Source: Shinella yambaruensis
GTDB taxonomy: Bacteria > Pseudomonadota > Alphaproteobacteria > Rhizobiales > Rhizobiaceae
Direction: 5' to 3'
Assembly (NCBI RefSeq): GCF_022899355.1
Contig: NZ_JALJCK010000003.1
Location: forward strand, 1 to 64,000
DNA: 64,000 nt
In this document: piece after piece, positions 1-64,000 of the stretch
How the letters are laid out: the number at the start of each line of letters is the position of its first letter
Position numbering within the stretch: the stretch's first letter is position 1
Program-made: the position numbers and the translations under genes
The notes under the pieces: model-generated
Seen by the model: the letters and a program-made list of their open reading frames with translations, nothing else
The model's database searches: none
Told to the model about the DNA's origin: nothing

Positions 1-1
1 C

Positions 2-40
2 TGCCTGGCCGTCGAGGCGGACGTCGGGGAAGTGGAATGA
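2..40 (+). CDS. possible 3' end of an upstream gene
   Basis: A frame open from the window edge ends in TGA at 38-40, reading ...VEADVGEVE-stop. It could be the last codons of a gene lying upstream. It is too short to name and may be a chance frame. Confidence 0.25.
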   Translation, partial: CLAVEADVGEVE

Positions 41-119
41 ACATCTGCGGCAGTCATGGCTACGTCTCCCGGAGTTCTTAAACATTGAAAAAGACTGCGC
101 GCCATTGCCGCTCTTCGCC

Positions 120-133
120 TTGACCGGCGTCAA
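120..133. promoter_or_regulatory. FNR/FixK-type box before adh
   Basis: TTGACcggcGTCAA is a perfect dyad matching the TTGAY-N4-RTCAA anaerobox consensus. If it activates from -41.5, transcription would start near 168, 35 nt before the adh ATG at 203. An identical 14-mer occurs at 16648-16661. Confidence 0.7.
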
Positions 134-202
134 AGCCCATCACGAATGCAAGGCTCATTCTCTCCTGCGTTCAAAACTTCGAACCCCGCAAAGGAGATTG
201 AG

Positions 203-1791
203 ATGAAGGCTCTCGTTTACGAAGGTCCGGGACGGAAATCCCTCATGGAACGGCCGCTGCCCACGATCGCGGCGGCGACCGACGCCATCGTAAAGGTGAC
301 GCGCACAACGATCTGCGGAACCGACCTGCACATCCTCAAGGGCGACGTGCCGACCTGTACGCCCGGCCGTATCCTGGGTCACGAAGGCGTGGGCATCGTT
401 GAAGAGACGGGCGCCGGCGTGACCCAGTTCGCCAAAGGCGACCGCGTCCTGATCTCCTGCATTTCCTCCTGCGGCAAGTGTGAATATTGCCGGCGCGGCA
501 TGTATTCCCATTGCACGACCGGCGGCTGGATTCTCGGCAATACGATCGACGGGACACAGGCCGAATATGTCCGCATCCCTCATGCCGACACCAGCCTCTA
601 TCCGATCCCCGACGGCGCGGACGAGGAAGCGCTGGTCATGCTGAGCGACATCCTGCCCACCGGCTTCGAATGCGGCGTGCTGAACGGGAAGGTGCAGCCC
701 GGAAGCACGGTGGCCATCGTCGGCGCCGGCCCGATCGGGCTTGCGGCGCTGCTGACGGCACAGTTCTACTCCCCCGCCGAGATCATCATGATCGACCTCG
801 ACGACAACCGGCTTGCGTGGCCAGCCGCTTCGGTGCGACGCAAACGGTCCGGGCGAGCGGCGGCGACGCGGCACGCCAGCTCCTGGCCTTGACCGGCGGC
901 AAGGGCGTCGACACCGCGATCGAGGCCGTCGGCATCCCGATCACCTTCGAGCTTTGCCAGGAGATCGTCGCGCCTGGCGGCGTCATCGCCAATATCGGCG
1001 TGCATGGCGTCAAGGCCGATCTGCATCTGGAGAAACTGTGGTCGCAGAACATCGCCATCACCACGCGGCTGGTGGACACGGTCACGACGCCGATGCTGCT
1101 GAAGACCGTGCAGGCGGGCAAGATCGACCCGAAGAAGCTGATCACCCATCGGTTCAGCCTCGATCGGATCGGCGAAGCCTACGAGACCTTCTCCCGCGCG
1201 GCCGATACGCATGCCCTCAAGGTCATCATAGAAACCGGCAGCGCGCTGACGATCCCGGCCGAGGCGATGGCAAACGACTTTCTGGACACCGCTCTCATGA
1301 CCCATACGGGGCTCATGTTGCATGTGCGCGCGGTCAAGCCGGAGGACGAGCCGCTTCTGGCGGAATTCTTCCGACATGTAACGCCCGGGGACCTGCGCTT
1401 CCGGTTTCTTGGCGGTGTCCGTGAAGTGAGCCACGAGCGCTTGCTTGCCATGACGAAGGTAGACCATGTCACCACGGAGCACTTCCTCGCCTTCTCCGGC
1501 GGCAGCGACGCGATTATCGCAGCGGCGCTCGTGGCCTGCGACCCGTCGATGACGAAGGCAGAGGTGGCGATCTCCGTGCGCGCCGACGACAAACACAAGG
1601 GCGTCGGCTGGGAAATGCTGCGCCATGTCGCCCGCTACGCGCAGGCCCATGGCGTCAAGACGCTGGAATCGCTGGAAAGCCGAGAGAACCACGAAGCCAT
1701 CGAACTCGAACAGGAGCAAGGGTTCGTGGCGGTTCCCTACCCCGACGATCCGACCTTGGTCCTCATCCGCAAGGATCTTCGCTCAACCTGA
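203..1791 (+). pseudogene. Zn-dependent alcohol dehydrogenase with C-terminal GNAT domain, frameshifted
   Basis: The ATG at 203 follows AAGGAG (191-196). The first part reads as a medium-chain zinc alcohol dehydrogenase: ICGTDLH with catalytic-zinc Cys38, GHEGVG, a structural-zinc cluster CGKCEYCRRG, and the Rossmann motif VGAGPIG. Near 816 one base is missing (RLA|VASRFGATQTV continues in the next frame), so the protein is interrupted just after the NAD-binding glycines. The downstream frame runs through the dehydrogenase end (ALKVIIE, ~1232) without a stop into about 180 residues of a GNAT acetyltransferase domain (VRAVKPEDEPLLAEFF onward), like the C-terminal domain of Pat-type acyl-CoA synthetases. 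The fusion could be natural or could come from loss of the dehydrogenase stop. It is the first gene of the FNR-box block; a fermentative alcohol/aldehyde role is inferred. Confidence 0.8.
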
Positions 1792-1816
1792 TATCGTTGC
1801 TACTGTCCGCGCCTCG

Positions 1817-3173
1817 TCAAAGCACGAACTCCTGATCGAGGCGCGGCACGACGCTCGGCCATCCAAGCTCGCGCCCAATGCGGATGCGCAACGCCTCCGA
1901 CGCTTCCGGCTCGCCATGGACGATGAAGATGTTGCGCGGCGGGCGCGGGCAGGCGGAGAGCCAGCGCATCAGTTCGTCGGCATCGGCATGGGCCGAGAGC
2001 ATGTCGAGATGCGCCACCTCCGCGTTGACCGGCACCCAGGCCCCATGGATCTTCAGCTCCTTGGCGCCGGCCTGAAGCGAGCGCCCCTCGTGCCGGCGGC
2101 CTGGAAGCCGGCAAGCAGGATCGTGTTGCGCGCGTCAGGGGCAAAGGCTTTCAGATGATGCAGCACACGGCCGCCCGTCGCCATCCCGGATGCGGAGATC
2201 ACGATCTTCGGAATAGGGCTCGTGCTGATCGCCTTCGAGGCCTCGACGTCGTCGGTGTAGCGCGCGATGCCACACACCGCTTTGCAGGTTTCAAGATCGA
2301 GCCGATGGTCTTTGAGGTGCTCGTCCATCAGCCCCGTCGCATTGATGGCCATGGGCTGTCGAGGAACAGGGGAACGTCGCCAAGAAACCCCGCCTGTTTC
2401 AGTTTCCAGAAATAGTAGAGCAATTCCTGCGCCCGGCCGACGGCGAAGGCCGGCACGACAACCGTGCCGCCGCGTCTGATCGTCCGCTCGACGATTGCCC
2501 GCAAGGCATCGGCCGGATCGGTCTTGTCGTGGATGCGGTCGCCTTATGTGGATTCGATCAGGATATAGTCCGCCTCTACCGGGCGAGCGGGGTCCGGCAT
2601 CAGCGGATCGCCGTAACGGCCGATATCGCCGGAAAAGACGATCCGCTTGCCACCCCATTCCAACTCCACCCATGCCGCGCCAAGTATATGACCGGCGCGG
2701 TGGAAACGGAACCATGCTCCATTGGAAAGCCGCACCGTCCGGCCGAATTCGGCGGTCGAGAAGTGCTCCACGGCATTTTGCGCGTCATGGACGGTGTAGA
2801 GTGGGAGAGCCGGCTTATGGCGGGAGAGCTTGTGTCGATTGAGGAATTCCGCGTCCTTTTCCTGCAGATGGCCGCTGTCCATGAGGATCAGCTCCGCCAC
2901 ATCGCGGGTGGCGCGCGTCGCATAGACCTTGCCCTGGTAGCCCTCGCGCACCAGACGCGGCAAATACCCGCTATGATCAAGATGCGCATGCGTCAGGATC
3001 ACCGCGTCGATATCGCGTGATGAGACCGGCAGGGGCGTCCAATTAAGGTCGCGCAGGTTTTTCAGGCCCTGGAAGAGACCGCAATCGATCAGGATGCGAT
3101 AGTCGCCGAGGCAGAGCAGATGCTTCGAGCCGGTGACGGTTCCGGCTCCACCGAGCGATTTCAATGACAGCAT
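1817..3173 (-). pseudogene. MBL-fold RNA-processing exonuclease family (Ysh1/CPSF-like), decayed
   Basis: The 5' part from ATG 3173 has the metallo-beta-lactamase signature LTHAHLDHSG, the later metal ligands around HRAGHILGAAW, and FSGDIGRYGD. The rest matches the beta-CASP and C-terminal parts (VVVPAFAVGRAQELLYYFW, IVISASGMATGGRVLHHL, LSAHADADELMRW). At least three lesions separate these pieces: TAA at 2544-2546 where TAY (Tyr of ESTYGDR) is expected, a 1-nt loss near 2352-2355 (FLDSP|MAIN), and another near 2084-2088 (AAGTRG|RSLQAGAK). Intact relatives are about 450 residues and are often found in low-oxygen clusters with PHB and acetate genes. It is convergent with adh, 25 bp apart. Product non-functional as read. 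Confidence 0.85.
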
Positions 3174-3244
3174 GGTTCCCTCCCCCTCGCGGACCGCCTT
3201 GCCCACGTCCATGCAATCCGGTTTGCTCCGGAAAGAGCGAGGCT

Positions 3245-3571
3245 CTACTGCGGCAGCGACCCACCAGCGGCGAAATGCCCGCAGGCCGTGTCGGTGATCG
3301 TATCGACACCCCGGCGTAATTCATCCAGCCCCGCCAAGACGGATTTCTCGGCAAATTCGGTCTGGCAGACCAGCATATTCAAAGGATCGTCGCACTCCGC
3401 AAGGTTCTGCAGATGGGCACACTGGTCCCGAAGCAGGCGGGACGTCGCCCCGAGCCAGTGCCTGTACATCGCCATTGCGATCTCGAAAGGCGCCATAAGA
3501 AGTGGATCGGCAGCCATGGGGGAAAAGGTTACCGCAATTCGCTCCGCATCTGCCGCATTCTTCGCGGACAT
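3245..3571 (-). CDS. phasin-like small protein
   Basis: 108 residues, ATG 3571 with GGGAG about 7 nt upstream. The predicted all-helical sequence, with the pattern LLRDQCAHLQNLAECDDPLNML and then QTEFAEKSV, is what phasins (PHA granule surface proteins) look like, but similarity at this length is weak. Context supports it: a PHB synthase remnant starts divergently at 3738 and the FNR-type box at 3626-3639 lies between them, placing a predicted start site about 20 nt before this ATG. Role in granule binding is inferred. It appears intact. Confidence 0.6.
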   Translation of the reverse strand: MSAKNAADAERIAVTFSPMAADPLLMAPFEIAMAMYRHWLGATSRLLRDQCAHLQNLAECDDPLNMLVCQTEFAEKSVLAGLDELRRGVDTITDTACGHFAAGGSLPQ

Positions 3572-3625
3572 GACGAACTCCCGTTTCGATTAGATCGCAT
3601 TCTAGGCGGTTTCGCGCAATGAAAC

Positions 3626-3639
3626 TTGATCTACGTCAA
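3626..3639. promoter_or_regulatory. FNR/FixK-type box, divergent region
   Basis: TTGATctacGTCAA matches the anaerobox consensus in both halves. It lies between the phasin-like gene (minus) and the phaC remnant (plus), and fits a class II position for either (predicted leaders about 20 and 64 nt). Confidence 0.7.
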
Positions 3640-3737
3640 CGGAGATAAAGACTGCCCTGTGTAGGGTAATATTCGATCCGCTACCCGTTCATGAGGTTGT
3701 CTTCAGCGGAAACCCACTCCTGCCGAAGGAGACACCC

Positions 3738-4524
3738 ATGAATGCTCCGGCGAGCGAGATGTTGGCCTCCCGGCGGATGACGGATCTGCCGCCCGTCCCC
3801 CTGGGTGGAGGAACTGGGAAGCGAAGCCTTTCGCGCGATCGACCGCATGCGGGAAGCGATCGCCGGCCAGTTCAGCGCCGGCATGTCGCCTGCTGCCTTC
3901 GCACTTGCCCTGTTCGACTGGTCGGTCCACCTCGCCTCGGCCCCCGGGAAGCGGATGGAGCTCGTCGACAAGGCGAACCGCAAGGCGGTCCGCCTGCTCT
4001 GCCACCTTGCGGCCGTGGCGGCAGCACCGGATGTGCCGCCGTGCATCGAGCCCCTACCCGGCGACTACCGCTTCTCCGACGAACGCTGGAGGAAGCCGCC
4101 CTTCAGCATCTGGGCTCAGGCTTTCCTTCTCCAGCAGCAATGGTGGCACAACGCGGCAAAGGAAGTGCCGGGTGTCGCGCCGCACCACGAGGACGTGGTG
4201 CCCTTCGCCGCCCGCCAGATCCTCGACGTCTTTTCCCCCTCCAACATGCCTTTCGCCAATCCGGAGGTGATGGACAGGACGATCCGGACCGCCGGGATGA
4301 ACTTCCTCGACGGTTTCCGCAACTGGATGGAGGATGTGAGCCGCCTCGCGACCGGGCAGCAGTCGGTCGGCACCGAGAATTTCGTCGTCGGCAAGAACGT
4401 CGACGTGACCCCGGGCAAGGTGGTCTACCGCAACCACCTGATCGAGCTGATCCAGTATGCGCCCGCGACGGAGGGCTGCAGGCCCGTCGCCGATGCTCCC
4501 GGTACCTATGTTTTCCAGAGGTGA
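3738..4524 (+). pseudogene. phaC: poly-beta-hydroxybutyrate synthase (PhaC), internally deleted remnant
   Basis: ATG 3738 follows GAAGGAG. After a frameshift in the C-run near 3795-3801, the frame gives the PhaC N-terminal domain, including FDWSVHLASAPGKR, NFLDGFRNWMEDV and GKNVDVTPGKVVYRNHLIEL. Class I PhaC is about 590-600 residues with a catalytic alpha/beta hydrolase domain. Here, after IQYAPATEG, the reading jumps directly to CRPVADAPGTYVFQR, which looks like the family's normal C-terminus (APGxYV near the end). So roughly 1 kb holding the lipase-like box Cys, Asp and His has been removed in frame near 4475-4485. It cannot make polymer. The next gene starts 7 nt downstream, as in an operon. 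Confidence 0.8.
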
Positions 4525-4531
4525 ACCGCTG

Positions 4532-4844
4532 ATGGACGAATTCCTCCGCAACCGGACCTTCGATGAACTGCAGCCCGGCGACACCGCGTCGATCGTCAGG
4601 CTCGTCGGGCGCGACGACATCGACCTGTTCGCCGCCATCTCCGGCGATCAGAACCGGCGCATCTCGACGCCGCCTTCGCGAAAACCGGCTCTTCGGCCAT
4701 GTCATCGCCCATGGCATGTGGACGACGGCCCTCGTCTCGGCCGTGCTCGGCACGCGGTTGCCGGGGCCGGGTACGATCTATCTCGGCCAGGACCTGCAGT
4801 TCCGCAAGCCCGTCGCCGGCGGCGCCACAAGGGAGGTTTCGTAA
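4532..4844 (+). pseudogene. MaoC-type enoyl-CoA hydratase domain, truncated and frameshifted
   Basis: From ATG 4532 the pieces FDELQPGDTA, LVGRDDIDLFAAISGDQN, (P)AHLDAAFAKTG, LFGHVIAHGMW and GPGTIYLGQDLQFRKPV follow the R-specific enoyl-CoA hydratase (hot-dog) domain that begins the bifunctional enoyl-CoA hydratase/phosphate acetyltransferases. One base is missing near 4653 and another near 4688, and the homology ends at about 4826 after RKPVAGG, where a stop (4842-4844) overlaps the next ATG. The phosphotransacetylase part is absent. With phaC and the phasin-like gene this is the residue of a PHB/acetyl-phosphate module. Confidence 0.7.
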
Positions 4845-5299
4845 TGATGATCCGGGAAATGACGCACAACCAATGCACGGCAATGGTTGCCGAAAACCGC
4901 GTGGCGAGATTGGCCTGCGCGGAAAACGGCATCCCTTATGTCGTCCCGATTTCCTACGCGCATTCGGGGAACCGTCTCTATGCCTTCTCAATGCCTGGAA
5001 AGAAACTCGACATCCTTCATGCCAATCCCCGCGCCTGCCTGCTTATCGAGTCTTTCGAAAGCAAGCAGCACTGGAAAAGCGTGGTGATCGACGTCGCCTT
5101 TCGCGAGCTTCCGGATACCAATGAATTTCACGACGAACGGCTGAAATCCTGGTCGCTTCTTGCGGAGGATTTTGACTGGTGGGAGCCAGGGGCGCTCAAG
5201 CTCCAACCGCAAGCAACGGTCGCTGCATCGCCTCACGTCTTCTTCGAGTTCGAAATCGTCGAGATCAGCGGCCGTGAGGCTTCGGCGGAAACAGGATGA
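4844..5299 (+). CDS. pyridoxamine 5'-phosphate oxidase family protein
   Basis: 151 residues from ATG 4844, which overlaps the preceding stop (TAATG) and follows GGGAGGT at 4831. The sequence has the FMN-binding split-barrel pattern of the PPOX-like family: MTHNQCTAMVAENRVARLAC, GIPYVVPISYAHSGNRLYAFS, PGKKLDILHANPRACLLIE, WKSVVIDVAFREL. Such proteins bind flavin or F420 or heme and reduce varied substrates; the substrate here cannot be told. Family members occur in hypoxia and nitrosative-stress regulons. It is intact although the two genes before it are broken. Confidence 0.8.
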   Translation: MMIREMTHNQCTAMVAENRVARLACAENGIPYVVPISYAHSGNRLYAFSMPGKKLDILHANPRACLLIESFESKQHWKSVVIDVAFRELPDTNEFHDERLKSWSLLAEDFDWWEPGALKLQPQATVAASPHVFFEFEIVEISGREASAETG

Positions 5300-5306
5300 G
5301 CGGCAT

Positions 5307-7148
5307 CTAGCGGAGCGCCCTCAAGGCATTGAGGATAACGGCCACGTCGATCGCCTCCTGGAGGATCGCACCTTCGACGGGCTGAAGATATCCGCATGCC
5401 GCTGCGATCATCGCCACGATCGACAGCGTAAGGCCTACGGACACACTCTGAAGGGCGATCCGGCGGCTTCGGCGCGCAATTGCAATGGCCTTCGCGAATG
5501 GCGCAAGCTCGTCGACAAGGAGCACGACGCCCGCCGCTTCCGAAGACGAGGCCGTGCCGCGGGCGCCCATGGCAACGCCGATGTCGGCCGCCGCGAGCGC
5601 CGGCGCGTCGTTGACGCCGTCTCCCACCATCATCACCGGACCGTTTCCGGTCTCCTTTCTGACTGCGTCGACCTTGGCTTCCGGCGTCAGATCGCCGAGG
5701 ACGGCATCCATGCCAAGTGCGTTGCCGACAACATGCGCGATCTCCGTGCGATCGCCGGACGCCAGCACGAGCCTCCGGATGCCTGCCGTCCGAAGATCCG
5801 CCAAAACCGACAACGCATCTGCGCGGACCTGGTCCTTGAGAACGATCATGCCCGCGAGCGCTCCATCTATAGCGACTGCCACAGTCATCGAGGACCGCAT
5901 CTCGGGCGTGATCAGGTCATGCGGATCCTCGCAGCCGGATACGCGCTGCACAAATCCACTCCCGCCGACAACAATCCGTCGTCCCTCGACATAGCCCTCT
6001 ATGCCGGTGCCGGGCACTTCCCGCACACTCTCCGGCTTCGACAGAGACAGGCCCCTTTCGGCGGCCGCACGGATCAGGGCAGCGGCAACGACATGGCCGG
6101 AAGCCTGATCCAGGCTCGCAGCCGCCCCTAGCACCGCTTCCGCTGTAAAGGACGATACCGTCCTGATGTCGACTACCGCCGCCTGACCATGGGTGAGCGT
6201 GCCGGTCTTGTCGAGAACCGCAGTCTGCACGCGCCCCAGCATTTCAAGCATGCCGCCGTTCTTCACGAGAACGCCGATGCCAGCCGCCTTCGACATGCCG
6301 GAAATAATGGCAACCGGGACCGCGAGGATCAGGGGACAGGGTGTTGCGACGACAAGGACGGCAAGCGCGCGGATCGGATCCTCCGAAAAATACCAAGCGC
6401 CGCCCGCGATGACGAGGGTCAGAACCAGGAAGCCCATCGCGAAACGGTCGGCCATGCGGACCATGGGCGCCTTGCTAGCCTGCGCGGCCTCGACCAACCG
6501 GACGATCCCGGCATAGGTGCTTTCGGCGGCCGTCCGGTTGGCGACCAGATCGAAGGCCGCGCCCACGCAGGTCGAGCCGCTGAGCGCCTCGGTTCCAGGT
6601 GGAGCGGGCTGTGGCAGAGGCTCTCCGGTCAAGGCCGCCATGTCCAGTGCCGCGCCATCGCCGGAGACGATCCCGTCCACCGGCAGCACTTCACCCTGCC
6701 GGATGAGCAGCCGGTCTCCGGGCCGTATCTGAGAGATGGCGACCTTCTCGAGCCCGGACGGGCCATGACGCATGGCAAAATGCGAGATGCGGCCCATCAG
6801 GGCCGTCATTTCGCGGCGCGCGCGCCCTTCTGCGAAGGATTCCAGCAACTGGCCGCCCGCGTACATCAAGCCAACGACGTTTCCGGCAAGCGGCTCGCCG
6901 AACGCGATCGCCGCAGACATGGAAAGCGCCGCAACGATATCGAGCCCGGCATCTCCCCGGCGCAATGCACTGAAAACCTGGAGGAGCAGACTGGCAAGGA
7001 CGGCCAGCGTCGCTGCGCTCCAGACAAGATGAGCGTAGCGAGCGGCCTGCCACGATAAGACCAACCCGGTCACCAACCCACCGGCGGCGATTGCGACCAG
7101 GATCACGCTCGAATATCGTTGCCAGAGGCCTTTGTCCGCTTGTGGCAC
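5307..7148 (-). CDS. heavy-metal translocating P-type ATPase (P1B)
   Basis: 613 residues from GTG 7148, chosen because AGGAG lies 8 nt upstream; longer in-frame starts would overlap the box at 7209-7222. It has the actuator loop TGEP, a TM motif ATPCPLILAVP, the phosphorylation site DKTGTLTHG, and the hinge MVGDGVNDAPALAAADIG. There is no N-terminal CxxC metal-binding domain. The membrane motif is TPC-P rather than CPC or SPC, the form described for P1B-5 pumps such as rhizobial Nia (Ni/Fe), but no C-terminal hemerythrin domain is present. Metal therefore unassigned. It is divergent from the MgtC-like gene and shares an FNR-type box; predicted leader about 26 nt. Confidence 0.88.
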   Translation of the reverse strand: MPQADKGLWQRYSSVILVAIAAGGLVTGLVLSWQAARYAHLVWSAATLAVLASLLLQVFSALRRGDAGLDIVAALSMSAAIAFGEPLAGNVVGLMYAGGQLLESFAEGRARREMTALMGRISHFAMRHGPSGLEKVAISQIRPGDRLLIRQGEVLPVDGIVSGDGAALDMAALTGEPLPQPAPPGTEALSGSTCVGAAFDLVANRTAAESTYAGIVRLVEAAQASKAPMVRMADRFAMGFLVLTLVIAGGAWYFSEDPIRALAVLVVATPCPLILAVPVAIISGMSKAAGIGVLVKNGGMLEMLGRVQTAVLDKTGTLTHGQAAVVDIRTVSSFTAEAVLGAAASLDQASGHVVAAALIRAAAERGLSLSKPESVREVPGTGIEGYVEGRRIVVGGSGFVQRVSGCEDPHDLITPEMRSSMTVAVAIDGALAGMIVLKDQVRADALSVLADLRTAGIRRLVLASGDRTEIAHVVGNALGMDAVLGDLTPEAKVDAVRKETGNGPVMMVGDGVNDAPALAAADIGVAMGARGTASSSEAAGVVLLVDELAPFAKAIAIARRSRRIALQSVSVGLTLSIVAMIAAACGYLQPVEGAILQEAIDVAVILNALRALR

Positions 7149-7208
7149 GTTCTCTGCTCCTATCGGCAGAATGCGAAGTGAGTAAGCCCACAAACGGGAG
7201 CACTCACC

Positions 7209-7222
7209 TTGCGCAAGATCAA
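7209..7222. promoter_or_regulatory. imperfect FNR/FixK-type box
   Basis: TTGCGcaagATCAA has a perfect right half and a left half differing at two positions. It is located between the divergent ATPase and MgtC-like genes, at class II distance for both (predicted leaders about 26 and 53 nt). Confidence 0.5.
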
Positions 7223-7309
7223 TTCCGGGAGCGGCGATTTCTCTACAATGAAGATCAATAAGCGCCCGCCGCGACTTGGCCGGCTGGTTCATTCTTGACG
7301 GCTCTGCAA

Positions 7310-8563
7310 ATGGATATGCTCATAGCCAGATTGGGTCTCGCGTTATCGATCGGTCTTCTGGTCGGGCTCGAACGCGGCTGGCAGGAGCGGGAGGCTCCCG
7401 AAGGCAGCAGAACCGCCGGCATGCGCACGTTCGGGATATCGGGACTTCTTGGCGGCGTGCTGGCGGCCATCGCTCAGACACTCGGCTATCCAATGGTGTT
7501 TGCAATCGGTTTCCTGGGCTTCGCCGTGACGCTGGGCGTGTTCAAGCTGCGCGAGGCGCACTCGGATTCCGATTATAGTGTCACCACCGTCATGGCGGGA
7601 CTTGGCGTTCTGGCGCTCGGGGGCCTGGCTGTTGCTGGCGATGCGCAAGCAGCGGCTGCCGGAGGTGCAGCCCTTGCGGCCACGCTTGCAAGTCGGAACG
7701 TCCTGCATGGCTTCCTGAAGCGCCTGACCTGGATGGAACTACGCTCTGCATTGATGCTTGCCGTCATGACGGCGGTGATCCTTCCGATCCTGCCGGACGA
7801 GGCCATCGACCCATGGGGAGGGCTCAATCCTTGGAAGGTATGGTTCTTCACCGTCCTGACCGCAAGTCTTTCGTTCCTCGGCTACGTCGCCGTCAGGATC
7901 TTCAGAGCGAGCAAGGGCTTCATGCTGAGCGCGATTGCCGGCTCCCTCGTCTCGTCCACCGCGGTCACCATGGTTCTGGCGCGAACCGCAAAACGCTCCG
8001 CCGATCCACTTCCGCTTGCCGGCGCTGCGGCGCTCGGTGCGGCCGTGTCCATCCTGCGCGTGATGGGGCTGATCCTGCTGATCGACCCGGCAGCGATCAT
8101 TGCCGTCGGCCCGACCGCCGCCACGGCCGCGGTCGTTTTTACCGGATCTGGGCTTGCAATTTTCTACTGGCGGCAGGACAAGCCGTTCGCGGACGTATCG
8201 GCCAGTAATCCCTTCGAGATCGGTCCACTCCTGATCTTCGCGACGATTTTTGCGGCGGCCGCCATCGCCAGCGCTGTTCTCGTCTCGCATTTCGGTAGCT
8301 CCGGACTTTTGGCCACAACCGCATTGACAGGCGCTGTCGATGTCGACGTTGCCGTGCTGACGGCTCTGCAAGTGGGCCGGGACGTCATACCGATCGATGT
8401 AGTTGGAAAGGCAATCCTCATCGCCATGGCAACAAACGCCTTGTGCCGTGCAGGCATCGCAACCGTGCTTGGACCTTCGTCTTTCAGCGCACCGTTTGCC
8501 GGCCTCACGATCATCGCTGGCGCGTCAGCGTTTGCCGCTCACACCATCATCGCCGTCATGTAA
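7310..8563 (+). CDS. MgtC/SapB family membrane protein with DUF4010
   Basis: 417 residues from ATG 7310; an in-frame TTG at 7295 is possible, and no strong ribosome-binding site decides between them. The N-terminal part carries the MgtC/SapB signature LALSIGLLVGLERGW with RTAGMRTFGISGLLGG. The rest is the DUF4010 domain with many hydrophobic segments (about 10-12 in all). The family is inner-membrane; MgtC links to magnesium limitation and ATP-synthase inhibition, but the role of DUF4010 fusions is unknown. It shares the box at 7209-7222 with the P-type ATPase. Intact. Confidence 0.85.
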   Translation: MDMLIARLGLALSIGLLVGLERGWQEREAPEGSRTAGMRTFGISGLLGGVLAAIAQTLGYPMVFAIGFLGFAVTLGVFKLREAHSDSDYSVTTVMAGLGVLALGGLAVAGDAQAAAAGGAALAATLASRNVLHGFLKRLTWMELRSALMLAVMTAVILPILPDEAIDPWGGLNPWKVWFFTVLTASLSFLGYVAVRIFRASKGFMLSAIAGSLVSSTAVTMVLARTAKRSADPLPLAGAAALGAAVSILRVMGLILLIDPAAIIAVGPTAATAAVVFTGSGLAIFYWRQDKPFADVSASNPFEIGPLLIFATIFAAAAIASAVLVSHFGSSGLLATTALTGAVDVDVAVLTALQVGRDVIPIDVVGKAILIAMATNALCRAGIATVLGPSSFSAPFAGLTIIAGASAFAAHTIIAVM

Positions 8564-8607
8564 CAAGCGCGCTCAGCGGCATTGCCGCCGAGCACAGGAA
8601 GGGATGA

Positions 8608-9108
8608 TCAGCCGACCGTCATCCGCCAAAGCACATTCGTCTTCCAATAAAACTGATGCGCCAGCGCACCGAGGACATGGAGGCCGACAACAACCCACAG
8701 GACGGCCTTGAGAACATCGGCATGGAGGTCGCCTGCACCCTCCATGCCGAAGTAGTAGGCAGCGGCGCCAGTAACCGGCATTGCGATAAGAAGAAGGTAA
8801 AGGGTCCATTCGGAAACCTTCGCAACCAACTTGAACATCGGCGGTTCCCCTGATGGCGCAGCCGGCACGCCCTGGACCTGCCGAAGCAAAAGGCGAACCG
8901 CCACGAGAACGAGGATCGCGATGCCGGCATAGGCGTGGATGTTGGCACTTGCCACCTGTTCGGCGCTCGCCGCACCGGTTTGCTTCATGCTTCTATTCCA
9001 CGCATTCATGCCGTCCGGAAACAACAGGTTGAAGAAGACGAGCCCTGCGGTGAGCCAGTGCAAGACGCGCTGCGGGAGGGAAAACGAGAGCGATGGGGTC
9101 GTAGCCAT
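8608..9108 (-). CDS. cytochrome b561 family protein
   Basis: 166 residues with about four membrane helices. Candidate heme-ligand histidines are in the expected helices: RVLHWLTAG near residue 17, ANIHAYAG, GDLHADVLKA, and the C-terminal LHVLGALAHQFYW. The family is inner-membrane diheme b-type cytochromes that move electrons between quinols and periplasmic acceptors or superoxide. It lies 46 bp downstream of the cupredoxin gene on the same strand, so the two may form a small electron-transfer unit. No FNR-type box is seen directly in front. Confidence 0.85.
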   Translation of the reverse strand: MATTPSLSFSLPQRVLHWLTAGLVFFNLLFPDGMNAWNRSMKQTGAASAEQVASANIHAYAGIAILVLVAVRLLLRQVQGVPAAPSGEPPMFKLVAKVSEWTLYLLLIAMPVTGAAAYYFGMEGAGDLHADVLKAVLWVVVGLHVLGALAHQFYWKTNVLWRMTVG

Positions 9109-9154
9109 GGACGTGGTTCGCCTTCTTTCGTGTGGCGGCTCTAGGAGGGTGCGG

Positions 9155-9580
9155 TCACTTCGTCACCGTCAGCACGGCGTGCATCCCCGCCTCGTAGTGG
9201 CCCTTGATGTTGCAGAGCAGGAGGTGGGAGCCCGGAGCAAGTTTCGCCTTCAGCTTGCCATCCGTGCCCGGTTTCAGATCCGATACTTCGCCGAGACTTT
9301 TCAAATGTTTCTCGTCCACCCGATGTTTGGAGGCGACGACACCGATCTTCTGATCGACCGACTTCAGCTTGACCAGGACCATTTCGTGCTCTTCCGTGAG
9401 CGCATCGTTGTGCACCACAAAGGTCGTCTCCCCGGCCTTTATCGTGGGATGGTCGAGCGTGAGATTCATCGGGCCGCCGCCTTCCCCACTTTCGATGACC
9501 TTGACGGTGTTCGCTGCCCATGCCGGCGAGGTGATTGCGACGATAGCAAGCGCGGCGAAGATATTGCGACGGATGTTCAT
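9155..9580 (-). CDS. secreted cupredoxin-domain protein
   Basis: 141 residues from ATG 9580 with GAGGAAG upstream. Residues 1-22 are a signal peptide (MNIRR... ending SPAWA), so the protein is periplasmic. The mature part is a plastocyanin/azurin-like fold: EEHEMVLV supplies an early His ligand and LLLCNIKGHYEAGMHAVL supplies Cys, His and Met of a type I copper site. The likely role is electron transfer or copper handling, perhaps with the adjacent cytochrome b561. Redox partner not identifiable. Confidence 0.85.
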   Translation of the reverse strand: MNIRRNIFAALAIVAITSPAWAANTVKVIESGEGGGPMNLTLDHPTIKAGETTFVVHNDALTEEHEMVLVKLKSVDQKIGVVASKHRVDEKHLKSLGEVSDLKPGTDGKLKAKLAPGSHLLLCNIKGHYEAGMHAVLTVTK

Positions 9581-9706
9581 GTCGGCTTCCTCTTTGCTGG
9601 AGCTGCGCTTGGGAATAAGTCGCCATGCTGACAGATGCCTGAACGATACCGAAAAGCACCGAGAACTCAGGATGAGTGCCCCGACGCAGGATATCCATCG
9701 GGGCAT

Positions 9707-10537
9707 TTACCGCACCATGAAGACAGGCACGTCGCATTTCTCCAGGATCGAGGCGGTGACGCCGCCAAAAATACGTTCTCGCAGGCGCGAATGACCGTAG
9801 GCCCCCATGACGATCATATCGCAGCCGAGTTCGAGCGCATGTTGGCGGATCACGTCTTCCGTCGGTCTTTGGCCGCTCGCGATCTGCTCAACCACGACAT
9901 TTGCACCATGACGGGACAGGAAGGTCGCCATGTCGGCGCCCGGCTCTCCACCATTCTCGAAGTAAGAAGAATCTGGATCGACGATGATGAGGCGGACAGT
10001 ATCGGCGTCTTTCAGCATACCAATAGCCGCCTTTACGGCGCCGGCCGCTTGCGGGCGCGAGTTCCAAGCTAAAAGAACGCTTTTTGGCTTCAGGGTGACG
10101 CGGCCTGCCTTCGGCATCAAGAGTAGAGGTGTACCGACATTGAACGCTGCCGCCGCGATTGCAGCCTTGCGAAGCTCGACATCTGAACGAATCCCCTCCC
10201 CGGCAACGACCAAATCGGCGTACATCGCCCGCGTGCCGATATTGCTTTCGATGATGAAGCGATCATCGTAGATATGATTGACTTCGAACGACACACCACC
10301 TTTCCTGCAGCGCTCGTCAGCGATGCGTCGAACGTCGACTACCTCGTCGATTTCCCTTTGGCGCTCATTCAGCCAGGCGGCCGCGGCCGGGTAGTCGGCG
10401 CCGAACGGCGATATTGCGGCTCGCAACGCCATGACGGAGAGATGCCCCTCGACTTCTGCTGTCAGCGTTACGGCTTTGTCGATATCCGCCTCGGTGTTTG
10501 TCGTGCCGATGAGCGAGAGTATGGTCTTGAAAGACAT
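9707..10537 (-). CDS. universal stress protein, tandem UspA domains
   Basis: 276 residues with two UspA-type halves. The second half holds the ATP-binding motif GAYGHSRLRERIFGGVT near the C-terminus; the first half is divergent. Such two-domain USPs are typical of Fnr/Anr- and DosR-controlled low-oxygen regulons. ATG 10537 has GGAG upstream, and a box at 10607-10620 would place the start site about 35 nt before it. The gene lies between groEL and the cupredoxin gene, all on the minus strand with separate spacing. Confidence 0.88.
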   Translation of the reverse strand: MSFKTILSLIGTTNTEADIDKAVTLTAEVEGHLSVMALRAAISPFGADYPAAAAWLNERQREIDEVVDVRRIADERCRKGGVSFEVNHIYDDRFIIESNIGTRAMYADLVVAGEGIRSDVELRKAAIAAAAFNVGTPLLLMPKAGRVTLKPKSVLLAWNSRPQAAGAVKAAIGMLKDADTVRLIIVDPDSSYFENGGEPGADMATFLSRHGANVVVEQIASGQRPTEDVIRQHALELGCDMIVMGAYGHSRLRERIFGGVTASILEKCDVPVFMVR

Positions 10538-10606
10538 TTCTGAGCTCCTTCACCAGAATGGTCAGGCAATGTAGGAAAGCCTAGCCCTCAACACCTTGGT
10601 GACGCG

Positions 10607-10620
10607 ATGATCTGCGTCAA
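10607..10620 (-). promoter_or_regulatory. FNR/FixK-type box before the usp gene
   Basis: ATGATctgcGTCAA differs from consensus by one base in the left half. It is positioned to activate the minus-strand universal stress gene and lies just beyond the groEL stop. Confidence 0.55.
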
Positions 10621-10656
10621 AAATTCTGCCGAGCCGCTCAGGCTTGACGGCACTCC

Positions 10657-12279
<1,623 letters not shown>

Positions 12280-12365
12280 CACTTTGCCCTCTTCGGATAT
12301 CGCCGGTCGCCGTTTGCGACGACCAACCGCTCGACGCATCCTGCCATCGAGCGGGATACTTCATA

Positions 12366-12379
12366 TTGACGCGGATCAA
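12366..12379. promoter_or_regulatory. FNR/FixK-type box before groEL
   Basis: TTGACgcggATCAA matches consensus in both halves. It is the nearer of two boxes to groEL. Confidence 0.7.
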
Positions 12380-12434
12380 TCGCCGTCCGTTCGGCGACCA
12401 CCGCCGCGTCCGGTCGACATCGTCGATGGCCGGT

Positions 12435-12448
12435 TTGACATGCGTCAA
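12435..12448. promoter_or_regulatory. FNR/FixK-type box before the APH/kinase gene
   Basis: TTGACatgcGTCAA is a consensus dyad 56 bp from the groEL-side box. It suits the plus-strand gene at 12627, with a predicted leader of about 144 nt. Confidence 0.65.
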
Positions 12449-12626
12449 AGCTTTGGATCGCAAATTGCCCAATTCTTTCCGGGTGGCGGCTCGCACTTCC
12501 TTCCTCTTGGCAAGTGCAGCTGTTGAGATGGCAATAAGTCCGTAGAGCCGCCGCTGCCCGTCCTGATGACACATCGACCCACCGACGCGGCGGCACCCAA
12601 CAAACGTGAGTTCAGGAGACGTGTCG

Positions 12627-14183
12627 ATGCTCCCTTGCAGCCAGGCGGACGCCATCGCATTTCTGGCGCGCGGCGGCGATCCTGCCGCCAAGACGGAAAT
12701 CCTCGAAACGCATATTTCCCGGATATTCCTCACCGGCGATCGTGCATTCAAGATGAAACGCGCGGTGAAGCTGCCCTATCTCGATTTCTCGACACCCGAA
12801 CTGCGGCTCGCCGCCTGCCGGAAGGAGGTCGAATTCAACGCGCCGACCGCTCCGGGGCTCTACATCGGCGTGCGGCGCATCACGCGCGATACTGACGGTC
12901 GGATCGTCTTCGACGGGAGCGGGATGCTGGTCGACGCGGTCGTGGAGATGACGCGTTTCGACCAGTCGCTTCTGCTCGACCGCATGGCGGACGCGGGCGC
13001 GCTGACGCCCGGACTGATGACGCAGACCGCATGCATGATCGCCCATTTCCACAATCAGGCGCCCGTCGTACATGCCGGCGAGGGTGCGGCAAACCTTGCC
13101 GCCGTCCTCGACATCAACAAGGCAGGTTTCGCGACGAGCCATGTTTTCAGCCGGGAGGAGGTGAATTCACTAGACGCCTCCTTCCGCCGGGCGCTGGCAC
13201 GCCATGCCGAGACGTTGAACGAGCGCGAGACCATCGGCAAGATACGCCGCTGTCACGGCGATCTGCACTTGCGCAATATCTGCCTCTTCGACGGCCAGCC
13301 GCGCCTGTTCGACTGCATCGAGTTCAACGACCGGATCGCGACCGTGGATGTGCTGTACGATCTGTCCTTCCTGCTCATGGACTTGTGGCATCGCGGCCTC
13401 CCGCACCTCGCCAATCTGGCGGCGAACCGGTATCTGGACGAAACGGAGAACGAGGATGGCTTCGTTCTCCTGTCTTTCCTGATGGCCGTAAGGGCGGCTG
13501 TCCGGGCGCATGTGACCGCGACGCAAGTCGAAGAGGACGGGGATCCGTCGGGCGACCTGTCGGCACAAGCCCGGTCCTATTTCGACCTCGCCAGGCACCT
13601 GCTTCGCGAGCAGCCTGCGCAGCTGATCGCCATCGGCGGGCTAAGCGGGTCGGGCAAGACCACGATCGCGGAGGCGCTGGCCGCCGGCGTCGGCGGCGCG
13701 CCGGGCGCCCGCATCGTCGAAAGCGACCGCATTCGCAAGGCCATGCATGGCGTGTCGGCCGAGACGCGCCTGCCTGAGAAAGCCTATCGACCGGAAATTT
13801 CCGAGCTTGTCTACCGGGAGATCGCCTGGCGGAGCGGTCTCATCCTGGCCGAAGGCGGAGCGGTCATCGCCGATGCCGTGTTCGACCGCCCGGCGGATCG
13901 CCAACGCATCGAACAAGTTGCACACGAGCGCAACCGTCCCTTCCTCGGCATCTGGCTTGACGTCTCTCCCGATGTGCTGTGGCGACGGGTCGAACAACGC
14001 CGCGGCGGTCCATCCGACGCCACCGTCGACATCCTGTCACGACAGTTGCAGAAGGATTTGGGCAAGGTCGGCTGGCGCCGGATCGATGCCGCGCGCAAGC
14101 CGACGACAATCGTCTCCGACATTCTCTCGATGGCGGCCGATCGCATCTACACCGAGAAGGGAACGCCGGCCACTCCAAGCTGA
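12627..14183 (+). CDS. bifunctional aminoglycoside phosphotransferase-like / AAA kinase protein
   Basis: 518 residues. ATG 12627 is preferred over upstream GTGs because AGGAGA sits at the right distance. The N-terminal ~320 residues are a protein-kinase-like phosphotransferase domain: the catalytic loop CHGDLHLRNICLFD and the metal-binding segment FDCIEFNDRIATVDVLYD. The C-terminal ~180 residues are a P-loop kinase: IGGLSGSGKTTIAEALA, then ESDRIRKAMHG and a lid-like segment. This two-domain family is often called 'AAA family ATPase/APH' and recurs in hypoxic-stress clusters; substrates are unknown. It is not good evidence of antibiotic resistance. Confidence 0.85.
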   Translation: MLPCSQADAIAFLARGGDPAAKTEILETHISRIFLTGDRAFKMKRAVKLPYLDFSTPELRLAACRKEVEFNAPTAPGLYIGVRRITRDTDGRIVFDGSGMLVDAVVEMTRFDQSLLLDRMADAGALTPGLMTQTACMIAHFHNQAPVVHAGEGAANLAAVLDINKAGFATSHVFSREEVNSLDASFRRALARHAETLNERETIGKIRRCHGDLHLRNICLFDGQPRLFDCIEFNDRIATVDVLYDLSFLLMDLWHRGLPHLANLAANRYLDETENEDGFVLLSFLMAVRAAVRAHVTATQVEEDGDPSGDLSAQARSYFDLARHLLREQPAQLIAIGGLSGSGKTTIAEALAAGVGGAPGARIVESDRIRKAMHGVSAETRLPEKAYRPEISELVYREIAWRSGLILAEGGAVIADAVFDRPADRQRIEQVAHERNRPFLGIWLDVSPDVLWRRVEQRRGGPSDATVDILSRQLQKDLGKVGWRRIDAARKPTTIVSDILSMAADRIYTEKGTPATPS

Positions 14184-14217
14184 AGCGCCGGATGGATCGT
14201 GAAACGGCGGGAAATGC

Positions 14218-14682
14218 TTAGCCAGCACCGTGCCGACCGACATCGGCCTCAAGCGCTCGATACAAGTCCTGAGGCGGCAGTTTCGTCAGATCCTTGGCGA
14301 TCTCCTTGACGACAGCCCGACGGAGCATCGGCGGAAGCCTGAGACGGATGGCGCCGAGCATGCGTGGCTCGGCCACGACGACGACACGGTCGAATTCCTG
14401 CGCGCCATACGCCCGCATCAGCGTATCCAGCATCATGCCGGCAAATCGTGCCTCCTGCTCCTGAACGGGCTGGGAGTGATACTCCATGGCGGAGCGCCGC
14501 GTACCCTTCGCGGTGATGCTTCGACCCGGCCGATCCGTCATGATTTCACCCAGCTTCTTGTGATCGATCTCGAAAATCAGATCGTCCAGCCGGTTGCCCG
14601 TTTCCGCATCGGGCCGCAGCTGGCGGATGATCCGGCCGCGCGATCCATCGGCTATCAGTATCCAGGTCCTGTTCGTTCTCAT
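14218..14682 (-). CDS. host attachment family protein
   Basis: 154 residues from ATG 14682 (AGGG upstream). It matches the 'protein required for attachment to host cells' family first noted in Agrobacterium: TWILIADGSRGRII, RPGRSITAKGTRRSAMEYHSQPVQEQEARFA, VVVVAEPRMLGAIR, VVKEIAKDLTKLP. The fold resembles the eRF1/archaeal release-factor middle domain, and the cellular role is unsettled. It is convergent with the kinase gene, and its own FNR-type box lies at 14771-14784 (predicted leader about 54 nt). Confidence 0.88.
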   Translation of the reverse strand: MRTNRTWILIADGSRGRIIRQLRPDAETGNRLDDLIFEIDHKKLGEIMTDRPGRSITAKGTRRSAMEYHSQPVQEQEARFAGMMLDTLMRAYGAQEFDRVVVVAEPRMLGAIRLRLPPMLRRAVVKEIAKDLTKLPPQDLYRALEADVGRHGAG

Positions 14683-14770
14683 CGGCTTTGCCCTAGCTTG
14701 TAAACGGTCACGGCGCATGAAACCGCCGCCAGACACCGTCTCCATTTTGACAATACGGCGGCAAACCGCG

Positions 14771-14784
14771 TTGATTCCCGTCAA
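14771..14784 (-). promoter_or_regulatory. FNR/FixK-type box before the host attachment gene
   Basis: TTGATtcccGTCAA is a consensus dyad, placed between the stop of the M48 protease gene and the host attachment gene. Confidence 0.7.
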
Positions 14785-14799
14785 TCCAGGCCAATGCCT

Positions 14800-15711
14800 T
14801 CACGGCCTGTTCGACAAGCCCGACAAAGGGCCGTGAACCGAACCGCGATCTCCCCGGCCGCGCAACCGCCGTACACGCTCGCGCGTCAGAGGATGCGTGC
14901 GCAGGAGGCGGAGATCGGGCATGCGCCGGCCGGGGAACATCGACTCCCAGAGATTTCTTTCCGCGCCTTCCAGCTTCCAGAGGGCGGCAACAAGCGCCTC
15001 CGGATCGCCCGTCAGCTCGGCCGCGGTCGCGTCGGCCTGAAATTCCCGCGTGCGCGACAGCGCGAGTTGCAACAAGCTTGCGATCGTCGGCGAAACGATC
15101 AGCAGAACGATGGTCATCCAGGAAGCCGGATCGTGCTCGAGAGCGGTCAGCGGAATGTTGAGGAGCAGCAGGAGAATGCCGGCATTGGCGAAGATGCCAG
15201 CCACCCGCGAGAACGCATCCGCCAGCGCCATGATGCGCAGGTCGTTGTTGCAAATATGCGCGATCTCATGCGCCATGACGGCGGCCTGCTCGCGCGGCGT
15301 GAGTAGCGCCAGCAATCCTCTGGAAACCATAATGGCCGCATCGGAGGGTATGCCGACAGTCAGTGCCTGTGGCGCGAGGTTCGGCAGATACCAGATACGC
15401 GGGGTCGCGAGCAGACCGGCGCGTTCAGCAAGGGCTCTCGTCGCTGCCTGAAGATCGCGTAGTTCGCGAGGGGAGAGCGCGCGAGCGCCATAGGCGTAAA
15501 GAACCAATCGAGGCGGCAAGAACGATGCGATCGTCGCCCCCAGCGCAACGGTGAGGAAGGCAGCGAGCATCCCGCTCCAGCCCATCAGTCCGTAGGCGGA
15601 CAAGACCACGACGAGCGCAAGGCCAAGCACGATCACCGCCGATTGCACGGCGTTGATCAGTCGTTTTTGCCAACAAGGTCTGCCAAATCGAGCCTGTCTC
15701 GTCGTTTCCAT
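14800..15711 (-). CDS. M48 family zinc metalloprotease (HtpX-like)
   Basis: 303 residues. Two hydrophobic segments at about residues 22-65 and another pair near 170-205 anchor it in the inner membrane. The zinc site is HEIAH (AVMAHEIAHICNNDLR), with the third ligand Glu in SRTREFQADATAAEL. HtpX-type proteases remove damaged membrane proteins under heat or envelope stress. The small membrane protein gene at 15741-15881 lies 29 bp upstream on the same strand, and the imperfect box at 15939-15952 probably serves both. Confidence 0.88.
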   Translation of the reverse strand: METTRQARFGRPCWQKRLINAVQSAVIVLGLALVVVLSAYGLMGWSGMLAAFLTVALGATIASFLPPRLVLYAYGARALSPRELRDLQAATRALAERAGLLATPRIWYLPNLAPQALTVGIPSDAAIMVSRGLLALLTPREQAAVMAHEIAHICNNDLRIMALADAFSRVAGIFANAGILLLLLNIPLTALEHDPASWMTIVLLIVSPTIASLLQLALSRTREFQADATAAELTGDPEALVAALWKLEGAERNLWESMFPGRRMPDLRLLRTHPLTRERVRRLRGRGDRGSVHGPLSGLSNRP

Positions 15712-15740
15712 TCCAAGTTTCCTTAGAAAGAAGCGTCCGT

Positions 15741-15881
15741 CTATTGTGTGGCCGGTTGCGCATTTGTGGGCTGGGCCGAGTCAACTGGCGCAGACGCCGG
15801 CGACGTGAAAAACGAATAGCCGACCAAAGCCAGGATGATCACGATAGCGATATATACGGCGATCTTCGCATTCCTGTTCAT
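15741..15881 (-). CDS. 46-residue single-pass membrane protein
   Basis: ATG 15881 is preceded by GGAGG, and the frame ends at TAG 15741-15743. Residues 6-25 (about KIAVYIAIVIILALVGYSF) form one membrane helix; the tail is rich in Pro, Ala, Thr and Gln. It precedes the M48 protease gene in an apparent operon and has a predicted leader of about 23 nt from the box at 15939-15952. Function unknown; a protease partner or a small stress protein is possible. Confidence 0.65.
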   Translation of the reverse strand: MNRNAKIAVYIAIVIILALVGYSFFTSPASAPVDSAQPTNAQPATQ

Positions 15882-15938
15882 GACAGCCTCCATGATAGAA
15901 TAAAAACAACCTTCTAAGATTCAGCACGCGAAGACGCT

Positions 15939-15952
15939 TTGCCGTGGATCAA
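15939..15952 (-). promoter_or_regulatory. imperfect FNR/FixK-type box
   Basis: TTGCCgtggATCAA has a perfect right half and a left half off at two positions. Its spacing suits the small membrane protein / M48 protease unit. Confidence 0.45.
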
Positions 15953-16019
15953 TCCGCCCCTGAAATCGAAGAAGCGAACACCTCCTCGCGGGCTCCATCC
16001 TCTGGAGAACCCCTGCCGC

Positions 16020-16271
16020 CTATCCCAGCAATTTCGCCTGTTCGAGGATTTCGACGTGGCGAGGCGTCAACAAACGGATGACGCCGTCGCCCTCAAGCGC
16101 CCGCAACATGCGTGCGAGCTTCGTGGTCGACGTGCCGAGATAGGCGGCCAACGCGATCCGATTGATCGTCACCGTCGTAATGGGATGGTGCCGGATGGAG
16201 ACGACCGTCCGGTCCGTGTCGAACGGCCGATATATCAGGCGCAAAAGGTAGTATCTGAGCTTGTCGAAGGG
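16020..16271 (-). pseudogene. winged-helix fragment resembling a Crp/Fnr C-terminal domain
   Basis: About 83 codons ending ...RHVEILEQAKLLG. The segment TINRIALAAYLGTSTTKLARMLRALEGDGVIRLL has the helix-turn-helix spacing of Crp/Fnr family DNA-binding domains. No cyclic-nucleotide-binding half or Fnr cysteine cluster precedes it; the frame meets a TGA at 16272-16274. It looks like a remnant of a regulator gene inside the FNR-box block. Family assignment is tentative. Confidence 0.45.
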
Positions 16272-16647
16272 GGTTCACCACGCCCATGGTAAAGCCATGA
16301 TCGCCGCATAGAGACACGCTCGCGCCGCGCGCAAATCGCCTGGTACATCCAAGCCCGCGTGAAAGCCATTCCACACCATCGAGCGCTGACGCCATTGCGC
16401 AATGAGAATGGAACGACGGATCGAGGAGGAATTTACCGCTCTTTCTCTTGGCCATTGCCGAACACCAATGAAGGCGATTTCACGCCTCAATAGTTTCCGC
16501 GTGAAGGAAGGCAGTCATTGCTCCAGATCAATATGGACGGCACCGACGCCACGAAGCAGCGGCACGGAGAGCAGGTCTCCACCACGAGGACAAGGCGCAA
16601 GGCGTTCCGGCGTTCGACACGTCCACTGGACGCCGCCTCGTCACGGT
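16272..16647. other. 376-bp stretch without a supported gene
   Basis: Short frames occur on both strands, but none has family likeness. It probably contains the eroded 5' part of the regulator fragment at 16020-16271. Confidence 0.4.
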
Positions 16648-16661
16648 TTGACCGGCGTCAA
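16648..16661 (+). promoter_or_regulatory. FNR/FixK-type box before the PRT-esterase gene
   Basis: TTGACcggcGTCAA is identical to the box at 120-133. A -41.5 placement would put the start site at about 16696, essentially on the ATG at 16695, so the transcript could be leaderless. Confidence 0.7.
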
Positions 16662-16694
16662 TGAGGCAAATCGTAAGTCGTCTATTTTGTTTCC

Positions 16695-19377
16695 ATGATC
16701 AGGTCACCCATCCCATTCCTGGATAGAGCAGATGCGGGCCGTCAGTTGGCGGCCAAGTTGGCCGCACTCGCCCCCGATCGTCCGCTCGTTTATGCCTTGC
16801 CCCGCGGCGGCGTGCCGGTGGCTGTGGAAATCGCACGTGCGCTGCGCGCGCCGCTCGACCTCATTCTTGTGCGCAAGATCGGTGCGCCCGGTGCAGCCGA
16901 GGTGGCGCTTGGCGCTGTGGTGGAAGGCAAAAGCCCGGAGACGGTCATCAATGAAGATGTTCGCAAAGCCACAGGCGTTGATGATGCCTATCTCGAACGC
17001 GCGCGCCAGCACGAACTCATCGAACTGGAGCGGCGCCGCGCACAATATCTTGGAAGCCGCACGCGCCTGGAGCCGACCGGACACACCGCCATTGTCGTCG
17101 ATGACGGCCTTGCCACAGGGGCGACGGCGAAAGCCGCGCTCATCGCGATCAAGCGCCAGGGCGCAGAGAAGATCATCCTCGCCATCCCCGTCGCACCGGA
17201 AGAAACGCTGGCGGAACTGCGCCGGCATGCCGATATCGTCGTGTGCCTGCATCCGGCGACGAATTTTACGAGGGTCGGTGCATTTTATAGCGATTTCCAC
17301 CAGCTTACCGATGAAGAAACCATCGGGCTGCTGCGGCAAGAATGGGCGGAGGCCGGCAGCACGGCGTCCGATCCCGACCGGCGCCGGATTGCGGTTCCCC
17401 CGCTCGGGCTGGTCGGCGATCTGTGCGTGCCGCCGGACCCGCGCGGCATCATCCTGTTTGCCCACGGCAGCGGGTCGAGCCGGCTGAGCCCTCGCAATAT
17501 CGCCGTTGCCGACCGGCTGAATTCCGAGGGATTTGCAACGCTTCTTCTAGATTTGCTGACAGCGGATGAGGCGAACGACCGCCGCAATATCTTCGATATT
17601 CCCCTGCTTGACGAGCGCCGGCTCGAGGCCGCAATCTGGATCGGAGCGGAGCCGGATATCGCAGATCTGCCGCTGGGCCTGTTCGGCGCGAGCACCGGTG
17701 CCGGGGCCGCAATGCTGGCGGCAGCGGAACTCCAAGGCCGCGTGGCAGCGGTGGTCTCGCGCGGCGGTCGCCCCGATCTGGCCGGTCCGCGCCTGGCCGA
17801 AGTCAAAGCGCCGACCCTGTTCATCGTCGGTGGCGACGACCAGGAGGTTCGCGCGCTGAATCGCAAGGCGTTGGCTTCCCTCCAATGCGACAAGCTGCTG
17901 AGGGTCGTCCCCAACGCCACTAACCTGTTCGAGGAGCCCGGTGCGCTGGAGGCGGTGACCGAGTTGGCGAGCGCCTGGTTCCAGCATCATTTGCCGCCGC
18001 CGGCGCAAGTCCGTACGCCGGCACCAGTAGAGCGGCAAGCGGCGGCGTCCATATCCACGGCCGCCGCCCTGCGGGCAGCCGCCGAACCGCTGCCTTCGCT
18101 GGAGAACCCCGAATTCTCCGCCACCTTCGATCGGTTTGCTGAAGCACGCGTCGTACTGCTCGGCGAAGCCTCTCACGGCACGTCGGAATTCTACCGCGCC
18201 CGCGCTGCCATCACGCGACGGCTGATCGAGCGGCATGGCTTCACGATCGTTGCCGTCGAGGCAGATTGGCCCGATGCCGCATCGATTGACCGCTATGTGC
18301 GGCAACGCCCGCACCGAGCCGTGACGTCGGCGCCCTTCTCCCGGTTTCCGACGTGGATGTGGCGCAACAAGGACGTCGACGCCTTCGTCCGCTTTCTGCG
18401 CGATCACAACGCCGCCCGGCTGCCTGACCAAAGGGTCGGCTTCTATGGACTCGACCTTTACAACATGACGGCATCGATTGCCGCAGTGCTTGCCTATCTC
18501 GACCGCATAGATCCCCAAGCCGCGACTGTGGCGCGCGAGCGCTATGCCTGCCTTTTCGCCTTGGTCGCGCGAGCCGGCCGCTTATGGACGCGCTTCGCTG
18601 ACCCGAGGCTATGCACTATGCGAGCGGCCGGTAACGCGCATCCTCGTCGACCTCCTGCAAAAGGAACTTCAGTATGCACGCCAGAATGGCGCCGACTTCT
18701 TCGACGCAACGCAAAACGCCCGTCTGGTGGCCGATGCCGAACGCTACTATCGGACCATGTATTTTGGCGCGCACGAATCGTAGAACCAACGTGACCGGCA
18801 CATGTTCGACACCTTGCAGAATATCCTCGAGCAGGCGGGCCCTAGCTCGAAGGCCGTCGTCTGGGCACACAATTCCCATATTGGCGATGCGCGATTCACA
18901 GAGATGGGCTTGGAACGAAGTGAACTGAACATTGGCCAGTTGTGCAGACAGGCTTATGGACACAACGCTGTCCTTATCGGCTTTGGCACGCATTCGGGCA
19001 CCGTTGCGGCGGCCTCGGAATGGGATGCACCGATGGAGGTCAAGGCTATACGGCCGTCTCGGCCGGACAGTTACGAGGCTTTGTGCCACGACGTCGGTGT
19101 TGACCGTTTCCTGCTGGACTTTCGCGCCGGACACGATGACCTCCGCCGCGCCATGGCCGAGCCGCGGCTCGAGCGCTACATCGGCGTCATCTATCGGCCT
19201 GAAACGGAGCGATGGAGCCATTATAGCCATGTGTCGCTAGCCGCCCAGTACGATGCTTTCGTCTGGTTCGACGAGACGAATGCGGTCATCCCTCTGCCGA
19301 CGAAAGTAGTCACCGGAGAGGACGCGAGACCTATCCCTTTGGGCTCTGAGCCAAAAGGGAGCCGGCTGGGAAATTAG
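16695..19377 (+). pseudogene. phosphoribosyltransferase - dienelactone hydrolase-like - erythromycin esterase fusion, disrupted
   Basis: Three domains in one gene of about 890 codons. Residues 1-~215: type I phosphoribosyltransferase with the PRPP loop VVDDGLATGATAKAAL. About 235-430: alpha/beta hydrolase with LFAHGSGSSR and nucleophile GASTGAG. About 465 onward: erythromycin-esterase/succinoglycan-biosynthesis type domain with LLGEASHGTSEFYRARAAITRRLIE and VAVEADWPDA. An extra T in the run at 18553-18556 shifts the frame after RERYACL, and TAG at 18781-18783 replaces the Trp expected in HES(W)NQRDRHMFDTL; homology then continues to 19377. PRT-hydrolase and PRT-esterase combinations occur in the mycobacterial DosR regulon. 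The first two domains could still be made. Confidence 0.85.
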
Positions 19378-19399
19378 CAATGGATGAAGGGCAGTAGAA

Positions 19400-19693
19400 A
19401 TGTTGAATACCATCCACACCAGCGCAAATTCCGAAACAACCTGCCAGGAAGAACCTGAATCTGCTCAGTCCACCCACCTCGTCGATTTTCGGTTAGTCCG
19501 CCTGCAGGAAGGTGGGTGGAGGCTTCATGTCATGAGTGCACGCGCGCCTTATTGGCTTCATGCAAATCACTTGCACTTGTGCGAGGCCGGCATCACATTC
19601 GATCTCACACGAGAAAATGATTTTCTTCGAAACGCTCGTAAAGATGGCTTCAAGACGGAGTATATTTGCCCTGTTTCCCGTACCGTCCTTTGA
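19400..19693 (+). CDS. hypothetical protein, 97 residues
   Basis: ATG 19400 has AAGGG about 9 nt upstream. The sequence starts with a polar N-terminus (residues 1-25) and then has a mixed hydrophobic part containing GGWRLHVMSARAPYWLHANHLH. I recognise no family. It sits between the disrupted esterase gene and the flavin reductase-like gene on the same strand. A longer antisense frame overlaps it but has no homology either. Base composition is lower in GC than its neighbours. Confidence 0.45.
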   Translation: MLNTIHTSANSETTCQEEPESAQSTHLVDFRLVRLQEGGWRLHVMSARAPYWLHANHLHLCEAGITFDLTRENDFLRNARKDGFKTEYICPVSRTVL

Positions 19694-19789
19694 TTGGCTT
19701 GCCCTGGACTCGATTTTATTCAGATAAACCCCGATAATGGATAAGTTCTCTTTAAGTACAATCGCTCGCCAGTGAGGAGTATATTTCTC

Positions 19790-20320
19790 ATGCAAGAAAT
19801 CGCTCTTGAAGACGTCTACCAGCTCATGGAGCCGGGTCCGGTCGTGCTGCTCATCACTTGCAACGAAGGCCAACCCAATGTCATGACCATGTCATGGCAT
19901 ATGATGGTCGACTTCGTCCCACCATTGGCTGCGTGTGTCGTGTCGCGCAGAAACCTTTCCTTCACCGCACTGCGACAGTCCGGCCAATGCGTCATCGGTA
20001 TTCCTGGCGTCGAACTGGCGCAAAAGGTGGTGGACATCGGCAACTGTTCCGGTCGCGACGTCGACAAATTCGCTCGGTACGGTTTGACGCCTTCAGCGCC
20101 GAAAAAAGTGGCAGTTCCCTTGATCAAGGAATGTTTTGTGAACCTTGAGTGCAAAATCAAGGATCCGCGGCTCATCGAAGATTACGATCTGCTTGTTCTA
20201 GAGGTCGTAGCGGCATGGCGCGACCCCGAACGGAAGACTTGCAAGACCTTTCACCATCAAGGTTATGGCTCCTTCGTCGTAGACGGCCAAGCGATCAGCC
20301 TGGCATCGAGGATGCCATGA
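19790..20320 (+). CDS. flavin reductase family protein (FMN-binding split barrel)
   Basis: 176 residues from ATG 19790, with GAGGAG about 10 nt upstream. Family pattern: PGPVVLLITCNEGQPNVMTMSWHMMVDFVPPLAACVV, then FTALRQSGQCVIGIP and CFVNLECKI. Proteins of this type bind FMN and reduce flavins or act as stand-alone oxidoreductases. Its stop overlaps the ATG of the helix-hairpin-helix gene (ATGA at 20317-20320), so the two are translationally coupled. Substrate unknown. Confidence 0.82.
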   Translation: MQEIALEDVYQLMEPGPVVLLITCNEGQPNVMTMSWHMMVDFVPPLAACVVSRRNLSFTALRQSGQCVIGIPGVELAQKVVDIGNCSGRDVDKFARYGLTPSAPKKVAVPLIKECFVNLECKIKDPRLIEDYDLLVLEVVAAWRDPERKTCKTFHHQGYGSFVVDGQAISLASRMP

Positions 20321-21198
20321 CGACAGCGAGCCGCGACTTCCGATCGAAGAGTGCGGAAAAACCGCGACATCAACTGTCGACTCCCGACATGGCAGGTATC
20401 AACCGGACCGTGGCCGGAAAACTCCGGGAGTATGCCGATCTTCTCGTCCAACAGGGCGAAGGTGGTTTTCGCTCGCGGGCCTTCCAAAAGGCCGGAAACG
20501 CCGTTGAGGCCCTACCACGTGGCGTAGACGAAATCCTTGCGGCTGAAGGCCGAGCAGGTCTGGTCGCCCTGCCGACCATTGGATACGGGATTGCAGCGGC
20601 GATCGCGGAGATGCTGGCAACCGGGCGCTGGAGTCAGTTGGATCGGCTCCAAGGCGAATTCGCACCCGAGACACTTTTTCAGACGATCCCCGGTATCGGA
20701 CCCCGGCTGGCCCGGCGATTGGCGGAAGACGGTCATTTGGAGAATCTTGCGGATCTCGAATATGCTCTGCACCTCAATGACCTCAGCATCAAGGGAATCG
20801 GGAAACGCCGCAAACGGATGATCGCCGATGCGCTCTCCGAACGGCTCGGACAGCCGTCGCAAATCCTCATCGCAAGGAAATCAGTGCCATCGGTGACCCT
20901 GCTTCTCGATGTCGATCGAACATATCGCGAGCGCGCGGCTGCTGATAAACTGCGAAAGATTGCGCCGCGGCGGTTCAACCCGAACGGCGAAGCGTGGCTG
21001 CCGATTATGCATATGCGGCGGGCGGGCTGGCATTTTACGGTGCATTTCTCAAACAGCCGACTGGCGCATGAACTGCGGAAAACCCGTGACTGGGTGATTG
21101 TTCATTTCCAACGCGATGGCGAGACGGAAGGACGCTGTACCGCGATAACCGAAACGAGCGGCCCTATGATGCGCAAACGTGTCATTCGAGGTCGCTGA
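20317..21198 (+). CDS. helix-hairpin-helix protein related to the DNA polymerase X N-terminus
   Basis: 293 residues. About residues 25-95 look like the 8-kDa lyase-type domain of family X polymerases (NRTVAGKLREYADLLVQQGEGGFRSRAFQKAGNAVEALP), followed by two helix-hairpin-helix motifs (LVALPTIGYGIAAAIAEML and FQTIPGIGPRLARRLAED). The polymerase palm is absent; residues ~185-293 are a separate domain with LLLDVDRTYRERAAADKL and GWHFTVHFSNS. A DNA-binding or repair role is likely. Coupled to the flavin reductase-like gene. Confidence 0.75.
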   Translation: MTTASRDFRSKSAEKPRHQLSTPDMAGINRTVAGKLREYADLLVQQGEGGFRSRAFQKAGNAVEALPRGVDEILAAEGRAGLVALPTIGYGIAAAIAEMLATGRWSQLDRLQGEFAPETLFQTIPGIGPRLARRLAEDGHLENLADLEYALHLNDLSIKGIGKRRKRMIADALSERLGQPSQILIARKSVPSVTLLLDVDRTYRERAAADKLRKIAPRRFNPNGEAWLPIMHMRRAGWHFTVHFSNSRLAHELRKTRDWVIVHFQRDGETEGRCTAITETSGPMMRKRVIRGR

Positions 21199-21426
21199 GG
21201 GATAGTTGTGATAAGCCTGCTTGATCGAAACCGACCGATATGTCGGGCGAGCAGCCTGGAAATGAAACTCGGCCTTGACTCGGATGACTGGCTTGGGACC
21301 GCCGACGACAGGTCTGCTTCTGAGATTGCTTCACAAAAAGCAACGAGTTTGAAGACTCCAGGTTCTCGGGGAACTTCCTGCCATTGCCGCTGCGAGGTTA
21401 TGAGTGTCAACTTTGGTTGACAGGTC

Positions 21427-21450
21427 TATAATATCCATTATTCTGGATAT
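21427..21450 (+). promoter_or_regulatory. arsR promoter -10 and ArsR operator
   Basis: TATAAT at 21427-21432 overlaps the left arm of an inverted repeat ATATCCA-N6-TGGATAT (21431-21437 / 21444-21450) that runs up to the arsR ATG at 21451. This is a good position for ArsR autorepression. No ribosome-binding site is visible, so the message may be nearly leaderless. Confidence 0.65.
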
Positions 21451-21804
21451 ATGGATGACAACACAGCGATAGCGGCGCTCGGCGCCTTGGCCCAGGCCAC
21501 GCGGCTGGAGACATTCCGTCTTCTCGTGCGGCACGAACCCAACGGCATTCCGGCTGGAGAGCTGGCCCGCCTCATCGACGTGCCGCAGAACACCATGTCG
21601 GCGCATCTTGCGACGCTGTCGCGGGCGGGCCTCGTCACGAGCGAGCGGCAGAGCCGGTCGATCATCTATCGCGCCGATCTTAATGGCCTGTGCGAGCTGA
21701 CCCTGTTCCTGCTCAAGGATTGCTGTGGCGGATCGACGGAGCTTTGTGCTCCGCTGATTGCCGAGTTGGCGCCTTGCTGTGTACCGGAGGCGACGCTGTC
21801 ATGA
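21451..21804 (+). CDS. arsR: ArsR/SmtB family arsenic-responsive repressor
   Basis: 117 residues, winged helix. IPAGELARLIDVPQNTMSAHLATLSRAGLVTSERQSRSIIYRADLNG is the HTH and wing. Cysteines lie at the C-terminal end (LKDCCGGSTELCAP and LAPCCVP), the arrangement of ArsRs whose As(III) site is C-terminal rather than in the recognition helix. The first gene of a tight plus-strand operon with arsN2, arsC, acr3 and a second arsC; its stop overlaps the arsN2 ATG. An operator palindrome directly precedes it. Confidence 0.92.
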   Translation: MDDNTAIAALGALAQATRLETFRLLVRHEPNGIPAGELARLIDVPQNTMSAHLATLSRAGLVTSERQSRSIIYRADLNGLCELTLFLLKDCCGGSTELCAPLIAELAPCCVPEATLS

Positions 21805-22238
21805 GCACGGTCCGGCTGGAGCAGGTTGCCGGCACCGACGCCAGCCTCAAGGCGGCCTTGGCGAACGCACATTTACCGACCGACGACATCGAGGATGACG
21901 GCCGGACCTTCTTCAAGGCCATAGTCGCAGATGGTCGGATCGTCGGCTTCTCCGGTGTCGAGCTATGCGGTGTCGATTATCTCCTCCGATCCGTCGTCGT
22001 GCTTTCCGAGCATCGAGGGCAAAGTCTGGGCCGTGCCGTCGTCGAACAGACATTGGCGCGTCTCGACCGCGGCGACGTCTTCCTCGCGACGACGAACGCA
22101 GCGCCGTTCTTCGCGCGCATCGGATTTTCCGAAGTGCCGCGGGACAGCGTGCCCGCATCGGTGCTGGCGACGCGCCAGCTTTCCTCCATCTGTCCATCAT
22201 CGGCGACCATCATGAAGCGCACCAGGCCGCCAACCTAA
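21801..22238 (+). CDS. arsN2: GNAT acetyltransferase, arsenic resistance type ArsN2
   Basis: 145 residues from ATG 21801, overlapping the arsR stop by 4 nt. The GNAT acetyl-CoA loop is LSEHRGQSLGRAVVEQTL, and the C-terminal pattern TTNAAPFFARIGFSEVPR followed by RQLSSICPSSATIM is characteristic of ArsN2-type proteins in ars operons. Relatives acetylate amino groups of arsenicals such as arsinothricin, but the substrate of ArsN2 is less certain. Position in the operon supports an arsenic role. Confidence 0.85.
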   Translation: MSTVRLEQVAGTDASLKAALANAHLPTDDIEDDGRTFFKAIVADGRIVGFSGVELCGVDYLLRSVVVLSEHRGQSLGRAVVEQTLARLDRGDVFLATTNAAPFFARIGFSEVPRDSVPASVLATRQLSSICPSSATIMKRTRPPT

Positions 22239-22253
22239 CCACGGACCACGACC

Positions 22254-22781
22254 ATGACCGACAAGACCTACACCGTGCTGTTCCTCTGCACGGGCAATTT
22301 CGCGCGCTCTATTCTCGCCGAATCCATCCTCAACAAGGAGGGCGGCGGACGGTTCAAAGCCTTTTCCGCCGGCAGCCAGCCGAAGGGCGAGGTCAATCCG
22401 CACGCGCTGAAGGAGCTGGAAGCGCTCGGCTATCCGTCGACGGGCTTCTCGTCGAAGAGCTGGGACGTGTTCGCAAAGCCCGGCGCCTCGCGAATGGATT
22501 TCATCTTCACCGTCTGCGACAGCGCCGCCGGTGAAGCCTGCCCGGTCTGGATCGGCCATCCGATGACCGCCCATTGGGGCGTCGAGGACCCGGCCGCCGT
22601 CGTCGGAACCGAGATGGAGATCCAGCGCACCTTCGCCCAGGCGGCCCGTTTCCTCAAGAACCGGATCGCGGCCTTCGTCAGCCTGCCGTTGGAATCCATC
22701 GACCGCATGGCGCGCGGGACGAAGCTTCGCCAGATCGGCGCGATGGAAGGTTCGACTTCACCGCAGCGAAAGTCCGCCTGA
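22254..22781 (+). CDS. arsC: arsenate reductase, LMW protein tyrosine phosphatase type
   Basis: 175 residues. The phosphate loop CTGNFARS is a CX5R motif near the N-terminus (VLFLCTGNFARSILAES); FTVCDSAAGEACPVW provides further cysteines expected for the intramolecular disulfide cascade, and GHPMTAHWGVEDPA the general-acid region. It reduces As(V) to As(III) for export, with thioredoxin or glutathione as likely electron source. Its stop overlaps the acr3 start (TGATG). Confidence 0.92.
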   Translation: MTDKTYTVLFLCTGNFARSILAESILNKEGGGRFKAFSAGSQPKGEVNPHALKELEALGYPSTGFSSKSWDVFAKPGASRMDFIFTVCDSAAGEACPVWIGHPMTAHWGVEDPAAVVGTEMEIQRTFAQAARFLKNRIAAFVSLPLESIDRMARGTKLRQIGAMEGSTSPQRKSA

Positions 22782-23839
22782 TGTCCACGTTCGAACGCTA
22801 CCTGACCATCTGGGTGTTCCTCTGCATCATCGTCGGCGTGGCGCTCGGCCATCTCATGCCCGGCCTCTTCCAGATCATCGGCGCGGTTGAGGTCGCCAAG
22901 GTGAACATTCCCGTCGCGATCCTGATCTGGCTGATGATCATCCCGATGCTGCTGAAGATCGATTTCCGGTCCCTCGCGCAGGTCGGCACCTTCTGGCGCG
23001 GCATCGGCGTGACCCTGATCATCAACTGGGCCGTCAAGCCGTTCTCGATGGCTCTCCTTGGCTGGCTCTTCATTGACTGGCTGTTCCGCCCCTACCTGCC
23101 TGCCGACCAGATCGATTCCTACATCGCCGGGCTCATCATCCTCGCCGCCGCCCCCTGCACGGCCATGGTCTTCGTCTGGAGCAATCTCACGCGCGGCGAA
23201 CCGCTGTTCACCCTCTCCCAGGTCGCGCTGAACGATGCGATCATGGTCGTCGCCTTCGCACCGATCGTCGGCCTGCTGCTGGGCCTTTCCGCCATCACCG
23301 TGCCGTGGGACACGCTTGCCCTGTCAGTCGCCCTCTACATCGTCGTACCGGTCGTCATCGCGCAGGTCATCCGCCACCGGCTCACGGTTGACGGAACGAC
23401 GCGGGTACTGGATGGCGTGCTTGCCAAGCTGCAACCGATCTCGCTGGTGGCGCTGCTCGCAACGCTGGTTCTTCTCTTCGCCTTTCAGGGCGAGCAGATC
23501 ATCGCCCAGCCGGCCGTCATCGGCTTGCTTGCCGTCCCGATCCTGATCCAGGTCTATCTCAACTCCGGACTTGCTTATCTACTCAACCGGGTCGCTGGCG
23601 AACGGCACTGCGTTGCCGGCCCGTCTGCGCTCATCGGCGCCAGCAACTTCTTCGAACTCGCGGTCGCAGCCGCCATCAGCCTCTTCGGCTTCCAGTCCGG
23701 TGCGGCGCTCGCCGCCGTCGTCGGCGTTCTCACCGAGGTCCCGGTGATGCTGTCGGTCGTGTGGATCGTGAACCGCTCGAAGGATTGGTATGAGGCCGCC
23801 CCCGCCGTTTCCCGAACCACCGTCACCGAACGGCACTGA
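22781..23839 (+). CDS. acr3: ACR3 family arsenite efflux transporter
   Basis: 352 residues, about ten membrane helices, from ATG 22781. Signature parts: FERYLTIWVFLCIIVGVALGH, WLMIIPMLLKIDF, AAPCTAMVFVWSNLTRG with the conserved Cys needed for arsenite transport, and GASNFFELAVAAAISLFG. It exports As(III) through the inner membrane, driven by proton motive force. It lies between the two arsenate reductase genes and overlaps the first by one base. Confidence 0.94.
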   Translation: MSTFERYLTIWVFLCIIVGVALGHLMPGLFQIIGAVEVAKVNIPVAILIWLMIIPMLLKIDFRSLAQVGTFWRGIGVTLIINWAVKPFSMALLGWLFIDWLFRPYLPADQIDSYIAGLIILAAAPCTAMVFVWSNLTRGEPLFTLSQVALNDAIMVVAFAPIVGLLLGLSAITVPWDTLALSVALYIVVPVVIAQVIRHRLTVDGTTRVLDGVLAKLQPISLVALLATLVLLFAFQGEQIIAQPAVIGLLAVPILIQVYLNSGLAYLLNRVAGERHCVAGPSALIGASNFFELAVAAAISLFGFQSGAALAAVVGVLTEVPVMLSVVWIVNRSKDWYEAAPAVSRTTVTERH

Positions 23840-23841
23840 CC

Positions 23842-24264
23842 ATGGACGCAACCATCTATCACAACCCCGCATGCGGAACGTCCCGCAACACGCTGGCGCT
23901 GATCCGCGCGGCCGGGATCGAGCCTGTTGTCATCGAATATGTGCAGGATCCACCGACGCGCGAGCAGCTTGCGACGATGATTTCGGATGCCGGGCTGACG
24001 GTCCGGGAAGCCATCCGCGAAAAAGGCACGCCCTATGCCGAACTCGGTCTCGACAACCCGGACCTGACCGACGGCCAGTTGCTCGACGCGATGATCGAAA
24101 CGCCGATCCTCATCAACCGTCCCTTCGTCGTGACACCGCTCGGCACCAGGCTCGCCCGCCCGTCCGAGGCGGTGCTCGACATCCTGCCCGATACCTTCAA
24201 GGGGCCGTTCTTCAAGGAGGACGGCGAACAGGTTCTCGACGAGGAGGGAAAGCGCATTGCCTGA
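23842..24264 (+). CDS. arsC: arsenate reductase, glutaredoxin-dependent (ArsC)
   Basis: 140 residues, 2 nt after the acr3 stop. IYHNPACGTSRNTLALIR contains the single catalytic Cys with its Gly-Thr-Ser-Arg context; arginines later in the chain (PFVVTPLGTRLARPSE) match the arsenate-binding Arg triad of E. coli ArsC. It uses glutathione and glutaredoxin. With the phosphatase-type enzyme upstream the operon holds two unrelated arsenate reductases. No clear terminator follows before the convergent MFS gene. Confidence 0.93.
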   Translation: MDATIYHNPACGTSRNTLALIRAAGIEPVVIEYVQDPPTREQLATMISDAGLTVREAIREKGTPYAELGLDNPDLTDGQLLDAMIETPILINRPFVVTPLGTRLARPSEAVLDILPDTFKGPFFKEDGEQVLDEEGKRIA

Positions 24265-24332
24265 CACGTTCCGCTCGACCAAGCGCGACGCATGAGCAGA
24301 CGACGAAGCTTGAGAAGCGCGTGCCGTTGCGC

Positions 24333-25577
24333 TCAGCCTGACGGGTTCGGCGTGGCGATGGGGCTCCGCTTCGCCGCCATCGCGACCGCGACGAAGGCGG
24401 CGATGCCGACAGAGCCGAGCACGGCGCTCAACGCGAGCGAGGCGCCGATACCAAACTGTCCCATCGTCGCCGCAAAGGCGAACGGGGCCGCAGCGCCCGC
24501 AGCCAGCCTGGCGGCTGCCATCTTTCCGGTCAGTGCGCCATAGCCATCCGAGCCGAACAGATAGAGCGGCAAGCTGCCCTGGGCGGTGCTGTTGATGCCG
24601 GATCCGAGGCCGAGGCAGATCGAGAAGGCGACCGCCCCGGGAAGCCAATTGCCGGACAACGCCAGGATGACGACGCTGAGGACCATCAAGCTCGCGGAGA
24701 CGACGGCAAGGCCCGGCGGCGCAAGGCGCGTGCCGAAAACCATGTTGACCAGGCGGCTGAGAACCTGCGCCGGGCCGAACAGCGAGCCGATGACGACCGC
24801 GGCGCTTCCGAAGCCGAGCGTTCCGAGCATCGGCACCATATGGGCGAGCATGGCGCCGAGGGTGAAGCTCAGCAGCGCGAATCCCGCCGACACGATAAGC
24901 ACCGCACCGCGCCGGCGCTCTGGCGGAACAGCCCCGACGACAGGCTCGCGCATCGGTCTCTGCCCGCCGGCCGCCGCAACCTTTCCCTTCCGCATGATCC
25001 AGACGTGGAACGGCATGCAGACGGCGATGTTGAGCCCGGCATAGACGAGGTAGATCTCGCGCCAGGAGAGATGGCCGAGCAGCACCGTGGTGATCGGCCA
25101 GAAGATCGTGGAGGCGAAGCCGGCGATCAGCGTGAGATAGGTGATGCTTCGCGATGCGGACCGGGGATCGGCTTCCACCAGCGCCGCGAAAGCGGCCTGG
25201 TACTGGACCATGCCGGACGCTATTTCCAGAAGGACGATGGCGAGGGCAAAAATCGCCACGGACGGCGACCAGGCGCACAGCATCAGGGTTAAGGCAGACA
25301 GCAACGAGCCGATCGCCATCACCGTCGCCGCACCGACGCGGTCCATCTGCCGGCCGACATAGGGCGCCGACAAACCGCCGACGAAGAGCGACGCGGAAAA
25401 CACGGCAAAGACCTGCGCGACGGTGACGCCGAGATCGGCCGCCATGCCGGGCGCCAGGATGCTGAAGCTGTAATAGAGGGTGCCGTAGCCGATGATCTGG
25501 GTCAGGCCGAGCGCGGCGACGATGCCGACGGGTGCTTTCGGGTCACGCAACGACGTCGATCTCGCCGCAGGCAGCAT
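24333..25577 (-). CDS. MFS transporter of the arsenic cluster (ArsK-like)
   Basis: 414 residues with about twelve hydrophobic segments: GLTQIIGYGTLYYSFSILAPGMA, then a motif-A-like YVGRQMDRVGAATVM. ATG 25577 overlaps the end of the upstream arsR by 35 nt; a TTG nearer the stop is an alternative. Coupling to an ArsR gene and convergence with the ars operon point to metalloid export. Rhizobial/Agrobacterium ArsK is an MFS exporter of As(III), Sb(III) and organoarsenicals and is the best candidate; ArsJ is less likely since no GAPDH-type partner is present. Confidence 0.8.
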   Translation of the reverse strand: MLPAARSTSLRDPKAPVGIVAALGLTQIIGYGTLYYSFSILAPGMAADLGVTVAQVFAVFSASLFVGGLSAPYVGRQMDRVGAATVMAIGSLLSALTLMLCAWSPSVAIFALAIVLLEIASGMVQYQAAFAALVEADPRSASRSITYLTLIAGFASTIFWPITTVLLGHLSWREIYLVYAGLNIAVCMPFHVWIMRKGKVAAAGGQRPMREPVVGAVPPERRRGAVLIVSAGFALLSFTLGAMLAHMVPMLGTLGFGSAAVVIGSLFGPAQVLSRLVNMVFGTRLAPPGLAVVSASLMVLSVVILALSGNWLPGAVAFSICLGLGSGINSTAQGSLPLYLFGSDGYGALTGKMAAARLAAGAAAPFAFAATMGQFGIGASLALSAVLGSVGIAAFVAVAMAAKRSPIATPNPSG

Positions 25578-25911
25578 CCGTCCCGCAGCAGCCGTCGGAT
25601 CGCTCGACGCTCTCGCGGATGGTGGGATGCCCGGCACAGCAATCTTCCATCAGGAATTTCACGAGATCGGCAAGAGCATCGTAGCTGGCGCTGTAGACGA
25701 TCGAGCGGGATTCCCGCCGCATCGCGATCAGGCCCGATCGCTCCAACTCCTTCAGGTGGAAGGAGACGTTCGACGGCGAGACGCCCATGCGCTCGGCGAT
25801 CAGCCCGGCGGCCAGCCCGTCCGGTCCAGCGACGACCAGCGTGCGCACGATAGCAAGGCGAGTCTCCTGCGATAGGGCTGCAAATGATGCGAGGGCTTGA
25901 CGCTCGTCCAT
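25543..25911 (-). CDS. arsR: ArsR family repressor, second copy
   Basis: 122 residues from ATG 25911. HTH: IAERMGVSPSNVSFHLKELERSGLIAMRRESRSIVYSA. The C-terminal part is Cys-rich (MEDCCAGHP, SDGCCGTDAACGE), so the metalloid site is probably C-terminal. It is followed by the MFS gene with overlapping frames and is divergent from the DUF6428 gene; the palindrome at 25914-25937 lies right before its ATG. It is clearly different from the arsR at 21451 in sequence. Confidence 0.92.
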   Translation of the reverse strand: MDERQALASFAALSQETRLAIVRTLVVAGPDGLAAGLIAERMGVSPSNVSFHLKELERSGLIAMRRESRSIVYSASYDALADLVKFLMEDCCAGHPTIRESVERSDGCCGTDAACGEIDVVA

Positions 25912-25913
25912 AT

Positions 25914-25937
25914 TTCAATAATCCTTTAATCATTGAA
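25914..25937. promoter_or_regulatory. ArsR operator between divergent genes
   Basis: TTCAAT (25914-25919) and ATTGAA (25932-25937) are perfect 6-bp arms with a partly symmetric AT-rich centre. This is like known ArsR sites (TTCAA...TTGAA), located in the 43 bp between arsR (minus) and the DUF6428 gene (plus), so one site could control both. Confidence 0.7.
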
Positions 25938-25954
25938 AAACAGGAGTAGCGCAC

Positions 25955-26473
25955 ATGACCGCGATCGACAAGACCGTTTCATCCGACATCACGCTGGGCC
26001 AGCTTCTCGATGGGCTGGCGGCGGCGCCGAAGGCCCCGCTGGTGTTCGTCTATGACGGACGTCCGGTGAAGGCTGGCTATCATGTCACCGAGGTCAAGGC
26101 GGGCGCGTTCTCGGCACTCGACTGCGGGGCCAACCCGGAAACCTGGTCGGAGATGTTCGTCCAGCTCTGGGATATCGACGAGGGCGGCAGGGGTCACATG
26201 CCGGCGGGGAAGTTCTCCGCGATCATCCGCAAGGTTTCCGATCACGTCCGGCTCGATCCTGCGGCCAAGCTCACCTTCGAGGTCAGCGACGGAAGCCGGG
26301 CGATGGCCCTCTACTATGCGTCGTCGCCGCGCTTGGCCGAAGGCAGAATCGAGGTGATACTGGCCGCAAGGCCGGCAAGCTGCAAACCCCGTGATCGCTG
26401 GCTGACAGAGAAGAGCGCAGCCGCAAATTCCTGCTGTGGTCCGGCAATGATTAGCTCGAAGTGTTGCGCCTGA
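25955..26473 (+). CDS. DUF6428 family protein with Cys-rich tail
   Basis: 172 residues from ATG 25955 with AGGAG upstream. No known catalytic motif. Residues ~15-150 form a mixed alpha/beta domain (LGQLLDGLAAAPKAPLVFVYDG, VKAGYHVTEVKAGAFSALDCG). The last 17 residues are NSCCGPAMISSKCCA-like, carrying two CC pairs, as in the tails of the neighbouring ArsR proteins. Divergent from arsR and sharing its operator, it is presumably As-induced. A metalloid sequestration or delivery role is inferred, not shown. Confidence 0.75.
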   Translation: MTAIDKTVSSDITLGQLLDGLAAAPKAPLVFVYDGRPVKAGYHVTEVKAGAFSALDCGANPETWSEMFVQLWDIDEGGRGHMPAGKFSAIIRKVSDHVRLDPAAKLTFEVSDGSRAMALYYASSPRLAEGRIEVILAARPASCKPRDRWLTEKSAAANSCCGPAMISSKCCA

Positions 26474-26694
26474 AGAGCGAATGCTCTTGAAGAGAATCGA
26501 ACCGCCGGCCGGCCAGCCAGTCTCTAAGCTGTTGATTTACCCTCGCAATGTTACAGGAACCAGCTTTGGAACCGTTTAGCCTAACCCGAGGCGGCCCCGC
26601 GCCGAACTACGGCTGGACAGAGTCGACCCCGTCAAGCGCATAAGTCGATCGCCTAATTCTAGGCGGTAAAAAAGTCGATAGTCTGAATTTGGCT

Positions 26695-27137
26695 TTACAC
26701 GCGGATCCAGGCGCCATTTTTCTTAGAAGAAGCCACGCAGGCCTCGACGAACACGACGCCCTTCACACCATCGTTAACGGTCGGATAGAGAACGGCCGGT
26801 TCCACCGCAACGCCCAGCTTAGCGGCGTTTATTGCGTTGGCGGCCTCCGTGTAAATTGTCGCAAATGCTTCTAGATAACCTTCCGGATGGCCGGACGGAA
26901 CACGAGAGACGCGGGCGCTGGCGGCGCCCGAGCCAGCCCCGTTACGGGTGATCAAGCGCTTTGCTTCACCAAAGGGCGTGAACCAAAGATAGCTTGGATC
27001 TGCCTGGGCTCATTCGAGCCCCCCCTTGGAACCGTAGACACGGATCCGCAGGCCATTCTCGTGGCTAGGCGCCACCTGACTGCACCAGAGCATACCCTTG
27101 GCGCCGCGATCAAACCGCAGCATAACAGCGTTGCCTT
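26695..27137 (-). pseudogene. Gfo/Idh/MocA family oxidoreductase, C-terminal fragment
   Basis: The fragment runs from about 27137 (AVMLRFDRGAKGMLWCSQVAPSHENGLRIRVYGSKGGLE) to the stop at 26695, with VPSGHPEGYLEAFATIYTEAANAI and a normal family C-terminus. A TGA near 27011 stands where Trp is expected (GLE-W-AQADPSYLWF). The NAD-binding half is missing, cut at about 27137. The full gene would have been a sugar or inositol dehydrogenase-like enzyme of about 380 residues. Confidence 0.75.
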
Positions 27138-27305
27138 ATCAGCTATACAACGGACAAGCCCAAACGCTGCTCGTCCCTCCGGCACAATAGCCATTATCAC
27201 AAAACGCCAAAAGAAAGACTGAAGGCAGCAAGCCGCGTTAAGGTTCACGACCACCATCAGATTTCAGCCTGATGGCGATCGAACCAGATATACGTGCGAG
27301 CGATT

Positions 27306-28175
27306 TTAAATGGGTCGCTCGTCCACTTCAGGACGCGGGCCAATCACGAGGTGACGGATGTGTAAATCAGAAGAGCACCTGATACCCTCCCAGTCACTTG
27401 CGTACATGTTCCCGAAGGCGTGATCGCGATCGGCATTTTCATCGAGCCGCTTCAGGATGCTCTCACCTCTTTCCAGATTCTCGTACGCAAACACAAAAGA
27501 GGAATACGGCTTATCCTCACCGTTCCTTGTCTGGAACCAAAATCCGATGGCATCAGTGGACGCGAGAGCTTCGCTCAAGATCATCTCCTGAGGTCGGTTC
27601 GTCTTGCGGTCGACGGCGGCTCCATGGAACTTCCCGGATGGCTCGGCAAGAGTTTCGGCTTGCTTCTTTCGAATGGCCGCCAAAAGCGGGCTCAGCACAT
27701 CCGGTGAACTCCCCTCACCCGGCGCGGAGTTAAGTCCGCCTTCCCCTGCAGCGGTTTTCTCGCTGACTGAAGAAACGACAATAGGTAGACTCTGACCGTC
27801 GGCAGGATACCAAAGAATAGCATCGACAGCGGCGAGCCCACTTGAGCTGTCGTACCATTCCTTACTTCTAACGAGCTTTTGTTGGACACACCATTTAAGG
27901 CTTTCGACGTCATCTTCAGCCGATCCAGTTAAGGTGAAGCCAAATCCACCGCCATTATTCAGCTCTGGATCGTCCCAGTCGAAGATCTCAATTTCATAGC
28001 GTAGCGTGGTGATGTCGCCCAAGCGGTTGATGAGGTGGACCAGATATGGCTCGAAACGCGGCCTCATGTCGAATTCAACATGACGCCGTCGTCCCAAGAT
28101 GATCACGCGCTCGGTATCCTCCCGTTTCAAAGACCGTGCCCCGTCGAGGATCGAGCAACGGTAGTTCTCAATCAT
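27306..28175 (-). CDS. hypothetical protein, first unknown of a two-gene module
   Basis: 289 residues from ATG 28175 (an in-frame TTG at 28181 is possible). I recognise no family. The N-terminal ~110 residues look alpha/beta (RVIILGRRRHVEFDMRPRFEPYLVHLINRLGDITTLRYEIEIFDWDD); a low-complexity linker rich in Gly, Ser and Glu follows near residues 145-165; then a second domain with GFWFQTRNGEDKPYSSFVFAYENLERGESILKRL. No signal peptide or membrane helix. It starts about 9 nt after the stop of the small gene upstream and has lower GC than the flanks, suggesting transfer. Confidence 0.6.
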   Translation of the reverse strand: MIENYRCSILDGARSLKREDTERVIILGRRRHVEFDMRPRFEPYLVHLINRLGDITTLRYEIEIFDWDDPELNNGGGFGFTLTGSAEDDVESLKWCVQQKLVRSKEWYDSSSGLAAVDAILWYPADGQSLPIVVSSVSEKTAAGEGGLNSAPGEGSSPDVLSPLLAAIRKKQAETLAEPSGKFHGAAVDRKTNRPQEMILSEALASTDAIGFWFQTRNGEDKPYSSFVFAYENLERGESILKRLDENADRDHAFGNMYASDWEGIRCSSDLHIRHLVIGPRPEVDERPI

Positions 28176-28184
28176 ATCCAAGAG

Positions 28185-28373
28185 CTAGCCGTTCGGATGC
28201 GACATACGGCCATTCACATAGCCTTGAATCTGATCGTCGATCACTTCGATAGCGACGTCAGGACCGGAGAAGACCAACTGCCCCTCATAATCACGTTCGT
28301 TCGTGGCGGGCGCTTCATTGGTCCTGTCCTGATGAAAGTTCGTCATGCAGTACAGGTTCTTGTGATCGTTCAT
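28185..28373 (-). CDS. hypothetical protein, 62 residues, second member of the unknown module
   Basis: From ATG 28373 (CCAGGATG context with AGG 6 nt upstream) to the TAG at 28185. The protein is polar and acidic (ERDYEGQLVFSGPDVAIEVIDDQIQG) with no membrane segment or known motif. Close spacing to the 289-residue gene suggests they are co-translated and might interact. Confidence 0.5.
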   Translation of the reverse strand: MNDHKNLYCMTNFHQDRTNEAPATNERDYEGQLVFSGPDVAIEVIDDQIQGYVNGRMSHPNG

Positions 28374-28756
28374 CCTGGCTCCTTATGGGCGCGCGTATTT
28401 GTCCTGGCCATGCGGAGCATGACCAAGGGCAAAAGCCGCAGCCTGGCTTATGAAAGAGGCTCGCGTTCGCGTACCCTATAGAAAGGCTTGTCCGAAAAAC
28501 GATGCCTGACAAGGCCTTTTCAGATTATTTTCATTTTCTCTTCTATTTCTTCCAGCCGGCACAGACAGTTATAAACAACTCCGCCTCATCTCTCAGACGA
28601 TCGATCTTAATGTCTCCGCAACGTTACTTTCAGGTTGGAATCCAGCCGACGCGACTTCATACCGCTGACAGCGGCATCACAATTTCAGGACGAAGCGGAG
28701 GGACGAGCTGATCGTTATTCGAGAGCATGCAGTCTCGATGTTACCGAAAGCGGGCA
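28374..28756. other. 383-bp stretch without a supported gene
   Basis: AT-richer than the rest, with only short frames lacking family likeness. It presumably holds the promoter of the minus-strand unknown module. Confidence 0.4.
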
Positions 28757-28905
28757 GCTTCATCTCGATCGCGGCGACGCGCGACGATGCTCACCGTCGC
28801 GTCCGACTCGTAGGTTTCCTGGATGATGGCCAGCTTCTCTGCCGCGCTCCAGCGCCGCCGTTCAGGCCCAGAAAGGACCTGCATCTTATGGGTGGTGACA
28901 GTCAT
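28757..28905 (-). mobile_element. transposase accessory protein remnant (IS66/IS3 OrfA-like)
   Basis: From ATG 28905 the frame reads MQVLSGPERRRWSAAEKLAIIQETYESDATVSIVARRR, the start of the HTH transposase-associated protein of IS66/IS3 elements. After this the likeness is lost (about 28757). No terminal repeats were found. Confidence 0.65.
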
Positions 28906-29027
28906 AGTGCCAACATTACTCCTACCCAGTTAGGCAGTGTAGACGGATTGCCGCATGAAGAGAGGCGAGGACTCCTCTGAAAGGATTTGCCTGTTTCATG
29001 GAGAGCCGACTGATTTGGAGGTCGGCG

Positions 29028-29381
29028 ATGTCCACGAAGATGACGGACAAGGATTGGGCGGTGGTGCTGGACGTGTTCCGGGCCTCGCTGCCGCGTCGAG
29101 GCGACAAGGGTCGTGACGACCGGCTGTTTCTGGAAGCGATGCACTCGCTCCACAACATCTCTTGGCGGGCGCAGCCGGAGCGGTTCGGCAAATGGAACAG
29201 CGTCTGGAAACGCTTCGACAGATTGAGCAAGGTAGGCGTGTTCGAAACCTTCTTCGATCATCTCGCGGCGCTGTTATCCCCGGCGCATCTGATCCAGATG
29301 TTCGATAGCACCGTCGTGCGCACCCATGTCTCTGCAGCGGGCGCAAACCTGCGCAGCCTCTCGACGGCGTGCAGGTGTTGA
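29028..29381 (+). mobile_element. IS5 family transposase, truncated
   Basis: ATG 29028 with GGAGG upstream. MTDKDWAVVLDVFRASLPRRG, WRAQPERFGKWNSVWKRFDRLSKVGVFETFF and MFDSTVVRTHVSAAGA are the N-terminal part of IS5-type transposases (short form), with the first catalytic Asp in MFDST. The frame ends after ~117 codons; the C-terminal DDE residues are missing. Confidence 0.75.
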
Positions 29382-29469
29382 GATCGGGAAGGCCCTCTTC
29401 GGAAGGCGTCATGATTTTTCCGACATGCTTCGCGACGAATCCTTCCTGCATAGGCGTTCGTGCTGCACA

Positions 29470-29604
29470 TGTGATCTGACGGTGATTTGGCTGTGATCTG
29501 GAAGTTATCCACAGGAACGTTCATAGACGATTTTGAGGCCGTCAGACGCGCTCTGTGATTGAGCTTTGTGACTTAATCGTGATCTGGGAAAGCTTTTGTG
29601 ATCT
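29470..29604 (+). repeat. TGTGATCT-type direct repeats with a DnaA-box-like site
   Basis: TGTGATCTG at 29470 and 29492, TGTGATT at 29554, TGTGACT at 29567, CGTGATCTG at 29578 and TGTGATCT at 29597 all point the same way. TTATCCACA, a DnaA-box consensus, is at 29505-29513. The array lies between transposase debris and the tRNA 3' end. Direct repeats here could be arm-type sites of an integrase or iterons of a former replicon. Confidence 0.5.
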
Positions 29605-29632
29605 ATAGATTGATTAAGGTAATCAGCGTAAA

Positions 29633-29650
29633 CCATTATTCTTGGAATAA

Positions 29651-29653
<3 letters not shown>
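29633..29653 (-). terminator. hairpin just after tRNA-Lys
   Basis: CCATTATTC-TTG-GAATAATGG is a perfect 9-bp stem that includes the tRNA CCA. It could serve as terminator or processing signal for the minus-strand tRNA. No T-run follows. Confidence 0.45.
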
Positions 29654-29726
<73 letters not shown>

Positions 29727-29842
29727 ACTTGACCGCTCCAGCGGTCTGACGGGGCGTATAAAGGCCTTCGTGGAGCTTGTCCATAGCCATCCGGAAAAAA
29801 GATGCGTCCGCGGATAAATTTCTTCCGCAGCGCAAAAAACCG

Positions 29843-30760
29843 TCACAAATCCAACGTTCCCGACGCGATGCGGACCGCCTCGCCGCCGATGCGCGCACCG
29901 GCGATCGTCCCGCCCGCGATATCGAGATGGAGGTGGATGAGCGACGGGCGCCCCATTTCGACGCCCTGCTCGATCAGCAACGGATGGTGGCCGTCCACCA
30001 GCTTGTCGAAGAAGTGGATGGCGCCGGACATGGCCGCGACCGCGGCCCCCGTCGCCGGGTCCTCGGCAATGCCCATGTCGGGCGCGAACATGCGGGTGTG
30101 GAAGCGGGCGACGTGATTGACCCCGCCGCGGCAATAGAGATAGGCCGAGGCGAGCCGTCCCTCGGCGAAGGGCGCGCAGCGCTCCCAGAGCGTCGGGTCG
30201 AATTCCACCGCAGCGGCCGCCGCGAGGTCGTGCACCGGGATCATCACGAAGGCGACGCCGGCGCTCCACAACGAGGGTACGTGATTCTCGAAGCCGATCT
30301 GGCCGGGCTTCAGGCTGAAGGCATCGGCGAGCGCCTGCCGGTCGAACGCGGCCTCCAGGCGCGCCGCCTTGCGCGGCACGTCGAATTCGGCGAAGGCGGC
30401 CTTGCGCGCGCCGAGCCTGACCGCGCAGCGCACAGGACCGACATTTTCCTCCAGAACGCTGACGAGATCGCGCGGGCCCGCCTCGCCGCCCTCGCCCGCC
30501 TCGGCGATGGCGATCGCCGCGCCGACCGTCGGGTGGCCGGCGAACGGCAGCTCCCGGCCGGGCGTGAAGATGCGCAGGCGCGCGCTGTGCGCCGGGTTCT
30601 CCGGCGTCCTCACGAAGACGGTCTCGGAAAGATTGAACTCGCCGGCAATGCGCTGCATCGTGCCGTCGTCGAGATCATCGGCATCGAAGACGACGGCCAG
30701 CGGATTGCCGGCGAGCCGCGTGTCGGTGAAGACGTCATAGATGGCGTAGCGACGGGGCAA
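29843..30760 (-). CDS. PhzF family phenazine biosynthesis-like isomerase
   Basis: 305 residues. FTDTRLAGNPLAVVFDADDL begins the fold; catalytic-Glu motif NLSETVF near residue 46; LPFAGHPTVGAA and IAEDPATGAAVAAMSGA are the family glycine motifs of the two DapF-like halves. PhzF proper isomerises DHHA in phenazine synthesis, but most proteobacterial homologues lie outside phenazine operons and have unknown substrates, as here. First backbone gene after the tRNA. Confidence 0.9.
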   Translation of the reverse strand: MPRRYAIYDVFTDTRLAGNPLAVVFDADDLDDGTMQRIAGEFNLSETVFVRTPENPAHSARLRIFTPGRELPFAGHPTVGAAIAIAEAGEGGEAGPRDLVSVLEENVGPVRCAVRLGARKAAFAEFDVPRKAARLEAAFDRQALADAFSLKPGQIGFENHVPSLWSAGVAFVMIPVHDLAAAAAVEFDPTLWERCAPFAEGRLASAYLYCRGGVNHVARFHTRMFAPDMGIAEDPATGAAVAAMSGAIHFFDKLVDGHHPLLIEQGVEMGRPSLIHLHLDIAGGTIAGARIGGEAVRIASGTLDL

Positions 30761-30889
30761 GGCATTCTCCCTGTTCGTTTTTTGCCCGAAAGCATCCTGC
30801 TAGAATTGCCCGAGGCGCTTCCTGCGGGCAAGGGAAAACCACACCGTGCGCCAATGGGCGTTTCCGGGACCGGCAGGCCGGAGAACGGG

Positions 30890-31996
30890 TCAAAGGTCGA
30901 GCGTCATCACCACCGGGCAATGGTCGGAGGCCTTCGGCCGGTCCCAGCCGACGCGGGGATACCGCTCCACCTCCTGCCCCGGCGGGAAGGGCGTGCGGAA
31001 GGGCTGGCCGGCGCGGATGATTTCGGGAACGCGCTGCGCGTTGCGCTCGGCAAGCGAGGGCGAGAGCCAGATATAGTCGAGCTGGCAGAGATGGCGCTCC
31101 TCCGGCCCCCGGCTGTGATAGAGCGTCCAGCGGTCGTCCACCGGCCGGCGCAGCATCGGGTTCACGGCGAAACCGTCCGCGCTGAAGGCATCGAGCGCGC
31201 TCACCGCCTCCTTGCGCGGGATGAAGCGGTAGCCGTTGCGCTTGTCGCCCTCGATCGCCAGCTTCTCCTGATAGTCGTTCATGTCGCCGCATATGGCGAA
31301 GGCCTTGCCCGCCGTATGGCCGGCGCCGAAGCGGTCCTCGATGATCCGGCGCACCGCCTTCGCCTCGGCCATGCGCACCGGCATGGTCGACTGGCGCCCG
31401 TCCATGCCCTCCCTGCCCGGCCCCATCGACTTGAAATGCACCACGTAGAGCGTCAGCGGCCGGCCGCCGATGCGCAGGTCCATCTCCAGGCAATCGCGCT
31501 TGAAGATCTTGTCGTCCGGATTGAGCCCCTGCCCGAGATCCGGCGTATGGAGATCGAAATCGCGATAGGTGACCGCGGCATGGCTGCGGATATCGACGCA
31601 TTCGATGCGCTGGCCGTCGCGCGTCTCCTCGCGCATCAGCACGGAAACGTCGATGCCGCGGCTGTCATTGCCCTCGATCAGGTATTTCTGCCGGTAGCCG
31701 TTGCCGACCATGCGGAAGAGATAGCCGTATTCGAACGCCTGGAGGGCCGCCATGTTGTCGGTTTCCTGCAGGCAGAGGATGTCGGCATCCGCATCGGCGA
31801 TGGCCAGCGCCGAATGCTGGCGGGCATCGTCGGTGTGCGCGATGGTGCGCGCCTCCTCCAGCCGCTGGTATTCCGCCTCGTTGCGGATATCGAAGAGGCG
31901 CAGCACGCGGTCCTGGCGAAGCTGGTTGCGAAAGCCCGTGAAATCGAAACGGGTCATGAGGTTTTCGATATTGAAGGTGGCGATGCGTAGCGACAT
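30890..31996 (-). CDS. endonuclease/exonuclease/phosphatase family protein
   Basis: 368 residues from ATG 31996. The DNase I-like fold is visible in LRIATFNIENLMTRFDF at the start, DILCLQETDNMAAL with the metal-binding Glu, YVVHFKSMG, FAICGDMNDYQ, and the final SDHCPVVMTLDL with the catalytic Asp-His. No signal peptide. Substrate (DNA, phosphoinositide or other phosphodiester) unknown. Divergent from the secreted-protein gene at 32164. Confidence 0.88.
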   Translation of the reverse strand: MSLRIATFNIENLMTRFDFTGFRNQLRQDRVLRLFDIRNEAEYQRLEEARTIAHTDDARQHSALAIADADADILCLQETDNMAALQAFEYGYLFRMVGNGYRQKYLIEGNDSRGIDVSVLMREETRDGQRIECVDIRSHAAVTYRDFDLHTPDLGQGLNPDDKIFKRDCLEMDLRIGGRPLTLYVVHFKSMGPGREGMDGRQSTMPVRMAEAKAVRRIIEDRFGAGHTAGKAFAICGDMNDYQEKLAIEGDKRNGYRFIPRKEAVSALDAFSADGFAVNPMLRRPVDDRWTLYHSRGPEERHLCQLDYIWLSPSLAERNAQRVPEIIRAGQPFRTPFPPGQEVERYPRVGWDRPKASDHCPVVMTLDL

Positions 31997-32163
31997 GGGG
32001 GCTTTCAAGGGTCCTTCGGGCAATGCCGGGCAAGTGTAACCGGCTGACCGGCAATGGAAAGCCGCTTTTCGCACCGGCGCCTGTCCTTCCCGGAATAAAC
32101 CGGCCTGCCGCGCCGTTACCCAGTGCGGATGATGCGCATCCGGTTGCGGGCGGAGGATCGCTC

Positions 32164-33780
32164 ATGGGGACTGTATCCAGCACAGCACGGGCGTTCCTGG
32201 CCGCATGGCTCGCGCTGCTGCTTCTCACCTGCCTGCCCGCCCGCGCCGCGGAAAGCTACATCACCGGTCCCGGCGAGGCCGCCCGCGCGGCAGGACGCGT
32301 CACCGAAGCGCTTGGCAGGACGCCGCAGGTGCACACGATCCGAATCACCGAAAAGGAGGTGAACCTCGTCATAGAGGGGGCCGGAACGGGCAACGTGGAC
32401 GAATGGCGCGTGCGGCAGGCGACCCGCCTTCTCTTCTTCGAAGCCGAGACCGTCGGCGGCCCTTCGGCGCGGTCCGCACCGGCGATGGTGGCCGATCTTG
32501 CCAGCGGCCTCTTCCCGCTCGACGCGATTCCCCTTGCCAAGGCCGACCAGGTCGCCACCCGCGCCATAAGCTATGCGAAGCTCGAGAGCGGCGGCGCGGT
32601 GCAGTCGATCGAGATCTCCCGGCGCGTGAACCTCCTGCCGACGCCCTCCTACGGCGATATCCGCTGGGCGGTCTACGTCGCCTCGCCGCGCGAAAGCGCC
32701 ACCGTCTACGCGGATGCCGGAGGCACGATCATCGGCGGGGACCTTTCCAACACCAACCGCGCCCGCCAGATGGATTTCTTCAAGGACGAGGACTGGCCGA
32801 AGGAGGCCGCGCTGGAAAGCCTCGCCTCCGTCATCGGCAACAAGCCTGTCGTCCGCGACCTGACGATCTACCCGAAATCCGTGCAGGTGAAGGCCGACCA
32901 TCCCAGCCTGCCGGAAACCACGGTCGGCTATTCCTGGGACATTTCCGGCGTCACGCGCTCGCCCATCACCTCGCCGATGTTCCCCGGCACATCGGCCCTG
33001 CCCGGCTTCTCGATCGGCGATGTCGACCTCTCCAGGCTCACGATGATCCGCGACAAGGCGAAGGCGGCCTGGCAGAACGACAAGTCGACGATGAGCTACA
33101 TGATGCTGAAGCTCTCGACCGACGGGCCCGGCAAGCCGGAACTGCGCTGGGTGGTGCATTTCACCGATCTCGGCCAGCCGGGGGAAATGACGCTGTTTAC
33201 CGCCAGCGGCACGGTGGAGGTGACGACGGACGGCACGGTGCGCGCCGCCAACCTGCCCGATGCCCGCAAGCCGAAGCGCAACTGGCTCGACCCCGCCATG
33301 ACCTGGCAGACGCTCGGCACGATCGGCGAGCAGTTCGGCAAGAACGCCCGCTTCGCCGAGATCACGGTCAGCAAGGATTCGATGAGCCTGCTTGCCGAAG
33401 TGCCCGACACGCCCGGCACCATGCGCGACTACAACGCCAACGACCGCGGCATCACCGCATCGAGCATGATGATGCCCTGGGATGCGGAATTCCGGCCCGA
33501 ACGGCTCTTCCGCCTGGAGGACCTCGCCTTCTTCTCCGCCGAAAAGCTCGGCGAGCTGACGGCGCGGACCTTCACCCGCCTGCAGGTCGGCATGGAGATG
33601 GCGGTGACGCGCTACACCTTCTCCGTCGGCCAGCTGATGGCGCCGGACGGCAGCTTCATGGTGCCCTCGCCGGACGGCAAGGTGACGCTCGAAATCCGGC
33701 TGGAGGCCGCCGACGGCTGGAAGGGCGGGCGCATCACCTATTCCTCGACCGGCGAGGAAATCGACATCGTGATGCCGTAG
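32164..33780 (+). CDS. secreted protein of unknown function
   Basis: 538 residues from ATG 32164, with GGAGGA upstream. Residues 1-29 are a signal peptide (ALLLLTCLPARAA with AxA cleavage). The mature protein has repeated beta-rich segments with similar openings (GRVTEALGRTPQVHTIRITEKEVNLVIEG, IGNKPVVRDLTIYPKSVQVKADH, FGKNARFAEITVSKDSMSLLAEV), suggesting three or four copies of one domain. I recognise no named family. Periplasmic or envelope location is likely. It is convergent with lrp, 13 bp apart. Confidence 0.75.
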   Translation: MGTVSSTARAFLAAWLALLLLTCLPARAAESYITGPGEAARAAGRVTEALGRTPQVHTIRITEKEVNLVIEGAGTGNVDEWRVRQATRLLFFEAETVGGPSARSAPAMVADLASGLFPLDAIPLAKADQVATRAISYAKLESGGAVQSIEISRRVNLLPTPSYGDIRWAVYVASPRESATVYADAGGTIIGGDLSNTNRARQMDFFKDEDWPKEAALESLASVIGNKPVVRDLTIYPKSVQVKADHPSLPETTVGYSWDISGVTRSPITSPMFPGTSALPGFSIGDVDLSRLTMIRDKAKAAWQNDKSTMSYMMLKLSTDGPGKPELRWVVHFTDLGQPGEMTLFTASGTVEVTTDGTVRAANLPDARKPKRNWLDPAMTWQTLGTIGEQFGKNARFAEITVSKDSMSLLAEVPDTPGTMRDYNANDRGITASSMMMPWDAEFRPERLFRLEDLAFFSAEKLGELTARTFTRLQVGMEMAVTRYTFSVGQLMAPDGSFMVPSPDGKVTLEIRLEAADGWKGGRITYSSTGEEIDIVMP

Positions 33781-33793
33781 GGCCTGCGACCCG

Positions 33794-34210
33794 TTACAAG
33801 GTCGTCAGCAGCAGGCTGGTTTCCGATTTCGAGACGCCGTCCATGGCGCGGATGCCGCGCAGCACGCGCTCGAATTCCACGAGATTGTCCGCGTGGATTT
33901 CCGCCACGAGGTCCCAGGCGCCGTTCGTCGTGTGCAGGGCGCGCACTTCTGGAAGGCCGCGCAGCGCCTGGATGGCGGCCAGCGTCTTCTGGCCGGTGAT
34001 CTCGATCATCATGATGGCGCGCACGGCGTGCGGATCGTCGGCCTGCGTCACGCGCACGGAAAAGCCGGCGATGACGCCGTCGCGCGTCAGGCGCTCTATC
34101 CGGTTCTGCACCGTGCCGCGCGAGACCTTCAGCTCCTCCGCGAGAGCCGAGAGCGAGGCGCGGCCGTCCTTGCGCAGGAGGGCGAGGAGCTTGCGGTCGA
34201 TCGTATCCAT
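33794..34210 (-). CDS. Lrp/AsnC family transcriptional regulator
   Basis: 138 residues from ATG 34210. N-terminal HTH: DTIDRKLLALLRKDGRASLSALAEELKVSRGTVQNRIERL; C-terminal RAM/ACT-like ligand domain with MMIEITGQKTLAAIQALRGLPEVRALHTTNGAWDLVAEI. Divergent from the RocB-like M20 peptidase gene, which it probably controls with an amino acid as effector. The nested inverted repeats at 34239-34289 are the likely binding region. Confidence 0.92.
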   Translation of the reverse strand: MDTIDRKLLALLRKDGRASLSALAEELKVSRGTVQNRIERLTRDGVIAGFSVRVTQADDPHAVRAIMMIEITGQKTLAAIQALRGLPEVRALHTTNGAWDLVAEIHADNLVEFERVLRGIRAMDGVSKSETSLLLTTL

Positions 34211-34238
34211 CACACCTGCCGGATTGTCAGTCTTTACT

Positions 34239-34289
34239 GGCGAAACGGCAATAACGCCTGCAATTTTTCCAAAAAATTGCCGTTTCGCC
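34239..34289. promoter_or_regulatory. nested inverted repeats, probable Lrp/AsnC operator
   Basis: Outer arms GGCGAAACGGCAAT (34239-34252) and ATTGCCGTTTCGCC (34276-34289) are perfect 14-bp complements. Inside, GCAATTTTT (34260-34268) and AAAAATTGC (34272-34280) form a second perfect 9-bp dyad overlapping the outer right arm. It lies in the only gap between divergent lrp and the M20 gene. Confidence 0.7.
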
Positions 34290-34348
34290 TGCCGTCGTCC
34301 TTGGTTAGCCTTGTGCGTCCCTCAATGCAACCGCTTTCGGCAGGCCCC

Positions 34349-35992
34349 ATGACGAACGACACCGCACATGCCATCGCAACCGCGCGAACCCGCGACCTCT
34401 CCCTCCTGATGACCCGCTGGCCGAGCGTGACGGGCTCGCCGGACGAGGCGCATTTTTCGCACAAGCTGCGGGCGCATCTTGCCGAAACGCCCTATTTCAC
34501 CCGCCATCCCGACCAGCTCTTCACCGTGGACAGCCATGGCGAACCGCTGACGCGGAGCGTCGCGGCGCTGGTGCGCGGCAGCGGGCGGCGCACGGTGGTG
34601 CTGGCCGGCCATTTCGACACCGTCTCGATCGCCAATTACGGCACGCTCGCGCCGCTCGCCTGCGATCCGGAACCGCTGACCGAGGCGCTTCTGAAGGAGC
34701 TGAGAAGCCGGCCGCTGAATGCCGCGGAAGCCAGGGCGCTGAAGGATTTCGAAAGCGGCGATTTCATTGCCGGGCGCGGCCTGCTCGACATGAAGAGCGG
34801 CCTTGCCGCCGGCATCGCGGCGCTGGAGCGTTTTGCCGGACTGGAGACCAGAGAAGGCAACATCCTCTTCGTGGCGACGCCCGACGAGGAGAACCGTTCG
34901 CGCGGCATGCGCAGCCTGCGCAATGCCCTGCCGGACATCGCCCGGCGCTTCGACCTCGACATTGTCGGCGGCATCAACCTCGATGCCTCGAGCTGCGAGC
35001 GCGACGGCGCGGAAGGCCGCGCGGTCTATCTCGGCTCCATCGGCAAGTTCGCGCCCTTCGCCTTCGTCATCGGCCGGCCGACCCATGCCGGCTATCCGTT
35101 CAACGGCACGAGCGCCCACCGCATCAGCGCCGAGATCGTCCGGGCCATGGACACGGTGCCGGAGCTGAGCGACGCGGCCTTCGGCGAGCATTCTCCGCCG
35201 CCCGTCTGCCTTGAGGCGCGCGACATCCGCGATGGTTACGACGTGACCACGCCGGACCGCGTCTGGCTCTCCTTCAACTGGCTGACGCACCGGCGCAGCG
35301 CCAGCGACATCGTCGGCGAATTCCAGACCATCGTTTCTAATGCGCTGGAGACCGCACTTCGAGCGCAGGACGACCACGCCGCCCGCTATCGCGGGCGCGA
35401 CACCGGGAAGACGGCAGGGATCGTGCTCGACTATGCGGAACTGCTGGAGCGGGCCGCCGCGCGCGGCGGCCATGCGGCGCGCGGCCGGCTCGAGGCCCTC
35501 GACCGCGCGCTTGCCGGCAGCACCGACCCCCTGAAGGTCAGCCGCGAGATCGTCTCCGCCGCGGCGACCGAGGCCGGCATCGAAGGGCCGGCGGTGATCA
35601 TCGGCTTCGGCAGCCTGCATTATCCGCTGGTGCATCTCGACCAGTCCGAGGCCGGCCGCCGGATGCAGGCACGGCTTCAGCCCGTGATGGAAGAGGCCGC
35701 AGCCCGGCACGGCACCTCGATCAAGTTCAAGCAGATCTTCGCCGGCATTTCCGACATGAGCTTCTTCGGCCATCGACCGGAGGCCGGCGAGACGGGCCTG
35801 CTGACCGCCAACACGCCGTCCGCGGCCTTCACCGACGACGCGCCGGACGGCCTGCTCTCCTTCCCGACGGTCAATATCGGCCCCTGGGGTCGCGACTACC
35901 ACCAGAAATGGGAGCGCGTGCATGCGCCCTATACGTTCGGCGTCTTGCCGGACCTGGTGTTCGCATCGGCACTGGCCTGCCTGGAGGAATGA
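34349..35992 (+). CDS. M20 family peptidase, RocB-like (arginine utilisation type)
   Basis: 547 residues from ATG 34349 (ATG 34325 in frame is possible). Metal-site motifs of the M20 fold: VVLAGHFDTVS, GRGLLDMKSGLAAGIAAL, FVATPDEENRSRGM. The long C-terminal part with FAGISDMSFFG and VNIGPWGRDYHQKWERVH is typical of RocB rather than ArgE or DapE. Cytoplasmic; peptide or acyl-amino-acid hydrolysis is likely, with the true substrate unproven. Its divergent Lrp-type gene suggests amino-acid control. Confidence 0.88.
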   Translation: MTNDTAHAIATARTRDLSLLMTRWPSVTGSPDEAHFSHKLRAHLAETPYFTRHPDQLFTVDSHGEPLTRSVAALVRGSGRRTVVLAGHFDTVSIANYGTLAPLACDPEPLTEALLKELRSRPLNAAEARALKDFESGDFIAGRGLLDMKSGLAAGIAALERFAGLETREGNILFVATPDEENRSRGMRSLRNALPDIARRFDLDIVGGINLDASSCERDGAEGRAVYLGSIGKFAPFAFVIGRPTHAGYPFNGTSAHRISAEIVRAMDTVPELSDAAFGEHSPPPVCLEARDIRDGYDVTTPDRVWLSFNWLTHRRSASDIVGEFQTIVSNALETALRAQDDHAARYRGRDTGKTAGIVLDYAELLERAAARGGHAARGRLEALDRALAGSTDPLKVSREIVSAAATEAGIEGPAVIIGFGSLHYPLVHLDQSEAGRRMQARLQPVMEEAAARHGTSIKFKQIFAGISDMSFFGHRPEAGETGLLTANTPSAAFTDDAPDGLLSFPTVNIGPWGRDYHQKWERVHAPYTFGVLPDLVFASALACLEE

Positions 35993-36008
35993 CGCAGTCG
36001 GGACTTCG

Positions 36009-36150
36009 GCCCCTCATCCGGCCTGCCGGCCACCTTCTCCCCGCAAGCGGGGCGAAGGGGATAGGGCGCACCCGCTTCCCCAACCAATGACCGCTCGCAG
36101 GGCACGTCCCCTCTCCCCGCCTGCGGGGAGAGGGCTAGGGTGAGGGGCAA
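36009..36150. repeat. RIME-like rhizobial intergenic element
   Basis: Two GC-rich palindromes: one built on CTTCTCCCCGCAAGCGGGG near 36032-36052 and CCCTCTCCCCGCCTGCGGGG (36110-36129) with GAGAGGGCTAGGGTGAGGGG after it. The ends CCCCTCATCC and GGGTGAGGGG are inverted. The arrangement matches Rhizobium intergenic mosaic elements. It lies between the M20 and aminotransferase gene ends. Confidence 0.65.
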
Positions 36151-36173
36151 ACCCCACCCGCGTCGAACGCCAT

Positions 36174-37397
36174 TCAGGCCGCAAGCCGCTCGCTGGCGAG
36201 CAGCCGGCCGAGGCGGGAAATGCCTTCCTCGATGGTCGCATCGTCGGCGCAGGAGAAGCTGAGGCGCAGCGTGTTCGCACCGCTGCCGTCCGCATGGAAG
36301 GCCTGGCCGGGCACGAAGGCGACCTTTTCCGTCTCGATGGAGCGGGCGAGCAGCTTTGCCCCGTCCATGCCGGCCGGCAGCGTAACCCAGACGAACATGC
36401 CGCCCTCCGGTTTCGTCCAGCTGACGCCCTCGGGCATGTATTTCTGCAGGGCGGCGAGCATGGCGTTGCGGCGCGCGCTGTAGGCGGCCCTGATCTTCGC
36501 CACCTGCGCGTCGAAACCGCGCTCGGCGACATGGGCGATGGCCATCTGGTTGATGGTCGAGGAATGCAGGTCTGCCGCCTGCTTCATCAGCACGAGCTTG
36601 CGGATGACGGGCGCGGCCGCGACGATGTAGCCGACGCGCAGGCCCGGCGCGAGCGTCTTGGAGAAGCTGCCGCAGTAGATCGTGCGCGCCGCGTCGATGC
36701 TGCCCTTGCGGGCGATCTCCAGCGCCAGGATCGGCGGGATGGCCTCGCCGTCATAGCGCAGCGACTGGTAGGCGGCATCCTCGATGACGGGGATTTCCAG
36801 CTCTTCGGCGAGGTCGAGCAGCTTTTCGCGGCCCGCCCGGTCGACCGTCTCGCCGGTCGGGTTGGCGAAATCGGCGGAAAGATAGGCGAACTTGACGCGG
36901 CCACCGGCCTCCGCCGCCGTCGCGCGATAGGCATCCGGCGTGCGGTTGCCGGAAAGGTTCAGCCTGTCGTAGGTCGGCTCATAGGCGTTGAAGGCCTGCA
37001 ACGCGCCGAGATAGGTCGGCCAGGTGACGAGCGCGGTGTCCTTGGGCGAGAGGAAAAGCTTTCCGAGATAATCGAGGCCCTGCTGCGAGCCGGAAACGAT
37101 GAAGACGTTTTCCGCCGTACAGGGGATGCCGATCTTACCCATCTCGCCGGCGAGCCAGTCGCGCAGCGGCTTGTAGCCCTCGCTGACGGAATATTGCAGG
37201 CCCGCCGCCGCACTCTCGCCGGCCAGCACATCGGTATAGGCGGCCGAGAAGGCTTCCTTCGGAAACAGCGCCGGATCCGGGATGCCGCCTGCGAACGAGA
37301 TGATATCGGGCCGTTCCAGGAGCTTCAGCAATTCGCGGATTTCGGATGCCTTCATGCGCGACGCGCGCGTGGCGAAGGCTTGTTCCCATTTGAACAT
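36174..37397 (-). CDS. PLP-dependent aminotransferase, class I/II
   Basis: 407 residues from ATG 37397 with GAGGAAA upstream. Fold type I: IISFAGGIPDPALFP, VSGSQQGLDYLGKLF, FANPTGETV, and the PLP Lys in IYCGSFSKTLAPGLRVGY; final Arg in NTLRLSFS. It resembles 2-aminoadipate/LysN-type and MocR-like aminotransferases; several hydrophobic or aromatic substrates are possible. Not in an evident operon. Confidence 0.9.
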   Translation of the reverse strand: MFKWEQAFATRASRMKASEIRELLKLLERPDIISFAGGIPDPALFPKEAFSAAYTDVLAGESAAAGLQYSVSEGYKPLRDWLAGEMGKIGIPCTAENVFIVSGSQQGLDYLGKLFLSPKDTALVTWPTYLGALQAFNAYEPTYDRLNLSGNRTPDAYRATAAEAGGRVKFAYLSADFANPTGETVDRAGREKLLDLAEELEIPVIEDAAYQSLRYDGEAIPPILALEIARKGSIDAARTIYCGSFSKTLAPGLRVGYIVAAAPVIRKLVLMKQAADLHSSTINQMAIAHVAERGFDAQVAKIRAAYSARRNAMLAALQKYMPEGVSWTKPEGGMFVWVTLPAGMDGAKLLARSIETEKVAFVPGQAFHADGSGANTLRLSFSCADDATIEEGISRLGRLLASERLAA

Positions 37398-37574
37398 AGG
37401 GGGTTTCCTCGGGCTTGTTGTTTGAACGCACCTCATCACGGTGCGGTTTTTATGTCAATAATACTGACCTAAATAATCGCAACAACAAAACATGCCCGCA
37501 CCCCAAGATTTCGTACGGGACTAATCTCGCCGGAGCGCCCGTGCCCCGGCGGCGGTTTCAGCCGCAGGCGGCGC

Positions 37575-37676
37575 TCAGGTGGCGCGGTCGCTGTAAAGGC
37601 TGAGCAGCACGAGCGTGGCTATACTGCCCAGGATAAAGAGATCGAACCAGGCGAAGTATTGGACAATCGTGGACAT
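37575..37676 (-). CDS. 33-residue membrane peptide
   Basis: ATG 37676 has GGGAGGAAA 6-14 nt upstream; TGA at 37575-37577. The sequence MSTIVQYFAWFDLFILGSIA continues as one hydrophobic helix ending LSLYSDRAT. One transmembrane segment with charged residues only at the C-terminus. It stands alone between the aminotransferase and ilvC. Probably a genuine small protein given the strong ribosome-binding site; function unknown. Confidence 0.5.
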   Translation of the reverse strand: MSTIVQYFAWFDLFILGSIATLVLLSLYSDRAT

Positions 37677-37814
37677 CGCATTTTCCTCCCGGAGACGGAA
37701 CGAAACACGCCTGTATTTTGTTCCTGTTCGCCCTCCGGAGCAAGTTTATTACTTGCTGCACTGCAAAGAGGCGGAAGATGCACTGCATTATTTCAGGAGG
37801 CCTGAAATAGAAGA

Positions 37815-37835
37815 CCGGGCGGAAAACCCGCCCGG
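37815..37835 (-). terminator. hairpin downstream of ilvC
   Basis: CCGGGCGG-N5-CCGCCCGG forms an 8-bp GC stem 87 nt after the ilvC stop. No strong T-run follows on the minus strand, so termination strength is uncertain. Confidence 0.55.
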
Positions 37836-37921
37836 CCCGTCGTCCTGCGCAAAGCAGAAACGATTGCCGATCCCCGCATTGCCGGCAGGCATGCCGACAG
37901 GACGCGGGATCGGCAGACCCC

Positions 37922-39657
<1,736 letters not shown>

Positions 39658-39672
39658 CCATCCGTTTGCGTA

Positions 39673-39690
39673 CCGTACCGTACGGTTCGG
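39673..39690. promoter_or_regulatory. TetR-type operator
   Basis: CCGTACCGTACGGTTCGG is symmetric at 8 of 9 base pairs, with the perfect core ACCGTACGGT at 39677-39686. It lies immediately before the tetR-type start codon. Confidence 0.65.
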
Positions 39691-40052
39691 CAACCTTCTA
39701 GCGATCTCCGCATGGCCGGTCAACAGCCTTCTTCCAACGAATGAAAGAGAAGTGATTTGCCGTGCCGAATCTCTTTCCAGGCCGGGCCATGCGACATGCA
39801 ATAATCGCTGCAATGCACAATGAGACGGAAATTTTCTTTCCGCTATGTCGCTGATTTGAAACATAACTCTACGCCAAACCGACAGAAGGCCTGCGCGGCA
39901 CAAAATTTTTCGCTTCCCAATCCGTTTCCGCTTGTTAAGATTTGTGAGACCTGCGGTGCAGCAGGCCGTTCGCATCGCGCGTCGGCACGCCGGCATCGGG
40001 GCTCTCAGTCAGGAGTATGAAGCCAATCGCCCTTACGCCAAGGAGACAGAAG
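39691..40052. other. 362-bp intergenic stretch
   Basis: No supported gene, repeat or RNA is seen apart from the AAGGAG at 40040-40045 that serves the next gene. Confidence 0.4.
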
Positions 40053-40433
40053 ATGATGAATTTCCTGCCAGACCTTCACGAAGGACATGCGCCCATCACT
40101 CTGCAGCAGCTGTTCGGCGCCGCCCTCGAGGCGCTCGACGCGTGGGAAGACGAACGCGCCGAACCGATGGTGATCTACGAGGACCAGATCATCCCGATAA
40201 GCATCGTTTTCGAAAGCATGCGGGCGTGCACCGATATCCTGCCGCGTACCCTGGCGGACATCGTTTCCGACACGCTTGCCCGCAATCCGGCGACGGCCGA
40301 GACGGAAATCGGCACCTTCGGCGATGCCGCCCATCTTGCCGGCGCCCTTGTCGAGCAGCGTCGCCTGTGCGGCGAGGCCGCCATCGCCGCCTTCCTCGAT
40401 CATCACCGGGTCGACAAGCGCCGCCCGGCCTGA
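40053..40433 (+). CDS. conserved hypothetical protein, 126 residues
   Basis: ATG 40053 is chosen because AGGAG lies 7 nt upstream; the in-frame ATG at 40017 has poor spacing. Mostly helical and acidic (LQQLFGAALEALDAWEDERAEPMVIYEDQIIPISIVFESMRACTDILP), with no signal or membrane segment. No family recognised; the style fits small rhizobial conserved proteins. Confidence 0.6.
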   Translation: MMNFLPDLHEGHAPITLQQLFGAALEALDAWEDERAEPMVIYEDQIIPISIVFESMRACTDILPRTLADIVSDTLARNPATAETEIGTFGDAAHLAGALVEQRRLCGEAAIAAFLDHHRVDKRRPA

Positions 40434-40549
40434 TTCTCAAGGGGTCCCGTCCAGGGCGGGACCTTTCTTGCATGGCCCGACGGCCCCGCGAATAAGGGGC
40501 AGGCGCTGCGTGTTACAGCTTCGCCTGCCCTCCTGCGACGGATCCCGCC

Positions 40550-40849
40550 ATGCTTCGTCTCCTTGCGTCCATCCTGCTTCTTTCCGCCCTGCCCGTCCAC
40601 GCCGCCGGGGAGCCGCCCTATGTCGGCACCTGGGATTGCGAGGTCTCGACCTTCACCTTCACCGCCGACACCTATGATTCGGGCGAAGGGCCGATGCCCA
40701 TCCTGAAAAGCGAGCAGGACGGTGGCGCCTACATCCTGACCTTCGCCGACGACTATCGCATCGGCCTTGCCAACATCACCGACAGCGGGATGGACTGGGC
40801 CTCCGAGGCCAGCGGCGACACGTTCCACTGCAAGAAGATCGGGAACTGA
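40550..40849 (+). CDS. small secreted protein
   Basis: 99 residues. Residues 1-18 are a signal peptide (LLASILLLSALPVHAAG). The mature part has two Cys (WDCEVST and TFHCKKIG) that could form a disulfide and beta-strand-like segments, as in small lipocalin-like periplasmic proteins. The next gene, also secreted, starts 10 nt downstream, so the pair is probably co-transcribed. Function unknown. Confidence 0.7.
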   Translation: MLRLLASILLLSALPVHAAGEPPYVGTWDCEVSTFTFTADTYDSGEGPMPILKSEQDGGAYILTFADDYRIGLANITDSGMDWASEASGDTFHCKKIGN

Positions 40850-40859
40850 GGGCGCGACG

Positions 40860-41222
40860 ATGAGGAAGCCGATCCTCTTTGCCCTGCTCGCCCTGGCGGC
40901 CACCGTCGCCATGGCCGAGGCAGCCGAAACCCGCTGCGGCTGGCTGCAGAACCCGACACCCGCCAACTGGTGGCTCGACGACAGCGAGGGGAGCTGGACA
41001 CTGATGACGCAGGGCGCCGGCGAGGAGCCCGCCGGCTTCGACCGGATTCCCGACATTTCCGCCGGCGACTATGTGCGCACCAACGGCAATTACGGCTATG
41101 CCTGCGCCTGCATGAAGGTGGAGACCGATGCCGCGGAGGGCCGGATCACCGCCATTCACAGCGTCCGGCAACTGCCGATCTCGCAATGCGCGAACGATAC
41201 GGCGCTGCCGGCGGTCGAATGA
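40860..41222 (+). CDS. DUF4087 family secreted protein
   Basis: 120 residues from ATG 40860. Signal peptide ends near AMAEAAE. The mature domain matches DUF4087: RCGWLQNPTPANWWLDD, GSWTLMTQG, YVRTNGNYGYACACMKVE, with four or five Cys likely paired. Periplasmic or outer surface; function unknown. Ten nt after the preceding small secreted protein gene. Confidence 0.8.
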   Translation: MRKPILFALLALAATVAMAEAAETRCGWLQNPTPANWWLDDSEGSWTLMTQGAGEEPAGFDRIPDISAGDYVRTNGNYGYACACMKVETDAAEGRITAIHSVRQLPISQCANDTALPAVE

Positions 41223-41302
41223 AAACCGTAGGCGATCCGGGCCGCGCACATCTTGACCCGGAGCACCGAACCACTTATTTCTCCCGCATCGAGATTTGAA
41301 CG

Positions 41303-41336
41303 TTGACTTCTGCATTTGCAGGCGCTTGCGCCTGCA
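41303..41336 (+). promoter_or_regulatory. cold-shock gene upstream region: -35-like box and perfect hairpin
   Basis: TTGACT at 41303-41308 is followed by TGCAGGCGC-TT-GCGCCTGCA (41317-41336), a perfect 9-bp stem with a 2-nt loop. It sits at the start of an ~110-nt leader before the csp ATG. It could be an operator or an RNA structure. Confidence 0.5.
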
Positions 41337-41424
41337 GTTACGAACCTACCCTTCAAATTCGACCTCCCATGGTTGCCGTCCCGGCGACCGAAGATTGATT
41401 TGACGGCTTAGGAAAGGTTTCGTC

Positions 41425-41634
41425 ATGGCAACTGGTACCGTAAAGTGGTTCAACACGACCAAGGGTTACGGCTTCATTCAGCAGGACAGCGGTGAGCCGG
41501 ACGTTTTCGTCCACATCTCCGCCGTTCAGCGCGCTGGCCTCGCAGCGCTCAACGAAGGTCAGAAGGTCAGCTTCGAGCTGGTCCGCGACCGCAAGTCCGG
41601 CAAGATGTCGGCTGACCAGCTCGTCGCAGCCTGA
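41425..41634 (+). CDS. cold-shock domain protein (CspA family)
   Basis: 69 residues. RNP1 KGYGFIQ and RNP2 VFVHISAV are present in [35 protein letters not shown] single-stranded nucleic-acid binder acting as RNA chaperone. The long leader is typical of thermo- or growth-regulated csp genes, and a strong terminator follows at 41661. GGAAAGG precedes the ATG. Confidence 0.95.
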
Positions 41635-41660
41635 TCGGCCGCGACAGCATTGAAATCGGA

Positions 41661-41686
41661 AAGGCCGGAGCGATCCGGCCTTTTTT
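41661..41686 (+). terminator. Rho-independent terminator after csp
   Basis: AAGGCCGG-AGCGA-TCCGGCCTT with a six-T run at 41681-41686, 26 nt after the csp stop. Confidence 0.9.
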
Positions 41687-41737
41687 GCGTCCGCCCCCTT
41701 GCACACTTGGCCATGCAACGGCAACAACGCAAATTAC

Positions 41738-41750
41738 TTGACTCAGTCAA
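41738..41750. promoter_or_regulatory. MarR-type palindrome
   Basis: TTGACT-C-AGTCAA is a perfect 13-bp dyad 35 bp before the MarR-GNAT gene, and its left arm is also a -35-like sequence. This fits autorepression. Confidence 0.6.
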
Positions 41751-41785
41751 ATAAATGGCGACGATGGTGATCGAAGGAGATCATC

Positions 41786-42799
41786 ATGACGGCCATTGCC
41801 ACTGAGGAACCCGGTGCGGACACGATCGAAGCGGTCCGCGCCTTCAACCGCTTCTACACCAACCGCATCGGCGTGCTCGACCGCGCCTATCTCGACACGC
41901 CCTATACGCTGACCGAAGCGCGCGTCATCTACGAACTCGCCAATGGCGGCGCCACCGCCGCCTCGCAGCTGACGACGGAACTGTCGCTCGACCCCGCCTA
42001 TGTCAGCCGCATGCTGAAACGTTTCGCGGGGGCGGGCATGGTCGACATCCGCCAGGACCCGGCCGATGGTCGCGGACGGCTGCTGAGCCTGACGGAGAGC
42101 GGCCGGGCGGTCGCCGCCGACCTCGCCACGCGGTCGCGGGCAAGCATCGCGACCCTCATCGAGCCGCTCGACGAGGTGGCGCGACACAGGCTGACGGCGG
42201 CGCTCAGCGACGTCACGGCCCTCCTTGCCGGGCAGGAGCCTTCAAGCCCGATCCGGATCCGCCCCCACCGGGTCGGCGACATGGGCAGGGTGATCGCCAG
42301 CCAGGCCCAAAGCTATGCGGAAAGCTACGGCTGGAACGAGGAATACGAGGCGCTCGTCGCCGAGATCTGCGCGAAATTCCTGCGCGACTTCGATCCGGCC
42401 CGCGAGCACTGCTGGATCGCCGAGCAGAACGGCACGCTCGTCGGCAGCATCTTCCTGGTGAAGGCCAGCGAGACGACGGCCAGGCTGCGCCTGCTGCATG
42501 TCGCCGAGGCCGCGCGCGGCCATGGCCTCGGCACCCGCCTGGTGACGGCGTGCATCCGCTTTGCGCAAGACGCCGGCTACAGGCGGCTGGAGCTCTGGAC
42601 GAACGACATCCTGGCCGCCGCCCGCCGCATCTACCAGGCCGCCGGCTTCACGCTGGAGAAGGAGGAGACGCACCACAGCTTCGGCCAGGACCTCGTGGGG
42701 CAGACCTGGGCGCTCGACCTTGCCGGCTGGCAGGAACCGCTCACGCCTCCTGCAGCGCGCGTTCCAGCCAGCGGCACTCCTGAAGCCCGGCCCGTATGA
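41786..42799 (+). CDS. MarR family HTH regulator fused to GNAT acetyltransferase
   Basis: 337 residues. Residues ~15-145: MarR winged helix (LTEARVIYELANGGATAASQLTTELSLDPAYVSRMLKRFAGAGMVDIRQDPADGRGRLLSLT). Residues ~155-310: GNAT domain with the acetyl-CoA loop LLHVAEAARGHGLGTRLVTACI and YQAAGFTLEKEETHHSFGQDLVGQTW. This two-domain architecture is common in Alphaproteobacteria; the acetylated substrate is unknown. Its 3' end overlaps the convergent FAD monooxygenase gene by 59 bp. Confidence 0.9.
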   Translation: MTAIATEEPGADTIEAVRAFNRFYTNRIGVLDRAYLDTPYTLTEARVIYELANGGATAASQLTTELSLDPAYVSRMLKRFAGAGMVDIRQDPADGRGRLLSLTESGRAVAADLATRSRASIATLIEPLDEVARHRLTAALSDVTALLAGQEPSSPIRIRPHRVGDMGRVIASQAQSYAESYGWNEEYEALVAEICAKFLRDFDPAREHCWIAEQNGTLVGSIFLVKASETTARLRLLHVAEAARGHGLGTRLVTACIRFAQDAGYRRLELWTNDILAAARRIYQAAGFTLEKEETHHSFGQDLVGQTWALDLAGWQEPLTPPAARVPASGTPEARPV

Positions 42800-43985
42800 A
42801 CGGATCGACAAGCGTGCCGGAGACGATCGCCGCAAGGACCTGCGGTGCCGGCGGGATTTTCGCGACGGTCGCCACAAGCCGGTCGCGCAGCCAGGCGATC
42901 GCCCGCGAATCCGACTGGTAGAAGGGCGTGAAGACGTAGGAGAGCAGCTGGAACAGCCGGACATGGTTGCGCCGGGCGGCCGCATAGGCCGCCAGCCCCT
43001 CCTCCAGGGAGGCGGCCGTGGCCAGGGCATGCGCCAGCGCCGCCGCATCGAGCAGCGCCATGTTCGCCCCCTGCCCTAGCTGCGGGCTGGTCGAATGGGC
43101 GCTGTCACCGATGAAGGCGATGCCGTCCGCCACGGGCGGCAGCGTGGTGCGGTGGGCATAGCGCGCGAGCGTCAGCTGGTCCCAGTCCGTGATCTGGTCG
43201 AGGAAGGGCGCGGTCTCGGGCCAGTAGTCGAGGATGCGTCCCTTCCAGCGCTGGAGGCCGGCCTGCCGCACCGCGTCCGCATCCGCCGCCCTGAGACTCC
43301 AGAAGAAGGCGACCTTGCGCCCCTCGCCCGCATGGGCCCGGCCGACCGGCAGCACGCCGATCATCACCTTCGCCGCGTCATAGCGTTGCGCGAGCGCCCG
43401 CGCATCGTGCGGTATGCCGTCGCAATCGAGCGTCGCCCAGAAGGCGCCCCAGGGCAGTTCGCGCACAGCGGGCGCGACGACGGACGCGGCGGCAAGCTGG
43501 GAACGGGCGCCCGTCGCGTCGACCACCAGGTCGTAGTCGCCGACGATCCCGCCCTCTGGATCGTGAAGGGCGGTGCGCGCCTGCCGCGTCTCGGCCTTGG
43601 CGAGCGTGATGCCGGTGCGGATGGGCAGGCCCGCGGCCGCCACCGCATCATGCAGGGTGGCAAAGAGCGCCGCCCGATGCACGGCAAGGCCATAGCGGCC
43701 GCCGGCCAGCGCATCGTAGCGCACGTCGAGCACCGTCCGCCCGCTCCGCGCGTCGGCCCCATGCAGCCGGTCGATGCGGTTGCCGAGCGCATGAATGGCC
43801 GGGGAAAGGCCGAGCGCATCGAGCACGGTGAGCCCGGTCGGCTGCATCAGCAGGCCGGAACCGACGGGGGACGGCTGCTCGAAGCGTTCGATCAGCTCCA
43901 CCCGGTGACCGGCGCGCGACAGGAACAGTGCCGCCGCAAGCCCCGCGGGCCCGGCGCCGGCGATACCGATATCGAGTGGCTTCAT
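42741..43985 (-). CDS. FAD-dependent monooxygenase (PHBH family)
   Basis: 414 residues. FAD-binding GXGXXG: IGIAGAGPAGLAAALFLSRAGHRVELIERF; DG-type motif DYDLVVDATGARS; second FAD motif GIAFIGDSAHSTSPQLGQGANMALLDAAAL. Class A flavoprotein hydroxylase fold with NAD(P)H as donor; aromatic or similar substrate unknown. Shares no operon; the HxlR gene lies 45 bp upstream on the same strand. Confidence 0.88.
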   Translation of the reverse strand: MKPLDIGIAGAGPAGLAAALFLSRAGHRVELIERFEQPSPVGSGLLMQPTGLTVLDALGLSPAIHALGNRIDRLHGADARSGRTVLDVRYDALAGGRYGLAVHRAALFATLHDAVAAAGLPIRTGITLAKAETRQARTALHDPEGGIVGDYDLVVDATGARSQLAAASVVAPAVRELPWGAFWATLDCDGIPHDARALAQRYDAAKVMIGVLPVGRAHAGEGRKVAFFWSLRAADADAVRQAGLQRWKGRILDYWPETAPFLDQITDWDQLTLARYAHRTTLPPVADGIAFIGDSAHSTSPQLGQGANMALLDAAALAHALATAASLEEGLAAYAAARRNHVRLFQLLSYVFTPFYQSDSRAIAWLRDRLVATVAKIPPAPQVLAAIVSGTLVDPFIRAGLQECRWLERALQEA

Positions 43986-44030
43986 GGCCGCCTTCCCTGC
44001 ATGCGGCTCCGGAGCTCAGCGGCCGGAGCG

Positions 44031-44438
44031 TCAGTCCTTTACCGCGTCGTAGGCCTGTCGGGCGGCCCGGATCGCGGCATGGTTCTCGGTAGACCACTGC
44101 ACGAGGGAGCGCAGAAGCGCAAGGAAGGAATGGCCGAGCGGCGTCAGGCAATATTCGACGCTCGGCGGCTGGGTGGGATAGACGGTGCGCGTCAGATAGC
44201 CGTCGCGCTGCAGGTCGCGCAGCGTCTGGGTCAGCATGCGCTGCGAAATATCGGGGATGAAGCGGCGCAGCTGCGAAAAGCGGCGCGGCCCATCGGCAAG
44301 GCCGAGAATCATCAGCGACGTCCACTTGCCGCCGACGCTGTCCAGCACGTCGCGCACCGGACAATCGTCCATCGACATGGCGACACCGTCGATGAGAATG
44401 ACGCGCTCGCCCTCGGCACGGTCGACGATCCTATTCAT
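44031..44438 (-). CDS. HxlR family transcriptional regulator
   Basis: 135 residues from ATG 44438 with GGAGGG upstream. Family pattern: CPVRDVLDSVGGKWTSLMILGLADGPRRFSQLRRFIPDISQRMLTQTLRDLQRDGYLTRTVYPTQPPSVEYCLTPLG. The conserved Cys in DDCPVRD may sense electrophiles or redox change, as in related quinone/aldehyde-responsive HxlR proteins. Divergent from the SDR gene at 44608, the usual target arrangement. Confidence 0.92.
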   Translation of the reverse strand: MNRIVDRAEGERVILIDGVAMSMDDCPVRDVLDSVGGKWTSLMILGLADGPRRFSQLRRFIPDISQRMLTQTLRDLQRDGYLTRTVYPTQPPSVEYCLTPLGHSFLALLRSLVQWSTENHAAIRAARQAYDAVKD

Positions 44439-44487
44439 GGCCGGTTCCCTCCAGGTAACCACCGCAGAAAAAACTGCCTTCTTTACA

Positions 44488-44514
44488 GCTCCTATCAGAT
44501 TACCAGATAAGAGC
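44488..44514. promoter_or_regulatory. HxlR operator candidate
   Basis: GCTCCTATC (44488-44496) and GATAAGAGC (44506-44514) are inverted arms matching at 8 of 9 positions with a 9-bp spacer. It lies midway between the divergent hxlR-type and SDR genes. Confidence 0.6.
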
Positions 44515-44607
44515 AAGTCTCAATTAGAGACCAACGCGCAGCAGGACCAGGGCGCCTCCCCGCCACGCCTGCAGGAACGGTCCGCAAGGGCCTAGAAAGG
44601 CAAAGAC

Positions 44608-45495
44608 ATGACCGACACAGTTCTCGTTACCGGCGCCTCCGGCCAGCTCGGCCGCCTCGTCATCGACGCGCTCCTCGCCTCCGGCAAGCTCGCGCCCGCC
44701 AACATCATCGCCACGACCCGCGACGTCTCCAAGCTCGCCGCCTATGCCGACAAGGGCGTCACCGTGCGCGCCGCCGATTTCGACGATCCGGCCTCGCTCG
44801 ACGCGGCCTTTGCCGGCGCCGGCAAGGTGCTGATCATCTCCACCGACGCGCTCGACACGCCCGGCAAGCGCCTCGCCCAGCACAAGGCCGCCATCGCCGC
44901 CGCCGCCAGGGCGGGTGCGAAGCACATCCTCTATACGTCGATGCCGCAGCCGGACGATTCGCTCGTCACCTTCGCCCCCGACCATCTCGGCAGCGAAGAG
45001 GCGATCAAGGCGACCGGCATCCCCTACACCATCCTGCGCGACGGCTGGTATGCGGAAAACCTCTTCATGTCGCTGCCGCATGCGCTGCAGACGGGCTCCT
45101 GGTACACCTCGTCCGGTGCGGGCAGGATCGCCCACATCACCCGCGCCGACACCGCCGCCGCCCTTGCCGGCGCCGTGCTGAAGGCCGGCAACGAGAGCCG
45201 CACCTACACGCTGACCGGCCCGAAGACGCACACGGCCGAGGAGATCGCCGCCATCGTCTCCGCGGCGACCGGCAAGCCGCTTGCCGTCGTGCATGTCACG
45301 GATGCCCAGCTTGCCGAGGGGCTGAAGGCCGCAGGCCTGCCGGAAGGCTTCGTGCCGACCATCGTCTCCTTCGACGCCAACACGCGCGAAGGCAGGATCG
45401 CGATGATAACGGAAGACGCCGAGGCGCTTTCCGGCCGTGCGCCGACAGCCTTCGAGGACTTCGTCGCCGCGAACAAGGCCGCGTTTCTCGGTTGA
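44608..45495 (+). CDS. SDR / NmrA-type NAD(P)H oxidoreductase (QorB-like)
   Basis: 295 residues. VLVTGASGQLGRLVIDALLASG is the NADPH-binding GxxGxxG. Then IIATTRDVSKLAAYADKGVTVRAADFDDPASLDAAF, YTSMPQPDD and IPYTILRDGWYAENL are characteristic of QOR2/NmrA-like atypical SDRs that reduce quinones or act as redox sensors. Divergent HxlR control implies induction by quinone or electrophile stress. AAAGGCA precedes the ATG. Confidence 0.88.
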   Translation: MTDTVLVTGASGQLGRLVIDALLASGKLAPANIIATTRDVSKLAAYADKGVTVRAADFDDPASLDAAFAGAGKVLIISTDALDTPGKRLAQHKAAIAAAARAGAKHILYTSMPQPDDSLVTFAPDHLGSEEAIKATGIPYTILRDGWYAENLFMSLPHALQTGSWYTSSGAGRIAHITRADTAAALAGAVLKAGNESRTYTLTGPKTHTAEEIAAIVSAATGKPLAVVHVTDAQLAEGLKAAGLPEGFVPTIVSFDANTREGRIAMITEDAEALSGRAPTAFEDFVAANKAAFLG

Positions 45496-45538
45496 TGCCA
45501 TTCAAGGTGCGGCGCTCGAACGGGCGCCGCAAGGCCTG

Positions 45539-46291
45539 TCAGACGTCCTGGCCGCAGGCGCGGCAGAAGCGCCGCACGGTCTCCGCCATGCCATGTTCCA
45601 GCGCGTCGGCGGTCAGGCCATGCCCGATCGACACTTCGGCAAGACGCGGGATGCGCGCGACGAGCGCCGGCAGGTTGGCAACCGTCAGGTCATGGCCGGC
45701 ATTGACGTCGAGGCCGAGCTCGAAAGCGATATCCGCCGTCTCGCCAAGCCGTTCGACGATCCGCGCCGCCTCGGCCGGATCGTCGTAGCAGCCGCCATAG
45801 GGGCCGGTGTAGAGCTCGATCCGGTCCGCGCCGACCTCCTTCGCGATGGTCAGCGCCTCACGGTCGGGATCGCCATCGGCAAAGACCGAGACGCGCAGCC
45901 CCAGCTTCTTCAGCCGGCCGACGATGTTGCCGAGGAGATTATGGTTCTTGCGGAAGTCCCAGCCGTGGTCGGAGGTCGCCTGGGAGGGATCGTCGGGCAC
46001 GAGCGTCACCTGCTCGGGGCGATGTTCCTCGACGAGCCGCATGAAGCCCTCTTCCGGAAAGCCCTCGATGTTGAATTCCGTATCCGAGAACTCCGTGTCG
46101 ATGAGGTTGCGGATCGGTGCGAGATCGGAAAAGCGGATATGGCGCTGGTCCGGCCGCGGATGCACGGTGAGGCCGCTCGCGCCTGCCTGAAGGGCGATCC
46201 GGCCAAGGCCGGTGACGCTCGGCCAGGGCAGGTCCCGCCGGTTGCGCAGCATGGCAATGGCATTGAGATTGACCGACAGTTTCGCAGGCAT
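45539..46291 (-). CDS. pdxJ: pyridoxine 5'-phosphate synthase
   Basis: 250 residues from ATG 46291. TIM barrel with [18 protein letters not shown] at the start, [60 protein letters not shown], and [12 protein letters not shown] with the catalytic His. It condenses deoxyxylulose 5-phosphate and aminoacetone phosphate to PNP in the DXP-dependent B6 route. Stands alone. Confidence 0.96.
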
Positions 46292-46537
46292 GGCGACGCA
46301 AACTCCTCTTGCAGGCCACAAGGTCTAGCCTGTTGTTTCCACAAGGGCAATCGCCGCAAGGCGGCCGCAGACCGGGGCCTTGCGGCTTTGTGGCGGGAGC
46401 CTGTGCATGCCCCCTTGCCGTTGCGCAAGAATCACCGGTAGAATCCCGATGATTTTAGGGGATGCCGGGCCGGCGTCCCGTCTTGGGGAACGGGAAGGAA
46501 ATCGGGCAGCAGCGATGGTCTCCTCTGTGGCGACACC

Positions 46538-47635
46538 ATGAGCAGGACCGACAGGCCGGCGTGCGAACGTGTGCGGCGTGCGCTTGATGCCATCATCACG
46601 AGCGAGGCCTTTGCCCGCTCCGGGCGGTTGCGCTCGTTCCTTTCCTATATCGTCGAAAGCGAGCTCTCCGGCAAAGCCGCCCAGCTCAAGGGCTACAGCA
46701 TCGGCATCGACGTCTTCGGCCGGCCGCCGGGTTTCGACGCCGGCAACGACCCGCTCGTACGCGTCCAGGCCGGCAAGCTCAGGAAACTGCTGGAGCAGTA
46801 CTACGAGACGGAAGGCGCAGGCGACCGCCTGCGTATCCGCGTGCCGCTCGGCAGCTACGTTCCGGAATACAGCGCTGCCGAGGACGAGCCGGAAGCGGTG
46901 GACGACGCCTCCGCCATGCCGCCCCCCACGGTGCGGGCCGCGCGGCAGAAGCCGGAAGTGCGTCGCTCCTGGCTCCCCGCGCCGGTCTCCTCGCCGCTCG
47001 CCCTTTTCTCGCTGCTGCCGCTGTTCTTCCTTGCCCCTTCCATCTATCCGGACGCCTCCAGCGCGGCGATCGCCAAGGCGCAGCTGGCGCTGTCGGTGCA
47101 GAACAAGCTTGCCGGCCTCGCCCAGGCGCTGCCGAGCCTCCACATCCTGCAATGCTGGCCATCGGGCGGCGAATGCAATGCGCTGGCCCGCGCCATCGCC
47201 GGCTCCGCCGGCTACCACAGGACCGTGCACCTCGTCGATTTGCGCGAAGCGCCGGAACCGCACGCGCTCTCCTACGCCCTCCGCATCGAGAACCGCCCGA
47301 ACGGACACGGCGTCTACGCCCGGCTGATCCACGAACCGTCCGGGACCACGGTTTTCACTCGCCACTTTTCGCACGAACAGCTCCGCAGCGAAGGCGGCCT
47401 TGCCTATGAGGCGGTCGCTTTCGCCGCCCGCGCCCTCACCGCCACCGGCCCGCTCTATCGCCATGCCATGCGCACGGGAACGGCCAGCAGCCTCATGGAA
47501 TGTCTCGCACAGGCGGAGCAGGACCCGCCGCGCGGAACACCCGGTGCCGGTGAGCCGATCGCCTGCAACCTGGCGCCGGCGACGCTGGCCGGGGTCTCGC
47601 CGACGGAGAGCCCCGTCACCACCCTGACGCGCTGA
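46538..47635 (+). CDS. membrane protein with N-terminal winged-helix-like domain
   Basis: 365 residues. Residues ~10-110 (RVRRALDAIITSEAFARSGRLRSFLSYIVE, LKGYSIGIDVFGRPPGFDAGNDPLVRVQAGKLRKLLEQYYE, RIRVPLGSYVPEY) match the wHTH-like domain found before TPR or CadC-like regions in many bacteria. One membrane helix lies near residues 152-172, followed by a ~190-residue C-terminal part that lacks TPRs and holds four Cys. It could be a membrane-bound, one-component regulator. No close partner gene. Confidence 0.7.
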   Translation: MSRTDRPACERVRRALDAIITSEAFARSGRLRSFLSYIVESELSGKAAQLKGYSIGIDVFGRPPGFDAGNDPLVRVQAGKLRKLLEQYYETEGAGDRLRIRVPLGSYVPEYSAAEDEPEAVDDASAMPPPTVRAARQKPEVRRSWLPAPVSSPLALFSLLPLFFLAPSIYPDASSAAIAKAQLALSVQNKLAGLAQALPSLHILQCWPSGGECNALARAIAGSAGYHRTVHLVDLREAPEPHALSYALRIENRPNGHGVYARLIHEPSGTTVFTRHFSHEQLRSEGGLAYEAVAFAARALTATGPLYRHAMRTGTASSLMECLAQAEQDPPRGTPGAGEPIACNLAPATLAGVSPTESPVTTLTR

Positions 47636-47754
47636 GGCTCCCGCATCCAACCGGCAGGCGGCGCCAGAAAATACATCCCTAGATATAACGATAGGCACGC
47701 CCCTCCCTTGGGTTTATTTTATGATGCAGGGCGGATTGGTAGTGTGTGCCGCTC

Positions 47755-47801
47755 GGATTCAGGATTCCGCACAATCGAGTCGCGAACGGAATCTGGAATC
47801 C
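47755..47801. repeat. imperfect inverted repeat
   Basis: GGATTCAGGATTCCG (47755-47769) and CGGAATCTGGAATCC (47787-47801) are inverted with two mismatches and a 17-bp loop. It is in the 324-bp gap (47636-47959) between the membrane wHTH gene and the MerR gene; nothing else is seen in that gap. Confidence 0.5.
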
Positions 47802-47959
47802 CTGCACGATCGCATACAGTTTCATCGGCATGCACAGCCGGTGAAACGGTGAAGGGCATTGTCCGCCGGCGCGTCATCCAGCCTTCGCAGGGAGGCTGGT
47901 CATGGGCCGGCGACCGGGGGTTAAGCACATGACCAATCTACTTCTTGCGGGCTGCTTTC

Positions 47960-48640
47960 ATGATGACCAATGAGTCGAAGAAGGCCGACAGCCGCTCGGG
48001 CGCGCGCAAATCCATCCGTTTTCTGCCAATCGCGCCCCTGCCGGAGAACCTGCCCGAAGGACGCCTTGCGATTGCGGACATGGCCAACGCCTTCGGCGTG
48101 ACCCATCGCACGCTGCATTTCTACGAGGAGAAGGGCCTTTTGACCGCGGCCCGCGTCGGCCCCATGCGGGTCTACGGCCCGGATGAGATCCAGCAGATGG
48201 CGGTGGTCAACACCTGTCGCGAGACGGGCATGCCGGTCGCGGTGATCCAGGAACTGCTGGAGCGCCTTTCCGCCGCCGAAAGCCAGGAGGAGGCCGACGG
48301 CGTCTTCCGCAACGCCATGACCGCCCGCAAGCGCGAACTGGTGGCGCAGCAGTCGACGATCCGCCGGCAGATGCAGCAGATCAGCGAACTGCTCGACTTC
48401 AGCTCCGCCCACGAGCCGGAGACGAACGACAACACGCCCCGCGCCCACCTGACACCGGCCGAACTGCGCTGCCTTGCCCTGATGGCGGAAGGCTACCCGA
48501 CGAGCCGCATTGCCCGCGCGCTCGAGATCGAGCCCGGCGAAGTGCAGGTGATGGAAAAGAACATCATTGCCAAGTTCGACAGCAACAACCGTTTCCAGGC
48601 CGTCGCCAAGGCGGTCATGCTCGGCATCGTCGGTCACTGA
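47960..48640 (+). CDS. MerR family regulator with C-terminal LuxR-like HTH
   Basis: 226 residues from ATG 47960. MerR HTH at ~30-100: LAIADMANAFGVTHRTLHFYEEKGLLTAARVGPMRVYGPDE, then a helical dimerisation stretch. Residues ~165-226 form a second HTH of the LuxR/GerE type: LTPAELRCLALMAEGYPTSRIARALEIEPGEVQVMEKNIIAKF. Two DNA-binding domains in one chain is unusual for MerR proteins; there is no metal-binding Cys pair. The target is unknown. Confidence 0.82.
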   Translation: MMTNESKKADSRSGARKSIRFLPIAPLPENLPEGRLAIADMANAFGVTHRTLHFYEEKGLLTAARVGPMRVYGPDEIQQMAVVNTCRETGMPVAVIQELLERLSAAESQEEADGVFRNAMTARKRELVAQQSTIRRQMQQISELLDFSSAHEPETNDNTPRAHLTPAELRCLALMAEGYPTSRIARALEIEPGEVQVMEKNIIAKFDSNNRFQAVAKAVMLGIVGH

Positions 48641-48719
48641 AACCGGCGAGACGGGCCGGACATGACGACCGGCCCCTTCCATCCGCTTCCTGAAAAGCGG
48701 TCCGTCGCGCGGGTCCTGT

Positions 48720-49847
48720 CTATCGCACGACGGTGAGCGTTTCCGCGGCGCGCGTAATGGCGGTGTAGAGCCAGCGTTCGCGCGTGTCGCGGAAAGCAAA
48801 ACTTTCATCGAACAGCACGACATTGTTCCACTGCGAGCCCTGCGCCTTGTGCACGGTCAGCGCATAGCCGAAATCGAACTCGTCATAGCGCTTGCGCGTC
48901 GACCAGGGGATTTCCTCGTCGAGGTTCTCGAAGGCGGCCTTCAGGAGCTTGATCTTGGCCGCGCCGCGATCCATGTCGTCGTCCTCCGGCCGGATCATCA
49001 GGTTGATGCCGGGCTTCACCGTCTCCTTGGACGAGCTCATCACCTGCCAGAGCGAGCCGTTGAGCAGGCCCTTGGCCGGGTCATTGCGCAGGCACACCAG
49101 CTTGTCGCCGGATTGCGGATAGTCGGTGGTAAAGCCCTTCAGCTCGCGCAGGCGCTGGTTGTAGCGCCGCCGCGTCCGGTTCGTGCCGACGAGCACCTGG
49201 TCGGCATCGAGCACGAGCGTCTGGTCCACCTCGTTGCGACCGATGACGCGCGCGGCGCCATAGTCGCCATAGGCGATGTCGCTGCCCTCGCGCACCTGCA
49301 TGGCGAGCTGGATGATCGGATTGTCGCGCGCCTGCCGGTGGATGTCCGTCAACAGATAGTCCGGCTCCTGGTTGGTGAAATAGCCGCCGCCGGAAACGGG
49401 CGGCAGCTGGCCGGGATCGCCGAGCACGAGGATCGGCGTGCCGAAGCTCATCAGGTCCTTGCCGAGCGCCTCGTCGACCATCGAGCATTCGTCGACGACG
49501 ACGAGGGCGGCCTTGGCGACCGGGCTCTGGCGGTTGATGGAGAACATCGGCGAGACCGAGGTCTTGCCCGTCTCCTCGTCCGCCACCTCCTCTTCCCCGC
49601 GCGGACGGTAGATCAGCGAGTGGATCGTCTTGGCGTTGGTCGCGCCCTTGGAGCGCAGCACCTGGGCGGCCTTGCCGGTGAAGGCGGCGAACAGCACCTC
49701 GCCGTCGACATTCTCCGCAAAGTGGCGGGCAAGCGTCGTCTTGCCCGTGCCGGCATAGCCGAACAGGCGGAACAACGGCTCGCGCCCGTCCTTCAGCCAC
49801 CGCGCGACGGCCTTCAGCGCGTCATCCTGTTGGGGTGCAAATTCCAT
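48720..49847 (-). CDS. ATP-dependent RecD-like DNA helicase
   Basis: 375 residues from ATG 49847, of SF1B type. Walker A FGYAGTGKTTLARHF, Walker B VVVDECSMVDEALG, motif III VLGDPGQLPPV, and the C-terminal UvrD_C2 motif ALTVHKAQGSQWNNVVLFDES. Shorter than RecD2 because it lacks the N-terminal OB and HhH parts; it resembles phage-type Dda/RecD-like helicases common in rhizobia. Role in repair or replication is inferred. Confidence 0.9.
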   Translation of the reverse strand: MEFAPQQDDALKAVARWLKDGREPLFRLFGYAGTGKTTLARHFAENVDGEVLFAAFTGKAAQVLRSKGATNAKTIHSLIYRPRGEEEVADEETGKTSVSPMFSINRQSPVAKAALVVVDECSMVDEALGKDLMSFGTPILVLGDPGQLPPVSGGGYFTNQEPDYLLTDIHRQARDNPIIQLAMQVREGSDIAYGDYGAARVIGRNEVDQTLVLDADQVLVGTNRTRRRYNQRLRELKGFTTDYPQSGDKLVCLRNDPAKGLLNGSLWQVMSSSKETVKPGINLMIRPEDDDMDRGAAKIKLLKAAFENLDEEIPWSTRKRYDEFDFGYALTVHKAQGSQWNNVVLFDESFAFRDTRERWLYTAITRAAETLTVVR

Positions 49848-49994
49848 GACCGGACTTGGCAGGATTCGGCGCCGCGAGGCAAGGGGGACGTGGCCGTTTC
49901 GCGGGCTGGCGGGCGGATTCGTCGCCCGGGCGATTTTCCCCTGTTCGCCGACGCCCTGCCGCGCTATTGAGGGCGCAGTTTTCCGGAGCGATCC

Positions 49995-51083
49995 TTGTCC
50001 CGCGCCTCCCCTCCCTCGAAGAGCACCGTCCCGCCCGCGGGATTCGGCAGGCTGCCCGCCCTCCTGCAATGGTTTGCGGTCGGCGCGCTCTCGGTCGTCA
50101 TCACGGTGCCGCTGGAATTCGGGGGCTTTCCCGCCGCCCTGCTGATGGGACCGATGCTGGCCGGCATCGCCGTGGCGCTGGGCGGGGGAACGATCCGCCT
50201 GCCGCGCATCTTCTTCTTCTTCGTCCAGGTCGTGCTGGCCCTGATGATCGCCACCACGGTCTCCGAGGATTTCCTCGGCACCTTCCAGCGCAACTGGCCG
50301 CTGATGCTGTTCGTCGTGGTCTCCGTCATCAGCATGAGCACGCTGTGCGGCTGGCTGATCACGCGCACCGGCATCCTGCCCGGCACGACGGCGATCTGGG
50401 GCTCCTCCGCCGGCGCCGCCTCGACCATGATGATGATGGCGGAAGCCTACGGCGCCGATGCCCGGCTTGTCGCCTTCATGCAATATCTGCGCGTCGTCTT
50501 CGTTGCCAGCCTTGCCACGCTCGTCGCCCATTTCGGCGGGCACGACGGCGCGGCGGTGCCGCCGCATGCCTGGTTCGAGCCGGTGCCGCTGCCGCCGCTC
50601 GTCCTGATGCTGGCGGTCGGCATCGTCAGCGGCCTCGCCGGCCAGAAGCTGCGCATCCCGGCCGGTGCCTTCCTGGTGCCCTTCGCCCTCGCCGCCGTGC
50701 TCAATGCCTCCGGCGCCATCAGCATCGAGCTGCCGCAATGGCTGCTCGTCGTCGCCTTCACGCTGCTCGGCTGGAACATCGGCCTCGGCTTCACCCGCGC
50801 CATCCTCCTGCATGCGCGCCGGGCGCTCCTGCCGACGGTGCTCTCCATCCTCGCGCTGATCAGCTTTTCCGGCCTGCTTGCCGGCCTGCTGATCCTTCTC
50901 CTCGGCATCGATCCGCTGACGGCCTATCTCTCGACCAGCCCCGGCGGCCTCGATTCCATCGCCGTCATCGCCGCCTCCAGCAAGGTCGACGTCGCCTTCG
51001 TCATGACGCTGCAGACGGCCCGGCTCATCCTGGTGACCCTGTTCGGCCCGTGGCTTGCGCGATTCGTCGCCGATCGGGCTTAG
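49995..51083 (+). CDS. AbrB family membrane protein (putative ammonia monooxygenase/transport)
   Basis: 362 residues from TTG 49995 with GGAG upstream; no better start is in frame. Two repeats of an AbrB-duplication type membrane domain, about ten helices: FPAALLMGPMLAGIAVAL, IWGSSAGAASTMMMMAEAYGADARLVAFMQYLRVV, and later LLVVAFTLLGWNIGLGFTR with TSPGGLDSIAVIAASS. The old annotations 'transcriptional regulator' and 'ammonia monooxygenase' are not supported by the sequence; transport is more likely. Convergent with the nitrile hydratase accessory gene, overlapping by 4 bp. Confidence 0.85.
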   Translation: MSRASPPSKSTVPPAGFGRLPALLQWFAVGALSVVITVPLEFGGFPAALLMGPMLAGIAVALGGGTIRLPRIFFFFVQVVLALMIATTVSEDFLGTFQRNWPLMLFVVVSVISMSTLCGWLITRTGILPGTTAIWGSSAGAASTMMMMAEAYGADARLVAFMQYLRVVFVASLATLVAHFGGHDGAAVPPHAWFEPVPLPPLVLMLAVGIVSGLAGQKLRIPAGAFLVPFALAAVLNASGAISIELPQWLLVVAFTLLGWNIGLGFTRAILLHARRALLPTVLSILALISFSGLLAGLLILLLGIDPLTAYLSTSPGGLDSIAVIAASSKVDVAFVMTLQTARLILVTLFGPWLARFVADRA

Positions 51084-51493
51084 GATCGATCGACATCCAG
51101 CCCAGGCCGGCATGAACTGAAAGGCGATTGGTCCTGGTCCATCGCGTTTTCAAGACGGATGGGTTTTCCATGCGGCGTCGCCTCGGCGGCGCGCGCCCAG
51201 CGGTCGGACAGCGCGGCCTGCTCCGCCTCGCTCGTAATGCCCCTTTCAGCAAGTAGCGAGGACAGCGCGGCAACCCAGCAGTCGAAATAATCGGCACCAT
51301 CGGCCGCCCTTGCGGGCCGGTGAACCTCGCGCGACAGGGCCTCGGCCCACTCGCCCCAGGTGAAGACGCCCCGTTCGTGGAGGCGCACCGTCATCGCGAA
51401 GGCCTGCGCCTGCCAGGGTTCGGCGAAGACCGGATCGCCTTCCCGGGATTTCGGCAGGCCGGGCGAATCGGCCGGCGTCTCACACCGGCTCAA
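51080..51493 (-). CDS. nitrile hydratase accessory/activator protein
   Basis: 137 residues if TTG 51493 is the start; the start is uncertain because it overlaps the beta-subunit stop by 14 nt. The segment DPVFAEPWQAQAFAMTVRLHERGVFTWGEWAEALSREV followed by YFDCWVAALSSLLAERG is homologous to beta-subunit N-terminal regions and to the P14K/NhlE-type activators that insert cobalt into the alpha subunit. Third gene of the operon. Confidence 0.8.
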   Translation of the reverse strand: MSRCETPADSPGLPKSREGDPVFAEPWQAQAFAMTVRLHERGVFTWGEWAEALSREVHRPARAADGADYFDCWVAALSSLLAERGITSEAEQAALSDRWARAAEATPHGKPIRLENAMDQDQSPFSSCRPGLDVDRS

Positions 51494-52139
51494 GATAGCT
51501 CTCCCAGGCGTCGATCGAGACGGTGAGGCCGGGCGCAGCCCCCTCGCCCCAGATCTCCGCCCCGTCGAAGACGACGGTATAGACCCATTGCGGGTTCTCG
51601 CCCCTGCCGTGCGCGCTGTCGTCCGGAAAGACGAAGGAGCCCTGCACGGTCTCGACCACGCCGACCTTGCCGCGGGCGTAACGCGGCAGGCGGGTATGCG
51701 TCGCCGGATTGACATTGCGGGTGCGCACGCGCGCGCCGGCGGCAAACCGCGGCGCCGTGTCGACCGGCCGGTCGCACGGCCCGCCCCTCGCAAGAACGGC
51801 CGGCACCATCTGCGCCGTCAGCACGCGCTTCGGCGTCGCGCCCTTCTCCAGCATCCGGCCCTCGGCAAGCTCCGCCCCGCTGACGAAGCCGTGGCGCTGC
51901 AGAAGCGTTTCCAGCGCCCGGATCCAGATCTCGTAATAGCTTGCGGCAAGATAGGTGGCCGGCGGGATGTTTTCCCGCGCATGGCGGCTTTCGTCGATGG
52001 TCCAGGCGCCGAAGGCGCCGCAGGAAAGCGTCACGCCGAGCGCCCGCTTTTCCCACTCGGCATGGAAATACGGCTCGTTAACCTCCGGCGCGACGGGGCC
52101 GAAACCGTGCAGGCCGCCGAGATCGTGCGGCCCGTTCAT
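51480..52139 (-). CDS. nthB: nitrile hydratase subunit beta
   Basis: 219 residues. [19 protein letters not shown] is the typical beta N-terminus; [53 protein letters not shown] and the SH3-like C-terminal barrel ([36 protein letters not shown]) follow. It forms an alpha/beta heterotetramer with the product of the upstream gene, with which its ATG overlaps (ATGA at 52136-52139). Confidence 0.95.
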
Positions 52140-52765
52140 GCCCGCGCCTCGGGAGAAAGCGCCAGCCCGGTGCCGATCATGGCATCGCGCGTCACGAGAT
52201 CGGCAAGCGCTTCCTGGTCAAGCCCCTCGCTGCCCGCCGGCCGCTCCGGCACGACGAGATAACGCAGCTCCGCCGTCGAATCCCACACGCGAATCTTCCG
52301 GTCGGCCGGCAGCGTGACGCCGAATTCCTCCAGCACGCCGCGCGGGTCCATCACGGCGCGCGCGCGATAGGCCGGCGCCTTGTACCAGACGGGCGGCAGG
52401 CCGAGCACAGACCAAGGATAACAGGAGCAGAGCGTGCAGACGACGAGATTGTGCGTCTCGCCGTCGTTGAACACCGCCCGCATATGCTCGCCCTGCCGGC
52501 CGGTATAACCGAGGCTGGCGATCGCGGCCGTCGCATCCTGCTTCAGCCAGGCGGCAAAATCCGGCTCCGCCCAGGCCTTGGCGACGACGCGCGCGCCGTT
52601 GCGCGGGCCGATCTTCGTCTCGTAGGTCTCCACGATGACGTCGATGGCCTCCGGATCGATCAGGCCCTTCTCCGTCAGGATGGTTTCGAGCGCGCGCACG
52701 CGCGCTTCCATCGGCGAGAAATGGTTGTCGTGATGATGGTCGTCGTCGTGGTCATGCATGTGCAT
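52136..52765 (-). CDS. nthA: nitrile hydratase subunit alpha, cobalt type
   Basis: 209 residues. The metal claw [18 protein letters not shown] has Thr in CTLCSC, the cobalt form (iron enzymes have Ser). Residues 1-15 are [15 protein letters not shown], with seven histidines, not part of the usual fold. It hydrates nitriles to amides in the cytoplasm. Overlaps nthB by 4 nt; order alpha, beta, activator. No amidase is next to it. Confidence 0.96.
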
Positions 52766-52805
52766 GGCAGTCCCTGCGCTCCGGTCCGGCCTTCCTTTTA
52801 CGCGT

Positions 52806-53399
52806 CTAGCGCAGCATCGGCCAGAGGCTTGCGACGAGCAGCAGGGCCATGGTGATATTGAACCATTTCAACCGCACCGGATCGGAGAGCCACTGGCGCA
52901 GCGCCGAGCCGAAGCCGGCCCAGGTGGAGACGCTGGGGAAGTTGACGATGGCGAAGGCGATGCCGACGATCAGCACGCTCATCGTGTAGTTCGCCGCGTT
53001 CGTATAGGTCGCCATGGCGGAGACGGCCATGACCCAGGCCTTCGGATTGACCCACTGGAAGGCGGCGGCTTCAAGGAAGCTCATCGGCCGCGCCCCCGTC
53101 TTGCCTTCGCCAAGCGAGCGCGACGTGCCGATCTTCCAGGCGATCCAGATGAGGTAGGCGCCGCCCGCGAACTTCAGCAGCGTATAGACCAGCGGCACGG
53201 CCTCCAGGAGCGCGCCAAGCCCGAAGCCGACGGCAAGCAGCAGCACGAGGAAACCGACGCCGATGCCGCACATATGCGGGATCGTGCGCACGAAACCGAA
53301 GTTCACGCCGGAGGCGAAGAGCATCATATTGTTCGGGCCGGGGGTGATGGAGGTGGTGAAGGCGAAGACCAGAAGCGCCAGAAAAATCTCGATCTGCAT
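52806..53399 (-). CDS. LysE family translocator (RhtB type)
   Basis: 197 residues from ATG 53399. Six membrane helices; N-terminal [22 protein letters not shown] and [21 protein letters not shown] are the family signatures. Exports amino acids or their derivatives; substrate unknown. It is 40 bp upstream of nthA on the same strand and divergent from the aldo/keto reductase. Confidence 0.9.
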
Positions 53400-53525
53400 G
53401 GGAGGTCCTGAATATCCCGGTTGTTTTTTCCGATTGATAGTCCATCTCCTTGCAACGACCAGCCAATTCTTGTCATGCATGCAATTTGGATGGCTGATGC
53501 ATGGCCCATGCAAGCGGAGCGCAAC

Positions 53526-54371
53526 ATGAAAGCGGAACTACCGGCAGTCACCCTCCCCGGCGGTCGGCAGGTGCCGGCCCTCGGCCTCGGCACCTGGCAC
53601 ATGGGCGAAGGCGATGCCTCGATGGCCGCGGAGGTAAACAGCCTTCGCGCCGGCATCGACCTCGGCATGACGCTGATCGACACGGCGGAAATGTATGCCG
53701 ACGGCGGCGCCGAGACCGTGGTCGGCGAGGCGATCCGGGGCCGGCGCGATGCGGTGTACCTCGTCAGCAAGGTGCTGCCCTACAATGCGAGCCGCAGCGG
53801 CACGATTGCCGCCTGCGAGGCGAGCCTGAAGCGCCTCGGCACCGACCATGTCGACCTCTACCTCCTGCACTGGCGCGGCCGCCATCCGCTCGCCGAGACG
53901 GTCGAGGCCTTCGAGGCGCTGAAGGCTGAGGGCAAGATCGGCGCCTGGGGCGTCTCCAATTTCGACAAGGACGACATGCTGGAACTGCTCGACGCCGCCG
54001 AGCCCGCCCGCCCCGCCGCCAACCAGGTGCTCTACAACCTGTCCCGCCGCGGCATCGAGTTCGATCTCCTGCGCTGGAGCCAGGTGCAGGGCATCCCGAT
54101 CATGGCCTATTCGCCGCTCGACGAGGGCCGCCTCGTCGGCCATCCGGTGCTGGAGGAGATCGGCCGCATCCACAAGGCGAGCTCCGCCCAGGTCGCCCTC
54201 GCCTTCCTCCTGACCAGACCCGGCGTCATCGCCATCCCGAAGTCCGGCTCGCCGGACCGGGTGCGCGAAAACTTCCACGCCGCCGAGATCCGCCTGACCT
54301 CGGAGGACCTCCGCCTCCTCGACGAAGCCTTCCCGCCGCCGACGCGCAAGCGGCCGCTGGAGATGATCTGA
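53526..54371 (+). CDS. aldo/keto reductase
   Basis: 281 residues from ATG 53526 (GGAG upstream). TIM barrel with the tetrad Asp in [20 protein letters not shown] (Asp, Tyr), Lys in YLVSKVLP, His in [15 protein letters not shown] site [16 protein letters not shown]. Cytoplasmic NADPH reductase of aldehydes or ketones of unknown range (prokaryotic 2,5-DKG reductase relatives). Followed by a hairpin at 54388. Confidence 0.92.
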
Positions 54372-54387
54372 TCCTTCTGAAAAGAAA

Positions 54388-54415
54388 AGGGCTTTTCCTT
54401 TTCCTGAAAAGCCCT
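54388..54415 (+). terminator. hairpin after the aldo/keto reductase gene
   Basis: AGGGCTTTTC-N8-GAAAAGCCCT is a perfect 10-bp stem 17 nt past the stop, without a T-run. Confidence 0.6.
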
Positions 54416-54429
54416 CCCCCACCCGCGAC

Positions 54430-54516
54430 GTCATCCTCGGGCTTGACCCGAGGACCCACCCACAAACTCAAGGCGCGCCGTGTCACGTGGATCCTCGGGT
54501 CAAGCCCGAGGATGAC
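54430..54516. repeat. paired ATCCTCGGG-type palindromic elements
   Basis: GTCATCCTCGGGCTTGACCC at 54430-54449 with its continuation to 54455, and its inverted copy at 54490-54516, each contain an internal dyad TCCTCGGG/CCCGAGGA. This is a dispersed intergenic repeat frequent in Rhizobiales. It separates the AKR hairpin from ilvH. Confidence 0.7.
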
Positions 54517-54599
54517 GGAGGAGAGGCTTGAGGCTCTGCCAAGACGTCCAACGCGGAAGCTTCGTCCGACAGGTTGAAAGCACTCGCCCCTCTACCCGC

Positions 54600-55172
54600 T
54601 CACATGCCCTGCGGGCCGCGGTTCATCGCGGCGATGCCCGTGCGACACACTTCGCTGAGGCCGAGCGGCTTCATGATCGCGACGAACTGGTCGACCTTGG
54701 ACGATTTCCCCGTGATCTCGAAGATGAAGTGGTCCGTGGTCGCATCGACGACCTTGGCGTGGAAGGCGTCGGCAAGGCGCAGGGTTTCCGCGCGCATCTC
54801 GCCGGAGCCCGTGACCTTGACCAGCGCCACCTCGCGTTCGATCGGCCGTTCCTGGCCGAGCACCTTTGCACGAACGGTGAGATCGACGACCCGGTGCACC
54901 GGCACGATGCGTTCGAGCTGCGACTTGATCTGTTCGAGAACGCTGGGCGTGCCGCGCGTCACGATGGTGATGCGCGAAAGATGCGCCTCGTGCTCGGTCT
55001 CGGAAACCGTGAGGCTCTCGATGTTGTAGCCGCGGCCGGAGAACAGGCCGATGACGCGGGCAAGCACGCCCGGCTCATTGTCGACGAGCACGGAGAGCGT
55101 GTGGCTCTCCGCGACCTGGGTTTCCTTGGCGATGAAATAGGCAGAGCCGGTGGGCTGAAGGTGTGCGTTCAT
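54600..55172 (-). CDS. ilvH: acetolactate synthase small (regulatory) subunit
   Basis: 190 residues from ATG 55172 with GAGGAAAG upstream. N-terminal ACT domain HTLSVLVDNEPGVLARVIGLFSGRGYNIESLTVS, which binds valine; C-terminal domain with HFIFEITGKSSKVDQFVAIMKPLGL. It activates the catalytic subunit and confers feedback inhibition. Follows ilvI by 71 bp, same operon and attenuator. Confidence 0.96.
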   Translation of the reverse strand: MNAHLQPTGSAYFIAKETQVAESHTLSVLVDNEPGVLARVIGLFSGRGYNIESLTVSETEHEAHLSRITIVTRGTPSVLEQIKSQLERIVPVHRVVDLTVRAKVLGQERPIEREVALVKVTGSGEMRAETLRLADAFHAKVVDATTDHFIFEITGKSSKVDQFVAIMKPLGLSEVCRTGIAAMNRGPQGM

Positions 55173-55243
55173 GATGTTCTTTCCTCACGCAATTCCAAAC
55201 GCAAAACCGCTTCACGCTTTTGCTGGAATTGCTCTCCTTTCCA

Positions 55244-57022
55244 TCAAACGAGCTGGCGGCCCTTGGCGTCGATCGCATTGGCGACCGCTTCGTCCGTGGC
55301 CTCGTCGGGCAGCAGCATTTCGTTGTGCGCCTTGCCCGAGGGGATCATCGGGAAGCAGTTGGCGAGGTTCGCCACGCGGCAATCGAAGATGACCGGGCGC
55401 TTGACGTCGATCATCTCCTGGATCGCGCCGTCGAGATCGCCGGGCTTGTCGCAAGCGATGCCGACGCCGCCATAGGCTTCCGCGAGCTTGACGAAGTCAG
55501 GCATCGCCTCCGTGTATGAGTTCGAAAGGCGGTTGCCGTGCAGCAGCTGCTGCCACTGGCGCACCATGCCCATGTACTGGTTGTTCAGGATGAAGATCTT
55601 GACCGGCAGGTTATACTGCACGGCACAGCTCATCTCCTGGATGCACATCTGGATCGAGGCATCGCCCGCGATGTCGATGACGAGGCTGTCGCGGTGCGCG
55701 ACCTGCACGCCGATCGCCGCCGGGAAGCCGTAGCCCATCGTGCCGAGGCCGCCCGAGGTCATCCAGCGGTTCGGCTGCTCGAAGCCGTAGAACTGCGCCG
55801 CCCACATCTGGTGCTGGCCGACTTCCGTCGTGATGTAGGTGTCGCGGTCCTTGGTCAGCTCGTAGAGGCGCTGGATCGCGTATTGCGGCATGATCACGTC
55901 GTCGCTCGCCTTGTAGGCGAACGAGTTGCGCGCGCGCCACCTGGCAATCGACGTCCACCAGTCCGCCTGGACCGCCTTGTCGTAATCCTTCGCGGCAGCG
56001 CGCCACTGGCGGACCATGTCCTCCAGGATCGCGCCGACATCGCCGAGGATCGGAACGTCGACGCGGACGTTCTTGTTGATCGAGGACGGGTCGATGTCGA
56101 TATGGATCTTCTTCGAGTTCGGCGAGAAGGCGTTGAGGCGGCCGGTGATGCGGTCGTCGAAGCGCGCGCCGATGCAGACCATGACGTCGCAGTCGTGCAT
56201 CGCCATGTTCGCCTCGTAGGAGCCGTGCATGCCCAGCATGCCCAGCCAGTTCTTGCCGGAGGCCGGATAGGCGCCGAGGCCCATCAGCGTCGAGGTGATC
56301 GGGAAGCCGGTGATCTCGACCAGCTCGCGCAGCAGGCGCGAGGCTTCCGGTCCGGAATTCACGACGCCGCCGCCGGAATAGATGACCGGCCGGCGGGCCG
56401 AGCGCATCAGGCTGACGGCGGCCGCGATCTGGTTCGCGTCGCCCGTGAGCTTCGGCTGGTAGCTCTTCTGGATGGGCGCGGCGGAGGGCGGCGTATAGGT
56501 GCCGGTCGCGAACTGGACGTCCTTCGGGATATCGACGACGACGGGACCGGGACGGCCGGACTGCGCGATGCGGAAGGCCTCGTGGATGATGCGGGCGAGA
56601 TCGTTGACGTCCTTGACCAGCCAGTTGTGCTTGGTGCAGGGGCGCGTGATGCCGACCGTATCGCATTCCTGGAAGGCATCCGATCCGATGAGCGTGGTCG
56701 GAACCTGGCCGGTGAGGCAGACGAGCGGGATGGAATCCATCAGCGCATCCTGCAGCGGCGTGACGGCATTGGTCGCGCCCGGGCCCGAGGTGACGAGCAT
56801 GACGCCGACCTTGCCGGTGGAGCGGGCATAGCCTTCGGCCATGTGGCCGGCGCCCTGCTCGTGGCGCACGAGGATATGCTCGATGTCGTCCTGCTGGAAG
56901 ATCTCGTCATAGATCGGCAGGACGGCACCGCCCGGATAGCCGAAGATATGTTCCACGCCATTGTCTTTCAGGGCCTGCAAGACAATTTCGGCGCCCGTCA
57001 TCTGATTTTCTGTTCCGCTCAT
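55244..57022 (-). CDS. ilvI: acetolactate synthase large (catalytic) subunit
   Basis: 592 residues from ATG 57022. ThDP enzyme: HIFGYPGGAVLPIYDE with the catalytic Glu further on in HEQGAGHMAEGYARSTG, GPGATNAVTPLQDALMDSIPLV, and the ThDP motif GDASIQMCIQEMSCAVQYNLPVKIFILNNQYMGM. Makes acetolactate and acetohydroxybutyrate, feeding IlvC. Transcription passes through the leader peptide and attenuator at 57077-57193. Confidence 0.96.
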   Translation of the reverse strand: MSGTENQMTGAEIVLQALKDNGVEHIFGYPGGAVLPIYDEIFQQDDIEHILVRHEQGAGHMAEGYARSTGKVGVMLVTSGPGATNAVTPLQDALMDSIPLVCLTGQVPTTLIGSDAFQECDTVGITRPCTKHNWLVKDVNDLARIIHEAFRIAQSGRPGPVVVDIPKDVQFATGTYTPPSAAPIQKSYQPKLTGDANQIAAAVSLMRSARRPVIYSGGGVVNSGPEASRLLRELVEITGFPITSTLMGLGAYPASGKNWLGMLGMHGSYEANMAMHDCDVMVCIGARFDDRITGRLNAFSPNSKKIHIDIDPSSINKNVRVDVPILGDVGAILEDMVRQWRAAAKDYDKAVQADWWTSIARWRARNSFAYKASDDVIMPQYAIQRLYELTKDRDTYITTEVGQHQMWAAQFYGFEQPNRWMTSGGLGTMGYGFPAAIGVQVAHRDSLVIDIAGDASIQMCIQEMSCAVQYNLPVKIFILNNQYMGMVRQWQQLLHGNRLSNSYTEAMPDFVKLAEAYGGVGIACDKPGDLDGAIQEMIDVKRPVIFDCRVANLANCFPMIPSGKAHNEMLLPDEATDEAVANAIDAKGRQLV

Positions 57023-57076
57023 CGGATTTCCGTCCGTCTCTTTCGTATTTCGGGTGATTATCGAATTTCTGGGCAT

Positions 57077-57156
57077 AAAAAAAGGCCCCTTGGAGGAGCC
57101 TGTTTACCGCGCATGGGTGCTTTCGCCGGGTGGTTACACCACCCTGCCCATGCGCG
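57077..57156 (-). promoter_or_regulatory. ilvIH attenuator: leader hairpins and terminator
   Basis: Read on the minus strand: GCGCATGGG pairs with CCCATGCGC (57110-57156 overall) enclosing GGGTGGT/ACCACCC, overlapping the end of the leader peptide. Then AGGCTCC-TCCAA-GGGGCCT (about 57084-57102) followed by seven T (57077-57083) is a Rho-independent terminator 55 nt before ilvI. This is the layout of translation-coupled attenuation. Confidence 0.85.
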
Positions 57157-57193
57157 TTCCCACCACAAGAATGATAGAGGTCAGATTTTTCAT
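57134..57193 (-). CDS. ilvIH leader peptide, rich in branched-chain codons
   Basis: ATG 57193 to TAA 57134-57136 encodes MKNLTSIILVVGTRMGRVV (19 residues), with nine Ile, Leu or Val. The control run IILVV and the final VV are placed so that a ribosome stalled for lack of these amino acids would disturb the first hairpin and prevent the terminator at 57077-57102. Classic leader peptide of branched-chain operons. Confidence 0.85.
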   Translation of the reverse strand: MKNLTSIILVVGTRMGRVV

Positions 57194-57365
57194 GGGGCGA
57201 AGTGTTAACGGCAAAGCCCCCGCGCGTCAACGCCTTTCCGTCTGTTTCGCAATGGCACGGATTCTGGTGTGAGCGTCAAATTACAACCAAAGGATGTATC
57301 AGGACGAAACGTCTTATTAAGCGGCAATCATTAGACTTCGCCTTTGATGGCAAGGAGTGCCGTGA

Positions 57366-59426
57366 TTGCTGAACAGTGATTTTCAGAATTCCATTGTAGC
57401 CGGCGAGCAGGATCGCCGGAATGGCCTGTCGACGGGCAACCGGCTGCTCGGCCGCGTCGTCGCCTGCAATGGGTCGCACGCCACCATCAGCGCCGTCGCC
57501 GAGAGCGGGGAAACCGCACTCACGGAACTGTGGGCCGTCGGCCGCCTCATCTCCATTTCCGTCGGCCGCAACCGCGTCGTCGCGCTCGTCTATTCCATGT
57601 CCACCGACCAGCAGAGCTGGGTGGAGAACCACGACACGGTCTTCCGCATCGAGGTGGAACTGCTCGGCGAGGTGCATGTCAGCGCCGACGGCCGCGAGGA
57701 ATTTTCCGCCGGCATCACCGATTACCCGCATCTCGGCGCCATCGCCCACCGCATCCGCGCCTCGGATCTCGCCAAGGTCTACGACACCGGCAAGAACGAC
57801 GTCTGCGCCATCGGCAAGCTGACGCAGGACGAGACGCTCGACGCGACGATCCATGTGCCGTCGATGCTGGAGAAGCACTTCGCCATCGTCGGCACGACCG
57901 GCGTCGGCAAGTCCACCTCCGTCACGCTGCTGCTGCACAAGGCGATCCAGGCCGATCCGCGCCTGCGCGTGCTCATCCTCGACCCGCACAACGAATTCGC
58001 CTCCGCCTTCGGCGAGCTTGCGGTCATCATCGATACCGATACGCTGGACCTGCCCTTCTGGCTGTTCCGCCTGGAGGAATTCGCCGAAGTCGTCTTCCGC
58101 GGCCGCCCGCCGGTGCCGGAGGAGATGGACATCCTGCGCGACCTGATCCCGGAGGCCAAGCGCGCCTTCCGCGGATCGAGCGACAACGGCCTGATGCGCC
58201 GCACGAGCGAGAAAAGCTCGGTGACGGCCGATACGCCGGTGCCCTTCCGCATCGCCGACCTGCTCGCCCTCATCGACGAGCGCATCGGGCGCCTCGAAGG
58301 CCGGGCGGAAAAGCCGCACCTGCGCTCGCTCAAGGTCAAGATCATGTCGGCGATCAACGACCCGCGCTACCATTTCATGTTCTCCTCGAACACGATCACC
58401 GATACGATCCTCGACACGATCGCCCGAATCTTCCGCATTCCCGGCGACGGCAAGCCGGTGACCACCTTCCAGCTCGCCGGCATCCCGTCCGAAGTCGTCA
58501 ATTCGGTCGCCTCCGTGCTCTGCCGCATGGCCTTCGAAATCGGCCTGTGGAGCAATGGCGGCGTGCACATGCTGGTCGTCTGCGAAGAGGCGCACCGCTA
58601 CGTGCCGGCCGACATGAAGCTGGGCTTCATGCCGACGCGCCAGGCCATCGCCCGCATCGCCAAGGAAGGCCGCAAATACGGCGTCTCGCTCGGCATCATC
58701 ACCCAGCGCCCCGGCGAGCTCGACCCGACGATCCTCTCCCAGTGCTCGACGATCTTCGCCATGCGCCTTGCCAACGAGCACGACCAGGAGATCATCCGCT
58801 CGGCGATCCCCAATTCCTCGTCCTCGACGACCAGCTTCATCTCCTCGATCGGCAATGGCGAGGCGATCGCCTTCGGCGAGGCCGTGGCCGTGCCGATGCG
58901 CATGCGCTTTTCGCGCGTCGACGCCAATCGCCTGCCGAAGGCGAACGGCACCGGCGTCAAGATCAGCGACGAGACGCCGCAAAGCGTCGACCTGCGCTCC
59001 ATCGTCGCCCGCATGCGCGCCATCACCGGACCCGACATTTCCGGCTTCCAGAACGCCTATCTCGCCGCCCAGGGCCAGAATGGCTCCTTGCCGACCGGCT
59101 ACGAGGATGCGCCCTACGAGGACGAGGAGGATTACATCGAGACGCTGCAGGCCGCGCGTCCCGCCGCCCAGCCGTCCCAGCACGAGCCGTACCGGCCCGA
59201 CATGCTGCCGGGCGCCCAGGGCGCCTACGACCCCTCGCCCCAGGAGCGTTTCGAGGCGATCCGCCGGGAATTGGCCTCCGAGCCGCAACGCCCCGCTGCC
59301 GATCCCTACCGCCAGCCGGCGGCACGCCCCGCGCCCGCCTTCGGCGAGCAGCAGGAGCCGCGGCGCGAGGGCTCCATCCGCGAACAGCTTCTCAAGAAGC
59401 CGCTGAGCAGCCTGATCCGGCGCTAG
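57366..59426 (+). CDS. HerA/DUF87 family ATPase
   Basis: 686 residues from TTG 57366 with AGGAG about 9 nt upstream. N-terminal HAS-barrel (LLGRVVACNGSHATISAV); Walker A AIVGTTGVGKSTSVTLLL; Walker B LVVCEEAHRYVP; further motif GIITQRPGELDPTILSQCSTIFAMRL with the arginine finger region. The C-terminal ~110 residues are low-complexity, rich in Pro, Gln and Glu. HerA-type helicase/translocase; in bacteria the role is often unclear. No NurA partner nearby. Confidence 0.88.
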   Translation: MLNSDFQNSIVAGEQDRRNGLSTGNRLLGRVVACNGSHATISAVAESGETALTELWAVGRLISISVGRNRVVALVYSMSTDQQSWVENHDTVFRIEVELLGEVHVSADGREEFSAGITDYPHLGAIAHRIRASDLAKVYDTGKNDVCAIGKLTQDETLDATIHVPSMLEKHFAIVGTTGVGKSTSVTLLLHKAIQADPRLRVLILDPHNEFASAFGELAVIIDTDTLDLPFWLFRLEEFAEVVFRGRPPVPEEMDILRDLIPEAKRAFRGSSDNGLMRRTSEKSSVTADTPVPFRIADLLALIDERIGRLEGRAEKPHLRSLKVKIMSAINDPRYHFMFSSNTITDTILDTIARIFRIPGDGKPVTTFQLAGIPSEVVNSVASVLCRMAFEIGLWSNGGVHMLVVCEEAHRYVPADMKLGFMPTRQAIARIAKEGRKYGVSLGIITQRPGELDPTILSQCSTIFAMRLANEHDQEIIRSAIPNSSSSTTSFISSIGNGEAIAFGEAVAVPMRMRFSRVDANRLPKANGTGVKISDETPQSVDLRSIVARMRAITGPDISGFQNAYLAAQGQNGSLPTGYEDAPYEDEEDYIETLQAARPAAQPSQHEPYRPDMLPGAQGAYDPSPQERFEAIRRELASEPQRPAADPYRQPAARPAPAFGEQQEPRREGSIREQLLKKPLSSLIRR

Positions 59427-59489
59427 GGCGGGCGGACCCTTCCGCCTCCTGCGCCTTGAGGCCTGGTTTACGCCCGTCGCGGAAAGCCG

Positions 59490-60419
59490 CTACGGACCCT
59501 CATTGGTCGTGCCCGCGGCGGCCAGCGGGTCGATGCGCTGCCAGCTCTCGTCGAGCTGGTTGCGGAACCAGGTCATCTGGCGCTTGGCATATTGCCGCGT
59601 CGCCGCCGCGCCGCGCGCGACGACCTCCGCCGCACTCATCGTCCCGGCCAGCATCGCCGCGATCTGCGGCACGCCGATCGCCTTCATGACGGGCATGGCG
59701 GGGGAAAGGTCAAGCGCCAGCAGCGCCTGCACCTCCTCCACCGCGCCGGATGCCAGCATGTCTGCGAAGCGCCGGTCGATGCGGGCGGCCAGCACCGCGC
59801 GGTCCGGCAGGACGACCAGCTTCTCCGCCCGGTCCGCATCGATGACGGCCGGCCCCGTCGCCGCCTGGAAGGCCGAGATCGACTGCCCCGTCGCCTCCAG
59901 CACCTCCAGCGCCCGCACGATCCGCTGCCCGTCGCCCGGCTTCAGGCGCGCCGCCGTTTGCGGATCATGCGCCTCAAGCACACGGTGCAAGGCCTCGGCC
60001 CCCTCTTCCGCAAGCCGGCCGCGCAGATGCGTGCGGACGGCCTCGGGAATCGCGGGCATGTCGGAGAGCCCGCCCGTCAGCGCGCGAAAATAAAGGCCGG
60101 TGCCGCCGACGAAGACCGGCAGTTTCTCCCGCCGCCGCAGTTCCGCAACGACCGTCGCCGCCTCGCGCAGCCAGTCGCCGGTCGAATAGGCCGCACCGGC
60201 CGGCACATGGCCGTAGAGCCGGTGCTCGATGCCGGCCATGTCCGCCGGCTGCGGGCGGGCGGTGAGCACGTTCAGCGTGTCGTAGACCTGCATGCTGTCG
60301 GCATTCACCACCACGCCATCGTGCTCGGTGGCCAGCCGCACGGCGAGCGCGGACTTGCCGCTGGCCGTCGGGCCCGTTATCAGGATCGCGTCCCGCTTTC
60401 GATCAAGGTTTCTCATCAT
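59490..60419 (-). CDS. miaA: tRNA dimethylallyltransferase
   Basis: 309 residues from ATG 60419 (or ATG 60416). P-loop ILITGPTASGKSALAVRLA, VVNADSMQVYD, VFVGGTGLYFRALTGG, and the C-terminal RQYAKRQMTWFRNQ. It transfers a dimethylallyl group to A37 of tRNAs reading UNN codons. Head-to-head with serB: the start codons overlap by 2 bp. Confidence 0.96.
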   Translation of the reverse strand: MMRNLDRKRDAILITGPTASGKSALAVRLATEHDGVVVNADSMQVYDTLNVLTARPQPADMAGIEHRLYGHVPAGAAYSTGDWLREAATVVAELRRREKLPVFVGGTGLYFRALTGGLSDMPAIPEAVRTHLRGRLAEEGAEALHRVLEAHDPQTAARLKPGDGQRIVRALEVLEATGQSISAFQAATGPAVIDADRAEKLVVLPDRAVLAARIDRRFADMLASGAVEEVQALLALDLSPAMPVMKAIGVPQIAAMLAGTMSAAEVVARGAAATRQYAKRQMTWFRNQLDESWQRIDPLAAAGTTNEGP

Positions 60420-61308
60420 GGCTTTCGTTGCCACGCTTGTCGCCAATCCGTCAAACCCCGTCCTGACGCCGGCCCTTGCCGAAAAGGCCGCCGATGTGGT
60501 CAAGGCGTCCGGGCTCTACTGGCTTGCCGACGGCATCGCCTGCGACATCGCGCTGCGCGACGGCGGCGACCTTGGCGCCGCGGAGGCCGCAATCCGCGCC
60601 GTCATTGGGGCCGAGCCGGTCGATCTTGCCATCCAGGAAGCGGAAACGCGGCGCAAGAAACTGCTGATCGCCGACATGGATTCGACGATGATCGGCCAGG
60701 AATGCATCGACGAGCTCGCCGCCGAAGTCGGCCTCAAGGACAAGGTCGCGGCGATCACCGCCCGTGCCATGAACGGCGAGATCGCCTTCGAGCCCGCGCT
60801 TCGCGAGCGCGTCGCCCTTCTCAAGGGGCTCCCGGTCTCCGTTATCGACGAGGTCATCGAAAAACGCATCACGCTGACGCCGGGCGGACGCGAACTGATC
60901 GCGACGATGAAGGCCAAGGGGTATTATACCGCCCTCGTCTCCGGCGGCTTCACCGTCTTCACGAGCCGCATCGCCGCCATGCTCGGCTTCGACGAGAACC
61001 GCGCCAACCTGCTGCTCGACGCCGACGGCAAGCTCACCGGCGCGGTGGCGGAGCCGATCCTCGGCAAGCAGGCCAAGGTCGACGCCCTCATCGAGGTTTC
61101 CGAACGGCTCGGCATCTCGCCGGACGAAGCCATGGCCGTCGGCGACGGCGCGAACGACCTCGGCATGCTGCACCTGTCGGGTGCCGGCGTCGCGCTGCAC
61201 GCCAAGCCGGCCGTCGCGGCCGAGGCGAGGATCCGCATCGACCACGGCGACCTCACCGCCCTGCTTTACCTCCAGGGCTACCGCAAATCCGACTTCGTGA
61301 CCGGCTGA
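60418..61308 (+). CDS. serB: phosphoserine phosphatase
   Basis: 296 residues from ATG 60418. N-terminal ACT-like region, then the HAD core: nucleophile LLIADMDSTMIGQECIDELA, motif II VSGGFTVFT, motif III Lys in KQAKVDAL, motif IV VGDGANDLGML. Final step of serine synthesis. Divergent from miaA with overlapping starts, so its promoter must lie in miaA. Its stop overlaps the GNAT start. Confidence 0.96.
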   Translation: MAFVATLVANPSNPVLTPALAEKAADVVKASGLYWLADGIACDIALRDGGDLGAAEAAIRAVIGAEPVDLAIQEAETRRKKLLIADMDSTMIGQECIDELAAEVGLKDKVAAITARAMNGEIAFEPALRERVALLKGLPVSVIDEVIEKRITLTPGGRELIATMKAKGYYTALVSGGFTVFTSRIAAMLGFDENRANLLLDADGKLTGAVAEPILGKQAKVDALIEVSERLGISPDEAMAVGDGANDLGMLHLSGAGVALHAKPAVAAEARIRIDHGDLTALLYLQGYRKSDFVTG

Positions 61309-61865
61309 TGCCCATCGCCACGACCAGGCGCCTGGTGCTCAGGAACTGGGAGGAAAAGGACCGGGACCTTTTCCACGAGATCAATTCCGATCCCGTGGTG
61401 ATGGAATTCTTCCCGTTCCTGCGCACACGCGCGCAGTCCGACGAGCTCTTCGAGCGCATCCGCGGCATCATCGCCGAAACGGGCCTCGGCTTCTACGCGC
61501 TCGCCGAGCGGGAAAGCGACGCCGCCCTCGGCTTCTGCGGCCTTTCCCGCACGACGGACCGGCTGGAACCGCACCTGCCGGCCGGCACGGTGGAGATCGG
61601 CTGGCGGCTGGCGCGACGCCACTGGGGCCGGGGCTACGTCACCGAAGCCGCCGAACGGCTGCTCGCCTACGGCTTCGAGGAGAAAGGCCTTGCCGAGATC
61701 GTCTCCTTCGCCGTCGCCGGCAACACGCGCTCCATCGCGGTCATGCGGCGCATCGGCATGCGCACCGCGCCGGAGCGGAATTTCGACATGCCCGACCTCG
61801 ACGACCCCACCCTTCGCCCGCATGTCCTCTACACGCTGGATCGCGCGGGCTGGCAGAGCCGCTGA
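61308..61865 (+). CDS. GNAT family N-acetyltransferase (RimJ/RimL type)
   Basis: 185 residues from ATG 61308 (TGATG overlap with serB). TTRRLVLRNWEEKDRDLFHEINSDPVVMEFF is the RimJ-like start; GTVEIGWRLARRHWGRGYVTEAAERLLAYGF the acetyl-CoA site; NTRSIAVMRRIGM the final strand-helix. Target protein or small molecule unknown; translationally coupled to serB. Confidence 0.92.
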   Translation: MPIATTRRLVLRNWEEKDRDLFHEINSDPVVMEFFPFLRTRAQSDELFERIRGIIAETGLGFYALAERESDAALGFCGLSRTTDRLEPHLPAGTVEIGWRLARRHWGRGYVTEAAERLLAYGFEEKGLAEIVSFAVAGNTRSIAVMRRIGMRTAPERNFDMPDLDDPTLRPHVLYTLDRAGWQSR

Positions 61866-61880
61866 GAGCCCCCGTAAAAC

Positions 61881-61907
61881 GGCCGCTGAAGCAACACTCC
61901 AGCGGCC
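61881..61907. terminator. bidirectional hairpin between GNAT and degP ends
   Basis: GGCCGCTG-N11-CAGCGGCC, an 8-bp GC stem in the convergent gap. On the minus strand a TTTT follows, on plus TAATTCC. Confidence 0.6.
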
Positions 61908-61956
61908 TAATTCCATCTCGCAGCTTTCGCCCGCAAGCCCCTGAAGGGACTCGCCC

Positions 61957-63480
61957 TTAATCGATGCGCACGGTGATGTAGCGCAGCGCTCCGGTGCGGT
62001 TGGCGATCATCATCAGCGCGTTGCGGCGGTCTTCCGACTTCAGCTTGGCGATGCGGGTCTTGACCTCTTCCGCCGTCGTCACCGCCTCCTGGCCGATCTC
62101 GACGATCACGTCGCCGGGCACGATGCCGCGCTCGGCGGCGGCCGAATCGGGCGCCACCTCGGTGATGACGACGCCCTTGACGCTTTCGACGATCTCGAAG
62201 GTCTTGCGCGCCTCCTCGCCAAGGTCGCTGATGCCCATGCCGAGCACCGTGTCGGCCTTGCTGGGCTGGGCCTCGCCGGTCTCGGGCGCCATGCCTTCCT
62301 CCGTGGTGCCCTCGCCCTCCGTCACCTCGTCCTCGCCGGCCTGCTTCTCGCCGTCCTCGAGGCGGCCGAGCGTGACCTTGACGGTCATTTCCTTGCCGTC
62401 GCGCAGCAGCACGACATCGACGGCCTTGCCGACCGGGCTTTCGGCGACGACGCGCGGCAGGTCGCGCATCTCGTCGACATCCTTGCCGTCGAAGCGGATG
62501 ATGACGTCGCCGGTCATGATCGAGCCGTTGTCGACCGGCCCGCCCTTGATGATGCCGGCGACGAGCGCGCCCTTGGCCTCGCTCATGCCGATGCTTTCGG
62601 CGATGTCGTCGGTAACCGGCTGGATGCGCACGCCGAGCCAGCCGCGCCGTGTCTCGCCGAAGTCGCGCAGCTGCAGGAAGATGTTCTGCGCAAGCTCCGT
62701 CGGCACGGAGAAGCCGATGCCGATCGAGCCGCCGGAGGGCGAGATGATCGCCGTGTTGATGCCGATGACCTCGCCCTTCATGTTGAACAGCGGGCCGCCG
62801 GAATTGCCGCGGTTGATGGCGGCGTCCGTCTGGATGAAGTTGTCGTAGGGACCGGCATTGATGTTGCGCCCGCGCGCCGAGATGATGCCGACCGTCACCG
62901 AACCGCCGAGGCCGAACGGGTTGCCGATCGCCATCACCCAGTCGCCGATGCGCATGGTGCGGGAATCGCCGAAGGGCACCGCCTTCAGCGGCGCTTTCGG
63001 CTCGACCTTCAGGAGCGCAAGGTCGGTCTTCGGGTCGGTGCCGACGAGCTTGGCCTTCAGCTTGGAGCCGTTGGCGAAGTTCACCTCGATATCGTCCGCG
63101 CCCTCGATGACGTGGTTGTTCGTGGCGATGAAGCCCGAGGGATCGATGACGAAGCCGGAGCCGAGCGAATTGACGGTCTGGCCCTGGTTGCCCTCCTCGC
63201 CGCCTTCCCCCTTGAAGAACTCGTCGAAGAAGTCCTGGAAGGGCGAGCCTTCCGGCACCTGGGGAACGGGCGCCTTGTCGTCGCTCTTGACGTTCTGCGA
63301 GGTGGAGATGTTCACCACGGCATCAAGCAGGCTTTCGGCGAGGTCGGCGACAGATTCCGGGCCGTTCGGCTGGACCTGCGCGGCCGCCGGAACGGCAAGC
63401 GGTCCCCCCGCGACCAGCGAAAAACTCACCGCGAGCGCGAGTACCGCATGGGCAACGCTGGACCTCATCTTCAAAGCCAT
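61957..63480 (-). CDS. degP: Do family periplasmic serine protease/chaperone
   Basis: 507 residues from ATG 63480 (GAGGATG at 9-nt spacing; ATG 63489 is too close to it). Signal peptide residues 1-34 ending VPAAAQV. Catalytic triad in ATNNHVIEGADD (His), KTDLALLKV (Asp), NRGNSGGPLFN (Ser). Two PDZ domains (about 295-385 and 420-500) with an acidic Glu-rich linker between. Degrades or refolds misfolded envelope proteins. Near the DUF2065 and hflC genes, as in other rhizobia. Confidence 0.96.
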   Translation of the reverse strand: MALKMRSSVAHAVLALAVSFSLVAGGPLAVPAAAQVQPNGPESVADLAESLLDAVVNISTSQNVKSDDKAPVPQVPEGSPFQDFFDEFFKGEGGEEGNQGQTVNSLGSGFVIDPSGFIATNNHVIEGADDIEVNFANGSKLKAKLVGTDPKTDLALLKVEPKAPLKAVPFGDSRTMRIGDWVMAIGNPFGLGGSVTVGIISARGRNINAGPYDNFIQTDAAINRGNSGGPLFNMKGEVIGINTAIISPSGGSIGIGFSVPTELAQNIFLQLRDFGETRRGWLGVRIQPVTDDIAESIGMSEAKGALVAGIIKGGPVDNGSIMTGDVIIRFDGKDVDEMRDLPRVVAESPVGKAVDVVLLRDGKEMTVKVTLGRLEDGEKQAGEDEVTEGEGTTEEGMAPETGEAQPSKADTVLGMGISDLGEEARKTFEIVESVKGVVITEVAPDSAAAERGIVPGDVIVEIGQEAVTTAEEVKTRIAKLKSEDRRNALMMIANRTGALRYITVRID

Positions 63481-63607
63481 GGTCGGCATCCTCTTTCGTC
63501 TGGATTGTCGCAGCGAGTGTTTGCCCCGGATACGGCAAAAATCAGTCCGCCGCGCTGAAATCATGTGAAGTCTTGCCCGTCTTCGCGGGCAGCCGCAAGG
63601 GCCGCGT

Positions 63608-63796
63608 TCACGCGCCGCGGATGAACCAGACCATGGCGACGCCCAGCGCCACGGCGGCGAGCCCCGACATGCGCAGCTGGCTTTCCGGAATCTGCGGCAG
63701 CATTTCCGCCATGAGCTTCAAAACCGAAGGGGCCAGTGCGTACACCAGCCCCTCGATGATCAGGAAGAACGCGATCCCCGTCAGGAAATCGGACAT
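63608..63796 (-). CDS. DUF2065 family small membrane protein
   Basis: 62 residues from ATG 63796. Two membrane helices, FLTGIAFFLIIEGLVYALAP and MSGLAAVALGVAMVWFIRG, with the family PES/R motif (QIPESQLRMSG) between. Almost always found beside hflC. It starts 7 nt after the hflC stop, and degP follows. Function unknown, presumably linked to the HflKC-FtsH complex. Confidence 0.92.
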   Translation of the reverse strand: MSDFLTGIAFFLIIEGLVYALAPSVLKLMAEMLPQIPESQLRMSGLAAVALGVAMVWFIRGA

Positions 63797-63803
63797 GCCG
63801 TTC

Positions 63804-64000
63804 TCAGTTTGCGGTCGACGGCGTCGTCGCCGTGCCGTTGCCGGTGCCCGTCGCCGCACCCGAGGTCGCAGGCCTCATGCCCGCAGCGTCCTCGAAGTAG
63901 CGGAAGAACTCCGACTGCGGCGACAGAACCAGCGTGGTGTCGGACGAGGTCATCGAGGTCCGGTAGGCGCTCATCGACCGGTAGAAGTCGAAGAAGTCCG
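63804..64000 (-). CDS. hflC: protease modulator HflC, C-terminal part
   Basis: 65 codons enter from the right window edge and end at TGA 63804-63806. DFFDFYRSMSAYRTSMTSSD followed by TLVLSPQSEFFRYFEDAAG is the conserved HflC end (SPHB/band-7 family); the last ~20 residues are a Gly/Thr/Ala tail. HflC with HflK modulates FtsH in the inner membrane. 5' part is outside the window. Confidence 0.9.
   Translation of the reverse strand, partial: DFFDFYRSMSAYRTSMTSSDTTLVLSPQSEFFRYFEDAAGMRPATSGAATGTGNGTATTPSTAN

Follow-up and report, generated by a model that had tools for sequence, protein, structure and literature searches.

The DUF6428 protein encoded in the window (the whole 64-kb stretch of DNA that was analysed) may well represent a new type of protein that handles arsenic. 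The reading that we favor, with a probability of roughly 0.45, is that it is an ArsR-controlled thiol protein that would buffer trivalent arsenic (or antimony), or act as its acceptor, by binding it. An arsenic-induced thiol protein is the simplest account, because a repressor that senses arsenic, an operator in common with it, and conserved thiols are found together. A small soluble thiol protein would be made on demand under ArsR: entry of trivalent arsenic (or antimony) would take ArsR off a shared TTCAA-N6-TTGAA operator, this release would permit transcription of arsR(-arsK) and of the divergent DUF6428 gene, and the protein would bind the metalloid through C57, C143, and the CC of its flexible tail, leaving a smaller free toxic pool. 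Where a pump is absent it would act alone; where Acr3 or ArsK is present, it would act before that pump. Computation shows the gene pairing, the conservation of the operator and of the cysteines, and, in one family, that the gene does not track Acr3; metalloid binding, As(III) induction, repression by ArsR, and a buffering role are inferred.

The DUF6428 gene was taken from the ORF list and a profile match, and the positions of its cysteines from codon positions and the conservation alignment.
25955–26473, + strand: DUF6428 gene, 172 aa
26123–26125, + strand: C57 of DUF6428
26381–26383, + strand: C143 of DUF6428
26432–26437, + strand: C160-C161 of DUF6428
26462–26467, + strand: C170-C171 of DUF6428
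The first-pass annotation had described an uncharacterised 172-residue protein with an SCCGP and KCCA tail, and this description holds for the ORF. The annotation had set the extent at 25914–26473, a start that takes in the promoter; the ORF itself begins at 25955, with AGGAG 8 bases ahead of the start codon. The protein is a member of Pfam PF20001 (DUF6428), with a near full-length match (79.9 bits, E 2.3e-22, residues 16–171 of 172) exceeding the curated cut-off of 28.7 bits, and no NCBIfam model matched it at E ≤ 0.001. The curated description of PF20001 assigns no function to the family; among the papers searched, none contains the name DUF6428, and PF20001 turns up only in two unrelated ones.

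The C-terminal tail reads NSCCGPAMISSKCCA (SCCGP...KCCA), and its richness in CC exceeds what chance would give: of the 1277 non-overlapping ORFs of at least 100 aa in the 80 genome-contig loci, 108 had at least two CC pairs within the last 45 residues, and motif sorting divided these into 60 DUF6428, 46 ArsR, and 2 'other', one of which looks like an ArsR tail. The tail had been likened to those of the flanking ArsR proteins; both carry Cys-Cys pairs, the likeness ends there, and the tail of ArsD is closer. The protein contains only 6 cysteines in 172 aa (4–9 across 58 representatives), which rules out a metallothionein-like protein.

The other features of the ars cluster are as follows.
25912–25954, no strand: divergent promoter region, 43 bp, common to arsR/arsK and DUF6428 (compared across 112 divergent pairs)
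25914–25937, no strand: presumed ArsR operator (from conservation)
25543–25911, − strand: arsR, 122 aa, C-terminal cysteines DCC...CC (ORF list, profile match)
24333–25637, − strand: arsK, arsenite efflux MFS transporter (NF033733, 567 bits against a cut-off of 400)
23842–24264, + strand: arsC, glutaredoxin type (TIGR00014, 142 bits against 106)
22775–23839, + strand: acr3 arsenite efflux pump (TIGR00832, 365 bits against 282.8)
22254–22781, + strand: probable arsenate reductase of the low-molecular-weight phosphatase (LMWP) type (over the Pfam cut-off, below the NCBIfam arsC cut-offs)
21798–22238, + strand: arsN2 acetyltransferase (NF040501, 134 bits against 125)
21451–21804, + strand: second arsR (profile match)
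21431–21450, no strand: presumed operator of the second arsR, ATATCC-N8-GGATAT (palindrome touching the start codon)
On the − strand, arsK follows the arsR that adjoins DUF6428; since its profile match starts at residue 37, its true start is probably near 25529. The genes arsR, arsN2, LMWP-type arsC, acr3, and glutaredoxin-type arsC form a separate upstream unit (21451–24264, + strand). Because the second arsR carries its own presumed operator, which differs from the one beside DUF6428, the cluster seems to consist of two separately regulated halves, or two ArsR circuits. The window lacks arsH, leaving only 68 bp (24265–24332) between arsC and arsK, where close relatives with full flanks have arsH. 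Elsewhere in the window, the Rhizobiales sRNA Atu_C8 is found at 57067–57188 (RF02502, 113.9 bits).

The divergence of DUF6428 from arsR across 43 bp had been stated correctly (arsR 25543–25911, − strand; region 25912–25954). The single palindrome proposed for this region was right in part: TTCAAT-N12-ATTGAA is present and spans 25914–25937, but what the relatives keep is the element TTCAA-N6-TTGAA with a third half-site after it. The window copy, TTCAA-N6-TTTAA (25914–25929) followed by the third half-site ATTGAA (25932–25937), is one mismatch off this consensus. Such a match is weak when the 64-kb window is taken alone (2 one-mismatch matches against 0.52 expected; at least 2 in 11 of 100 shuffles), and it is the conservation of the element across relatives that makes the window operator convincing. 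In 98 unique divergent intergenic regions of positive length, the best match to TTCAA-N6-TTGAA was exact in 78 and had one, two, and three mismatches in 14, 4, and 2 regions, respectively. The shared ArsR operator that the first-pass annotation had proposed is thus conserved, within one mismatch in 92/98 regions as against 0.9% of dinucleotide shuffles (0.1% exact, 0.8% with one mismatch). When spacings of 2 to 13 were scanned, exact matches occurred at spacing 6 only; at spacing 3, 58 of the 98 regions came within one mismatch, a signal that we attribute to the third half-site, which adjoins the second. Ten of the 14 promoters listed for lone ArsR-DUF6428 pairs (see below) have two exact copies ~40 bp apart, one near each start; two have one exact copy and two have none. 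An operator shared with arsR is a criterion for an ArsR-controlled ars gene, and DUF6428 has such an operator as a predicted site. On the sequence evidence, arsR and DUF6428 probably stand under a common ArsR operator, at which ArsR would act as the repressor.

The link between DUF6428 and ArsR is nearly absolute. Relatives were collected from several sources. The best 80 of the 189 relatives found in genome contigs supplied 80 loci, so that close relatives are over-represented. DUF6428 was present in 12/398 genomes of a phylum sample and 3/385 of a class sample, the window's own genome included in both. A plasmid search gave 104 of 72,556 records at E ≤ 0.01, many of which label the relatives 'DUF6428 family protein'; 12 and then six more were examined, and these 18 regions were picked mostly as distant or oddly annotated matches. 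The co-occurrence table comprises 105 rows from 104 loci: the frame-broken L095 is in twice, two contigs, to judge by their length, entered twice via two collections (L006/L075 and L010/L088), and L002–L013 and L094 have flanks of ~1.5 kb only. ArsR is in the locus in 104 of the 105 rows; in the exception, L031, the full arsR is absent and its first 19 codons remain. The other neighbors, counted as lower bounds owing to some short flanks, are ArsK-like transporters (79 rows), glutaredoxin ArsC (75), LMWP ArsC (68), ArsH (54), ArsN2 (47), Acr3 (41), and aquaporin (29). In the loci examined, the association of DUF6428 with arsR is closer than its association with any pump.

A scan for the nearest ArsR covered 119 places by adding the family sample described below and the window. 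ArsR was adjacent and divergent in 112 (the L031 remnant included) and directly upstream on the same strand in six; the remaining place, L099, has no adjacent ArsR, which there follows the MFS gene. The association with ars genes elsewhere, for which a neighborhood survey had been proposed, is thus very strong. Of the six further plasmid regions, five have ArsR directly upstream of DUF6428, and the sixth (L143) has a fused ArsN2-DUF6428 after a MarR-type gene, with ArsR ~1.7 kb upstream.

DUF6428 occurs in Pseudomonadota, Deinococcota, and Bacteroidota, among which the ArsR types differ. [DE]CC and one more cysteine, presumably the AfArsR-type As(III) site, are kept in each of the 111 divergent ArsR partners that could be read, and the Bacteroidota and Deinococcus partners show other cysteine patterns; the link is therefore to arsenic-sensing repressors in general and not to one ArsR type. 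Pairwise distances of ArsR and DUF6428 correlated with r = 0.87 (46 pairs; 0 of 2000 permutations as high). This value probably reflects group structure, and co-evolution of the two proteins was rejected, since inside the lone-pair family the correlation was not significant (r = 0.12, 16 pairs; 394 of 2000 permutations as high).

Several loci are unusual in other ways. ArsR-ArsN2 fusions, in which ArsR runs into an ArsN2-like domain, stand beside DUF6428 in L048, L053, and L006/L075. In Thermus and Deinococcus, small ORFs that separate arsR from DUF6428 (L100, 5759–5968; L098, 5775–5927; L148, 4726–4884) end in cysteine motifs, e.g., CxxC or CC. On the small Empedobacter falsenii plasmid p1681-tetX (L146), an ArsR-DUF6428-phosphatase-Acr3 operon adjoins tet(X), and on a Rhizobium oryzihabitans plasmid (L095, 4330–4843) DUF6428 and some ars neighbors are apparently broken by frame changes. 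A search of 2.9 million viral contigs gave no confirmed relative and PHROG gave no match, and a viral origin or spread was rejected on these results. A record named 'Bacteriophage sp.' (MT836168.1), an unannotated 12.7-kb faecal contig with a 75% identical DUF6428 at 3554–4066, is probably a mis-binned bacterial fragment.

The pair of ArsR and DUF6428 can also stand alone. In the alphaproteobacterial G099 family, DUF6428 matched in 16/345 genomes (15 over the cut-off), and a divergent ArsR was directly beside it in all 16. Fifteen of these are lone pairs outside any ars operon, and G858 is the only genome with the gene in one. A pair was called 'lone' when tblastn (E ≤ 1e-4) gave no match to an ars panel without ArsM, ArsI, and ArsP within ~9 kb on each side, or to the contig end in the short contigs L129 (11.1 kb) and L132 (6.2 kb). 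Allowed exceptions were ArsR-like matches, of which L134 and L135 have weak second ones, and, in G1036 (L126), a GAPDH-like gene without ArsJ at a distance of 3 kb. A further lone pair is present in G183 of the phylum sample, and in Thermus oshimai no further annotated ars gene lies within 6 kb of ArsR, a small Cys-tailed ORF, and DUF6428. ORF clustering of the 16 loci, based on a greedy longest-ORF caller by which some genes are missed, revealed no third partner: only DUF6428 (11 loci), ArsR (9), and an ABC-type ATPase (5) recurred in at least three loci.

Pumps were also searched in the genomes as a whole. Acr3 over the cut-off was found in 6/16 DUF6428 genomes compared with 144/345 in the whole G099-family sample, so the presence of DUF6428 does not track Acr3. 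ArsB over the cut-off was found in 0/28 DUF6428 genomes searched (weak matches in 5), ArsA (TIGR00345) in 0/28 (weak sub-cut-off matches in all 28), and ArsK in 0/17 (ArsK-like matches of 139–289 bits in 7). By the models used, with exporters such as ArsP outside the search, 7/16 DUF6428 genomes of the family (G099, G798, G976, G1023, G1032, G1041, and G1068) have neither Acr3 or ArsB over the cut-off nor an ArsK-like match above 100 bits; weak matches are Acr3 in G1068 (E 2e-16) and ArsB (21 bits) and ArsK-like (68 bits) in G976. The lone pairs suggest that the core job of DUF6428 needs no pump, and they favor binding or conversion over delivery. Delivery to an exporter, as the first-pass annotation had suggested, may occur; as a general role it is weakened by these counts and is unlikely. 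That ArsR and DUF6428 form a free-standing, pump-independent two-gene divergent device in at least three phyla, the partner binding or converting intracellular trivalent arsenic, is a tentative and somewhat doubtful extension. If true, the device would represent a dedicated ars-linked family of sequestration or conversion proteins in at least three phyla.

Conservation was examined in an alignment of 58 representatives less than 80% identical (46 alphaproteobacterial, 8 Deinococcota, and 4 Bacteroidota). Fused proteins were cut to the DUF6428 part, N-termini were trimmed in 15 lone-family proteins, and L001, L008 (the window's own), L019 (shifted tail), L021 (early stop), L031, and L095 were left out. 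H43, T45, E46, C57, I90, L136, and C143 are invariant (58/58), C161, G58, and Q70 are each present in 57/58, and D56 and E109 are nearly invariant. C160 is present in 53, C170 in 45, and C171 in 43 of the 58, and the second tail CC pair is not general across the representatives. Of the 118 proteins that exceed 120 aa, every one has a CC within its final 45 residues, and 95 have two or more there. Single tail cysteines are lost in some close relatives (e.g., L007, L010, L014, and L020). The core cysteine pair C57 and C143, together with one or more cysteines of the tail, is kept in three phyla and would fit the ligand set of trivalent arsenic. In the AF2 model (63 sequences; mean pLDDT 81, pTM 0.72), which is predicted to be beta-rich, C57 of the hairpin motif DCGG lies in the turn between strands 43–55 and 61–72, C143 of the motif C-K-P/A follows strand 131–138, and tail residues 161–169 have pLDDT below 50.

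The same alignment raises the possibility that the protein is an enzyme acting on arsenicals, with C57 and the H43-x-T45-E46 strand as the active site and the tail cysteines holding or shuttling the substrate; thiol exchange, or work on organoarsenicals together with ArsN2, would be examples. A simple thiol buffer would not need H43, T45, E46, D56, G58, Q70, and E109, and a catalytic or protein-contact role of these residues is therefore possible. Besides the invariance of H43, T45, E46, and C57 and the near-invariance of Q70 and E109, DUF6428 is fused to ArsN2 on plasmids of Deinococcus ficus and D. aetherius, and an enzyme could detoxify in lone pairs where no pump is at hand. However, these two fusions are both from one genus, ArsN2 accompanies DUF6428 in only 47/105 rows (some with short flanks), and no significant similarity to an enzyme family was found in Pfam, NCBIfam, PDB sequences, or PDB folds. 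The best PDB sequence match (E 0.29) was a short stretch of an rRNA methyltransferase, and one Deinococcus relative gave a weak Archease match (E 0.004, below the cut-off). Among the PDB folds, the AF2 model had no match at E ≤ 0.001 (best VIA Z 2.1), a result that a better model could change because the input consisted of close relatives only (Rhizobiales type); the top Foldseek probability among the 50 rows listed was 0.28, with several OsmC/Ohr chains included. No known fold is supported by the PDB sequence, Foldseek, or VIA comparison. We regard an enzymatic role as rather unlikely.

An ArsD-like metallochaperone, which would collect As(III) for transfer to an exporter (chiefly ArsK or Acr3), is unlikely in our view. 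It would account for the ArsK-like gene in at least 79 and Acr3 in at least 41 of the 105 rows, and for the resemblance of the tail to the CC...CC tail of ArsD. On plasmids of D. deserti, D. taeanensis, and Deinococcus QL22, moreover, the last base of DUF6428 is the first base of an ArsK-like MFS gene (90–102 bits, under the ArsK cut-off). DUF6428 is often found inside pump operons in Deinococcus and Bacteroidota, and a pump-linked role fits equally well there. The lone pairs in 15/16 genomes of the G099 family, the absence of enrichment with Acr3, and the finding of ArsA over the cut-off in 0/28 genomes nevertheless argue against this role. The Cys12-Cys13-Cys18 site of ArsD is also without counterpart, and the ArsD tail pairs are given as regulatory in the part of PMC4562236 consulted.

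A third role would be that of a co-regulator modulating ArsR: it could, for example, compete for As(III) and so terminate induction, or be a weak additional repressor, which R773 ArsD reportedly is. ArsR as the only constant partner, the paired operator copies in 10/14 lone-pair promoters listed, and the regulation proposed for the R773 ArsD tail pairs (PMC4562236, in part) would agree with it, but we consider it very improbable, because three phyla with different ArsR types and cysteine sites argue against a specific ArsR contact, the ArsR and DUF6428 distances are uncorrelated in the lone-pair family (r = 0.12, 16 pairs), and two regulators standing alone, with nothing beside them to control, would have to act on other parts of the genome.

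We take Brucella tritici (L039) to be the present name of Ochrobactrum tritici. In the L039 record, DUF6428 is the gene beyond the matching arsR, so that the earlier cloning of the O. tritici ars2 cluster seems to have stopped one gene short of it. PMC2440759 describes that cluster as having six genes, the last of them arsR3, and two arsR genes in opposite orientation. In RNA-seq of A. tumefaciens 5A, As(III) at 100 µM induces arsR4 135-fold and arsR2 7-fold (PMC7965956). Judging from how the genes are ordered in relatives such as L086, the neighbor of arsR2 (AT5A_25685), of arsR4 (AT5A_22251), or of both would be DUF6428.

Pumps, reductases, and modifying enzymes dominate most descriptions of how bacteria defend themselves against arsenic. 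The abstract of a 2025 study states that the ars operon had so far yielded no specific intracellular sequestration gene (PMC12093948). DUF6428, present in three phyla and sometimes the sole gene beside arsR, is a strong candidate for such an ars-linked gene, and lone-pair strains make testing simple because there is no surrounding ars operon to mask a phenotype.

Among known systems, ArsD (PF06953) is likewise a small ars-linked protein ending in CC...CC; its C-terminal vicinal cysteine pairs are matched by C160-C161 and C170-C171 of the window protein, and the ArsD tails of L140/L141 are alike. In hhalign comparison with two ArsD sequences, only a 19-column stretch of the tail aligned (42%, probability 19.5%), and the cores showed no similarity. 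The ArsD profile did not match the window protein, PF20001 being the sole match at an E limit of 10 with filters dropping most matches above 0.1. ArsD has a thioredoxin-like fold. The DUF6428 model (pLDDT 81) is predicted to be beta-rich, with no PDB match at E ≤ 0.001 and a best VIA Z of 2.1. The ArsA partner expected for ArsD is over the cut-off in none of the 28 DUF6428 genomes. The N-terminal As(III) site of ArsD is Cys12-Cys13-Cys18, and its tail pairs, as proposed for R773, are regulatory rather than chaperone residues (both from the consulted part of PMC4562236); in contrast, the first cysteine of DUF6428 is C57.

ArsW is listed in PMC9144182 as an efflux transporter and is on that ground ruled out as the identity of the DUF6428 protein. 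ArsK (NF033733) is a frequent neighbor of DUF6428 that shares the same divergent promoter, as in the window, but it is a membrane transporter, and DUF6428 is also present where ArsK is not found over the cut-off. A parallel in function, as a working idea, may be QueF/QueE of Lysinibacillus OR-15, which the consulted part of PMC12093948 presents as ArsR-controlled arsenic-binding proteins with conserved cysteines. DUF6428 would resemble them in ArsR-controlled intracellular arsenic binding through conserved cysteines; QueF/QueE are described there as lying outside the ars operon, whereas the arsR-linked DUF6428 forms a family of its own.
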